NCBI GenBank assembly: GCA_014526335.1
Contig: JACTAT010000182.1
Coordinates: 248,001 to 312,000 of the forward strand
Direction of reading: 5' to 3'
Length of the DNA stretch: 64,000 nt
Source: Chrysaora quinquecirrha
Taxonomy: Eukaryota; Cnidaria; Scyphozoa; Semaeostomeae; Pelagiidae
The translations under genes and the position numbers were made by a program. The notes below the pieces were generated by a model. It worked only from the letters and a program-made list of their open reading frames with translations. It did no database searches and was not told where the DNA came from. Of the stretch, positions 1 to 64,000 are shown one piece after another (within the stretch, counting starts at the first letter, position 1; each line of letters begins with the position of its first letter).

Positions 1-59
1 AAAAAGTGTACTCATAGAAAATTCCTCATTTACTTTTATGCAACTTCCCACTTTTGTAG

Positions 60-2303
60 AGAACAATGCGTTCACGTACCAAGCAAATCAAGTAGACCCT
101 GCATTGGAGGTAAGGGTACTAATTTTTGGCATGCTTTTTGTAATTTCAGATTCGGATGAGATGTTACCATTGGTCATCCTCTCGATCTCTTTCTTTTCAT
201 TTCATATTGGGTCTTCTTATCTCCTCTCGTCAGCACGTGCCCGTTCCAACTCATCCTGATCTCAAAAGTAGCTGCTATATCATTACATATCAGCTAATAC
301 TTGCAAACTGATTGAGACTTTTATTTCATGTTAAAGCCGTTCATGAGCCCAAGTACCAAACAAGAGGTTGCGTCATTCACGCCAAGAAGGCAAAAGGCAT
401 TTGAAATTGTAAGTATTTAGAGAAGTAACCTAATTGTCATATTTAGACAATATAAAGAATACTTCCTATTTCATGAAATTTCTAATTCTTTATTTACAAA
501 AACCCTGTTCCAGCATCAATTTCGATCGCATTTATCGAAAAAAAGTTTCAGTCAAATAAACGCCTCACCCAACATGTCAACACTAAACGCCTTCATCGCA
601 TCCACACATTTTCTCTTAATTTCTAATTGATTTAGGGATTGAGGATTGGAAGTAAACGCCAGTTGCGGCTAGAAAGTGATGAGGAGGATGATGAAATAGC
701 TCTACTTATGGTATAATTAACCCAATTAATTTGTATTGATTTGAAAAATGCATTTCAATGTGCAAATTAACGTAGCTCTCACTCATTCCATCTTTATTCA
801 TAATTGATTTTCATCAGGACCGAGAAAAAACAGTAGAAGAAGAAAGCTTTTTCGTCCCCGGCACAATTGGTGTCTTCCCTAATAAAGGTATGAATTCTAT
901 TGTAAACTGTAACTCAACGTTTGTATCCATGTAGCTAAAAACTTAATTGCTATTTAATCTTCATTAATCGCAAAATACAACGTTACAGAATGCAAGAGAA
1001 CAGAGAGCAGTGCAGAGTGCAGTGGCATAAGCGAATCTCCACACAAAGGTTTGGTGTCATGTTTTTCTGATTTATGTTTCTGTGACATGATGAAGTGAAG
1101 TGCTATTGTAAATACATGGAGGTCGAAATTCCTTTAGAATCCATCAAATAACCTTTGCAAATCGCGAAACAGCCGACTATCATCAAGATGTTTCGCAGTA
1201 TTATCAAATCAAATCATTATGACATTATCTCTTATAGAGCAAGGCGGCACTGAAAAATCGGAAAAAAGTTGCGAAATGCTGGCCAGTGACGGCATTGAAG
1301 ATGAAATGGAAGAGCCAAGTTGTACACTTAAACCAGGTAGGGCCGAAACTCACATTGACCAACAAGTAACTCGGCAAATATTGTCCAAACTTGGTTTTTC
1401 TTAACGCCTTTTGCTATTCTTGACTTGTTATATTTTGGCTATAAAATTCTTAATGTTTCGATCAAGTAGCTACTGTCGATTGCTATCCATCAATTCTCTT
1501 ACAATACAGAATCGACAAGAGATGCTCCAAATGATAAGTCGAAAGGAAAAAGCACACAAGCAGGTGTGAAGAGGCATAAATCAATATACTGCGTGTGCAA
1601 AACTGTAAGTGAAAGAATATACAAAAGTTCTTATGTTAAATGTTTCAGGCTGTTTCTGAAGTTTTAGTATACCATGAAGAGTGTCAGACAAAAAAGCTAT
1701 TGAGTTATGCCCGAAATTATTTCCACCATTTATCACAATTTTAAAACTGAATTTAAAATTTCTCTGTAGAAAAGGTCAAAAAAAGAAGAGGACAAGATGA
1801 TTGTGTGTGAAGCTGACAAGAGAAAGGTACACGTACAGCATATCTGCAGCATCTAACTAGATTTCTCTGAATTTTATTTCGTTATGTAAAATTTTGGAAG
1901 CAGCTTGTATTCCACTAGTCACTATGTGTTAAAATTCGTCTTGCAGTGTATCGGGAGAGGATATTATCATCTCGACTGCATCAACTTATCTTCAGTACCA
2001 AAGCAAAGCCCATGGTAATCAATTTTTACATTCCTTAAAATGCGTTATAAGATGTAGGAGGGCGGTCACAATCATATGTCATTGCTTCGGGAACGTTTCC
2101 AGACTTTCCGAAAGATTTACGGAAAAATATGCTTGTTCCCAATGATTTTTTTCGCAGTTTTCAGGACTGAAGTACTCCTAGCCCTCGTGTCTCTTGTATC
2201 TCTATGCTTGTGCCTGTGTGCTTCAAAAAGTGTTATCACGCCATTCCTAATACTATTATTTTCTTTCAGGAAATGCAGTTCCTGTCGTGCCACTAAGAAA
2301 TGA
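60..2303 (+). CDS. 3' part of a spliced gene with a C-terminal PHD finger
   Basis: Ten exons can be joined at GT-AG borders without breaking frame: 60-109, 337-408, 636-710, 818-887, 989-1048, 1238-1336, 1510-1604, 1770-1826, 1947-2014 and 2270-2303 (TGA). The 5' end lies outside the window. The early exons encode acidic, serine-rich low-complexity sequence. The last four build a PHD zinc finger: CVC, then VC, then C...GYYHLDC, then W-K-CSSC, giving a C4-H-C3 ligand set with the usual tryptophan before the last pair. PHD fingers commonly read histone H3 tails, so a nuclear chromatin role is likely from family knowledge. The finger is split over four exons and ends three residues before the stop. 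All phases agree, so the gene looks intact. The first two exons are less certain, and an extra exon in the 110-336 gap cannot be excluded. The host or mobile-element identity of the full protein is not recognised. Confidence 0.72.
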
Positions 2304-2491
2304 ATGACAGTGAACATTTAATGAACAAAATAAGACTAAATTTTTACTTATTCATACCTCAATTTCATTTTTCGCGTATATAAGCTACAGTATATTATGA
2401 ATTGAAAATAATTATCAAGCAATAAGGAAAGAACAATTTTCTCTCTGCCTTACTCTTTTTGTCCCAACAACAGATATGAAAAGAACCTACT

Positions 2492-5376
2492 ATATTGGAA
2501 AACCTATATGCAGTCCGTATAATTTAAACATTGGGTACGCCTGGTACGCTTGGTACGCGGCACTGTGTTAGGAAACCTATATACACTACTGTATGTATAC
2601 ATTGGGTACACCTGGTACGCTTGATACGCTTGGTACAGGGCACACTGTTAGGAAACCTATATGCACTACTGTATGTATACATTGGGTACACCTGGTATGC
2701 TTGGTACGCTTGGTAGAGGGCACACTGTTAGGAAACCTGTATACACTACTGTATGTATACATTGGGTACACCTGGTACGCTTGGTACGCTTGGTACAGGG
2801 CACACTGTTAGGAAACCTATATACACTACTGTATGTATACATTGGGTACACCTGGTAAGCTTGGTACGCTTGGTACTGGTTACACTGTTAGGAAACCTAT
2901 TTGCACTACTGTATGTATACATTGGGTACACCTGGTACGCTTGGTACGCTTGGTACAGGGCACACTGTTAGGAAACCTATATGCACTACTGTATGTATAC
3001 ATTGGGTACACCTGGTACGCTTGGTACGCTTGGTACAGGGCACACTGTTAGGAAACCTATATACACTACTGTATGTATACATTGGGTACACCTGGTACGC
3101 TTGGTACGCTTGGTACAGGGCACTCACTGTGTTAGGAAACCTATATACACTACTGTATGTTTACATTGGGTACACCTGGTACGCTTGGTACGCTTGGTAC
3201 AGGTTACACTGTTAGGAAACCTATATGCACTACTGTATGTATACATTGGGTACACCTGGTACGCTTGGTACGCTTGGTACAGGGCACACTGTTAGGAAAC
3301 CTATATACACTACTGTATGTATACATTGGGTACACCTGGTACGCTTGGTACGCTTGGTACTGGTTACACTGTTAGGAAACCTATATGCACTACTGTATGT
3401 ATACATTGGGTACACCTGGTACGCTTGGTACGCTTGGTACAGGGCACACTGTTAGGAAACCTATATACACTACTGTATGTATACATTGGGTACACCTGGT
3501 ACGCTTGGTACGCTTGGTACAGGGCACACTGTTAGGAAACCTATATACACTACTGTATGTATACATTGGGTACACCTGGTACGCTTGGTACGCTTGGTAC
3601 AGGGCACTCACTGTGTTAGGAAACCTATATACACTACTGTATGTATACATTGGGTACACCTGGTACGCTTGGTACCCTTGGTACAGGGCACACTGTTCGG
3701 AAACCTATATGCACTACTGTATGTTTACATTGGGTACACCTGGTACGCTTGGTACGCTTGGTACAGGTTACACTGTTAGGAAACCTATATCACTACTGTA
3801 TGTATACATTGGGTACACCTGGTACGCTTGGTACGCTTGGTACAGGGCACACTGTTAGGAAACCTATATGCACTACTGTATGTATACATTGGGTACACCT
3901 GGTACGCTTGGTACGCTTGGTACAGGGCACACTGTTAGGAAACCTATATGCACTACTGTATGTATACATTGGGTACACCTGGTACGCTTGGTACGCTTGG
4001 TACAGGGCACACTGTTCGGAAACCTATATGCACTACTGTATGTTTACATTGGGTACACCTGGTACGCTTGGTACGCTTGGTACAGGTTACACTGTTAGGA
4101 AACCTATATGCACTACTGTATGTATACATTGGGTACACCTGGTACGCTTGGTACGCTTGGTACAGGGCACACTGTTAGGAAACCTATATGCACTACTGTA
4201 TGTATACATTGGGTACACCTGGTACGCTTGGTACAGGGCACACTGTTAGGAAATCTATATGCACTACTGTATGTATACATTGGGTACACCTGGTACGCTT
4301 GGTACGCTTGGTACAGGGCACACTGTTAGGAAACCTATAAACACTACTGTATGTATACATTGGGTACACCTGGTACGCTTGGTACGCTTGGTACAGGTTA
4401 CACTGTTAGGAAACCTATATGCACTACTGTATGTATACATTGGGTACACCTGGTACGCTTGGTACGCTTGGTACAGGGCACACTGTTAGGAAACCTATAT
4501 GCACTACTGTATGTATACATTGGGTACACCTGGTACGCTTGGTACGCTTGGTACAGGGCACACTGTTAGGAAATCTATATGCACTACTGTATGTATACAT
4601 TGGGTACACCTGGTACGCTTGGTACGCTTGGTACAGGGCACACTGTTAGGAAACCTATATACACTACTGTATGTATACATTGGGTACACCTGCTACGCTT
4701 GGTACGCTTGGTACAGGTTACACTGTTAGGAAACCTATATGCACTACTGTATGTATACATTGGGTACACCTGGTACGCTTGGTACGCTTGGTACAGGGCA
4801 CACTGTTAGGAAACCTATATGCACTACTGTATGTATACATTGGGTACACTTGGTACGCTTGGTACGCTTGGTACAGGGCACACTGTTAGGAAACCTATAT
4901 GCACTACTGTATGTATACATTGGGTACACCTGGTACGCTTGGTACCCTTGGTACAGGGCACACTGTTCGGAAACCTATATGCACTACTGTATGTTTACAT
5001 TGGGTACACCTGGTACGCTTGGTACGCTTGGTACAGGGCACACTCTTTGGAAACCTATATGCACTACTGTATGTATACATTGGGTACACCTGGTACGCTT
5101 GGTACGCTTGGTACAGGGCACACTCTTTGGAAACCTATATGCACTACTGTATGTATACATTGGGTACACCTGGTACGCTTGGTACGCTTGGTACAGGGCA
5201 CACTGTTAGGAAACCTATATACACTACTGTATGTATACATTGGGTACACCTGGTACGCTTGGTACGCTTGGTACAGGTTACACTGTTAGGAAACCTATAT
5301 ACACTACTGTATGTATACATTGGGTACACCTGGTACGCTTGTATGTATACATTGGGTACGCCTGGAACGCTTGGTT
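2492..5376. repeat. 80-bp satellite array, about 35 copies
   Basis: A head-to-tail array with an 80-bp period. Each unit contains a nested motif, GGTAC plus five bases, repeated three or four times, followed by a CACACTGTTAGGAAACCTATAT segment and an ACTACTGTATGTATACATTG segment. Most units differ by one to three bases. Marker variants recur: a TTACACTG form, a GTTTACATT form, a TTCGGAAA form, two 83-bp units with an extra CTC near 3122 and 3607, and one unit lacking a nested 10-mer near 4213. The first unit (2492-2580) and the last partial unit (5340-5376) are the most diverged, as expected for array edges. Long open frames on both strands are a by-product of the repeat lacking stops. Confidence 0.97.
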
Positions 5377-5488
5377 TCATGTTTCTAATAAAATATTCAT
5401 TGCAAATTTATTGCTTTTGTCATGCAAATTAGTTCCCACAGAATTAGCCAATCATAATGTATTTTATAAAACTTCTGGATGACCCGCT

Positions 5489-6400
5489 GTGAGAGATAAA
5501 ATCAACATAAGTCAGTATAGACTAGAGCAGGCATCCAGACATCTGAGTGAATTCTTAGATACAATGAGAAGTAGGTTGTTTAGGAAGAAAGAAGAGAACT
5601 TTAACAATACGAAACTTTGTATTGATTTTCCTGCTAGTTATTTCTCTTCAGCAAACAGGAAATCCATCACAATGCCAAATTCTACACTTACTGCCAGTGC
5701 AGCTGTTGCTGCTGCTACATCTGCTGTTGATGCTGCTACTGATTTGTCAGCAATGCAAAAGGGAAAAGAAGTAAGGCAAAGGTATGTTTCAAGAAAAAGA
5801 GCATTGCAAGACTTGGTAAGTGAAAGTAATGCATTTATGATGATAAGAATGATGATGATGCTATAATAATTAAAAGTGTTTGGGATAATTTTCCAAGTCT
5901 TGCAAAAGTTGGTTGCAATCCAACCAAAAACCCTGTATTAGAGATGTGCTATCATATCCTTTATTGGCAACTTCACATGCCAAATATCCTCAATTACATG
6001 ATATAGCTGAATACTTATACTGCAGGAAAAGTTGCAACATTTTGTGGCTATGACTATGGAAAAACATTGTTTCACTTAAGAAAAGAATCCCATGTTGAAA
6101 GAATTCATTTGGAGAGAAATAAGAATTCAAGTGATGATGATGATGATGATGATTATGATGATAATGATAATAATAATAAGAATGATGACCATGTTGCTGT
6201 TGACACTAGCAAGAATAATAAGAAAAAGCAAAGAAAACAAGGTGATATCATAGTTCAATATTAAGAAAATGATTAGAAAGAAAATCTTCTGAATTCATCA
6301 ACTGCAGCAGACAAGACAGTCAGACTTTTTAGAGAAACTATCAAGCATTTCATTCCCTTGGTCAGATTCAGTCAAATTTGACATTTATAATCAGTCGAGA
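5489..6400 (+). pseudogene. Repeat-family gene remnant, copy A
   Basis: Coding-like sequence not assigned to a known family. The first block (5489-5866) is a basic, alanine-rich stretch. The frame then shifts at a GATGATGAT run near 5840 and continues with sequence containing NPVLEMCYH and YWQLHMPN. A further block at 6028-6264 holds GKVATFCGYDYGKT and RKESHVERIHLERNKNSS, followed by an aspartate/asparagine run that ends at TAA. The same last block occurs at 14359-14520 with several base changes, so it belongs to a dispersed repeat rather than a single host gene. Frameshifts in both copies show that they are dead. Function is unknown. Confidence 0.5.
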
Positions 6401-6800
6401 GAAACAGAATTTTAATGAAGGATACATAAATGTATCCTCAAAAGAAGTTGGAGTACAAACAGAAAGTATGATGAGTTCTTTGTTAATTCTTATTGTCTAT
6501 TCCTGACTTGTTGCTTTTTATTTCAAATTGAAATCATTTAGAGAATGTAAGATTTGTTTTCTTTTCAATTTTTGTAGCTCCATGGATGACAACTGCTGGA
6601 CAAAAGAAAAAACATAAAGCTTAGATGAGCTGTAGGATTATAGAAGATTGGGGAACTGTGAGTATATCTATATATCATGACTATATTATATATATTTGAC
6701 ACGTTTGAAATAATATAATATGATATTAAAAAAAAGACCGAGGCCTCTGCCTCTTTTTAGTATCATATTATATATCCTTATATATCATTATATATATATT
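6030..6800 (+). repeat. Dispersed repeat, copy A tail ending in an imperfect palindrome
   Basis: About 770 bp match 14345-15460 in the same orientation, except that the second copy carries a roughly 400-bp insertion. The shared stretch ends in an imperfect hairpin, arms about 6714-6742 and 6743-6772, centred on GAGGCCTCTGCCTC and closed by A/T-rich arms (AATATGATA / TATCATATT). Both copies then run into TA-rich sequence. The hairpin may mark the element's end. Confidence 0.75.
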
Positions 6801-6829
6801 TTTTGATAAAGACAATAATGACTCAATTC

Positions 6830-9498
6830 ATAGAAACAAATCGAAGGAAGAGATTCATTCAAAAAATCAAGAAATAAATAACATATGCAACCTTATTGAA
6901 CTTTTACAACCTCAAAGAAAATTCAGTAAAGAAATCTCGTCCCCCAGAATTTTATTTCCCATAGTGTTGCAGTATTTACAGTATCTTTCTGATCTTAGAA
7001 TTTTGTTTTTACCAAATCTCCCAGCCTCAATTTCTAAGTTATGTGCACTTAATCTTAACTTTGACAAACATTGCCTTTTTTTAAAGTCAGAAGTTGCATT
7101 TAGATATCTTTCAAATTTGAAAACAGTTTTGGCTTCAGCATATGTACAGAGTTTTTTATTTTGAACCCAATGTTCGTGAAGATAGGACATGATTTGACTC
7201 GCAAAGTAATTGTAGACTTTTGATTTAATGATACAAGGAATATCAGAGGAAAGAATACCATATTTATCCCTTAAACTATTAGCTTTGGAGAGCCAATTTA
7301 CGTTACCAGAAACAGTGTCATTAAAAAGAAATCAAAAGCACTTTGAAACATACCTATTTGACTCTACATTATTTAGTGATTCAAGGCGACGAAGAAATTT
7401 GAGAATGTTAACATGTCTATGCAACTGAAGCTTAATTCTTCCAAGTTCAGCATAAATTGCATCGGAATTAGTCATCGATTTCACACCTAGTATATATTTG
7501 CAAGCAGATAAGTGAAGACGCTATAAGGTTATATAGTCATCGAATCCCCAAATTTCGGATGCATAATTAGGAATGGGTAAAATTGTTTGATCAAAAAGGT
7601 AAAGGAACAAGCTTGGTTGTAATCCTTCAAATTCTTTACATTTGTTAATTAATGCAAAATATGCTTTGCTAGCTTTCTCTTTAATAAGATCAACATGTTC
7701 ATTGAAAGAGCCATTTGATTTCATTGTTACACCGAGGTATTTGTAGGATTCACACTCTAATACATCTTTGCCGCCCAAATGCCATATCCTTTTATTTTTA
7801 GAACCATGTTTGTTTTTCTTAATTACCATTACTTTAGTTTTCTTGACATTTACTTCCATTTGGACATTGTTCGTAAAATTGTGTACACTATTTCCCTTAA
7901 CAGTGAAACAAGTAAATTGATTTGATTTTTCTTTATTAATTCTGCCATTCAAATTACGAAATCCAGACGATTTACAAAATGCCAGCAATTCCTTTCCATT
8001 TGAATTCAAATTGCCAAGGTCTTGTGTATTACGTAAATCTAGAGCCTTATCAGGAACATAACCATGGTCTAATGGAAGAAAGTCATCATTTTCGTCATCG
8101 TAGATAAAATCATTATGATTTCTTGTTCTAGCATTCAAGTCTCCCAAAATTAAACAATTTCCTAATTGATCATACTCAGCACATTCCTCAAGCATTACCT
8201 CAAAATTGAAACAAAGACCGCTTTTAAACTAATAAGAATCAGCTGGAGGAATATATGCCATACATATTAATAAATCTTTGGCAAAATCAAAGCTTTCCTT
8301 CCTTATCTAATTTGCACCATACTCTGTGAGAATTCGATGACAAGATGCTGAAATATTTCTCAATATTTTTACGAACAAGAACGGAAATTCCCCCGGATGC
8401 TCTACCTCATACACTTTGTCTGGCACCTAATTGGTTAAATTCACGAAATTCACAAGCCCAGTTAATATTCTCTAAATCATGCTTCTCACACCAAGTTTTA
8501 CTAAAACAAATTATATGATTTTTCTCTACAATATCATTAAAATTACTATCATTTGAAAGTTTTGCAATTTTATGTTGTTTTAACACATTAATATTCCAAA
8601 AACAGATGTTTAACCTATCATAATCGTTTATATTTCTTAAAATTTTATTTTCAGGTAAATTGATTTCCAGATTTACAATTTTGGTACCGTCTTGGCAATG
8701 ATCCAATTCATTAATTAAACCTCGTATTAAATCGTTGTAATCATTGAAAGAATTGACATGGAATACACTATCATTAACTTGAAACTTACACCTTATTTTC
8801 CCATCGATGGTCCAGACTGATTCGTTTCCCAGCTCCTCTTTCTTGTCTAGAATATTGTTAAAATAATCTAGAATTCCATGAGCGAGGTCTTCTCTAAAGG
8901 TGACATTCTTGGCCTTTCACTTTTCTTTCACAACCTTTGCCTTTGTTTTGTGCGAAAGGCACTTTACCAGGATTGCTCAAGGCTTTCCGTCACTCCTTCA
9001 CTTTCCTGTTCCGTGAACAATATGAATTTCTTTAGTGTCAACCTCCACACCAAACTCTTCCTTTATTATGCTGATACACTTCTCTTCTACTGCTTCATCT
9101 GCTTCTTCGTCAACCCCAAAGATTCTAAAAGAGGCTTTACAGCTGTACTGCTCTTGCCTATTTTGTTCAAATCTTAATTCCTCAATTTCATTGGAGTGCT
9201 TCTCTAATTCTTCCCTCGCTACACTGATTTCGGCTGAGTTTTCTTCTCCGGCTTTTGAGACAGTGTTGATTCTGTCCTTCAAATTCACCATATCATTCTC
9301 CATTCAATCAAGTCTATCTTTTATCGAATCTTGGTTTTCCAAGATCTTACTTTGACCATGCTGCAAACCTTTTGTCATAGCCACTAGTTCTCTAATGCCA
9401 GGAACTCCAATTTTATTTAAATCGATGTTGACAGGCATTTCAAACTTGTTTGAAACTCTTCTAGGCGTTACATAGATTGTACATTCCACACTTTCCAT
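6830..9498 (-). mobile_element. Decayed non-LTR retrotransposon (LINE), internally deleted
   Basis: Read on the minus strand from 9498. The start (9498-8998) encodes a coiled-coil ORF1-type protein followed by an RRM-like segment (ASFRIFGVDEE), with one in-frame stop at the 9304 junction. An apurinic-type endonuclease domain follows, with CFWNIN near 8620 and the catalytic-type LILGDLNAR near 8145. The sequence then jumps at about 7865 directly to the region after the RT palm (NVKKTKVMV, YKYLGV, YASEIWGF), so the RT core with its catalytic aspartates is missing. The end (7190-6912) shows the cysteine pair RYCKYCN typical of LINE C-termini. A frame break lies at about 8200-8400. The layout resembles CR1/Jockey-type elements. 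No activity is possible. Confidence 0.85.
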
Positions 9499-9529
9499 AT
9501 TAAAACTTCAAATTAATATATGATAAAAC

Positions 9530-11180
9530 AAAAACTACGATTCAATTAACAATCATAGGAGCTTCGAAAAACACATTGACTCTGATGAAAGCATGAGCTA
9601 CAAAGGCCTCAGTGTGATGAATTAAATGGTGTTTTTTGTCTGTTTTCTCTTTTTAGCATCCGACTTAAATAGTATCTAATTTATTGTTATTTACGGTACC
9701 AAATATGTATATATATATTTACTCCTTGTTGAGCTTTTTAGTTTGGTTGTTAATAAACATGTATATTCAGTGAATTTGTTATCTTTTTCAGAATTTCATC
9801 ATCTCCCCTTGGTACATACAGTATGTATAAGAATAATTTAATGAAGAAGCAGATAATGGCAAGAAAAAACACAGACAAAAGAAAATATTCTAATTGAAAG
9901 ACAGTAAAACCTGGCACAAGAAGTGGCCCGGAAATGGCCAGGATGCAAGGTATGCCAATCTTATATTCAATTTGTAAATATTAATTTCTTGCAAACTGTC
10001 GTTTTTTTTTTTACATTCAGAGTTTTATTTTTTCCAGTTAAGTAAATAGCTGTTTTTTTCCACTTCTAGAATCAAGGTCCTAAAAGAAAAAAAACATGGA
10101 AAGGCACTAGAAAAGCTCAAATGGGAGCAGATATCAGCCGAATGCAGGGATTAATGACATGAAAGATTCAAAGGACTGGATCCATGCCCATACCATTAAG
10201 TCTGATTACAGAAAATTCATTAGACAACATCCCAAATATAAAGGTAAGAATTTCTTAAAATAATGTTGAATACATTCATAAGACCTTTCATGTTGTTGTG
10301 TTTCTTGAAACTGTTCCTGTAAAAATTAGATTACATCCAAAACTTTACCAAGAAGACAAATTATTATGTTTTATAGAAAGAGGATTTAGAATTCCTCCAC
10401 AAAATCCCACAAAGAAGAGGTTGCCACCATCAACACCATCACCACCACTACCACAGCCAGAGAAGGATGGTCTTATAGCAAGAATGGCAGCTAGAAAAAA
10501 AAGAAAAATTCAAAAGAATAATGGAGAGGTCTAAATGGGAAGCATTGAATGGGCTTTAGATAGGCTGATCATTTTCTCTTTTTTAACTTTTTACATTTTT
10601 TGCTTTTATGAAATCTTATACATTACATACCATTGATTTTGGCATAATTGATATGTCCGTTGAATGTGATGAACTATGTGTGCTCTTTCTTTATGTGTGT
10701 GTGTTTCCTTTCTAGATTACAGAACAGATGGCTAAGTGAAAATAGAAAACGATAGATAATGAAAAAGAGTAAGGTAAGCTAGCTATATCAAAGCTTTAGG
10801 TAATAAATGAAAAAAAGGTCAAGATATTTTTAGATACCTAGATACATGCATATATATAGAAAATATATAACTAATATTGATAAAGATAGCTTGCGTTTGA
10901 TACGGCAGTAGGCTACTTTTTTTATAGACAGCAAAAGCAAATAATTAGATAAGATTTTCTTACCGTCTTTCGATCATTTCCATAGGATAGATATTTGCAT
11001 TGTCATAACACTTTATTGAACGTGATGACGTTTTTAGAGAAAGAAGATTTGGATCGTACTAAAAGTTTCACGCTGTCTTTCATAGTTTGTCCAGTGTGTA
11101 GAGAATTGACTGTGATTTTCATGAAAAATATACAATTGTCAAAGCTCTTATATAAGAACAGAGAACTAGCAGTGACCTGT
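9530..11180. other. Intergenic, no supported gene
   Basis: AT-rich sequence. A short open stretch at 10298-10534 is rich in proline and lysine, and a block near 10080-10160 could be an exon flanked by AG and GT, but nothing identifies a family or confirms splicing. Confidence 0.4.
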
Positions 11181-11183
11181 AAT

Positions 11184-11605
11184 TGTGGGTTCTGTTACAG
11201 CACCAATCGTGCACTTTGCCAAACATTTTTGAAACTTGGCATGGCAATAGATGTGTATGTTGGTAGCCCAAAATCGATGAGACCCAAATTCAGGGGGTGC
11301 GCTGGACCAAGTTACAGACCTGCATGTGATGACGTCATCACTCCTATCCTGATACGAAATGATATCGGCCAAACTTAAATATTTCTGCGCCAATTGATAG
11401 CAAACGTCATTGGAAATAGCTTACAAGAAAATTGCGGTTCAAACATACATGTTTTTTAGTTATTCAGTCTAATAGCGTGAGGATTCCGGGGGTAATGTTT
11501 TTAATGCAGTACAAGAATCAATCGAGCATTTCAAAAAATATAGAAAAAGCGATTTAAAATTGTATCGTTTTCAAGCATCGTTTAAGAATATTTCTCAGTT
11601 ATTAG
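11184..11605 (+). repeat. Left inverted arm of the foldback element
   Basis: Pairs with 13408-13853 in inverted orientation. The apparent open frames in the two arms are mirror images of each other and are not genes. Confidence 0.88.
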
Positions 11606-11739
11606 AGACCAAATAATTCATACCTATCCTACATCAAAATAAGTCGCTGTATTAACTTGGTCAGATTCCAAAAAAGTCATTTGCAGCAATGGCCTTGAAA
11701 ATAATACTAATATTTAAAATAATCAAGCCTTAGCAGATT

Positions 11740-12900
11740 TAGGAATAGCTCAATAGTCGCATTGTCGCTGCAAAGTCTTTCAAAGCCAAGATTGGCAACA
11801 GGTCTGCGCAGATAAATGATATTTTAATAGTCTCGTTGTTGCTAGACGGGACGCTTTAGCCAAGCATGGCATCAGGCCTTGTCAGATTCTAGAAAACCTC
11901 CATAGTTTCTTGTCACTGTACCGTACGGCAAAGCCACATGTATAAGCACCTTAAGCGTCTTGTTCTTGCTAAGCCATACTCCAAAATCAAGCACGGCAGC
12001 AGGTTGGAGCAGATCTAGGAACGCTAAGCGCACTTATACCTCCGCCCAGCCAGACCCAATTTGTTTTTATTCTTCACCGTGATTGCTTCGCTCCTGCCAA
12101 GGCTGAGCAAATGCAAGATTACTAAAGGCGTTAGTTCCAGCAGGCTTGCAAGTAAGGGACACTCTCCACTGCTTTGGGTAGGGACGGCATGGCCAAGTGC
12201 TGCATCGGACTGCATGGCCAAGCATGGCCGCCGGTACGCAAGCATGATTTGCCTTGTTGCTGCACGGGACTGCATGGCCAAGCATGGCCGCTAGTACGCA
12301 ATCGCTCAATCCCGTTGTTGCTGCACGGGACTGCATGGCCAAGCAAGGCTGCTAGTACGCAATCGTTCAATCCCGTTGTTGCTACACTGGACTGCATGGT
12401 CAAGCATGGCCGCTTGTATGCAATCCCTTAATTCGGTTGTTGCTACACGGGACTGCATGGCCAAGCATGGCCGCTGGTACTCACTCGTTCAATCCCGTTG
12501 TTGCTACACGGGACTGCATGGTCAAGCATGGTCGCTTTATACGCAATCGTTAAATCCCGTTGTTACTGCACGGGACTGCATGACCAAGCATGGCCGCTAG
12601 TACGCAATCGTTCAATCCCGTTCTTGCTACACTGGACTGCATGGTCAAGCATGGCCGCTTGTACGCTATCCCTTAATCCGGTTGGTTGTTGCTACACGGG
12701 ACTGCATGACCAAGCATGGCCGCTGGTACTCACTCGTTCAATCCCGTTCTTGCTGCACGGGACTTCATCGCCAAACATTGCAGCTGGTACTCAATCCTTC
12801 AATCCCGTTTTGCTACACGGGACTTCATGGCCAAACGTGTTCGCTAGAACGCAATTGTCTAATTCTGTTGTCGCTACACGGGATCTCTACTTCTTCTTCC
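11740..12900 (+). repeat. 60-61 bp minisatellite inside the foldback element
   Basis: Eleven or more clear units from about 12185 to 12900 carry ACGGGACTGCATGGCCAAGC, then ATGGCCGCT, GTACGCAATC and CAATCCCGTTGTTGCT. Older, more diverged units reach back to about 11740 (GTTGTTGCTAGACGGGACGC near 11838). It is distinctly richer in GC than its surroundings. Confidence 0.92.
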
Positions 12901-13407
12901 TTTCTTTTGCGGGTTCTCATTCTTCTCTTTTCTCTTTCTTTTCCCTGTTATCCCCTTTGGTATGAATTCCTAGGTGAGGTCTGCTCCCATCAGTCTTGAT
13001 TCAGAGTTAGGTCTGGCATTAGGTGTGATTGGTGGGAACGCTCCGCATCCTGTTGCCGAAACGGGGTTTTCCATTGGCCAATCACCTGACAGTGAAAGGT
13101 TTATTCAGGCAGGCAAACAGGGCAATGCACAAAATACCCAATTTTCCTGCCACCTTTCCCCGTGGGTCTAAGAAATTAAATGGTGGTTAGACATTGTTTA
13201 ACCAAAGTGAATTACTATGACAACACGGGTCCATCCGCGTGCTCACGCGCGAGGCATTCGAGCCTTTCTTTCGCTGTCTTCTCGTCGTAGGTTGTGACAG
13301 CGAAGAGTTCAAGGATTCAAGAAAGTGTCCTAAATCCTTTCAAATAAGTCACGTGAAACAGTATCACCCAAGACCCCTTCCCTTGTGAAAAATACATTTT
13401 TCATGTA

Positions 13408-13853
13408 AAAACTGAGAGACATCGACAAATCAACACACGATGCTTGAACAATACTTTTTGCGGAAATAAATTTTAAATCGCTTATCTTTTTGAAATGTTC
13501 AACTGATACCTGTACAGTATTGAAAACATTACCCCCGGAATCCTCTCACTATCGGACTCAATAACTAAAAAACCATGTATTTTTGAACTGCACTTTTCTT
13601 ATAAAAGTTGTTTTCAATGACATTTGCTATCTATTGGCACAAAATATTTAAGTTTGGCTCATATCATTTTGTTGCAGCATGGGAGTGATGACGTCATCAC
13701 ATGCAGGTCTGTAACTTGGTCCAACGCACCCCCTGAATTTGGGTCTCATCGATTTTCGGCTACCAACATACACATATATTGCCATGCCAAGTTTAAAAAA
13801 TGTTTGGCAAAGTGCACGATTGGCCCATTTTCTGACAGTAACAGATCCCACTA
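13408..13853 (-). repeat. Right inverted arm of the foldback element
   Basis: Reverse complement of the left arm. It abuts the second copy of the 5.5-6.8 kb repeat family at 13854. Confidence 0.88.
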
Positions 13854-14680
13854 TAAGCCGTATAAAGAAAAAATCCGAACGATCTGAAAAACTATCAAAA
13901 GAATCTCAACAGCAATATAAGCTTATGAGAAAGAGCTATAAAACTGTTTTGGCCTGCAAGGAGATTTTTACTATTGAAGCCTGTTCTATTTACGAACATA
14001 TTGAAAAGCTTTTCTTAGAACTAAATCAAAATCTGAAAGCATATAAGGATGATATGAATGGAAATGTGCCAGCATTTTTTCTAAAATAAGTCAAGAGTTG
14101 TTAATATCTAATGCTTATATGGGAGAAGCAAAGAAAGATCTTGAGGAACTTATGACAGAATTCAGGGTTAAAAGCTTTAATAAACTAACTGTTCCTGAAT
14201 TGATAAATGCTAATGCCATGGAAATGTGCAGTAATTTGCTCTGTAAGGTTGATATTTTGAGTCAAGATCTGATAAAATTTCAAGAAATCAATGAAAATGT
14301 TTGTAGTATGGATGGTGCTGTGAGAGATGATGATATAGCTGCAGGTTATGCTCCAGGAAAAGTTGCAACATTATGTGGCTATGACTATGGAAAAACATTG
14401 GTTGACTTAAGAAAAGAATCCCATGTTGAAAGCATTCATTTGGAGAGAAATAAGAATTCAAGTGATGTGATGATCATGATGATAAGAATGATGACCATGT
14501 TGCTGTTGACACTGCAAGAATAATAAGAAAAGGAAAGAAAACAAGGTGGTATCATAGTTCAATATCTAGAAAATGATTTGAAAGAAAATCTTCTGAATTC
14601 ACCAACTGCAGCAGACAGTACAGTTGAGAGAAATTATCAAGCATTTCATTCCCTTTGTCAGATTCAGTCAAATTTGACAT
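13854..14680 (+). pseudogene. Repeat-family gene remnant, copy B
   Basis: A second copy of the gene seen at 5489-6400. It preserves a different upstream part (14098-14340: helical, acidic, with LISNAYMGEAKKDLEELMT) and then the shared block GKVATLCGYDYGKT and RKESHVE. The GAT run has shifted frame, so the product ends early. Together the copies suggest a longer ancestral protein of unknown function. Both copies are broken. Confidence 0.5.
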
Positions 14681-14681
14681 A

Positions 14682-15085
14682 GGGCAGGTCAAGCGGTAAG
14701 AGACAATGAAACAGACAGTTATCTATTAAACTGCGCCTCATCGAATCAAATCCGATTCCAGTCTAAATCAACTACAAAAATACTGAGTTTAAAACTGAGT
14801 TTAAATAAGAAGTTACATTGACGAAATAACTAAATTAACCAATGAGAATTAAGAATACCAGGAAAGGGTGGATAAATACAACTATGTAAAATATAAGCAT
14901 GAATAGGGAGAAACTACGTATACAGAATGACTAACAAGTAGAACCGAACAAGAGTGGGAGTAAAGTTACGAGCGAAAAGTAAGAAAAACATGTTTAGTCA
15001 TGTGGGAAAGGAAAAGGCGGTAAAACATGAAAGAGAGGATTAATGAAGAAGGAAAAGTAGATCGAAATGAATGAGAGAAAAGGGG
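14682..15085 (+). mobile_element. Insertion in copy B, possibly a tRNA-derived SINE
   Basis: About 400 bp absent from copy A split the repeat between GACAT and AATGTATCCTC. Its first 80 bases hold GGGCAGGTCAAGCGGTAAGAG, which resembles a tRNA D-arm/A-box, and about 50 bases on CATCGAATCAAATCCG, a weak B-box-like string. The rest is A-rich. The insertion is clear from comparing copies; the SINE call is tentative. Confidence 0.4.
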
Positions 15086-15089
15086 GTAT

Positions 15090-15455
15090 CGTTAATGTAT
15101 CCTCAAAAGAAGTTGGAGTACAAACAGAAGGTATGATGAGTTCTTTGTTAATTCTTATTGTCTATTCCAGACTTGTTGCTTTTTATTTCAAACTGGAATC
15201 ATTTAGAGAATGTAAGATTTGTTTTCTTTTCAATTTTTGTAGCTCCATGGATGACAACTGCTGGACAAAAGAAAAAACATAAAGCTAAGATGAGCTGTAG
15301 GATTATAGAAGATTGGGGAACTATGTGTGAGTATATCTATATATCAGTATTATATTATATATATTTGACACGTTTTAAATAATATAATATGATATTAAAA
15401 AAAAGACCGAGGCCTCTGCCTCTTTTTAGTATCATATTATATATCCTTATATATC

Positions 15456-15460
<5 letters not shown>
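15090..15460 (+). repeat. Copy B tail with the terminal imperfect palindrome
   Basis: Matches 6425-6780 almost base for base, including the hairpin (about 15381-15442). It passes directly into a TA run. Confidence 0.85.

Positions 15461-15540
<80 letters not shown>
15457..15540. repeat. (TA)n microsatellite
   Basis: About 80 bp of nearly pure TA dinucleotide. It produces a spurious Ile-Tyr open frame. Confidence 0.98.
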
Positions 15541-15543
<3 letters not shown>

Positions 15544-15544
15544 T

Positions 15545-16290
15545 AGTCCAATATACTGTTCACTGGTATAAATGCTTACTCACTGTCGTGCTTATATAGC
15601 AAATCTCGAATAGAAAAATTTACATATATTGTATACATGTGTATATTATACAGAACGTAAGAAAACATGGGTGGGTTGTATGCATTTGTGCCTGCCCCTA
15701 GATCTCAATGGACAGAGAACAATAATTTGTTCATCATCTCTAATGAACACATATGCCCCTAGTGTCCAGTTGGGGGAATGAGATCGTGTAGTTCATTTTG
15801 CAAGGCTCTTGTAATGTTCAACTCTAAAGGCCATAGTTCACTCATAATGTCCTTAGAGGACATTTTGTACAATGAAAGCAGCGGACCCTTCAGAATGAAC
15901 TACGTGGTCTTTCTGGGTGTCCTGTATTCCCAGAGTTCCCTCCTTGGCTCTTGGTGTATGCAGATACTCACGTCTTTCGGAAACACATCAAACTCTGTGG
16001 TCATTCTGGATGCCCTGTATCCCTAGAGTTCTCTCATAGCCACTTGGTGTATGCACATGTTTTTAATAATATTATCTCAGCTATTTGTTTACATTAAGTT
16101 GTCATGAGAACGTTTGCTTGCTTTTGATTGCAAAAATTGAAGGGGATTGACCAAAATTAATTGTTTCAATAAAATAAGATGAAATTTTTTTTCAATTGAT
16201 GGTTGCGTTTTTCGTGCGTAAGCTGGACTGCATTTTGCATAAATAGCGAAGTACTTGATCTGTTAAACGTACAGGCATCGCAAGCAGCAA
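15545..16290. other. Intergenic with a 93-bp direct repeat
   Basis: No gene is seen. Segments at about 15904-15966 and 15997-16060 repeat at a 93-bp spacing (TGGTC, CCTGTAT.CC, AGAGTTC, CTTGGTGTATGCA). The 150 bp before 16292 may hold the promoter of the recombinase gene; no TATA box is obvious. Confidence 0.6.
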
Positions 16291-16291
16291 G

Positions 16292-18061
16292 ATGGACTTG
16301 TCAACGGTCGAGGGGGCAAGACAGCAGAAAAGAGTGCTGATTCTTCGGGAGTCGAAGGACAAGACATATATTTGTCCTGTCAAGCATTGTGAGAAAAGAA
16401 CATTTTTCAGCAAAAGAGGCTGCAGAAAGCATGTAGACACGAAACACAGATGGTACTATTTCTTTGACGAGAAGCCTAGCGAGAGATTGATTGACCAAGC
16501 TTTGAAACAACAATCTACACATGCGAATTCAGAAAATCGAGGAAACTTAAAGAAGCGTGCTGACACAACAAAAAGGCCACATTGTTCAATTACAAATGGT
16601 ATCGGAAAGAAATACATTGAATGGTTGGGTGCTGTTTGTGGAGGGGGTATGACAGAGACACAGGCCAGTCAAAATGGGACAAGAGTGATAAAATTCTTGA
16701 AATTTTGCAGCGAGGACGATGAGGAGGAGCTTACTGAGGAGCATATTGATTACTGTATTGGTTCTGCGGGACTGATTTGCAATTTCATTGAACACATTGG
16801 AAAGGAATGGGGACTTGGCAGCTCTGCGCAGTTCGGATATTTACAAGCTATTACAGATTTGATTGACTTTAGAAAGTCAAGCGGACTGTCAACTGTAGTT
16901 CTTGGAAACTTGGCCATCTCCGAAGTCTACATCAACAGAGGAAAGAAAGCATTGGCTCGGCGAAAGATTTCCGAGTGGTCAAAGAATTTATCGGTGGAAG
17001 TACTCCCTGCCAATAATCAATGGGCGACAATGGACGAAATGGAAACAGTTGTACCGTATCATCTGTCGCGCTACAAGGACGTGCTATTAAGATGCAAGAC
17101 CTACCCTTTGACGTCAGTTACTGCAGCAGAATTGACTTTCGCAACTCGTTTCGTTTCTGTTTATCTCTTCACGAGTAAAAGGATCTCGGCCGATGACGTA
17201 TCAATACTTGACACTTGGTATGTTTGAAAAGTCGAAAGAAAGCGATGGCTTCGTGGATCAAACCGAATTTAAAACTGCCCAGCAATACACATTTGACTCG
17301 TTGATTTTCGACAAACAAGTCTGTGAATAGTTGATGATGATATTGTGAACATTAGACCTCTGTTGAACCCGACATGCGAATATGTTCTTGTCACACGAAG
17401 TGGCACTCAGTTTCAGAAACTGAGTAATCATATGTCAGAGCTCGTCTTTCAAGCTATCGGGAAATATGTTCACCCAACAAGATATCGACAAATAGTGGAG
17501 ACCGAAAGTTCACGAGTGCTGTCGTCCGAGGAGCAGAAATCGATTAGCCTGGATCAGAAACACAGCTCGCAAGTAGCAAGAACGTATTACCAGAAACGAA
17601 GCTCTCGTGAAATTGCTGAGAGTGGAAAACTGGCGATGGAAAAACTTCGGAACAACGAAGTGGACAAGATGGTGAAACGAGTTGTATTTTCCAGCGAAAG
17701 TGAAATTTCGGACACTGAAAATAACACGAAAGCAGATCGGGAAGACAATAACGTCAAAACAGTTCTTGAAGGAATACAGCCATTGAATTCACCATGTGAT
17801 TCAGAAAACAAAAGTGCTGTTATATCTCCAGTTTATCAACCTCCAGTAAGGAAAGCAAGTAAAGTCAAGGTCAAGTCAATAGTCAGTTCAAGAGTTCCTT
17901 ATACCAAAGATGAAGATTATTTCTTAAAGAAAGGTTTAAAGGTATATGGATTTGGCAAATGGACAAGCATGCTGCGAGACCCGAGGTTCAAGTTTCACAA
18001 AAAAAGAACTGCAGATTCCCTCAAAAAGCGCGCGGAACTGTTAACTCGAATCAGTGCATAA
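16292..18061 (+). pseudogene. Crypton-like tyrosine recombinase with C-terminal Myb/SANT domain
   Basis: The start ATG opens a 312-codon frame that begins with a C2H2-type zinc finger (YICPVKHCEK...RKHVDTKH) and a helical core-binding region. A frameshift near 17175 moves the frame to one holding SRPMTYQYLT, the likely box-I arginine. A second shift near 17330 restores a frame with IRPLLNP, then HPTR (HxxR box), KHSS and VARTYYQK with the nucleophile tyrosine. The order R...HxxR...KH...Y is the tyrosine-recombinase signature. The last 60 residues (TKDEDYFLKKG, GFGKWTSML, RTADSLKKR) look like a telobox-type Myb/SANT domain. Tyrosine recombinases cut and rejoin DNA through a 3'-phosphotyrosine; Crypton transposons use one. 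Two frameshifts make this copy inactive unless they are sequencing errors. It is tail to tail with the SF3 helicase gene, 356 bp between stops. Confidence 0.82.
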
Positions 18062-18417
18062 TTTGAACAATTACCAATACAAATATCTTTCATTCACTTC
18101 AATTAAATATCTTCAACATGTATACGATGAGCAATTCTATTTTGAAAACGAGGGTAACCTCTTTGTGAGAATTCGTTGCTCATTCTAGCTCACTGTTAAC
18201 GCGCGTTGCACACGCTTGTGTATTCTTGCTCATAGTTCTATGGGAGAAAATAATTTTACATCTGATATGATAAATCTTATCAATGTAATTTATATATGTA
18301 TCTGAAACTTCAATGATATAATGAAATGATGATTTTAAAAACACAATTATAACACTTAAGGAATTAAGCAACAGCAATGAAATTGAATGGCATACAAAGT
18401 TTATTATAGAATTATTT

Positions 18418-21323
18418 CTAACTTAGTAATTGTTCAATATCCTTCTCTATAGTCTCCATTTCTTCATCTGACGACTCTTCTTGTCTTCTTTGTGCCTTTG
18501 GATCTCTTCGCACGATCATTGTTGTTGGACCTCTTTTTCTGCTGGGCGGTGTTAAGAAAGGATCCACGTCATCTTGGCTTGAAACGTCAACGACAATTGA
18601 TTGCCTATCATCGCCAAATTTTTTCTCCATCATCTTCTCCCACTGAGGAAAACGTTCTTTAAAAAGTGTTATGTCAAAGCATTGTCTCGGAGTGCCTTCT
18701 ATCATCAGCCAGGCGTCGTACATCGAGTCCGGCTTGTCCCACTCGTGTCTTCTTCGTCTTCGGAACCTTTCAAAATCCTCTACTGTCGGATTTAGCTCTT
18801 TCCAGTACTTTCTCGACATTGTAACCAGAAAAACTGCAAGATGGTAATTGAAATCATTGATTTCTCCGGTAATGATGTATCGCTCATTCTCCTGCCGCGC
18901 CCATTCTTCTTCATTGTCATCTTCATGGTGAAGTAGCGCTTGCTCGATCAGCTCTGTAGGAACGATGTTTCTTGGCTCTTGTCCTGCTCTGTCCACCATT
19001 TCTCTGCAATCTTGTGAAAACTCTATATTTTGAATTTCTTCCATGTTCAGTAGCTGAGCAGCATTGTTCTCTGTAAAATCATTGAAGAGTGCTCCCAGAT
19101 CTTCCTCCTCCGGCTCCACTGTAATGTCTTCATGTGACCACAAGGGAACAGTTTTCAATCTCTCAGCTGCCCAATGGAAGCATTGCATGCAGTGCTTTCT
19201 TAGCCACGCAGTTGCCTGTGGATTCTTCTTCTTTAGTGATTTCGTTTCGAAAATCTTGAGTCGTGCTCTAATCGCTGGATCGTCTGTTGGTGAGAATGGC
19301 GGAATTTCGTTGCATGTTATGTATATTCCAGAGCGATAAACAATATGCGTGGCCTCTTTATGTTTCTGTGGTATTGCAATATAGCCTCGTTGCAGTACTC
19401 TTTTCGCATCGTCAGGTGAAAGTGCGTCTGCTAGCCATTCGTCCACAAACAGGCATTCTGTATCAGCTGTCAACATACTGGCAGAAAAATGGCTGTCCCT
19501 CGTCACAGAGGCCAACTTGTCTTGGGAGATGATTCCTTCGTAGGGGGAAAACCAGCTTGTATTGCCAGAATCTGCTTCCCCGGCACAGCAAAGCTTTTTA
19601 TTTTTTTTGGAAACTGGTCTTTTACAGCCAACTGATACCATTTTTGTAAGAAAGAAATCAATGTTTCCTCATCGGGCATGCTGTTTTTCAGACTTTGTAC
19701 GAATATCTGCGGCAAGGGTACAGTATATTCTTTGTATGTATAGCTTACATATGTTCGAGGTGAGATCGCACCTGTTAAAAGCAAGTGAACAATCTAGTTA
19801 CGAAATGTGAAGCACAAATTCTTTTTCCACAAATCTTACTTAACATGAATAAGACCAAATAAAACTTCAAAGCAATGGCTTGCCGATCTCGTCTCCTGGA
19901 ATTGCATCCATGATGAAAGATTTCTTTGAAAAAGAGAAACACATGCAATATGGTTTAACTTCAACAAGGTCATATTCTATTTGTATCTGTCTGATTATGG
20001 TACATCCTTTGTATGATAGTATGCTGTTGACTGGGTTTAGAACTGGTGCCAGCACATTTGCAATTTGAGAGTTGCTTAACAGTGAATGCAGAAACTGTGT
20101 AACGCTAGCTGCTTTGACGAAGGCGTATTTTCCTAAAACAGAAAGAGAAAGAGAATTACTGATAAATAAGAGGACTTTGCTCAGTAACACCATTACTGAC
20201 GTCATAATAATAAAACAAACCCATATGAAAGTAAAATTCTTAAAATTAACGATTCTTACTGTTGGGTACCTTCTTGTAAATGTAGCCTCTGTGTAGCTTT
20301 GCATTGAGTCTTTCCATTGCTTGTTTGATCAAATCGATTGCAGCACAGATTTTATTTGTTGGTTTCTCTGGCAAATTGCTACTTGTAGACTGCGCATCAG
20401 TGTCTTCTCTTGCATCCACTAGGTCATATTGGAAATTAGTGTACTTTATTTGGCCAAGCGCCGTCAAGAAGCGGTCTGCAAGCTCCGTTTTACATTGCCG
20501 TGTGATGATGATTCTGACTGTGCTGATTCCAAATTCCGAATTCGTTGGAACACTGTGATTTGCCAGTTGTAAACCTGAAATGATAGTAATAATAATAAAT
20601 AAACTTTTTAATTCTAATTTGTTTATGTTTAGCTAGGCCAACGTCATAATTATTGAAAATGTATAGTGGAGCAATATTTACCTGTGGTTGGATAAATGCA
20701 AGATGACGTGTATTGTCTTGTTCCGTCACGAGCAAGTCTCTCGGCATATGGAAAGTTATGGTCCTTGTTCGTCTGGCATAGTGTTGCTGCGTAATAAGCA
20801 ATCAGGCCTTCTTTGTTTCTTGCTTTTATGGGTCGGCAGTTATCGATTTCTAATCCTGATGACAACATCACTTTGGAGAATTCATTTTCTAATTGCTTGA
20901 TCTTGTGGTTAGGGACATCCACCACTATCCAAAAGCTTATTCCTGGTTTATCTCCGAGTCGGTAGCATTTTCTTCAGTTTCTTCAGGTTCTTCGTTTTGC
21001 TCTTCATTAACTTGTTCTGCTCTTTCGTTTTGCTCTTCATTAACTTGTTCTGCTCTGTTGTTTGTGGGCTTTTTCTTTCTAACTTCGATACCTGTTATGC
21101 AAGTCCATATGATAATCGTGTCTTTGTGACCCCGTAACAGCATTTCCAATTGTCTTCTTTTTACTGCAATAAGGTTTTCAGCTAAATCTGCATCGTTTGT
21201 TGTAGTATTCCATAACACTCTCAGACTGATGACGCTGGCGATCACAGGAACAACGAAATTCTCCAAAGCTTGAGATAGCGTCTTTGACCCAAGTCTTCTT
21301 GCTGGCCGCATATTACAAGCCAT
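18418..21323 (-). pseudogene. Spliced SF3-type helicase, convergent partner of the tyrosine recombinase
   Basis: Minus-strand exons: 21323-20682, 20574-20260 (ending at a GTAAGA donor), 20132 to about 19894, and 19771-18418. The first three carry sequence not recognised, with KxE-rich repeats near 21020. The last exon holds a superfamily 3 helicase core: Walker A-like GEADSGNT (about 19575), Walker B LFVDEW (about 19456), a B'-like QRGYIAIPQKHKEA and motif C YITCNE, then an Arg-finger-like RARL. SF3 helicases unwind origins in small DNA viruses and their relatives. Damage: a frameshift near 20940, another in an A-run near 19605, a stop near 19870 before any clean donor, and Asn in place of the Walker A lysine. 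A long acidic tail follows to the stop. The pairing with the recombinase suggests one mobile element. Confidence 0.75.
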
Positions 21324-21499
21324 TCTGATTTCTCTGTTAACTCAGGCCTTTTCTGTACTTTATTTATAATATATATATATATGCAAAGATGACGAATACG
21401 AGAACACAAAACTTACTTGAAAATCACAAACTGTAATAACCTAATTATCAGCAAAACGATGGCTCCAGCAAGATATCAGAAAGCAGTGAACATTTACCT

Positions 21500-21501
<2 letters not shown>

Positions 21502-21541
<40 letters not shown>
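21502..21541. repeat. (TA)n microsatellite
   Basis: About 40 bp of TA repeats, with a shorter run at 21368-21381. Together with 15457-15540 they bracket the recombinase-helicase pair. Confidence 0.95.
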
Positions 21542-21544
<3 letters not shown>

Positions 21545-21547
<3 letters not shown>

Positions 21548-22800
21548 CAGATCCCAAGCACTGTGAAAAAGCTTATCATAAGAGAGCATTGTCTTTTCTT
21601 GCATCAGACGAACAGAAGACAGAACCAAGGCACAAAGCAAGAATTGTAAGTTTGTGAAAATTTTTGAAGCTAAACTGAGTGCAATAATCAATAGTAATAA
21701 CTAAGCACAGGATATGTGCCCTTGTGTTTACAAGGTCTGCATGTGATTTTTTTAAATTTTTTTTAGCCATCCAAGCACGGCAAGAAAAGTTGAGTTGGCC
21801 AAGCACATTGTTAAGGTCTTCCCTGATTTTGCAGACAGTGATGGAGGCTATGTGAATAATCTATATGTCACTTACATTTCTTTTTTAATGGTTAAAGGAT
21901 ATTAGGCTTACTTAAGATGAACATGTAGTTAATCAGTGATATAAAATTGTATCCTGTTGCATAACATTTTACGTGCAGTCATGTCTGAAACATGAGGCCC
22001 AAGTGTTAGCAAGTGTTAGTTGTAAGTTTGGCTTTGTTAAGCTTGTTGTGGCAGATAAATTTTGTTCAAAATGGAATCAAAGTTTACTGATGCCAAAACT
22101 CACATTTAACTAATAGGGGCAGAAATACAATCTATGTTAATAGTAGCTGTATTCTAAATCATAGACACTTAAAATGAAACAGAAATTCTTTCACGAAGCT
22201 GCATTTCTATTTCTAAAGGTTGCTGAGATCTACAAGTTTCTTTCCATTTTGGGTCAAGTAAAGTTTCTTAACCGATATTGATCTTACTTCTAATAAGTAA
22301 TCTCCCACATCAATACAATCTCAATTATATTTAGATAATGACAATGTTAAGGAATTTCATCATGTCTGTTTTTCTAGTCATCTATGTTCCATACAAAACC
22401 AAGGCAAGGAGGGACAATTGTAAAGGCCCTAGAATATATCAACAGAAAAATTCAACCACCACTTGAACAAAGACATCAAAAAAGAGAGTGAAGCTGTCCA
22501 ACATCAGCATACCAGGTCAACAAGGTATGTTATACATGAAAAAAGAAGAATTTCTTGTAAACCTCATTTTTTGCATAGCTTCCTTTTTATGAAAATTATG
22601 ATGATGATGGATGGTGTTGATGTTCATTGTCCTTTTATTGGTATTGGATTCAATTTTACCCTGTTGTATTAAGATTCAAGGAAGATAATGTCATTTTAAG
22701 CCAATTGGTTTTGAGAAATATACAACTATTCCACTTCAATTTCGTAATGATTGTATATTAAATTTTACTGTTTTATATAATAAAACCTATTTCTTTTATT
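21545..22800. other. Intergenic, no supported gene
   Basis: AT-rich sequence. A block at 22384-22495 could encode an exon (PRQGGTIVKALEYINRK) but lacks a clear partner. Confidence 0.4.
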
Positions 22801-22802
22801 AG

Positions 22803-24653
22803 CCAAAGAGTTGAAAACTTTATCTGCAGAAGATCCAGCAACAGCTGATATCATGGAAGCAACTTTTAAATACACAAGAGAGTGGATTGAAGGAGCAGCA
22901 GCACCCACACTCCCCACCATCCTGCAGGAGTTTCATTTGTTATCTGTACAAGAACAGGTAAATTTTTAATGTCTTCTTTGTAAAACAGTCACTTGCATTC
23001 ATTGATAAGCTTTATCTCAAATTTTCTATTGATCTGACCTTCAAATCAGCTTATTTTCAACACCTTTCAGTGAGCCTTAATGCAACCTTTTTGCTCAAGG
23101 CCAAAATTATGAAAATTTGTGCTGGTGAAAAAACTAAATTTAAAAATAATCTTATCTAGATGCTAGTTATATATGATTATATAATTATAATTTAATTTTA
23201 TATTCACTTTTTATAAAAACAGTAATACATTTATTTTTATATGTGTTATATAAATTACATTCATGTTATAGTTTCATAGTGGCAATGCATTTAGCAAAGT
23301 AGATAATTTAAAGTAAATCAATGGAGGTTAAGGCTATTCATTTTAAAAATAGCCCATTCAATTGCTTTAAATTTTATGTAAGTAAAGACAGTTATTTGGT
23401 TAAAAGACAATAGTTTATTAATAGACTTTGCAGGCCACTTGGCATTTGCCACTTTTTACATCCATAGATTTACTTAAACCCCGTTTACACTGTATCGGAT
23501 CACTTTTTGATCCGCTACAAAAAGTGTTCCCAGTATGAAAACATGTGCTCTTTGCCTTTCCGTTTACACTGTGCTGGATAAGTTTTTGTTCGCTAAATCA
23601 AGCATGCGCACTTTTACATCTCATCTTACAACAACAAAAAGGACTAACGTTTTTGGCGCAAGAAAGTAACGATTGTGATTTGGCAGAAGAAAAAATAACA
23701 AGAGGTGATGGCAAAAGCAAATAAAAAACCTCAAAGTTATACTAATAACAATGCTGAAGAAGAAAAAACTTTGCATTGACAAAAGAGGAGATATCTCTCT
23801 TGCTTCGAGTAGTTCTTGAATCCCAGACAAGTAAAGCTGCGGCTGGCATTGACTTGGAGACAGTAAAATCCAAATAAATTCAAGAAGGAGAAAGATAAAA
23901 CGCACATTTTATTTTTGATTGTCAAAATCATTTCTCAAGAATGATGTTTGTAATTCCACGACTCAACAAGCAACGAGATTAAATTTTTGCAGGAAAATTT
24001 AGTCTCAATGTGAATAGAAAATGGCCTCTTTGCGAATCAGCATCAAAAAGTGTATCGGATAGAAACGTTTACACTGTAGCGGATCACTTTTTGATCCGAA
24101 CAGGTACAAGATTCATCCTCTTTCCTAGCAGGTACAAAATCCACCAGTTTCTTCTTGCATTTAATTATTGAAAAACCAGCCTGCAGTCTCTAATAAGTTA
24201 GCTGTGATATACAGTTTCTGTTGAATGTTTGTTCTTTTTGATGGAAATCATCACTGATTTTGCTCTGATTTTTCATCTTGTCTAAAGTTAGACTTCTTCT
24301 CTCAGATCGTGACATCCAAAACTTGGACAGAAATCTTCATCCAAAAAGAGGAAAAAAGACTGTGCTTCCAGTGACAGATGATCTAAGTGACACTTCTTCA
24401 AAAAATGCTGTGCTGTCTCTGGTCTTGGAAAGAAGAAGTCAAAACCAATTGGTTCTACTTGGAAGCAACCAAATTTGAGGATTTTCAGGACAGCATACAG
24501 TTTCTGACGGAATGTGCATTTGTTTTTAATGTGCATTACAATGCATTCCAGTCACCACTGTGTGCTGTCCTGGAAAGGCTTTGGCTTAAAAAGCGAATGA
24601 CGCCTCTCACACAACTGGCAGACAGTATATTGAAAAAAATAAACAATGTTTAA
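22803..24653 (+). pseudogene. Fragments of an unrecognised gene
   Basis: A plausible exon at 22803-22957 (DPATADIMEATFKYTREWIEG, ending LLSVQEQ before GTAAAT) and a later block at 24285-24653 ending at TAA. The later block changes frame near 24405 in an A-run: the first half reads SDRDIQNLDRNLHPKRGKK, the second YLEATKFEDFQDSIQFL and ends DSILKKINNV. A repeat element sits between them. No domain is recognised, and the frame change suggests decay. Confidence 0.35.
23480..24105. repeat. Insertion with repeated GTTTACACTG / palindromic GGATCA motifs
   Basis: GTTTACACTGTATCGGATCA at 23488 recurs as GTTTACACTGTAGCGGATCA at 24069. Both are followed by the palindrome partner CTTTTTGATCCG, and a third, diverged copy lies near 23570. 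CAGTGTAAAC-type termini are common in hAT-like MITEs, so a non-autonomous DNA transposon is possible, but clean inverted ends and a duplicated target were not found. Confidence 0.4.
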
Positions 24654-25004
24654 CTTTTTTGATTATAACTATTTAGTTTTTTTAGTTTATTTGCTGTAAT
24701 GAAAATGAAATATTAGACTTTTTAATTATTGTTAGTTTATCATTAGCTTGTGATTTGATAAAAAAAAGATGTTCAAGGACACATTTTTGTTTATCTTAGA
24801 GCATTCTATAAACAGAGCAGTTTTTCATAGATTTCCTGCAATTTCATATAGGCAAACTGGGACATGCTTGGATATGCAAAATTGAATTGAATAAAATTGC
24901 AAATTGATCAATTGGTTAGTATGGATTACCAACCCCCTCCCCTGAAAAAAATTCAATATCACCCCCAATTCCCAAGACAATGGTTTCATTAAAAAAGTTT
25001 CAGT

Positions 25005-25190
25005 AATAATTTAGGGACAATAACATTATACTTTAGTGTTAAGTTAATAGTATTTTTCGGTGATAATATAGGGACAATAACACTATAATTTAGTGTTAAG
25101 TAAATAGTATGTTTCAGTAATAATTTAGGGACAATAACAATATACTTTAGTGTTTGGTAAATAGTTTAGGGACAATTTAGTGTCAATTTC
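25005..25190. repeat. 57-bp tandem repeat, about three copies
   Basis: TTAGGGACAATAAC starts recur at 25011, 25068 and 25125, each followed by ACTTTAGTGTTAAG. Looser TTAGGGAC and TTATGGTCAA motifs continue to about 25310. Confidence 0.85.
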
Positions 25191-25334
25191 GCGTTAGTAC
25201 TTTGAATGCAAATTTAGTGTTAAATTATGGTCAATTTATGGTCAATTTATGGTCAAATTAGGGAAAAATTATGGACGAAATCATGGTCTCAGTTTAGGGA
25301 CAAAAAAACAAGTTGACAAATAGTTTTACTGTGT

Positions 25335-25999
25335 AGTTACTGCTGATATCACCTTAACTAGGACTTCGTTGAACAGATCGCATATTCTGCGATTATTCAA
25401 CAAGATTCACCTTTTACTCTTGAAAGGAGATGCTTAGCTTAGAATATACCACTGAAAGTCTTGTATAGTTACTGCTGATATCACCTAAACTAGGACTTCG
25501 TTGAACAGATCGCATATTTTGCGATTATTCAACAAGATTCACCTTCTACCCTTGAAAGGAGATGCTTAGCTTAGAATATAGCACTGAAAGTCTTGTATAG
25601 TTACTGCTGATATCACCTAAACTAGGACTTCGTTGAACAGATCGCATATTTTGCAATTATTCAACAAGATTCACCTTCTACCCTTGAAAGGAGATGCTTA
25701 GCTTAGAATATACCACTGAAAGTCTTGTATAGTTACTGCTGATATCACCTAAACTAGGACTTCGTAGAACAGATCACTTATTCTGCGATTATTCAACAAT
25801 ATTCACCTTCTACCCTCGAAAGGAGATGCTTAGCTTAGAATATACCAATGAAAGTCTTGTTTAGTTACTGCTGATATCACCTAAACTAGGACTTCGTTGA
25901 ACAGATCGCATATTCTGCAATTATTCAACAAGATTCACCTTCTACCCTTGAAAGAAGATTGTTAGCGTCGAAAGTATCCATCAAAGTCTTGCTGAGTTA
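25335..25999. repeat. 132-bp satellite, five copies with an internal hairpin
   Basis: The marker TGCTGATATCACC begins at 25341, 25473, 25605, 25737 and 25869, an exact 132-bp period. Units are about 95 percent alike. Each contains GTTGAA-TCGCA-spacer-TGCGA-TTCAAC, which can fold into a stem. The last unit decays after 25950. Confidence 0.95.
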
Positions 26000-26413
26000 G
26001 TGCAGACTGCTGTAAAAAGAATGAGTTACACAAATTGCAAAATTAGCATCGTTTTTCTTACCTATTTCCTGTTAGGAATCGAAACATATAGTCTTTTAGA
26101 ACGTCGTGCACGACAAGAAAATCACCCATATTCAATATGCCACGTTTTGATCCACAAAAGCGTATTCTGTTGCTGCATTCTGCTGATGAGCATTTCCTGA
26201 AAGGTACTATTGAAAAAATTGTTACAAGCTATCATTCAATCAGTTACGAATTTAATTACAATTATTACATACAGAGTCCAATTTGTTGTTTCCAGGAAAT
26301 TGATATCGATACTTGTTTAAAACTTTCGTTGATAAATTACTTACCATGAACAAATTTGATACCAACTCGAGTAAGAAGTCTAATTGTTGAGTTCTCCCAG
26401 CAGATTTCTGGTT

Positions 26414-28471
26414 CTAAAGCCGATTTACACACCTCACAGATATCTCCATTAAAATCTGGCACACAGTAGAATCCGCCTGCAGGATGTCTGATAATACGTC
26501 CTCGAATGTCCCATCATAAATTCCTCTCTGAAGATAATCCGTTTTCCAAAATATTTTCTGGGTTGATATGGCTGGTTTAACATAAATTCTTGCGTTTAAG
26601 CTTTTCAATGTTTCATTCTGTTTAACGATATCACACAAACTGTCTGCTATCGGATCTGTATGTAGAAGATTTTTAAAAGCATTACGTGTCAACCCTTTTC
26701 GGTCTACACCTATAACTGCATCATCATCTTCCTCTCTCTCAACATAAACCAAGGGATCTTGCATGTTCGGAATGACCTTCGTTTCTGGTGCAGCCTGTTA
26801 TCAATGAGAAAGTAAAAAGTGTGCTTTTGAATGTTCAAAATTTTAATCTGCGAAAACTTTCAACGTTGATGTTGCTTTGAATCCAAAACTACAAAGAGAA
26901 GAACTTGGTAATTTCTTTAGAAACGTGGATACTTTAAACAAAATTACCTTGCTGTAAGCGTGATCAATATCTTCATCTACAAGAAAAAAGTTAATTGCTT
27001 AGGAACATAACTCGAGACCGGTGACTTTAAACTTAGTTTTATAGTTTTATAACCCCCAAACTTAAAATAAAAATCTATGCTAGCATGGCAATATTTTGTT
27101 GAAAAACTGGCAAAGCACCTTCATTGGTGGGCAATTCTTTTGTTCCATTTATATCATCCCATTTCTTCGTCATCTTTTTTGTTACAGTGATGTGCAAACA
27201 TTCTGGGTAGGACTCTTCCAGATGCATCTCAAAATCTAAAGAGTCAAGACAAAAAGAATTGAATGTGCTGGTTACCTATCTTTACAATTCATTGTTTAAG
27301 TGTCAAAATCAGAATCAAATTCTGACAATGTATCTGATCCATTGGAGTTATTCCATTTGGATGTACTCCTGTTCACTTAACAGAGCTGCTTGCTCGAAAT
27401 TTTTAACTGTGGTATGCTAATATTTGCAATACATAAGTGACAATGAAAGACTATGAATTCATGAGACTTTCAAGTATCATCCACACAAACAAACAATTGA
27501 ATTTATCAATGATTATACATGATAACACAAAAAAGACCCAAAAGTCAGCTGATTGTTTTCTTAATTTTTTAGGTATGCAGCATCAAGTTCATACTTACAC
27601 AATCAAATATGACTATAATAAAACAGCGTATCTATATCACAACATCAATGTGGACATAAGAAAGAATTTGACAGGAGAAAACAAAATAGCTAACAAGTAC
27701 GAACCACTTATAGTTTCTGGGATGTTCTGAGAAATGACCTTGATATAGCTCTTTCGTCTGGTGTCACAAGAACACAAATATAAAAAAACAGTACCATCCA
27801 GCATAGATTTTCTAGTTCTCTTCACAAATTGAAACTTATTCTTCTGTAAAATAGAAAAATTCATTATTATCAGCTGTTCAAAGTCAGAAGCTCTTTGCAT
27901 CATTGCTAAGTTTGCAAAGTAATACCCTGTTAATCAATCTTTGCTGTGGGGGCAGATGTAGTGCAAATATCATTATGGTATTCTTATAATACAAAAATAG
28001 CTATAATATTTTTAAAGATAAGGTCAATAGTCACCTTTAAACAGTTGGTTGATGCATCAAAGTCTTGCACAAGAAATTTCATAAATGTAGCGTCTAATGA
28101 TAATATGGCTCTGGCTCTCAAATTCAACAAATAAACATCTTTATTCTCCATACGAATCTGAGAATGAATTGATCATTATTAGAAGAACTAAAATACGTTT
28201 TTTACATCATAGGGATATTATATGTACTCAAAACACAAATTCACATGTGCATGTGAAAACGAATCATTCCACAGCTCTTGTATGTATGTCCTCAGTGAAA
28301 TTGATGAAATCAACAGACAGCAGTTTTGCATCATTTTTCATAGTTCTATTTATTCTCATACCACGTCACTCTCCTTGCAAGTATTGTCATATTCATCAGC
28401 ATTTTCGATGTCATCCATATAATCCATCATCCAATTGTCGTCTCCACAATCCATTGAGTTATCTAATGAGT
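26414..28471 (-). CDS. Spliced gene of unknown function
   Basis: Three terminal exons join in phase on the minus strand: 27235-27119, 26976-26948 and 26794-26414 (stop). They encode FEMHLEESYPECLHITVTKK..., a short acidic link (DEDIDHAYSK) and a 126-residue C-terminal part (PLVYVEREEDDDAV, NAFKNLLHTDPIADSLCDIV). Likely upstream exons are 27840-27737 (KNKFQFVKRTRKS, YLCSCDTRRK) and 28471-28360 (acidic, MDYMDDIENADEYDN). The exact chain between those and the three certain exons is not resolved. No stop or frameshift is seen in the joined part, so this may be a working gene. No domain is recognised. Confidence 0.5.
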
Positions 28472-28479
28472 CTACATTG

Positions 28480-29870
28480 AAAGGAGATTTAACTTGCATT
28501 TAAAACTAGGGCATCGTGATTTTTTAATTTTTACAAATCACGATTAATCTGGATCTCTACAAAATAAAGCCTGATAAATCATTTTCATGTCAAATTGTAG
28601 CAGTTTAGTATGGAAAGTTATGAGGACACAAGATGATGTTGTGACATATGCTTGCCTGGATTCGAACCTGGACTGATTCTCTGGATGAAATAAGGAGCTA
28701 CTTTTCGATGTAAAACTGACGAAAAAAAATCTTTTTCTTACTTTTCAAGTTTCACTCTTGATGACGTCATTGATAGCTTTCACACATTATATCTTTTAAC
28801 ATTTTGGTTTTAGGATATAGGTTTCTTTGTATATTTTGTTCAGCTTTTCATTCTCTTTTGATTGGTGCCATTGGTTTTCAAGTTTGATGACTTTCATTTT
28901 TTCTGACCGTCATCATTTACGTCATCGATCAGGTGCCAATTGGGGGAAAATTATTTTGGACACCCTTGGAAAATTTAAAGGTACTACCATCAAGAAGTAG
29001 AAACAAGTGAACAATCTCCGGTTACCCTCTCCGCCAGTTTGTTGGAGAATATTCCCTGTCTATATAAAAAGTTAACTAGAGGCAATTATTAAAACATTAT
29101 GTGTCAATCAACTCGTTACCACTTCATTTTTAGCCTTACAGCATATAAAGTTGTTCAACGTGAAATTTCCAAAAAAATGATATATAATATGTCTATATTT
29201 GAAGAAACTTTTATTTCCGCTTTTTCGCGCATGTGCAATTACAAAAAGGGCCTGGAAAAGAGGGTTCTCCCACTTGGAATCCAACTTGTCCTGATTCTAA
29301 AAATATGCGTTATACATAATTTAAAAAGTCGTTATTTTATATGTTATGCAAATATTTGCGAGGCATATTACTTGAATATTAGAAGACACTGTGTAGGTGC
29401 ATGGTGCATGTACGGTGTTGAACAGTGGGGCCTATTGCAGCATTATAGCAGTAACAGCAATCTAGTAGGCTTAGTATAATTATAATAATAATAGCGATAT
29501 CTCAACAACTAAATAAAAGAATCTAGATCTAGAGACTTCACTTGAGACTTCTCAAATATGGAATGCGAGATGGACTTAAATGATTTTCAACAGCAAGGGG
29601 AAGAATGTCTGTAATGTAAGCCTTGTACGAAAGGTAGATAGGCCTTAGTAGGTAGACTATAGCCGGGTATAACAACTAAGCTTAGGCCCTTTTAGCCTAG
29701 ATAGTCTAGTTGCTGCAGCTAAACTCGGGGCTCTTTAGCTCAGTTGAATCATGGTTTGCTCTCTGATCATGCAGTTACAGTTTTTTGTTCAAATGCAATC
29801 AATTGTGATAGTATATGCTATTAAGTTTGTCATTTTCTCATGATTGATTATTATTGTTATTATTATGATT
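28480..29870. other. Intergenic, no supported gene
   Basis: AT-rich. A minus-strand GGTTCGAATCCAGGC near 28650 resembles a tRNA T-arm, but no tRNA can be folded around it. An open frame at 29099-29479 has no coding signature. Confidence 0.5.
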
Positions 29871-29877
29871 TTGATGA

Positions 29878-29884
29878 CTTGATA

Positions 29885-29918
<34 letters not shown>

Positions 29919-29952
29919 GATGATGATTATGATTATGCTTATGATAATGATT

Positions 29953-29984
<32 letters not shown>

Positions 29985-30105
29985 GTAATGATGATGGGGA
30001 TGAGGATGATTCTAATGGTGATCATAATGTTATAGATTATGATGGCGATAATGATAAATTTGATGGTGATGATAACTATGATGATGATGTTGATGATAAT
30101 GTTCT
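29878..30105. repeat. (GAT)n-rich microsatellite
   Basis: GATGATGAT runs with ATT and GGT interruptions over about 230 bp. Confidence 0.95.
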
Positions 30106-30109
30106 TTTA

Positions 30110-33100
30110 AGAGAAGCTCTTTAACAGGGTATATCAGCAAGTCTATTGTTTTTTTTCATTTGAAAATGTTACATTGAGTTTAGACAACATATTTCTAATG
30201 ATGTTTAAATTCTTGCAATCAGAAATCATCATGAATGGACAGCTGTTATATTTTTTGAGTTTGAATCAAGTAAACGATAAGATCTAAATCATTTCAGAAT
30301 AGATAAATGAATCACTTTGATAACAAAATGTTGATAACAAAACTCTGAAATGAATGAAACGGTAACTCAATGTTCCAAAGTCTTGAAAGCAGCATTATGT
30401 AAATAGCAATAATAACAATGGCCGCAAAGGTCTATATACCCATATGCGCACCCAGATGCATGCACATCATAAGCACCCATCTAAAAAGTGAAGCTAACAT
30501 GTAATTGTGTTTTTAACTCCAATTAACTGTCTGATGAAAAAATTGTTAAAGAATTTTTATGCTTTTTTGCAACTTTGTAGCCTTGTACAACTCACAGAGA
30601 CATTTAAGGTAAAGCTTATGGTTTTTTATTGCAATGACAAGGTCTTCAGTTGTATCTAATTTCTAGTTAATTGGTTTAGAAAAATAGAATATCAAAATAA
30701 ACTAATGCTAGGCTAAAATTACTGAGGTTTTAAATCACTGTATACTTTATTTCACGTGGTTTAAGCAAAGGTGAATTTTTGCTGTCACTGTGTTGCTGTA
30801 GGTCTTTAATCTCATTTTCCAATAATCCGCTTTTTCAGATGGATCAGTTATCAACAGTGCCTGGCTAGACTGGTATTATCTTTTGTGTCCTTGGGAACTT
30901 TGCAGGAAATAGCCAGAAGCCTACATGCAGATGCACTCTTATTCAACAAGAGGAGCTGGAAAGAAAGTTGATGTTGCAATGGATGACAAGATTCTCAATT
31001 TCATGAGAATTTATTTGAAAATGAGTAAGTTTTAGATCTATTATACTGTATCTTTTTTGTGACCCTTCGACATTCTACAATCAAATGAAAGTGTTTGATT
31101 TCCTAATAAATTTTGGTTCATTTTAAACTTGCTGAGTTAAATATGCTATCTATAAAGTAAAACCATAGCTAAAAAAGCCAAATTCTTGAGGTTTTGTGCA
31201 GAAGTAGAGGACCATTTTTCGACCATCTGAGCAGAGGAACATGAAAAAGACAACTGAAGGGAAAAAGGTAGTTTTTTCCATTGAAATGGCTATTAGTCTG
31301 TTTTGTTTTTTCTTACTCTTCATAGTCTGCTTCAGCATCTGATTTATTGAAAATGTTTTATTAGAATGGCGAATTGTCCTTTGACTTTCCGTTTGTATCA
31401 TAAACAGCACCCTCATCAACACCCTCTTCATCATCAACACCATCCTGACTTCAAACAACCAAATCATATTGACACCAGGGCAAATAATGGAGATTGGTGG
31501 AAGGAAATTCATTGTCTGTAAACAATACAAATGAGTTGAAGTCTTTTTATCATTACTATTCATGCTATACGCATTTTTCATAAGAAACTAAGCTCGGGAT
31601 TAATACACTCGGTTTCTTAAATGTTTGTACCGGAAATCACTAATAAACATTGCATGAGAGAAAAGATACTTTCAAGAATTGGAAGCTATTTACTATTGAA
31701 TGACCTTAACTTGTACTGCCACATGGATTGACTTGTGCAAATAATTTCTTACGAAAAATGCGTACATTTATTTATCTGTTGCTTTCCTATACAAAAAATT
31801 AACCCCCCTAACTAAATAATCTTTTCAAACTTTAGCCACATGAACATCAACATAATAAAACATACCTATTTCGTACAAAATGTCAATCTTTCAAGCTCTT
31901 AATTAAGAGCAATCCAAACTAAAAAAATTGAAGTCACAAAAGCAGATGTAACAAAACGAACAAACAACTAGGGTACAAAAAAAAGATAAGGAATGTTTTT
32001 AACTAGAGAGTATGATTTGAATGTTCTCAATTATTTTCTGTGCATGTTTCAAGCCTTATAGGAAATGTTTGTTTCATTGTTATCTCCAATTTTCATTTCA
32101 ACGAGAACGCCACACTCAGTCGTATTACGCAAAGACTGGATATGTGAGATATTGCTTTTAGACACATGGACCAGCCTTTCGTTAATAATGATTTCCATAC
32201 TGAGTTGTCCAACAGATTTAAATCAGGGCTGTTTCTGGTCTTTTTGCAACCACAATGAAGTCAGGATAATTTTCCTTCACAATTATTTCTGTGAGTTGAG
32301 CCTGTGGTAGGATACTGTCAATGCAATAACCTTTCTGGTTTTGTTACACCGATATTTGTAACTTCAAATTTTTGAGCTTCCATTACTCTAAGAAAAAATA
32401 GTTTGGGTTTCGTTCCTCTATAAGACATGTTTATCAGGTTAAAGTTTGCCAGGGTAAAGTTTGAAAAGATTTAGCCGCAGGAAAGATTTTATGTTATAAT
32501 TTAGTTTTTGGGGGGCTACCTTTTTTCGGCCCACCCGATATATCTATAGTATATTATGATTTATCGTTTTGTTTTGTGCAAATTGCCTGCTTTTAGTTTC
32601 ATGAATTCTATTTTTATACATAAAGTCGACATAGTTCTGTTATTTTGGTCTCTTCTTCGATTAAATGATTTATGAACTATCTGTTTATCATGATATCATG
32701 TACACCAATGATTACATATCGAACGGTCTTGAAGATAGCCTTTAGATATTATTGCCGCCATACTTACCTGAGAGCTCATGAATGCCTTCAAACAATAGCA
32801 TTTTGATGTAACTAAAGCAAGTCGAAAACTTAACCCCTGTGCCCCATATCGGCAGATTATGTGATGATTATCATCAACCCAGCATCTCTTAGTCTTGTGA
32901 CCGTTGAGGCACTTTGATGACTGGACAACACACCACCGAGTACAATCTGTTAGCTATAATCCTGTCCATCGCCTGATATCTGTTAACTAGTTGCTTTTAG
33001 GGCGTCCTCTACTCGGAATCCGGTGTGACTTTTTTCGTGTCTTGTTTTGTATATTCTCTTTATTTCTTCTTCTGCATAAGTTGTTTGTCTTCTTCATTTT

Positions 33101-33370
33101 CCACGTGATATTCAAGAGTCTTCTGTGGCATCTTTTCTCAAATCAACTGAGTTTATTTTTAATGTTCTTTGTGTAAATCCATGTTCCCCAACCGTAAAGT
33201 GTAATGGATGTAATACCTTTTTGCCCCTCCAGTTTGAAAAATTTTGTACTTTGGTGCCCTCACTATTTTTAGTCTGGCCAGGCAGCTGCCCTAAGAATTT
33301 ATATTTGAGCATCACATTTTATTTTTTTCAAAGGAAGGCTTCATTGGGGATCACTTTTCCAACCCATAAT
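30110..33370. other. Long gene-poor stretch
   Basis: No gene can be supported on either strand over 3.2 kb. A minus-strand block at 33315-33112 (GQLPGQTKNSEGTKVQNF) may be a further exon of the integrase-like gene just upstream on that strand, but the junction is not clear. Confidence 0.45.
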
Positions 33371-33372
33371 TC

Positions 33373-34740
33373 TTATTTACACATGAAAACTTGCAAAAAC
33401 CTGTCTGTTACATTTTCTGCATTGTAGTGTTGCTCCTCCTTTTGCCACATTAATTGCTGCATGAAATATTTCTCAAGCCGCTCGTGAATTTCATTCTGCC
33501 ACCTTTCAATCTGAAAACCAAATGTTACATTTTATTAAAAATGAATCAACATAATGATTCACTATACACGATTTGATTGTTATATATCTACCTACATGAT
33601 ATATATATATCTACTTACCAATCTTCTGGGTATGTTGTTCCATACATTTCGTCGGTTACCTATTATTAAAGTATATACAAAGTTTCTCTAAAGTTACCAG
33701 TTGTCCCAAAAAGGGAAAGTGCATGTGCCTGTTGGGAGGCCAGAGTGGCATTGGTCCCAAATAATTACAAGATTCCATTGTACTTCATGTGCAACGCCTA
33801 TTGTTCTATTGTTTTATTAAACAATAGGTGCCCCCAAAGTAATTTTTCTTTCTACAGCCCTGGTTCCATTCAAACTGCAGGCACAAATGCATTGTATAAA
33901 CAACAGGTTGTTTGTTAACTACTTTTAGCACTGTAGGAAGGAATCATAGTTTTGGGGGAGGGCGGCTGAGAAATAGAAATTAATGAGTGCCGCCATATAT
34001 CGACGATGTAATACCATTGTTCTGCCTATTATTGGGAGTCTGCAGTCCCCCTAGCCTCCCACTTCCTATGGGCCTGATGTAGCACTAACACACCAATAAA
34101 CACAAACCTGATTCGAGGTTGATTTTCCAAACATCACAGTATCTGCTGGGTTAACTGCACTGCCACACTGACTTCGTAAGTAGGCATGCATTGTGGCCAT
34201 TTGGCCTGTTTCAGATCCTTTATCCACTCTTATATGAGATGGATGAACTCTTGAGCTGTAGAGATAATCAAGATACCAGCGCCCTATTAGATTAGGTTCA
34301 CTGTTATCTGTCCAAACTCGTATCCACAATAGCTTCCTGCTGGCTGTATCCAGACAGCCGTATACTGCCAGTGGGAATGTGCATCTTTGATACCCCATAA
34401 GCTTGCAGTGGCCATCCAGGGAATGGACCGAATCAGGACCTTTACTAACAAAACATCCTTTCTTTTGTTTTCTGGCTCCAACTGCTCTGCCAGGAAGTCC
34501 TTGTGAATCTAGTTCAGTCATAATGGCATACACTAAATCTCTGGGAACATGCAACTTGTGCACCCGCCTTATTTTTTGATGCACAGCTCTATAACAAAGA
34601 TCCCTGCCAGGGCCATTTAATTCCTTCTGCACTGCATCTTTCACGTCTTCAACACTGACAGCTTGATTGGTTTTCTTTATGTTAAAATGGGCCAAACGAT
34701 GACGTAATGAGGGCCTAAGTTGCTCACGTGCGAACTTCAT
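33373..34740 (-). CDS. Integrase-like DDE protein (rve fold), two exons
   Basis: Exon 1 is 34740-34108 and exon 2 is 33510-33373 (TAA). They join at phase 0 (CAG|GT...TTTCAG|ATT) to give 256 residues with no internal break. The N-terminal part (VQKELNGPGRDLCYRAVHQKI) resembles a helix-turn-helix region. The catalytic core shows HSLDGHCKLMGYQ (first Asp), RVDKGSETGQM (second Asp) and, at the start of exon 2, IERWQNE (Glu). Placing the Glu after the intron is a strong check on the splice. Related proteins in aquatic animals come from integrase-type DNA transposons (Ginger or IS3EU-like; exact superfamily uncertain). The stop soon after the Glu may be early for the family. The gene is intact as read, so it could be recent or co-opted. 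Confidence 0.75.
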
Positions 34741-34844
34741 CTTTCTAAGAATCTCATTTCAATTAAAAGTATCTTGATAAAAAAATTATGATTCACAGTC
34801 ATATTAATCAATCAATTTTTTTTAAACAAAAAACACTTTTGCAG

Positions 34845-37800
34845 ATTATCAAGGACATCAACAAATCTGCTGCCTCATCAACCCCTCTTTCACTGGTCTC
34901 AGTGCCAAGCACTTCTGAGGAGCCTCAAGAACACCAGTAAGAGTCACCCGGTCAAGCAACAGCAGCTGAGGGTAATTCTTTTATAGCCCTTGCGGCCCCA
35001 AGTGAGAAAACTGATGAGGTATGCAAGAATGAATGCAGTATTTTTACTCTGCTTCATTACATTCAGTAATAGAATTATAGTGTAATCTATATTTATTTGG
35101 GCTACAAGAGAAATTTTCTAGTACAGTTGTATCTTTTTTTGAAGTCTCAACATGCCAATATTGAGTATCCACAAGTGCAGCATTTCAAGTTAAAAATCAT
35201 TGAGAATGTCAAAGAACAAAGTTATATCTTTAAGACTTTTGCTTCAAAAACAAAAGTTAAGGAATCAGAAACTGCAGAGTAAGTAATTTGCTCCATTCAA
35301 GTATGTCAATTGAGAAAATACATATAAAAAATTACAGAAGAATAAAAAATATTGATATGAATTACAAAAATTTCAATCAACAGGAAAATTGAACAAGCTT
35401 AAAAGACTTAAGTCTCCTAAAAAAGTCAGTGCTGGTGATGAAACTAGTGTTCAGGACATGTCCAGCCAAAGTTCATCTGAGGATGATTGCGAAGATTTTC
35501 TTTATGAAGAGGATAAAATTGATGTTGAAGACGCGGAAATGCCATTGTATGAACCATCAGGGGAATCGGAGAGTAGTGATACAGACAGTGATGCTGAGGA
35601 GCCAGATGTGTGAGTATTGCATCTTTCAGATTTCATCATCTTTGCAACTCATTAAGAGAAAAAGCTGGTTCAACTTCAATGTTATTCATACTTTCGTTGC
35701 AGGATTATTGCAAATGATCTAGACTTATGTAAACAACCAAAATTCATTGTTTTCCTAAGTCAGATTCTGTTACTGTTCAAGTTCTGCCATTTCTGCAAAA
35801 CTGAGAATCCCAGTATTCAAGCAAGAAAATGTGGAGCAATGCTTCCAGTGAGAAGTTTCTGTATAAACCCAAAATTCAGAAAAAAATATATTTGGAAGAG
35901 TCAACCTTTGATGGCAGGCACAAAAATACCAGCAGGCAACTTTCTTCTTAGTATGTCTACCTTGTTGGCTGGCGGATCAATATCAAAAGTTATCCAGACC
36001 ACATGAACCTTGGTTCAAAACTCTGTCAACATTTTTGAAACATCAAAGGGTGAATTTTTTGTTCCTCAACTATTTATTTTGTATCATACTTCTGATTTTG
36101 CCTTGTCTTACTTGGCCTTGAATGAATACATTTAGATCACAATTGCTATGCCTTTGCTTTTTAGACCAAACTTTTTGCAGCAATTTATATTCACTGGAGA
36201 AATTATCAGTGTTGTTTAATTGAAAACCTGAAGCATGGCGATAAAGAAACCATTCTTGCTGGACACGCACAACATGATAGCATGGGGCATAGTGCTAAAT
36301 ATTGTGCTTACTACATATACTCATGTTCTGATTCATCAGTTGTCCATTTCAATCTTGTACAGGTAAGTTTCAAGTTCCACAAAGCCCTTTTTTTAAATGC
36401 AGATACATCAGGTTCTTTTGAAATTTGGAATTACCAATCACTGAACAATTCTTTGCATGTTTGATCGTGCATAAAAATCAAGCTGGTAGTAGCAGTGCTA
36501 TGGAGTTGTATGCATTCAAAAAATGTTTCGAATTTGTAATAAATAATGGTATATCAATATGAAAGTTTGTAACTGATTGACATACTGGTATCTCAAAATT
36601 CCTGAATGATAACCATCCAGACATAAAGCATCGCTTTGATCTGTGGCATATTGCAAAAAGTAAGTTTAAATCTATTCCTCTGGTGCAACAGATCATGGTT
36701 GAATATACAATAACTTGATAGCATAAAATTAATTGTTGAATTCACCAGGTTCTTCTCTTTTTTGTAGAAATAAATAAAGTTATGACAAAACTTGGCAAAG
36801 AGAAAGGGCTTCAAATATTGAATGCTTGGATTAAATCTTGCAAAAACCATTTATATTGGAGTGCTACATCCACATTTGATCAGAACAGCAAAGTTATTCT
36901 TGCAAAGTTTAAAACCTTTTCAGTCACATTGTCAACAAACACGAAAATCTTGATGATTCTTGATGTTCAAAAGATGTCCTCATGGACCAAATATCGCTCC
37001 AAGGAAATGGCTGCTTAAAGGTTTGCAATCAGATTGAAAACATGTAGATACTGCTGTGATATTTTGTATTTACATTTTAAGTTCAGGTACTGCAGCATTT
37101 GTCTGTACTTTTTGAACAAATAGTTGATGCGATTTCCAAACTTTAATTCCAGATTCTATTCCATATGAAAAACTAAAAAAAGAATTGACAAAAAAGCCAT
37201 TACTCAATGCCATCAAAAAAGTTTCTAACAATGCACAGACTAGCTGTTTTGAGGGCTTTCACTCTGTTATAAATGAATTTGCTCCAAAAATCATGTGCCA
37301 TTCTTACGTTGGAATGTTTTGCAGGTGAGAAAGGAAACTAAAGTCTTCATTTTTATTCTCATTTTCAGTTGCATGATAGCGTTTCTGATGTTGTGTTTGA
37401 GTAATAACTTTACCTCACAAATATGTTTTAGAATTGCACTAGCTGCAATAAATTTCAACTACAACATTCACTGAGAGGCTGTAAAAGGAAAGGATGGAAA
37501 AATGGAAAAGGTTGTGTACCCAAAGTCTAAGAATGGAGAGGCAACTGTTAGAAGCATATCTGTTCCTCCAAACTTTGGTAAGCATTCTACGGCTCAGACT
37601 TTTAATTCAAAATGCTTAAAATTTGTTACCTGGTGTTTTATTTCACATCACTAGTAAATTGTGTCACATCTCAATAGATATCTTCCTATTCTTCTTCAGA
37701 ATATATTGATGAATTCTACACAACACTATTGGATGCTTTGAAGTTACCTGGAAAATTGCAAACTGCTGCCTCAGAGTTGAAAATAATGACTCCATCTTCT

Positions 37801-38157
37801 ATGGATACAATGGTAGAGAAACAGCCAAGAGAAAGTGCAGTTGAAAAATGGACAGCTCGCAAATACTTAGTTGTTATGGATGTGCAACCAACAATGCAAG
37901 GTACTTAACTTTTTCAGCCATTAATTCTCTGTAATTTCCCAAACCAAGAATAACTGATCAGCAAAATGCAGAGAAGCTTCCAACTAGCTTTTCCTCTACT
38001 TTTTAGTCCATTTATAACTCTTTGTGCTTTGTTTCTTGTAGTTGATCCAGTAGAAGAAACCCTGTTAGGAGCAAAACCAAGAGCAAAGCCAGTCTGCTCA
38101 CTATGTCATAAGCCTATGAAAGGACACAAAAATGTCCAAAAAATAAAAAGTGATTAA
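34845..38157 (+). pseudogene. THAP/DDE-type transposase gene, left cassette copy
   Basis: Plus-strand exons matching the minus-strand gene at 61232-64000: 34845-34937 (low-complexity), 35384-35609 (acidic), 35703-36049 (zinc-binding CHFCK...CG...C), 36181-36362, 36474-36659, 36768-37020, 37153-37324, 37432-37577, 37700-37900 and 38042-38157 (zinc-knuckle CSLCHKPMKGH). The core holds HDSMGHSAKYC and HRFDLWHIAKS; the latter gives the D(2)H pattern described for several DDE superfamilies. Damage: a frameshift near 36000, GHAQHDS where the other copy has GDARHDS, loss of the splice AG before 36474 (CAT), two TGA codons in that exon and a TGA near 37474. Its own THAP exon is not found upstream. 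It converges on the P2X7-type remnant at 38403. The superfamily is probably Kolobok-like, inferred only. Confidence 0.75.
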
Positions 38158-38402
38158 ATCTTCAAAAGTAGGATAATGGAAACATGATGATAATTAATAT
38201 TCATCTACTCCAAAATATAAATTTTGTACATAAGGCCACTAAGGAAAAAATGATACCCACTAAAAAAACCCAGCCTAGATCCATTTACTTGCTGTCAGAT
38301 TCCGAGGCTTGACTAGTCTGTTATGTTTCAAATTGGCCTTTTTATGACAGAAATTTGTGCATGAATATAAATGTAACATTCAATGCTTACTTACGTTTCC
38401 CT

Positions 38403-39800
38403 AATCAGAGCCTGGTTCTTCTGGAAAGCCTCTTCCCTGCCCAGCCATGACTGGGAATGCCTGTCTGATCGCATTATAAGCACAGGCTGGCAAAGGGATT
38501 CGTCTGGTCCAAGCTTTTGTTAAAGGGTTGTCTGCTTTGCACTTGTGACAAAATGAAAATAAGTGCAGCAGTTCTGATATAAAGATAATAAACTTCTTCT
38601 CTGATTTCATGTTGTGATCTGAGAAGTTGCTGTAAATGAAAAAATCAGCTATTTACAACACTGGAGTGTTAACAAATTTTACAATTTTGATGGTAAGTAC
38701 TTAGATACTACTAAAGATATAAATTTCATGCTCACATTTCATTTATTTCTTCTGAACAATCATAATCATTATCAACATTTTCTTCTTCCAAATCCACATC
38801 CATATCATCACCAAAAATTCATTTTCATTATCATTATCATCATCGTCAAAATCATCTTCATATATATTTATATCATCTTCGTTATTTACAGGTTCATTGA
38901 TTACATCAGGATTATCAATTTTCTCCTAGCAAAACAGTGAATTTTCAGCTACAAATGATAAAACACTGATGAGTTCATCTGATTAGGTAAAATTCCAATG
39001 ACAATATATAGAATTCAAAAAGAACAGTTACACAAAACAAGCATAAAATGAAATATGTAAAAAATGAACATGTTATCTTTAAGCTGCTCAATATATTTTT
39101 CCATTTTGCTGATTTTGAATTTCATGGCACGCTGTTGGTTCCTTATTTTTCTCATTCTTCTATGCAGGTGCTTGCAGTTGGAGCAGGATGCTTTTTTGGA
39201 TGGACTTGAATCTTTCAATAGAAATGTAATAACTTTCAATTTTAACTCTTTCCTCAATGTTTGTGATATGTATTATATTATCTTATTTTTATTAGTGTAT
39301 GATATATTAATGTATTTTTTAATAAAATGTGTGCGTTCTACTTACAAACAATTTGAGGTGTTTTAAAAGGTTCAGCTGCATGGCTCTGTTCAGACTCATG
39401 GCTATATTCTGGCTCCTTGTCATTTGAACTACTACTACTTGGTTTATTTGAAGTTTGATTCTCTGCAGTCGATTTCATCACAATTCTAATTGTCTATAAA
39501 GAAATAAGAATTTTCCCTTCATAGCAGGTTGGTATTTTACAAATATTCTTGAATTGATGGATCGGGGAAATGAATACTGGGCACAGCTACAGTACCAATT
39601 TCTTCCCTCGACAAAACAGGTTTCGATTTTCTTTCAAATCCCGGTAGTAGTACCTTTTGCTGCTCAAAATCTGAGGGTTTAAAGTGTTTGGAGCATATTA
39701 CTGAGTGTGCTGTGGCAGTCCACTTTGCTCTCTTTGCCTGGACAAAGTTTACCCAGAATCACCGTCTCTGCTTTGCAATAGGCCTTTCGTCACCAAAATA
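38403..39800 (-). pseudogene. Chimeric remnant: THAP and linker exons fused to a P2X7-type C-terminal exon
   Basis: Read on the minus strand. 39790-39560 encodes the second half of a THAP zinc finger (AKRAKW, VICSKHFKPSDFE, AVPSI), with a stop just upstream. Then come a serine-rich exon at 39494-39353 ending in GTAAGT, a coiled-coil exon at 39250-39078 (CSNCKHLHRRMRKIRNQ), an acidic block at 38930-38735 and an exon with FCHKCKADNPLTKAW (about 38610-38515). That last one breaks off inside and continues without a gap as RRIPLPACAYNAIRQAFP to TGA-equivalent stop at 38403. The first five pieces match the transposase gene's N-terminal order; the final piece matches the last exon of the 59.8 kb P2X7-type gene. 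A deletion between two neighbouring cassette genes explains the fusion. Confidence 0.65.
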
Positions 39801-40027
39801 GGGAACAATAACGCCTAACAAATCAACAGGACCAAAACTTTATGGGTTTGAAGTTGAAAACAATCAAATGGAGAAACTTCAAAATTGTGTTGAAGGAAAT
39901 GAATATGAAAGTGCGAGACCGAAACCTTTTCAAAATTTCTTAAGGAATGAAATCATTATAGCACTATGAGCTACAGTCAGAATCCTTTTTGTGTACATGT
40001 ACTTCAATGTATTCCAACAAACTTAAT

Positions 40028-40265
40028 TTAACACTTCCCATTGCAAATATCCTTTAGAACTTGATGGATTAATCTTGCTGCTCTTATGTGTATCCTTTCT
40101 AAGTCATTAAACAATGATGCAGAGCACGAACCCCATACTTCAATGCCATATGTAACACTTGAGATTACTGTTCTAAAATACAATGTCTCCAACACTTCCT
40201 TTGGCAGGCGTAAATGTCTCATTAATTTTATCTTTCCATTAAAGGATTTACAAGTCCTTTTTATG
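40028..40265 (-). mobile_element. LINE fragment, end of the reverse transcriptase ORF
   Basis: Encodes LPKEVLETLYFRTVISSV, YGIEVWGS and LERIHIRAARLIHQ, the thumb-side segment typical of CR1/Jockey-type LINE proteins. Truncated at both ends. Confidence 0.75.
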
Positions 40266-40309
40266 TGATAATTTTAACCTTCAGAGACTTGAGCCAATTT
40301 TTGTTGTGG

Positions 40310-40790
40310 TATGTGATGATCTAAGCAAACTTTTCAGAGTAGATTTTAAGATGGGCTCTGAAATCGTAATTTGGCTAAAGGAAAAGAAAAAGTTTTTGAA
40401 TCTGCAAATGCAAATAAAATTGCAATAGGACTTTCTTACATTCCCCCAAATAGTTCTTATTATTATGATGAGGATTGTTTTGATGGTTTGGAAAGAGATA
40501 TCGGCAAATTTAATGGAGGAAAATTATGAAGTTTTGTTACTAGATGCAAGGACTTAAATGCAAGAACTTAAAAAGAGATTAATTATATTGAATTTGTTCA
40601 AAGCTTATTTGATCATATTGGTCTGGACTGTGGAGATATTTCTAATGAAACTAATGACAATTTAAAAAAAATAAAACAAAAACAAATTCCCACTGTACGT
40701 TTTTCTCAAGACAATTGTAAAAACTGCCACCGAGAATTATTGGAACACGAATCTTTTTGTCTTAAATGAGCGTATAGGGAGGGATAGAGA
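40310..40790 (+). mobile_element. LINE fragment, endonuclease domain, opposite orientation
   Basis: With frame changes the plus strand reads IAIGLSYIPPNSSYYYDED, FDGLERDI, LLLDARTxMQ (equivalent to the GDFNAR box, damaged) and YIEFVQSLFDHIGLDCGD. This is the apurinic-type endonuclease of a LINE. It lies 45 bp from a minus-strand RT fragment, so the two may be one insertion with an inverted 5' end. Confidence 0.65.
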
Positions 40791-40799
40791 AGTAGGAAA

Positions 40800-42990
40800 A
40801 AACACTTCTCATGACGAAACTCAAATTAACTATGCCATTGGAAGTGCTGAAGTGCTTTGCTTTCCGACAGTTACATACATACATACATACATACATAATT
40901 TTATTTGATATGCAGGTTGGCTAACTGACAGCATCTACCTGATGTGGACCTGCTTACATACATACACTGTTTAAATAATAAAATAAAATGTTAAAAATAA
41001 TTATAGTGACTTGTACTAAAAGTTTTAAGCGTTTGAAATTGATATAGTAAAAAAAATGTTTTAATGCCAACTTGTTGCATTCGTCTTTAAAAATATATAA
41101 AGTCAGATTGGGTAAACGAAACAGAGCATGAAATTCCAAATGAAACTGAGTCTAAAGTGTCACTTATTTTGACAACTCTTTTTTATAGCGCTCATATTTC
41201 TCGATGCTTTTTACTTTAACGGGTAGTCTATTCCATATTATCTGTTCCATATTTCTCCACCTTCAATATGAAGTAAACAATACAACTCCCTTAAAGCAGT
41301 TGGGTAACTGTTGGGAAACTGGTGGGTAACTGTTTAAAATCAACTTAGCCCTGTGTTGAGAATTTAACTGTCTTCAAAGTTTTGAAGAAGACATAAAATC
41401 ATACAAAAATGTGAAATTACAAGTACGGGTTCAAGTTAAAAGATGGGTAACTGTGGGAAGAAATGTCCATTTCCCTGTTCATGCCTTTCCCTTGACTGTA
41501 TATAGAAATCATGTTTTAACAAAACAATAGCACTAAACAAAAGCTGGATAATAGGATTATGCAAATTATTGATCAGAAATTGTCTGGAAACTTTCTACTC
41601 TCTATTGTTCAAGATGAATGCAGCAAAACAAAGACCACAGGGGGCTAGTCTGACTTGCTCAGTTTCAGGAATTTGCTTCCAGAAGTTAAAATGTCACCAA
41701 CGGACATGCATCATTTCAGTGTTCGTTTGATCCATAGTGCTGTTTGTGACGAGCATCAAGGGTTGATCAGCTGTTGTGAAAAAGGTGTATCCTTGCTGAA
41801 CTCAATATCTTTCGAGCAGAAATTCTTAGGAGCAGGAAAGTGAACAATGTCACCTTCCAGTGCCTGAAGAAAATCATACCATGAAATAGTCGTTGGATAC
41901 CAGGGGCGGTTGGCAGTGGTACTAGTGGTACTAGTCTAGTAACATTTTATTTTATGATTGTTGGGGAGATGAGAGCAAGTAAGTCTTCAGAAATTTACGA
42001 GTCCCCCGTCCATGACATATTTACGCATGCGTATAAGTATTTTGTACATAGAAACGAAGCAGCAGATTATTGATGATGGCGGACGTGGAAGCGGGAAAGC
42101 TGCGTGATGTAGTATCAAGTATCGAGAGATTCGCAGAACTGCAATGAATGGAGATCGAAAAAATTGACGAAGTTTTAGATAAGAATATTTTGCAAATTCT
42201 TCGTTTCTACGTTTTACAACTAAATATGCAATAAATCATTTGCTTGGCCGTTGTTGGTAAAGCGAAAAGAGAACAGAGAACAGCTTCCTAAATTTTATTA
42301 ACAGGTAAAGGATGAAGAAAATCTTAAATTGATTCATTTCTGTTATGATTTCAACCACTGAGAGAACCTGACATGATATTGAAGAACAATCTACAAAAAT
42401 TCAAAAAATGATAAATGTAATGTGCTTGAGGAACATGTTTTTTACAGCAGTATCAACTGAATGAAGACAGTATTGTTGAACATATTACTATAACATTTTG
42501 AAAAAGAAAAGTAAAATCCTTATTTGTGAGAGGAAGGAATATTATTCAGAGATAAGTTGGATTTTGTGCATAATAAAAAATGTCTTCGAGTATCAACATG
42601 AAAAACCTGTCCTGCATCTAATAACACATCTGATTTAATAAACATTTAAGTCCTGCCAATTAAAGGAAATTTTTTGGATTCTAATATTCTGATTTTTGGC
42701 TTCTGTATGGTATCATTATGACATATATGTAGTTCGAGAATGGTACCCTTGTATTACATTATGAATCTGCCATTTGGCATTTTCCATAGTGGTGGGCTAA
42801 TAATTTTATGGGCAAAATTATTTAGCAAATATTTCAAGGTGGATTCATGGTTGAATACAGCTGACTTCTGGTGTTGAAAAGGTCAGTGAGGTTGGGGTTT
42901 GACTTCCAGCTATGGTAGTCTCACAGCAAGGATCAAGGTCTTGATAAGTTATCTTTACTGAGACACTGGTGCTAAACCACTATTACACCT
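40800..42990. other. Intergenic, no supported gene
   Basis: Contains a (CATA)n run at 40869-40897. A short frame at 41655-41843 and a methionine-rich start at 42073 (MMADVEAGKLRDVVSS, stops after 24 codons) have no further support. Confidence 0.45.
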
Positions 42991-43000
42991 TCACCTTTAA

Positions 43001-43881
43001 CCCTATTAAGTATGGGGGGCGTTTTTCGCCCCCCCTCCTACTTTTGCTCGTGTATCATCTGCAAGAACTCCTTAGTAGCATTTGTAAGGGTCTGACTTTT
43101 CGTAGAATTTATCAAGGAACCTTGTAGTATGGGATATGGTGTTGCGGACTTAGTCACGTGACCAGCAAATGTCTATATTTGGAAGCAGGTAATGCAAATT
43201 ACCCTTCAATCGGCTATATCTCTGTCAATAATTATCACATATAAAAGAAATATATATGGTTGGACTTCTCTTGACGAGAGTTATCATTTGATATATCATT
43301 TGAATGATTTTGATATTGTTGGCAAATTTTGTCACTTGTCACGTGATCAATTTAATTAATGTTGCTAATTAGTCTAATTAGCAATTTTTTTAAATTTTTG
43401 GATTGAGTCAAGCATAACGCAGTGTAAACTATGCTTTTGAAGATTTTTACTGAAAATAAAGCTTGTTATATACGTTTTCCAAAATGCTGAGTAAGCAAAA
43501 AATTTTTTCCTCATCATAAACGCTTATAAAAGTTGACAAGAAACAGCAATTAGCTGATAATTAGCTTAAATGATAGAAAAGTTTACTTTCTATAGAGATT
43601 TTAACATTTACAGTGCCTTTTACCTTTTTTAGTCCGATTTAGCTTGATTTTTGGCAACGTAGATGAAATAGTCATAATTTCACACTCTAAACGGTCGCTA
43701 GGCAACGTGTCACGTGACTAATTAGCAAACAGTAGTGTTAATTAGTTGCAATTGGGTACTTGCACATGTCTACTAAGTTTCATCTAAATCAGACAAATAG
43801 CAGCTGAGATAACTAGGGGGGGGGGCGAAAAACGCCCCCCCCATACTTAAAGAGGCAAAAAATAGCCCATACCAAATAGGG
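43001..43881. mobile_element. TTAA-flanked MITE with G/C hairpin ends
   Basis: TTAA at 42997-43000 and 43882-43885 flanks CCCTATT...AATAGGG. Just inside, each end carries GGGGGGCG-TTTTT-CGCCCCCC or its complement, itself able to fold. The interior is non-coding. TTAA targets and CCC-starting ends are characteristic of piggyBac; Kolobok also uses TTAA. A partial second copy is at 50690-51046 and a decayed piggyBac gene at 54.1 kb, so piggyBac mobilisation is the likelier reading. Confidence 0.88.
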
Positions 43882-43889
43882 TTAATACA

Positions 43890-45235
43890 AGTGATTGCAA
43901 AACACATCAACACTGAAGCAATCTTGGTAGAGACCCATGAAAAAGAATATTACTCAACAAAAAAAGAATTTTCCAAATTCATCCACTTTCCTACAATCTG
44001 GCAAATGATGTTTGTGTTCTTAGGAGTGAGTTTTCTTGAAGATGTCCCAGTAATTATGCCCAGTTCCTCTCAGCTTTCTTCTTGCTAAAGGTTTCAATTT
44101 AAAACTGGACTGACATCCTGACACAATACAGTTATTTGCAATTTCACTTTCACTATATTTTCCAATGTTTGATATGACTGATTGGATAGGAAGATTTTCC
44201 GTGGTTTCTGTTTCCTGGCTAGAAGAACTTTTGTGAAACAGAGGGGATATACCTGGTGAAGAAAGAATGACATTTCCAGGCTTGGCTGACAAAGGAGTTG
44301 ACACTTTCACTTTTTTGAGGACAGTGCCTCTTGAGGGGCTCATAGGGAGAGAGAGAGAATCTCCGAGGCAGGATTACTTTCAGTATTAGCATTTGAACAC
44401 ATGTTATTACAACTAGTATTTTCACTGTGAGAGCTCTGAATATCAACACAATTTTCTTCATTGTCTTGTTGTCTAATAATTTCAGGATGTTTAGTTTCAA
44501 GATGTTTTAACATTCTCTGGGTCCTTAGGCCATTGAAGGAGAGACAACATACCTAACTTGCAATGATAATGACCTTGATCGTTTAGATAAATACAATTAG
44601 AGTACTCACAGTGCTTGCCAGGTCTTATTCTTGCTGCATAAAACTGAAAGTAATCCTGCACCCGGACGCTCGCGATGCTGTGAGAGGTATAGGCCCAGAA
44701 AACCAAAAACAAAGCCTAAGCTAAGAGGCGTCGAACCACTTGGACAGACGGTTATTGACCGCTCTCTATCTACCAATGACCACTGAAAACAAACACCAAT
44801 GAAAATGAACCATCCAAACACTACACTAAATACGGTAACCATTAGCCTAAAAAGAACGTCTGAGGCCTACCCTCACACCAAGCCGAGAAAGCTTCGATGG
44901 AAGAGCACAATCTTTCTACGAAAGTTTGTTCACATGCGCGATGCGCAAATATGACTTCTGCATTCTGATTGGTGAAGACAAGCAATTAACCTATTGTTCT
45001 AAACAATAATGTTACGACAAGTTACGAGCTCATCTCCCCAACAAATGAGTTTACTGGATGAAATAATATTTACGAGAAAATTTTGCAGAAGTTTTTTCCA
45101 GAAAATTCTCAGTTAAAAATCTGCGGCCATACTTTCTTCTCAATGACTGTGACCATAAAACTCCCACAGTTGCCCCAAAACAGACAGTCAAATATCAGTA
45201 ATTGATCACTAATCCGAAATGAAGTATTCAAATTT
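43890..45235 (-). pseudogene. Remnant of a zinc-finger protein gene
   Basis: Minus-strand pieces: 44632-44525 reads HCEYSNCIYLNDQGHYHCKL, then after a frame change HLETKHPEI (near 44490). Together these could form a C2-H2 or BED-like finger. A serine/asparagine-rich stretch runs to 44345, and after a TGA a further block to 44020 includes ARRKLRGTGHNYWD. No family is recognised beyond the finger. The frame changes suggest a dead copy. Confidence 0.4.
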
Positions 45236-45237
45236 CA

Positions 45238-45684
45238 ATGGACAGCCACAGTACTAGATTTCAAAATCTAGTGATGCAAGTCGTCAAGACCATTGTTTTA
45301 GCCTCACAGTATGACGTCGAATCAAAAGAGCTTCATTTGAATACAAAGGGCAAGACCTGGGTCAGTACTAGTTCTGGCAGTTTAGTACCCTTGGCCTTCA
45401 ACAAAGAAGTCAAGTCAATAGACGTTGTTCAGGATCAGCCGCCCGGTGTTGTGATGCACCAGTTCGCTCAAATGTTTCCCACACTTTTCATACTTATCAG
45501 TATCCCTTTGTATGTGTTCAGGTCTCAGGTAAAAAGAGAAAACAAACTTTTGCTGGGCTTATTTGGTCAAGGAGAATCAGAATGTATCGAAGGAAATTTC
45601 AATTTTAGGTTAGAAAGTAGGGATGTCATGAAAGAAACTTTCAGTTTTTCGATTTTATTTACTTTGTTTTTAGATTGTAAATAA
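45238..45684 (+). CDS. Open frame of unknown function
   Basis: A 148-codon frame starting MDSHSTRFQNLVMQVV. The first 100 residues look more protein-like than the rest (YDVESKELHLNTKGKTW, VVQDQPPGVVMHQF). No domain is recognised. It could be an exon or transposon remnant. Confidence 0.25.
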   Translation: MDSHSTRFQNLVMQVVKTIVLASQYDVESKELHLNTKGKTWVSTSSGSLVPLAFNKEVKSIDVVQDQPPGVVMHQFAQMFPTLFILISIPLYVFRSQVKRENKLLLGLFGQGESECIEGNFNFRLESRDVMKETFSFSILFTLFLDCK

Positions 45685-46019
45685 ATTGTGGGATAGCTAT
45701 GATACATTTTGAAATAAACATGCCTAAATATTTGAATAATGATGTAAGGGCTTTGAGGTGTTCTTGTTCTGAAACCATCTCCTCAAATGATGCATCATTT
45801 TCCAAGGAATGGCATGTCACTAGAATCATGTTTCTAGAACTCTGAGGATAGTCAAGCGGCCAACACAATGTGCTCAAAGCCGCCCAAGAATGTCAGTAAT
45901 TTGTATAGCCCTCAGCCTTCGCGGATCGAGTTTCACAGTCAGAGAACGAAAATCTCTTTTCCATCAATTTGTTTTTCTCCATTTTAAAAGCGATTTTTCG
46001 ACATTGTATGCCTCTGAAC

Positions 46020-47213
46020 TATTAAAATAGCAAAAGCTTCCAGGGCTTTACCCTGCAACCCACATGGAGGGCTTTCGGCACCCCCAAGACCCCAGCTGCA
46101 TCAAGACGACCTTTGGCCTGTGGCAGCATTTTGCTACTGTACCCCTTATTTTTTTTACTAGTACCATTTCATATTCCCTGCCAGCCGCCCCTGTTGGATA
46201 CCATCAAAAATCATTCAGCAAAACAACTTCAGTCTTTTCAACACCCATCCAAGCAAAGCTGCCTCTGGCAGGATTCACAAAACAGTGATAAATTTCTTTC
46301 AAGGGGGAGAGAATGAAAGTTTTACCGGTGTTTGCAGGGCCATGTACATATACATGTTTGTACTTGCCTCAGCCTTTTGACAATGCAGTGTACAAAGCAT
46401 TGCAGAAAAACTTTAAGGTCAATACCATTGCCTTCAATAATTTGCATTGCAAACTGAAGCCAGCGCCCTTCACAGCTGTCTGCACATGGCCGCTCTTTTC
46501 GCTCAATGAGCAGTTGAACTGGAGACTTCTGTGCCCTGTCATACACCTGTTTATCATTCTAGAATTCTGTAGAGAGACGGAGAGCTTCATCAACAGCCGT
46601 GGAGCCCCAATTAGCAATGAAATCAGCTAACAAAGAGTTGCCTTCACGATGCTGAACCATAGCGAGACGGCTCAATTCTAATCTGGACTTGATGCCCTTT
46701 TCCATGACGAGTTGTGTTATGTCGAATGTGGACAATCACCGTTTTTTACTGCCTCTTGCAGCACCCTTTCGCTTCTTACTCGTCTTGCGCTTCCTCGACT
46801 TTACAGCCCTGGATGTTCTGGGTTCCACAGAAAGATCAGGATGATTTGAAGAGAGGAGGGGCTCTGGATCTTGCTTCAACAGATACTTATATGCACTGTA
46901 ATACAGAGCATGTTTGTCGCTAAAGTGAATTTGAACGTCATACTTATTCACCATAAAATCCTTAACCAACGAGCCTTGTCTTTCAGTTTCAATGCCATAT
47001 GGTAAGGAAAGTTATTCTCAGAATTATTTGACTCAGAATCCTTGAGTTTTTTAAAACAGACTACCCATTGAACTACTTTGATTGATTACCATTTTGTACC
47101 CAACCATCAATCACAGCATCAGCAAAACTATCTTTGGTCGAAAACTTACAAAAATCTGCTCTGCTATACGTTAGCAGATAAATTTGTCTTGGAACACATC
47201 TAGCAAGCTCCAT
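46020..47213 (-). pseudogene. Rep-like protein: HUH-type endonuclease plus SF3 helicase, decayed
   Basis: From ATG 47213 the minus strand reads an N-terminal block (YLLTYSRADFCKF, FADAVIDGW), then PYHMALKL at about 46990, where relatives have two histidines flanking one residue; here the first is Pro. Next comes IHFSDKHALYYSAYKYLLK (tyrosine region) and a basic linker. After a TAA near 46736 the helicase part follows: CEGRWLQFAMQII, Walker A GPANTGKT (about 46345) and, after frame changes, a Walker B-like VVLLNDF (about 46210). HUH-Rep plus SF3 is the replication-initiator layout of parvoviruses and related mobile elements. At least three frame breaks and one stop make it dead. Walker A is intact, in contrast to the SF3 gene at 19.6 kb. 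Confidence 0.72.
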
Positions 47214-47449
47214 CTTTGTAACCTGATTTCAAAATTGTAAATAAAACGCATCAACAGCCTAGACTCTATGCAACCAATGACTAGCAAGCATCCTAACTAT
47301 CCCCAGACAATTTTCTATTACCCTTATCAATTGGTATCTGAATTTAGCTCTTTGTATATTGGAATTTATTGATTTGTTTTGTAAATATTTCGAATCTTAA
47401 GTTTTGTCTTTTAAGGTATAGTCTTTAGAAAGTATAGTCTTTAGAAGAC

Positions 47450-48030
47450 GGGTAAGAAATCCAAGTCAGCAAGACATAAATGTATGATGTCCACTACAAC
47501 TTTGCGAAGCCCAACCTTTCGAATGTGCAACTATGCTACATTGACATGGACAGTTTCATTTACGATATACCAATGTCTTAAGATCAAGTTGATCAGATAT
47601 TGGAAGATCACGAAGATGGATTCAATTTCAGCAATTACGATAAAGAACATCCAAATTACTCTGCAAGAAACAAGAAAGTTAGTGGGAAAATGAAAGATGA
47701 ACTTGGTGGTGTGAGAATGCAAGAATTTGTCCAATTACGATCAAATATTTTCAGCTGTCAAATTGATGATGGAAAAACAATCAAAAGTGCAAAAGGAATT
47801 AAAACAAATGTGGTAAAGAAGCAAATGAAGAAAGGAGATTACGTAAAATTTTTGATGGAAAAGAAAGTGTATTGACACAAAAAACGGAACATTGAAATGG
47901 CTGTTACACCATCTACACTACAGAAAGAACAAAAACATCACTGAATCCCTTTGATAATTAAACATAGTCTTGATGATGGCTTTAACACACTGCCATATGG
48001 ACATTCTTCGCTAGAAAGATGCTGAGAAGA
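47450..48030 (+). pseudogene. C-terminal remnant of a Polinton/adintovirus-type DNA polymerase B
   Basis: In one frame from 47480 the sequence reads LCYIDMDSFIYDI, the equivalent of polymerase motif C (YxDTDS; the Thr is Met here), then NKKVSGKMKDELGG, EFVQLRSNIFSC, KGIKTNV and GDYVKFL. This is the conserved order downstream of motif C in protein-primed type B polymerases of Polintons and related viruses. In-frame TAA codons at 47579 and near 47873, and a degenerate continuation to LPYGHSS at about 47995, show a dead 3' fragment. No other Polinton gene is seen nearby. The Rep-like pseudogene lies about 240 bp away on the other strand. Confidence 0.78.
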
Positions 48031-48109
48031 AAAAAAATTGATTGAATATTTAACTATTTTAACATATAAATCATAATAAACTGTTTTAACATTATTTCAA
48101 AATATATCT

Positions 48110-49220
48110 TCTTTTAACATATTTGTAAACATATAAATCGTTTTCCAGTTTGTTACTCAAGGAATTTGTAATTAAATTAGTGTCTCTTTCTTTAACCCAG
48201 ATTGTGTTATCATCAGCATAGTTGAGTAACTCACTATGTTCAAGAAAGAGGAATATGTTGTTTATGAATATATTAAAGAAAAGAGGGCTAACTACAGAGC
48301 TTTATGGTGCCCCTTGTTTGATCCTGGTCTATTCACTATAATTTGAATATATCTTCATTCTCTGTTTTCGCTCCTGGACATAACGTTTAACCAATTTCAG
48401 AGCACCCATATCAAAACCATAAGCATCCAGCTTAGCAATGAGAAGCTTAAGAGGAAGGCAGTCAAAAGGTTTTGAAAGGTCCACGAGAACCAAACCATTT
48501 TTGAACTTCTGGTCCAAATTTCTATTAAGATTTTCAGTTAATGTTATCAGAGCATGTTGGGTCCCATAGCCCTTTTGAAAGCCACAGAGCAACGGGGGGA
48601 GTTCATCTTCCATTTATTGATTTATTTGATTAGCTATTATTCGTTCAAAGATTTTTGGATGGAAGAACACTAACTGGTCGATAGTTAGCTTTTGAAGTTG
48701 TGCTGTCCTATTTGTGTATTGGCGATACTTCAGCACATTTAAGTTCTAATGGAAAATTTACATTGATCAACATTTCTATTAAACAGATATGCGAGATATG
48801 GAGAAATACGATCAATAGACATGCAATCAATAGAATTTTTGAGGGTATATCATCTGGCCCTGTTGCCTTTTTAGTGATTAATTTTGTTATTTCAATTTCG
48901 ACTGCAAAATTATTAGTCTTATTGAAAATAAAAGGAGTAGTTGTTACTTTATGTTTTCTTTAATTTTTTAATACTCGAATTATTTTTATATTTTTGAATT
49001 ATTTCCAGGATATCATTAGTATCCTTTTCTGAGTAGCCCTTTAGACGATTATCTTTTGGTAAGTTAAGAGAGTATGTGATATTTATAAAATAATCGTTCA
49101 TAAAATGGTTGTTGTTTGCGAATAGTAGGACTCGTGTAATAAGTCTAAGTTAACCCATCAATTTATCATTGAATTTGACACCAATTGAAAGAGATTTTTC
49201 CTAAATCTTTTGAAGACACT
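48110..49220 (-). mobile_element. LINE fragment covering the reverse transcriptase core
   Basis: Minus strand, with frame changes: a linker with FIQKLEQCLQKI near 49215, ATGPDDIPSKIL near 48850, PLELKCAEVSPIHK near 48740, NYRPVSVLP near 48675, LLCGFQKGYGTQHAL near 48570, LVLVDLSKPFDCLP near 48490 (motif A), and NYADDNTIW near 48210 (motif C). This is the piece missing from the LINE at 6.8-9.5 kb, although the family may differ. The copy is truncated and frameshifted. Confidence 0.82.
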
Positions 49221-49776
49221 GCTCCAACTTCTGAATGAATTTCTCTGTCAAAACATTAAAACTGTTTGTTACTTTTAATTCTAACGGAAAGCCAGTAAAA
49301 TGGCGAATATATTCCCGCCAAAATCGTTCGTCATGGGGCACCTGAGCCCTGTTGTCTTTGTTTTAAAAGTAGCTTGCTTTAGGCCGAGAGCCACAGCTAG
49401 CCGCCATTTTGAGAAAGGTGGTGCGATACTTATCAAACGTAAGTGTAGAAGCATGAGAGAAAACTTTTCGTTTTCCTGCCATTTCTAACCGGCCTAGATC
49501 CTCTTACCGGCTTTTTGCTTCTTGACAGAGATCTCCATAGTCTAAGGCGTTTTTCTTCTGTAATTTTAATACTCAGATTTATTACTATTGATTTAGTTTC
49601 ATATCTAAATTTAAGGTTTTCACAAACTTGCGCTAAATACACAAAAAGTAGTAGCACAGTTAGCGCGCCTCTTTACGCCATGTTTGAAACATTTTGTTTT
49701 ATTCTGGTAGCCAACTGGGAAACCAACTAATAAGATCTCCTGCCTTTATGGCAGGAAAAGAAAAGAATGGTAAAAA

Positions 49777-50640
49777 ATGAAAAGGAAAACAAAATGTCCT
49801 GTGAAATCGTGTGTAGCCATTAGATATGATCTCCCAAGGCATAAGAGACTTGTCAACAAATGGTGTGCTCAAAATGCAAAGCATGTAAAAGCTCTGTATG
49901 GCCTTCGAAAGGATTATGAAACTAATATTGTGAAATCCTCATTAAAAACTGATGATCATACCGCAAAGGCATGCCCGGTTGATGGGTGCAAAGCTTTCAC
50001 CTTGGTTATGGCAAGGCATCTGAGAGATGTACATAAAATGTCCAAATCAGACCCTGATTATGTAACACCCTTAAAAAGAGCAGTTATTGTGGATGATAAG
50101 AAGGTAGGAAAATCAAAACCAGGAATCCAACACAAAAAAGGGACAGCGATCCACATCTAATGTTCATTTGCTCATGCAAAAACAAGATCTGGAAACAGAT
50201 TCTGACTCTCATTACTCTTCATATGCACTGGATAGAGAGTCAGATGAAGATTCGGAGAGCAGTGAGTCTGAGTATAGTGAGAGCAAGGAGGATATTTCTG
50301 ATTGCAACCTTGATCTTGCCTTCTACAGCTTCTCATATCTGCTGACTCTTGCAATAAGGACAACAAACCTGCAAAACAGTGCCAGGTAAGAGTCTGGACA
50401 ATGCGCAAAGCAATTGACCCCACTAGCAATATTCAAAGTCTGCTAGACCAACATCTACTGTTGGAAATTGTTTTGAAGAATTATTGTAAGCGCCAAAACT
50501 TGCATTGAAAAACCATACAGGCATATTTGAAGAAATTGTGCTACTTCCTGGATTTTTGTTCTATCTGAAAGTATCTCAGCCTTCAATATACAAGAGGTAT
50601 CCAATCTGAAAAGCAGGATGAAAACATGGAAGAAATCTCA
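49777..50640 (+). pseudogene. N-terminal part of a second tyrosine-recombinase-type gene
   Basis: The frame from 49777 encodes two zinc-finger-like units, CPVKSCV...H...H and CPVDGCK...RHLRDVH, then basic and serine/acidic linkers. After frame changes at about 50158 and 50390 the sequence reads VWTMRKAIDPTSNIQSLL, KNYCKRQNLH and IQAYLKKLCYFLDFC, a helical region like the core-binding domain of the 16.3 kb gene. The catalytic half is absent; a MITE fragment begins at 50690. The recombinase assignment rests on similar layout and is inference. Confidence 0.5.
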
Positions 50641-50689
50641 TGTTAACCAAGTTAAAATTGCAGACATAAAAAAATGGAGAAAGAGCAAA

Positions 50690-51046
50690 GAATGAAACTT
50701 CATTAAAAATATTAATCATGTGACAAGTGACAAAATTTCCCAACAATACCAAAAAAATATACAAATGATATCATATATCAAATGGTGGTTCTCCCCTTCA
50801 TATTTGATAGCTATTGAAAATGATATAGCCAAGTAAAGGATAATCTGCAACTCCTGCTTCCAAATATGGGCATTTGCTGGTCACGTGACTATGTCTGCAA
50901 GACCATAATGCATATCACAAGGTTACTCGATAAATACTACAAAAAGTCAGACCCGTAATAAAGCTACTGAGGAGTTCTTCTAGACAATACATGAGAAAAA
51001 ATAGGAGGGGGCGAAAAATGATCCCCTCCAAATGTAATAGGGTTAT
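50690..51046 (-). mobile_element. Partial second copy of the TTAA MITE
   Basis: Reverse complement of the left portion of the 43.0 kb element: AATAACCCTATT end at 51046, GGTCTGACTTTTTGTAG, TAGTCACGTGACCAGCAAATG and the GTTGGGAAATTTTGTCAC segment. The other end is missing. Confidence 0.85.
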
Positions 51047-51049
51047 TTT

Positions 51050-52540
51050 CTGTTAACACAATTAGTACAGTAAATCTTTTTTGAATGGAAAAGTTTCATA
51101 ACTTCAAAATCAAAAATTCGGTCTAATCTAATGACCTTTAATAACCATAGTCACATTGAAGCTTATCTTTATATAGCTTCCAATGATCTTTTTGGCCTCC
51201 AGAATCTTCTTCGCTTCCGAAATCTTCTCTAAACTACACTGACTGATAGTCATGACTGAGATGTCTCATCAAGTCCGAGAGACCAGAGGCTTTAACATTC
51301 CTTACCATTGTCATGAAAGACATCTTGCTGCAGATATATAATTCGAAACTATTCCTGCTGTCAAAAAAGTCAGCCGAAATTGGAATAATTAAGGAGGAAT
51401 AAGATTTGGCATCAATAATAAATAATGCATCAATGTCTTAAGAAGGGTGACACACTGTGAATCCTGGGCTATGCATTTCCTAATGTACAGAATTGACTAC
51501 GCTCTTTTTTCTATTAAGCAACCACTCATAAGCAACTTGGGGGCTAAATTGAATCACTGTAAGCAATAAGGAGTAGCTATACGATTTCTTGGTGTTGGAA
51601 ATTGTGTTTTCTTTTTTTTTTGTTTCTTGAGGTTCTTTAGCTATTGTGTTTCCACTCAAAGTCTCCCAAGCGTCTTCTGTTTAGAATTGGGTTTGATGCT
51701 AACAAAAGTCCACGAGATCATAGAGTTCAATGGTGTTTAAAACAGAGTTAAAAGAATTCATAGAGTTAATTGGTGTTGAAAACGCAATGCGAATTCAGCT
51801 TTTCATTCTTTCTGATTGGAGCATTCAAGCCGTATGGGGGTATAAATTCCACCTAAGTCTATTGTTTTGGTCTGTTAGTCATGTTCATACTTCAATGAGT
51901 GTCAGACGAAAAAATCTTTCAAGTATGCCTGAAAATGATTCTACTGTTCATCGCAATTTGATAATGCCTATACAATGTCCTTCTTTAAAAAGAAAAAGAT
52001 TTAAAAGGATTAAAAGCAAAGAAGTTCCTTTGATACCAAAAAGAGAGAAATTAGTTTACATATTCATATTGATCACGCAAATGAAGCTAATGATGCCAAT
52101 GCAGAATTATCATCACTAGTAAACCTTAATGGCGAGTTAGAATTTTTTTACAACTGTACAGTTTTTTGAATAAGAAACTGTAAATTCTGCCGTTGATAAG
52201 CATTTTTAATTCTAGACCTTATCCTAAATGGTTGTAGGTTGTATATGACCTTTAAAGTAATAAATTTATTACTGTAATTTCGAAGACTGAATGGGAATGA
52301 ATATCTTTTAACCTTGAATATCTCTTAAAAAAATATTCCAGTATCTGCCTTGTCATGTGGTATCTCCTTTATAGCCCAAGACGTTTTTAAAACTTGTAAA
52401 AGATAAAAGGTACTTAAAAATTTGACGCTCTAAAAGTTAACAATCATTGAAAAGATAATGTAGGCCTCTTTTACGAATCAACCTTAAAGACATTATTCTT
52501 TCAAGTGTTTTATACCTTAAAGCGTACAACATCATCACCA
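51050..52540. other. Intergenic, no supported gene
   Basis: An open frame at 51730-52119 has no recognisable domain. Minus-strand sequence at 52140-52500 loosely resembles the end of a LINE protein but is too decayed to call. Confidence 0.4.
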
Positions 52541-52544
52541 AGAA

Positions 52545-53677
52545 CTTTCGCAGTATTAGCAGGTGGCAAAAGAAGCAGTCTCTCAAAAATCCAGAAATCA
52601 TACCCAAGGTTGAGAGATATTTTCAGCAAAACACCGCTGAGGCACATCTACGTAGAAGAGATAGTGTAATGTACACAAATGGTGTAATTCTGAAAACTAT
52701 GGCAAGGCATATCTCGAACAAATTCAGTATTAAGATCAGTCCTTGGACCAATAATCGATCTATGTTGCCACCATGAAAGCAAGCATCTGGCAGTTGGCGC
52801 TAGAAAGGATTTCTTCAAGCAAAGTTTCCCCCAAAAGAAACTGTGGTGAAAAGGAAATACATAAAGATTTTCTCTTTACTTGTGCTCAGGAAATTATGTT
52901 TAAGAAATGGCTGCACTGAGACCTGAGCGTACGATCTACCTGTCAGTCAACAACAAAAATAAAATAAACACGGACAATCCAGCTACACACCGAGAAGACC
53001 AAATTTGCACTTTCTACTTGACTGATGATTTGCCAAATTACAACGACCATGATTTCCCAATGAGAAACACAAAACTGGTGGCAGGTGGAAATCAAAGAAT
53101 GATAAAAAACCCCTAAAGAACAGCTCTAATCAAGAAGCCGGTGCTGTGATTGTCAGAATTCTCCAAAGGCTTTATCATTTTTCAAAGTTTGCCTTCAAAA
53201 TTAACGGCAGATAAGAATGGCAGAAAAAAGGTTGCTTGGCCACAAACTTGTCCTTTGACATTTCAGCTTTATGCCACTCGTTCGATCAGAAGTACAAGCG
53301 TTTTTTAAGTGAATTTTCTTTTGAGTTACTTTGGGCAATTTTTAAAACCTGGTTGCAAAAGAAACGTCGTGGCAGTCTGTGATTGTGGTTCTGGCTGGTC
53401 CGTAAAAGGCATCATAAATCTGATGGCATTTGGAATGTTGTGGAGCCCACTCCGTTTGGATGTCGTTGTTTTATGCTGCTATGCCCCCGGACATTCTTGG
53501 TTCAATCCAATTGAGCGCTCTTGGGCGACATTGACAAAATGGCTGGTTGGAGTTGTTCTGCCTCATGCTATCAAACAGCTTAACTACGAGATACCAAAGC
53601 CTGAAGAGGAAGGAAAATGGGCGAAAATTTTAGAGAATGCTGTAGAGAACACAATTTTGGGATGGAAAGGCATTTGA
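52545..53677 (+). pseudogene. Decayed DDE-type transposase
   Basis: The upstream part is in pieces (VERYFQQNTAEAHLRRRD near 52590, DQICTFYLTDDLPNYNDHDF near 53000). The last frame (53309-53677) reads KRNVVAVCDCGSGWSVKGI, then YAPGHSWFNPIERSWATL, where the NPIER block supplies a catalytic Glu, and ends LGWKGI. An Asp followed much later by a P-G-x-S-x-x-N-P-I-E motif is characteristic of several DDE transposase families of the IS630/Tc1-like type. The position expected for the Asp reads CDCG, so one Asp may survive. The upstream frame breaks show decay. Confidence 0.6.
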
Positions 53678-54104
53678 CGGGTCTAAGGTATGTATTGAAA
53701 GGCTTTCCTCAAGTGATCCTAAGATACCAAAGATAAAGCAGGTAGACGCAAAGTTGCATCGTTTTGTAAATGCATCCAACATGTAGATCAACGACTCACG
53801 CGATCTGTAACAACTAAGAGCCAAATACAAGTTCTTTGTTGTTCATTGTAATAGAAAGGCTTATCAGCTTGAATTTGTGCGTTGCAAAAGCCAATCATGC
53901 AAGCATTGTATGTCTTTGCCAAAGAGACCAAATTCTTTTTATGGATATTATGGATGCATTTGAAGGCACATGTCCAGAACTGGTTCATAGTGATGTACCC
54001 ACTGACCATTACACAACTTTGATTAAGACTGTAAGGTCACAGATATAGTTTTATTTTAGTTGTGGGCAATAACTCAAACTTGTGCCATCCCCATCACTCT
54101 CTAG

Positions 54105-55690
54105 TTGCAGCAGTTATCCAGCATGGAGAGTGATAATTCTTTTTCAGAATCGGATGATAGTGATATTTTCTCTGCTGCATCAGACTCTGACGAAGAATTT
54201 GACTATGAACCTGATTCGTCACACATTGAAGATTATGATCCCGATGGCATCAAAAGTGACGATGATAAAGATGCCTGTTGTCACTGGTCAACTCAAAAGT
54301 CAGTCGATTTTCAACATCCCATTGAGCCAAATGATGGTATTCCAGAATGTGGCCAGCCTTGTTTTCAATTCGATAGGGAAAAGAAGCCAAATGACATCAT
54401 CAAAGAGCTGCTGGATGACACCTTTATTCTCAACTGCATCAACGCGACAAATGAACACGGTCATAATGATCCCAACTTCATTGAAAAGATTTGAGAGATT
54501 CCTGGTGAAGAGAAAGGCATTTGGTTCATGTGTGGATTCATTGCTGTAAAATGGCATTTGCGACTACTCAGGTATCCACAAATGAAATGGGCTTTGAGCA
54601 AAGATCTTTTTAGATCCCAACAGGAAATTAAGAACATCATGACTTTGGAAAAGTTTCGTTTGATGCTGAAGCATTTTCGAGTCGTTAGCCAGTCTGTTCT
54701 GCCCGAGAAACAAAGCCCACAGTACCATCCATTGCAAAACATCAATTCTGCAACAGAATATATATGCGAAAAGTCGTTATCTTTTTGGTCTGATTGAGCC
54801 AAGCTATGCATCCATGAAGGAAGAAGCAAGAGCATTCAAAATCCTTATAAGACCAGAAATCCAGATAAGCCAATCCGAATGGGCTGCACTGTCTGCAAGA
54901 TCAGCGACAAAGGAATTCATGGAAGATATTTTGTTGTCAACCATGTTGTAAAGGTAGGCAAAAAGTCATATAAATCTCCCCAAAATGGAAAGAACTATGA
55001 CATTGTGGATCAGTTGCTCTCTGGCTTGAAAGGTGTTGGCCGTTCTGTTGTAATGGACAGTGGATTTCCAACTCTAAAGCTTCTTCGTGACTCGAGACAA
55101 CAGTGGCATACGAAGGTGATTGCTACACAAAGGGGTAACACAGCACATATGCCAAATAGCCACAAAAGAAACATCCAAAGTGCCAGAAAGTGTGCAAGAG
55201 GTTATTCAAAAACTCTGCATAGGCTGGCCACATCACTGCTACTTACTGGAACGATTACAATGTTGTCACCTTTCTTGTTGACGGAGTTTGTTCTGGTCGG
55301 GAATTCTGTGAAACATCTGAAATGAATCAAGGTGCCAGAAAAGTTGTTGTTCACGTCCCAAGAGTAGCTTCAATCTACAGAGAAGTCTATGGATGGGTTG
55401 AAAGGTTAAACCAACAACTGTCATATTACAACTCGGAATCCCGAAGTATTAGTAAACAGAGCAGAGTCCTCGACAGCCTAATTGAAATGTACGTCCTTGT
55501 CAATGGTCAAACGTTATGGAGAAATAATCCAAACTGGACAGAAGGAGTCAGTCAGGATAGTCAGTCACAGAGTGAGTTCAGATTCGCTGTCATATGTGTA
55601 TGGTATGCTCTGTATGGTCCCTACTGGTGAAGGTAACACAGTCAACAAACTGAAAGAAGTCTTAAAAACAGCGAAAGATTTAGTGTAATA
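54105..55690 (+). pseudogene. Decayed piggyBac transposase
   Basis: The first frame (54105-54494) is the acidic N-terminal region of piggyBac transposases, ending in TGA. The next (54528-54797) holds the first conserved helical block (TLEKFRLMLKHFRVVSQS). A further frame from 54879 reads KPIRMGCTVCKISDKG, YDIVDQLLSG and VVMDSGFPTLKLL, where the Asp of VVMDS is a catalytic position. After a frame change near 55240 follow WNDYNVVTFL and, from 55322, YGWVERLNQQLSYYN, the C-terminal block before the cysteine-rich end. piggyBac moves DNA between TTAA sites. At least three breaks make it inactive. It may be a source for the TTAA MITEs at 43.0 and 50.7 kb. Confidence 0.78.
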
Positions 55691-55699
55691 AAGGTGAAT

Positions 55700-56110
55700 C
55701 AATTAATAGTAGATCTAAAAGACATGATGATGCCTCTACCTCTCCTATCACTTCTCCATCAACAACAAGGGAGGAGAGAGCTGCCCAGAACTTCAGGTAG
55801 ATAGATTATAGATAGGCCCAGGATTTGACTTTTACACATATTATGGACTTATCTAAATATCATGTTTATTTGAGCCCGATATTATTCTGTTAAAGCTAAG
55901 CCAATTATAATAATCATCATTGCCCATGGACAGAGCCAAAAAATGGTATAAAAACATTGATTTGCTGTTTGGCTGTACCAATACGTACCTATGCTACAAA
56001 TAGGTATTCCCAAAAAATAGAAACAAATACTTGTAATTGTTACTATTATGCCACCAATATGCCCAAAACTAGTATAAATACATTGATTCACTACTAATTA
56101 GCTTTCTCTC
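55700..56110. other. Intergenic with a 121-bp direct repeat
   Basis: CCAAAAAATGGTATAAAAAC at 55937 recurs as CCCAAAACTAGTATAAATAC at 56058. No gene is seen. Confidence 0.5.
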
Positions 56111-56217
56111 AAACAGAATGGCCTTCCCAGGTCTTTGTGCAAGGCTGGTAAGACACTGCGAGCAGAGGCAATTGGTGCAATCAGTAATTCCATACCCAAT
56201 TAAAGAAACCATGATGC

Positions 56218-56564
56218 ATGATTTTTGCTGCCTTCCATTCACACACCAGGAAACAACTCCAACACCAAGGCAAGCTGAATGTTGCACAAGGCTGGGCTTG
56301 GGAAGACAAAGGTTGTTTTCCCAAATTAGAATACAAAACAGGCACAGGTTGTACAGAAGTTAGAAGAGACATTTGCTCAGTTAAAGTCCATAGGAGGATT
56401 CACTTTGCACAGATCAAAAAGTGGTGGGCAGAACCGGCCACTCGCACTGTTGGCTACTGACTGGTATGATATAAAGAGACTGTGCCAAGAATTTATGGGA
56501 TCGGCTTGCATTTATATCCGCCCACTGTACAGAAACTTTGATCCATCACTGAAAAGAAAGGTAA
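56218..56564 (+). pseudogene. Unrecognised coding fragment
   Basis: One frame reads VVQKLEETFAQLKSIGGF, then RSKSGGQNRPLALL and SACIYIRPLYRNFDPSLKRK before a GTAATT donor. Upstream the same frame is closed by stops. The exon-like end and even composition suggest a real but broken gene. No function is assigned. Confidence 0.35.
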
Positions 56565-56599
56565 TTGCAACAAACTTCTCGGCATACACTAATTTTTTA

Positions 56600-57335
56600 T
56601 AAGAAACCTTCTATAAGAAACTATATACAATATGCCTTTTTCTAGAAAAATCAAGAAACTCATCTATATGGAATTACAAGTAAAACAAAAGTAAGAAAGT
56701 TGTTACGCTCTTTAAGTCAACTTTCTTTGTACTTCTGATTTGAATTTTGTAATGTTAACCTAAAATAATCCCCTAAAACTATCATACTTTGGGGAAATTC
56801 CAGAAAATTTGCATATTAAGACTGCTAAGAACATGATAGTTCATATTAAACCTTTATTTCACAAAGATTTAGAAATTTGCAAGGGTTTCCACTTTCCCGC
56901 ACCGAACTCATGTGCTTTCTAATACCATGTTCTATTTTAATTCCATTATACTTATGCTTATTAATGTTTGCTTAATTTCAATTACAGTTTTCAATAGTAT
57001 GGAATTTGTGTTAACATTTTATGTCGTTGGATACGCCTACACTGGCATCAGTTCAATATTTCTCTTACGCATGTAAAATCATAAGATTTGATTGGTTTAG
57101 AGTTAAACGTACGCTGTGAAATAAGAAAGATTGTTTTAGATTGAACTAGTTCAGATTTTGGAGACATAGATATGTGTAACATGAATAATCATATTATGCA
57201 AAAACTATGTGTGGCTTCTTTCTTGGCTTGATCTGCACTTGTGAATAAGCGGCACAATCAGTGTTTCAACACGATTGAATGATATTTAAAACATATGGTC
57301 CACTGAACTAAACATATATGCCAAGTGGAGAATCG
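56600..57335. other. Intergenic; possible LTR sequence, not proven
   Basis: Precedes a gag-like fragment, so it could hold a decayed LTR, but no matching second copy is present. Confidence 0.3.
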
Positions 57336-57337
57336 GA

Positions 57338-57565
57338 ATGGAGGAAATTTCGAGAAAGAAGAAAGTCAGAGGAGGGCATGGAGGCTTGGTGACGAAAGTC
57401 ATTGCGAAAATAGAGGAAAATAAAGACGATGCTCCGAAGTTAACACAACTGGAACGCACATTGAAAGAGAAGATAAATCTGATAGAATTCCTAGATGCAG
57501 AAATCTTAGATAAGTTAATAGACCGGCTTCAGGTGGGGTCAAGTGCCACTCGAGGAGGTCATTAA
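57338..57565 (+). mobile_element. BEL/Pao-type gag fragment
   Basis: The 75-codon frame reads RGGHGGLVTKVIAKIEEN and LKEKINLIEFLDAEILDKL, a short coiled region like the start of BEL/Pao gag proteins. No protease, RT or integrase follows. Family assignment is by pattern only. Confidence 0.4.
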
Positions 57566-58094
57566 CGTCATAGTGATTTTTCGATAGCATTTCACATGGA
57601 CTTTCAAAAAAAATTTGGTAAAAAGTTGTTTTTTGCTGCGTTCGTAAAATACGGGGGTCAGAAAACCAGGGGGTCGACATCGACAAAAATATTGAAAGGG
57701 AATTTTTCTCAACATTCTAGCAAACTGGGTAACCGGAATTTTAAAGTACGTTTGGACTCTTTGGTGGTGTGTGGTCATTTTAAGACTTGTGAACATTCTG
57801 GCAAATCAATGGTTGTGACGTCATCGATGACATAGAAAAGTTACGGTCAGTGAAAATCTGACTTTTGAATTTTGTGTTTTTAATGATATTGACAGAAAGA
57901 ACATCTCAAATGGAGCAAAAAATTATGCAACACCAATTCGATTTGGCTTAATACCCAGAAGTTATTACGATCAAAACGCAAAACTGATATTTTGAGTCTT
58001 AACCGTTTCGTGCATAAATTTTTCTTTTGATGTGTTCAGGGTTACTTTTAGAATAAAAGCATCATGTTCTCTGTCACTTACGCTAATTTTTGTC

Positions 58095-59500
58095 ATTTCA
58101 AATCTTTAATTACAAAGAATGCTCGTAATTTCTAATGCGATGCAGCTAGGGATGAAAAACTGAAAAACTTGAAACATTTTCTACCTACTTTCTCTGAGGA
58201 TGGTAATATGATTGAGCTGGATAGAGCGAAGTACTAAAAAGTGGATCCAAGGTAATCATATACCAAAAATAGGGGCACTGCTTACAAAAGTTGAACAGCT
58301 GCATTTTGATACGTGGTTAGAGGGAATACTCACTTGGTTAGGAAGAAATGCTAGAAGAAAGAGGTGAACAGCCATGGAGAGTTGAGTTTCATTGCAAAGA
58401 TGAAACTCCATAACATCAATAGGTATGTCCATTTCAGTCTACAAGATGGGCGAAGGACAGGAGGAAATTGCGCAGCCACTTGCCAGCTACATTGCTGAAA
58501 TGAACTGGAGCGAATTTTAGCGAAACTAATCAACCGATTCAGTTTGAGTTCAATATTTTGGCCACAAACTTTGTGCCAGAATAGGAGCCACAAGTTAGAT
58601 AATATCTGAATCTGCGAACCTACCATATAAATCCTATTTAGCCTTTTTCTTACGTTTTTTCATAATTATCATTCAGCGCTCGTCTCTGCTATTATTGGAG
58701 AATTCACAGTGGCTTGTCCCACAAAGCTGCACTTACAGAGTTATACATTTGTCAACATAATAACTTGTGAACTGCGTCTGTATTATTATGACTATAAATA
58801 GAAAAAGTGGCACACTTTGTATTGTAACGCGAAAGTGAACAGATTTTTCTGTGTTTAGGGTGAGCCGTGGTATTTGAATTCCTCTCCACTCCACCACCAA
58901 GCCTGGTTTTCAAACTAGCCATATCCGCCGACGATAACCACCTTCATCTACACCTACACCTGTGCCTATGTCATCACTTATGCCTATGCCTATGCCTTCA
59001 CCTATACCTGTGCCTATATCTTCGCCTATGCCTACACCTATATCTGTGCCTTAGCCTACACCTATGCCTACATCTAAACCGATGCCTGTCCCTATCCCTT
59101 CGCCGACACTAATGCCTACATCTCACCTACACCTGTACCTAAGGCTTGTCCGATGCCTAAGCCGTCATCTACACATACGCCTGTGCCTATGCCTTACCTT
59201 AGCCTAGACCTTCGCTTCATCTACACCTACACTTGTTCCTAAGCCTTCGCCTGTGCGATTGCCTACAACTTATCGACCTAGGTATCTGCCGTCTTCTCGA
59301 GCATTCATGGCTACATAAATCAAATTGAAGAGCGTGGTCATAAAAAAGTACTTCGCTCTATCCAGCTCAATCATATTACCATTATCAGGAAAAGTAAGGA
59401 GAAAATGTTTTATCTTTTTCATCTTTTACAACATTCATAGCAGTTCAGAACCCTAGCTGCATTGCAATAGAAATTACAAGCATTCTTCGTAATTTAAAGT
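58095..59500. mobile_element. Small foldback/long-TIR element
   Basis: 58095-58245 and 59345-59500 are inverted copies (GGTAATATGATTGAGCTGGA, TAGAGCGAAGTACT, ATGCAGCTAGGG, CTTGTAATTTCTA-like). The enclosed 1.1 kb has no transposase. It carries a hexamer-rich tract at 58935-59270. Confidence 0.8.
58935..59270 (+). repeat. Degenerate hexanucleotide repeat, CCTAYR-like
   Basis: Dozens of CCTATG, CCTACA, CCTGTG and CCTTCG units in near-6-bp register. Derived from a simple repeat; open frames across it are artefacts. Confidence 0.9.
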
Positions 59501-59769
59501 GCCTCTTCACCTTATTTTTTTTTACTCTTTATTAGAGATTCCAACACGCTGATTCCGAATATGCACTTGTTTTTCTTGTCCGGTTAATAGTTTTTGAGTT
59601 ATGCGTGGTTTTTTGACGCAAAAGACTGAAACAGGACCGGGCTTTCTGGAGACTGGGGATGAGTGATCATCTACGTCATAGTAGGAACCCAAATTTCTCG
59701 CTTCATTCCGACAAGAAGACTTGAGATTCATCGTTTCTAAGATTTCCCGCTGCCTGTTCGTGTTTTAAA

Positions 59770-60931
59770 ATGTCTTCGTCGGAAAGTAGTATTTCAAGTG
59801 AGTCAGATAGTATTTCTAATCAATCTGACGAATTTTATGCTTTGGAAGTGGAAGAGGAAGGAAATGAAGGGGCTCGCGCTGGAGCGAATAGGCCTAACAG
59901 CACGGATCAAGATGTTGACCTGGACGAAGATGAGGATGGGCTGCACCAATTCGACCCTTTGGCAGATGACGCTTTCATTGCTGATTATGAAAGAGACATA
60001 GAAGAGAGAGGAGAAGAAGAAAGAAGACTCTTGAGACGTTTTGAAGGCGCTGAACCACTAGAATCCTGGTATGTTTTATTTTTGTCCATCTGTACCGTGT
60101 TATCAATTGCCAAAACAGGCAATTGACACTTTTATTCTACAAATAGAAGAAGCAATACAATTCATGTTTACATCAGCTGTTTTTCTGTCAAAATAGACAC
60201 TTATGGTGCAACAGAAGTTTGTAAAACCTAATTTATTTTAGATCTCAGTACGACTGACCCGAATGAAAATAGAACACTGATTCTTTTTACAGTCTTGATC
60301 AGGATATCCCAATCAAATTGAGTATTAAATTACCCATTTCTCTTTTAACAGGTGCAAATGTGGGAAATGCTCAACACAGAGGTTGGAAAATGCTAAAGAG
60401 TGCAAGTGCTGCACAGAAATTGAAGGTTGTATGCTTGCTCTTTCTGACTGTGAAGTAGTGGAGGAAGTTGGCAATGTTCAGTGTGTTACAGAGCATCCTG
60501 GATTTGCACCAGTATGTCTTAATAGATATGTTCTGCGTCTGTCAGCAGATAAATATAAGACAAGAGGAGGAAGGAGATACAGACGTACTGGGTTTGAAAA
60601 TGAGTAAGCAAATCTTAGAATTTTCTTTACCTAACAGATTTTATGGTTTCATGATTTCACTTCACACATCTAAATTATTCTAACAATAATCATCACTTTA
60701 AATATTATAGTTTGTTAATTAATATATAATACAATAACGTCAACAACTTCAAATATTTCCAGGTTTCTGCGAAGCATATCCTACAGAGACTTCACACGCC
60801 TAATTCATGGTTTCTTGGGCAGGAATAAAAGAATACCCTTGCCAGCTTGTGCATACAATGCTATCCGAAAAGCTTTTCCAGCTGTTTTGGGGCAGGCAAC
60901 AGGCTTCAGAGATGAGGCAGACTCTGACTGA
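59770..60931 (+). CDS. P2X7 C-terminal-type cysteine domain protein, three exons, intact
   Basis: Exons 59770-60068, 60352-60603 and 60763-60931 join at GT-AG borders with matching phases. They total 720 nt, encoding 239 residues and TGA. Exon 1 is acidic and serine-rich (MSSSESSISSESDS). Exon 2 holds the zinc-binding pattern WCKCGKC, CKCCTEIEGC, CVTEHPGFAPVCLN and VLRLSADKY. Exon 3 holds SISYRDFTRLIHGFLGR and IPLPACAYNAIRKAFP. This order of Cys clusters followed by Y-R-x-F and P-x-C-x-x-x-I-R-x-x-F-P is that of the cytoplasmic 'ballast' domain of the ATP-gated channel P2X7, but no transmembrane segment is present, so this is a soluble stand-alone form. It ends 300 bp from the stop of a convergent DDE transposase-like gene; the last exon is also found beside the other cassette copy at 38.4 kb. 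Its role in that element is unknown. Confidence 0.85.
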
Positions 60932-61231
60932 GCCTCAGTAAGTAGATACTTCCTAGAAAATAATATACATAGACTCTGAATCACATTCCTATCTGTTCTT
61001 ACAACTGGAATAATATTTTATTCATCTTCTCCTTAATTTATATATAAATCTCGTATCTGAGAGTTCTCCTTGCTTATGCAAGGTCTAGCATGTTGCTCAA
61101 CATGTATTTTCAAGAAGTTTGTTTGGGAAAATGGAATCTTGTTAGTTGTTAGCCGTACCAAAAGTGAGAAATGCAAGAATTCACAAAGTGTCTTGAATAA
61201 GCTGAAATGTCATACATACTAACATTCTTTT

Positions 61232-64000
61232 TTATTTTTTTCGACAGTCTTTTACATTTTTGTGTCCTTTCATAGGTTGCTTGCAACTGGAACACACTGG
61301 TTTAGCTCTGGGCTGTGCTGTTGATTTTCTCTGTGGAACAACATTAACTACAAAATAGAAGTGATAAATTATTTGTTTCCAAAATGGATACAGAACATTT
61401 CAATGCTCTAACTTTGTTTGATTTTAAGTCTTAAAAAGTACCTGGAATAGTTGGTGGTACATCCATGACATCCAATGACCGGCGCATTTTCCAAGTTTCC
61501 ATTGCAATGTCTCTTGGTTGCTTCTCCAGCATAGTGTCCATGATAATGATGTGATTGCTTTCAATTCAGAAGCAGCATTTTTAAGGAAATCGGGTGACTG
61601 TATTGTATTCAACAATGTCTGGTATATTTCATCAACATAATCTAAAGGGATAAAGGAAAAGATGTTCACAATTTCAGCACCTAAAAGTACACATTATAAT
61701 GCAGATAAGGACATATGAAGATTTTAAAATCAAGTTTAGCATCTGGCTACTGGTATCGCTTACCAAAGTTCTGAGGAACAGAAATGCTCCTAACTGTTGC
61801 CTCTCCATTTTTAAACTTCGGATAAACAACCTTAATTCTGTCTGTACCATTGTTTCGCTCTGCCACTCTTTGGTGGATTTGGTGGATGTTATAGTTAAAT
61901 TGATTGCAGCAAGAGCAGTTCTGAAGGAAGAATTGTCAGCTCTCAATTCTGGATAAGACTGAGAATAATGACTACCTAACATGTGTGAAGTGTAATGAGA
62001 TATCAATGTTATCAAACCTGCAAACCATTCCAGCATATGAGTAGCATATCATTTTTGGTGCAAATTGATTTATCACGGAATGAAAACCTTCCAAGCAGCT
62101 TGTCTGGGCTTTTTGTGAGCTCCTTTACAAGTTTCTCATATGGAATGGAATCTCGAAAAAATGGAAATATGTTAATTTGCAAGGGCAAAAAATCAACAAA
62201 ATCACACACAAGTAGATTATATTATCAATTCATCAGACACATACCTTTCAATAACCATTTCGGTGCTGCAATGTTTGGTCCATGTGAGCATTTATTGAAA
62301 AGAGGATCATCAAAGTTCTCATGTTTGTTCACTATGTGGCTTAAGAATGCTTTAAACTTTGCTAAAATAACATCACCATTCTCATCAAATGTAGATGTGG
62401 CACTCCAATACAAATGATTCTTGCAAGATTTGATCCAGTCGTTGATTATCTCCAGACCTTTTTCCTTGCCAAGCTTGATCATAACTTTGTTTATTTCTAA
62501 AAGAAGAACCAAAATATTTTGTCAGAATTTGAACTTCATTCAGGTTTCTCAAAATGTTTTACTTCAGCTACATTTATTGCATTAAAAACTTACTTTTTGC
62601 AATATGCCAAAGATCAAAGCGATGTTTGATGTTAGGTTGACTGTCGCTCATAAATGCAGCAATGCTTGTATGCCGATCGCTAACAAACTTTGAAATTGTT
62701 ATACCAGAATCTAATAATTGATCCAAACACTTCTTAAATCCATAAAATTCCATAGCGCTACTACTACCAGCTTGATTTTTCTGGAAAATGTAAATGGCAA
62801 AAATCATTACTTAGTAAAGAACCAAATTTTTACATCTGAGTGAGAAAACCAGCCACATATTCCACTAACAAGTTACCAAAAGTTTTCAAGCAAGTATTTG
62901 TTCATTTGTGTCTGTGACAGGAAATTAAGAACACATTGAAAAACTTACTTGGACAAGGTTGAAATGTATTACAGATGAATTAGAACAAGAATAAACTGAG
63001 TAAGCACAGTATTTAGCACTATGACCCATGCTGTCATGACGAGCATCTCCAGCAAGAACTATTGAATCTTGACTATTCTTTATCTTTTGCAGCAGTTGAT
63101 TTTGATAATTTTTCCAGTGGAGGTAAATAGCTGGAAAAAGTTTAGTCTGGAAGAAATAAGATTGCTACTGTAATCTGCCAACAAGTTGAGCCTTTTAAAG
63201 ACAAATGCATTATTTGAATAGAAAGTGAGAGTACTCGTACTTTGCAATTCAAGAAAAAAGAACACATTTTACCCTTTGATGCTTAAAGTATGTTGATAAT
63301 GATATTGTCCCAAGACTCATGTGCTTAGAAATCTGGTTGACCTTTGATATCGAGCCTCCAGCAAGTAAAGTAGACATACTCAGAAGAAAGTTTCCAGCTG
63401 GTATCCTTGTTCCTGTCATTTGAGGTTGACTTCTCCAGACGTTCTCTTTTCTACATTTGGGATTGATACAGAAACTCCTAATTGAAATCATTGTTCCACA
63501 TTTCCTTGCTTCTGTACTTGGATTATCAGTTTTGCAAAAGTGACAGAACTTGAAAAGCAGTAAGATCTGAGTGAGGAATACAATAAACTTTGGTTCTTTG
63601 CGCAAATTGGCTTCATTTGAAACAGTCCTATAACAAGATAGGTACTTGTATGTATCGTAATTATTATTGTATATGATTATTATAAAAAACAGAAATGCTC
63701 TTAAAACATAAACCAATTAGTTTATATTTAAAGAGCATTTCTTTTGTTGTCATAGCAAAGTTTACTCACACATAAGGATCTTCTGAGTCTGATTCACTGT
63801 CTGAGTCACTACTATCGGATTTCTCTGATGGTTGATACTCGGGCATTTCTTCATCCTCAACATCAAACTGGTCCTCTTCACATACAAAATCTTCGCAATA
63901 TTCAGAATCAGAATCTTCGCTAACACTTCCCTCAGTATTTTCATCCTTGTTTTTATTTATTTGTGGGGTAGCTTTTTTAGGGGACTTCAGCCTCATCAAT
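61232..64000 (-). pseudogene. THAP/DDE-type transposase gene, right cassette copy (5' end outside window)
   Basis: Minus-strand exons: beyond 64000 to 63770 (acidic), 63627-63273 (zinc-binding FCHFCK...KCG...CINPKC), 63146-62949, 62780-62594, 62496-62245, 62150-62018, 61920-61764, 61641-61442 and 61347-61232 (zinc-knuckle CSSCKQPMKGH, TAA). The probable first catalytic Asp lies in GDARHDSMGHSAKYC, a second in SKFVSDRHTS, and the D(2)H pair in HRFDLWHIAKS. The first five exons in the window are open and in phase. Later damage: about 40 bp missing near 62105 compared with the left copy, and single-base shifts near 61900 and 61560. It resembles Kolobok-type transposases, an inference. It lies tail to tail with the intact P2X7-type gene. 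Confidence 0.78.

What the first reader, a model, noticed from the sequence alone, without database searches (positions are those of the whole stretch)
59770..64000. DDE transposase paired with a stand-alone P2X7 C-terminal-type domain
An intact three-exon gene for a soluble protein with the P2X7 cytoplasmic cysteine domain converges on a multi-exon DDE transposase-like gene. The same order and orientation recur, inverted, at 34.8-38.6 kb. If the pair is a transposon's normal gene set, the vertebrate channel's C-terminal domain may descend from, or share origin with, a mobile-element accessory protein.
Basis: partly seen in the sequence, partly recalled or inferred. Interest (0 to 1): 0.85.

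Follow-up and report, generated by a model that had tools for sequence, protein, structure and literature searches.

The report
Jumping gene carrying P2X7-tail helper gene
The two genes are the normal cargo of a known kind of animal jumping gene (a Kolobok DNA transposon), and the link between its small zinc-binding protein and the tail of the vertebrate P2X7 channel has already been published, so this is a well-resolved new example rather than a discovery.

Summary
The pair is real. It lies in one DNA transposon, window 59498 to 65388 (1.4 kb past the window end): 13-bp inverted ends, TTAA target duplications in sister copies, an intact three-exon P2X7-C-terminal-type gene (239 aa, PF20478) and a convergent THAP+DDE transposase, frame-broken here but open in all 12 exons of a sister copy. 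It fits the Kolobok superfamily, Kol0 lineage; the small protein is KolX. Kojima & Bao (2022) already report that KolX has the P2X7 ballast domain and that P2X7 arose by fusing a P2X4-like gene to KolX. KolX is constrained between families (dN/dS about 0.12, near-saturated dS). Two deep KolX types share an N-terminal [YH]xx[ED]P motif that I did not see mentioned in what I read. Ten places of one family keep KolX and break off soon after it. The 34.8-38.6 kb locus is a decayed copy of a second family fused to a third Kolobok fragment, not a duplicate of the first.

The parts
59494..59497 (.). TTAA target-site duplication, left (the right partner beyond the window reads TGAC)
59498..59510 (.). 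left terminal inverted repeat AGTGCCTCTTCAC; the right repeat lies outside the window, ending at 65388 (L009:7888)
59770..60068 (+). KolX exon 1: acidic/Ser-rich N-terminus with motif HQFDPLAD
60352..60603 (+). KolX exon 2: zinc-coordinating Cys domain, first part
60763..60931 (+). KolX exon 3: C-terminal part (RIPLPACAY), stop
61547..64000 (-). Kolobok transposase gene, decayed, approximate exon blocks 61547-61642, 61762-61860, 62018-62152, 62243-62497, 62595-62780, 62946-63146, 63273-63626, 63769-64014; further 5' exons outside the window up to about 65107
35383..37791 (+). decayed transposase of a second Kolobok family (family B)
38404..38508 (-). KolX exon 3 remnant of the family B copy
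38512..39839 (-). pieces of a third, divergent Kolobok transposase (T5-like block 38512-38622, THAP 39540-39839) abutting the KolX remnant

Best explanation
An autonomous-type cut-and-paste DNA transposon of the Kolobok superfamily, Kol0 (KolX-bearing) lineage. Two genes face each other between 13-bp inverted ends and insert at TTAA. The larger gene makes a THAP-DDE transposase that should bind the ends through THAP and cut and join through D-D-E. The smaller makes KolX, a soluble zinc-binding protein with the P2X7 ballast domain. Most likely KolX is a helper of the transposase: it partners it through the conserved acidic N-terminal motif and steers nuclear entry, complex assembly or target joining, as the Myb-like second protein does in Harbinger transposons. 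Shown: the element structure, the pairing, and selection on KolX. Inferred: zinc and protein binding, the helper role, present mobility.
For: Ends and TTAA. Sister copy L016: 839-aa transposase from 12 exons; exons 2-12 have AG acceptors and exons 1-11 GT donors (exon 1 starts at the ATG), open throughout. Its THAP match is E 4.6e-10, with Mutator/MULE DDE matches below their cut-offs. Motifs GDARHD, TDRHT, FDLWH (DxxH), LEGFH and HxxxxH..CxH were read by eye. Pairing 98 of 154, 98/98 convergent, chance about 1. Between families A and B, KolX Zn-domain dN/dS is 0.12 against 0.05 for the transposase core and 0.07 for THAP. KolX and transposase identities co-vary (Spearman 0.64 over 86 pairs). 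In Dendronephthya gigantea, LOC114539600 (KolX) and LOC114539599 (transposase) are both listed with a longest contig of 310,116 bases. The literature defines Kol0 as Kolobok with KolX.
Against: The helper role has no direct test. dS is near saturation (1.1-2.3), so dN/dS values are rough, and within-family values rest on few changes (L009-L010 0.59, L009-L011 1.74 on the Zn domain). 56 of 154 KolX loci had no transposase hit within 6.5 kb, though the searches were capped. No Repbase Kol0 sequence was at hand for a tree. The window copy itself cannot be autonomous, because its transposase is broken.
Confidence: 0.86

Rival explanations
1. KolX is a passenger or regulator (for example anti-silencing or self-repression), not a helper in the transposition reaction.
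For: No enzyme signature found in KolX (Pfam: PF20478, plus in the window copy a sub-threshold match to an unrelated model). Ten places of family D keep KolX and break off soon after it, nine of them with no transposase-core hit within 6.5 kb.
Against: Constraint on KolX not far from that on the transposase, and persistent pairing across deeply diverged families; neither separates regulator from helper.
Confidence: 0.3
2. Host genes caught together by chance or by one segmental duplication of a host region.
For: None found beyond the two loci lying in one window.
Against: Unrelated flanks, TTAA duplications, two different families, dispersed copies on many contigs.
Confidence: 0.01
3. KolX is an old host domain captured by the transposon (host to element), and P2X7 took it from the host gene rather than from the element.
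For: Rump et al. 2020 report one or a few (under 10) ZCD genes per species and an ancestral synteny of ZCD genes with two markers across invertebrates (PMC7016195, results part read). My tree cannot root the direction.
Against: In this genome most KolX loci found lie beside transposases (98 of 154), and Kojima & Bao argue the reverse direction.
Confidence: 0.15

Closest known systems
Kolobok, Kol0 lineage (Kolobok-1_XT; KolX protein), Kojima & Bao 2022 PMC9587614
   Same: TTAA target, RR...YY ends, DDE transposase with DxxH, KolX with the P2X7 ballast domain; the P2X7-origin idea is stated there
   Different: Other host; gene orientation of Kol0 is not stated in the passages I read; placement by tree not done here
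ZCD / ballast-domain proteins and nanor, Rump et al. 2020 PMC7016195
   Same: Same stand-alone zinc-Cys domain in short soluble proteins across Metazoa
   Different: That paper did not connect them to transposons (as Kojima & Bao note), found under 10 genes per species, and calls the N-terminal parts variable and without obvious homologs; here 154 loci in one genome, and an N-terminal motif shared by two deep types
PIF/Harbinger two-gene transposons (transposase plus Myb-like/MADF protein), PMC9710019 passages
   Same: Works-like model: both proteins are needed for transposition, and the small DNA-binding partner binds the transposase for nuclear co-localisation
   Different: Unrelated proteins and a 3-bp target; analogy only
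MuDR of maize (mudrA transposase and mudrB of unknown function), PMC3276141 passages
   Same: Two-gene autonomous element of the Mutator group, whose transposase shares the C/DxxH motif with Kolobok; second protein of unknown function
   Different: I know of no kinship of MURB to KolX (not tested); mudrB is found only in Zea

Membership tests
Kolobok superfamily | TTAA target-site duplication | tested here: met
   TTAA on both sides in 5 of 6 copies with both ends found (of 16 loci fetched); the window copy has TTAA left, TGAC right
Kolobok superfamily | termini 5'-RR ... YY-3' | tested here: met
   AG...CT in 5 of 6; L021 begins TG
Kolobok superfamily | DDE transposase with C/DxxH and a zinc finger before E | tested here: met
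   motifs read by eye in the L016 transposase, not aligned to known Kolobok; Pfam Mutator 23.8 and MULE 19.0 bits, both below their cut-offs
Kolobok superfamily | THAP domain (usual) | tested here: met
   PF05485, 40.6 bits, cut-off 23.9, L016 copy
Kol0 lineage | encodes KolX with ballast domain | tested here: met
   PF20478 26.7 bits (window copy) and 33.6 bits (L016); conserved Cys pattern
Kol0 lineage | DDE-core tree position with Kol0 families | not tested
   no Repbase Kol0 transposase sequence at hand
P2X receptor | ion-channel domain with two membrane spans | tested here: not met
   239-aa protein; the only Pfam match above its cut-off is P2RX7_C
P2X7 ballast domain | measured Zn or guanine-nucleotide binding, and fold | not testable with these tools

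The most novel reading that the evidence does not exclude
KolX carries a conserved N-terminal docking motif ([YH]xx[ED]P, 32-41 residues before the zinc domain) that P2X7 would have shed (P2X7 itself not tested for it), and KolX gives an advantage in cis: in one family, places that keep KolX but break off before the transposase core outnumber near-complete copies 10 to 3. P2X7's tail would then be a transposase-cofactor module stripped of its docking motif.
Probability: 0.15. Interest if true: 0.65.

Novelty: new member of a known kind. Interest (0 to 1): 0.38.

Why it matters
It supports in another genome, with counts, that the P2X7 ballast domain belongs to a family of transposon-borne proteins. 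It also gives an element with both genes open for asking what that domain originally did, which bears on the unexplained role of the ballast domain in P2X7. The main idea is already in print, so the added value is quantitative support, a candidate functional motif and a test system.

Tried and rejected
Segmental duplication: rejected, flanks unrelated. A host single-copy gene: rejected, many dispersed copies. Co-divergence by two nine-row single-exon trees: broadly compatible but unresolved (no starred branch). A group with KolX 62-68% but transposase 40-48% identity hints at module exchange and was not resolved. Tree of P2X7-type domains (31 rows picked by hand): two P2X7 rows on a long branch, unrooted, so it says nothing on direction. 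Fold comparison was not possible. Sequence comparison with solved P2X7 chains gives weak matches only: best E 0.017 for the window KolX, 8.7e-4 for the family D KolX, 0.09 for a 12-row profile. Alignment A1 held a wrong first row and was replaced by A2.

Limits of the counts. Searches scored 150 of 187, 165 and 249 candidates, so counts are lower bounds; one search scored all 75. 56 of 154 KolX loci and 65 of 163 transposase loci stayed unpaired. The chance figure assumes random placement. Of 24 PF20478 loci, 10 were paired; 11 of the 14 unpaired appear among the family D DNA matches (one of them, C326, near-complete, so its lack of a pair is an artefact of the query), and 3 stay unexplained. 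The identity correlation used 86 hand-entered pairs, of the 88 found alone; copies of one family are not independent. The motif pattern was chosen after seeing the alignment, so its shuffle control is not an independent test. Its count skipped 65 of 92 rows for which no zinc-domain start with at least 40 residues before it was found; two scored rows (P0018, P0117) were parsed at a later W and count as misses, P0003 and P0112 are true misses, and some rows are near-duplicates. In one search L016 is the reference, so its own completeness there is by construction; its open frames rest.

Full report
What was checked. The window is bases 248001-312000 of contig C171 of a 328-Mb genome in 740 contigs. 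It carries no name. The closest KolX proteins in the protein search are a EukProt entry (57%; its 'Seg... GoldUCD' label I recall as Aurelia, which no call states) and Rhopilema esculentum (56%), then corals and anemones. The host is therefore most likely a cnidarian, perhaps a scyphozoan jellyfish (inference).

The element. Fetching the flank beyond the window and comparing copies gives ends at window 59498 and 65388, 5,891 bases. The ends are AGTGCCTCTTCAC inverted. Of the 16 loci, six have both ends: lengths 5.7-5.9 kb, TTAA on both sides in 5 of 6, AG...CT termini in 5 of 6. Except for one match between the two flanks of L015, their 1.5-kb flanks show no similarity to one another or to the flanks of the 34.8-kb locus at E 1e-5. 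That is dispersed insertion, not duplication of a host region.

The two genes. KolX in the window is intact: three exons, GT-AG, 239 aa, Pfam P2RX7_C above cut-off. The transposase on the other strand is decayed in this copy (two frames needed in exons 1, 9 and 11; exon 2 too diverged to match). Copy L016 reads open through 12 exons: 839 aa, THAP 40.6 bits, weak Mutator/MULE matches below cut-off. Against L016's exons, each of the other eight copies compared has at least one exon incomplete, in two frames or with a stop. In L016 I read by eye the Kolobok hallmarks given in the literature: two D motifs, DxxH (FDLWH), an H2CH-like finger and the E motif (LEGFHSV).

The second locus. At 34.8-38.6 kb the transposase exons belong with a second family (about 70% DNA identity to the first, as in L015-L021). 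Only KolX exon 3 was found there. It is joined in one open frame to a fragment of a third, divergent Kolobok transposase, whose THAP piece (25.7 bits, cut-off 23.9) lies at 39540-39839. No inverted ends were found there within three mismatches.

Pairing across the genome. KolX exon-2 hits and PF20478 hits merge to 154 loci; transposase hits merge to 163. Within 6.5 kb, 98 of 154 KolX loci have a transposase hit, and 98 of 98 are convergent; about 1 would be expected by chance. Within 20 kb, 106 of 154 have one, 105 convergent and 1 same-strand. 56 KolX and 65 transposase loci stay unpaired within 6.5 kb. Identity of KolX and of its neighbouring transposase to the references rise and fall together (Spearman 0.64 over 86 pairs, 0.66 over 65 distinct value pairs; copies are not independent). 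Outside this genome, Dendronephthya gigantea LOC114539600 (KolX) and LOC114539599 (transposase) are both listed with a longest contig of 310,116 bases.

Selection. Between families A and B, KolX Zn-domain dN/dS is 0.12 (dS 1.10), KolX N-terminus 0.32, THAP 0.07, transposase core 0.05 (Nei-Gojobori). Between families B and C the KolX Zn domain again gives 0.12; between A and C dS is saturated. The values are rough, but KolX is plainly constrained between families. Within-family values come from few changes and mean little: on the Zn domain 0 and 0.29 in family B, 0.59 and 1.74 in family A.

Two deep KolX types and a shared motif. Window-type KolX (FLRSISYR...RIPLPACAY) forms one supported group of 13 rows (100/100). 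A second type (RHVAYRQ...VRVVLPACAV), found in cnidarians, a hemichordate, echinoderms and molluscs, lies on the other side of that branch together with P2X7; whether it is a clade depends on the root. The second type also occurs here as family D (L035) and scores better against solved P2X7 chains (E 8.7e-4 against 0.017). Both types carry [YH]xx[ED]P before the zinc domain: 12 of 14 and 11 of 13 scored rows, against 0.46 and 0.65 expected in shuffles; in the matching rows it lies 32-41 residues before the W that opens the zinc domain. The pattern was chosen after seeing the alignment. Rump et al. describe the N-terminal parts as variable and without obvious homologs, and I did not see the motif mentioned in the parts of Kojima & Bao that I read.

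Deletion derivatives. In family D, a 3.2-kb DNA query found 15 places: three near-complete, one with the transposase side only, ten that keep KolX and stop at query positions 809, 913 or 1058-1069 (KolX ends near 590), and one fragment. Nine of the ten have no transposase-core hit within 6.5 kb and one has a 40-residue fragment. Four loci have a transposase-core hit at 98-100% to this family. The one derivative read (L036) keeps the open KolX last exon and a THAP first exon (23.4 bits, just under the 23.9 cut-off), but its DNA departs from L035 some 480 bases after KolX. Whether keeping KolX is selected or accidental is open.

Mechanism. The best-supported reading is a two-gene cut-and-paste element with a helper protein. 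The transposase part follows from the family. The helper role is inferred from selection and pairing, and from analogy with Harbinger, where both proteins are required and the Myb-like partner binds the transposase (PMC9710019, abstract and passages), and with MuDR, whose second protein is of unknown function (PMC3276141, passages).

What is known. Kojima & Bao 2022 (PMC9587614; parts 1, 3 and 4 of 6 and passages read) name the Kol0 lineage and KolX, report KolX similarity to human P2X7 476-595, and state that P2X7 arose by fusing a P2X4-like gene with KolX. Rump et al. 2020 (PMC7016195; abstract, part 2 of 3 of the results, and discussion read) had found the domain across Metazoa, with under 10 genes per species and a shared synteny that they take as ancestral. 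The THAP, DDE and H2CH motifs of Kolobok are described in PMC6004289 (passages). Text searches for 'KolX' and for 'Kolobok' with 'P2X7' gave one and two papers.

Noticed in passing
window 34066-34758 (-): 230-aa open frame with an integrase-core match (PF24764 rva_4, E 7.8e-7), a different mobile-element piece beside the fossil Kolobok copy
   Followed up: partly
window 38404-38652 (-): open frame joining a divergent Kolobok transposase fragment in frame to the KolX C-terminus, apparently a recombination or deletion junction
   Followed up: partly
L036 (G000:C311:174701-177300) and nine further loci: family D places that keep KolX and break off soon after it, at query positions 809, 913 or 1058-1069; one read
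   Followed up: partly
G000:C389:1080434-1081577 and similar loci: group whose KolX is closer to the window's (62-68%) than its transposase is to the reference (40-48%): possible exchange of the KolX module
   Followed up: partly
window 2442 to at least 4979, 12234-12810, 25198-26006: tandem arrays with units of about 80, 61 and 132 bases
   Followed up: no
L009 about 8000-10000 (window 65.5 kb onward, outside the window): retroelement-like coding sequence right of the element, seen by eye; by recall it resembles a BEL/Pao type
   Followed up: no
G000:C286:332176, C368:139662, C424:1483036: three P2X7-C-type loci with no transposase hit within 6.5 kb and not in family D; possible stand-alone genes
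   Followed up: no
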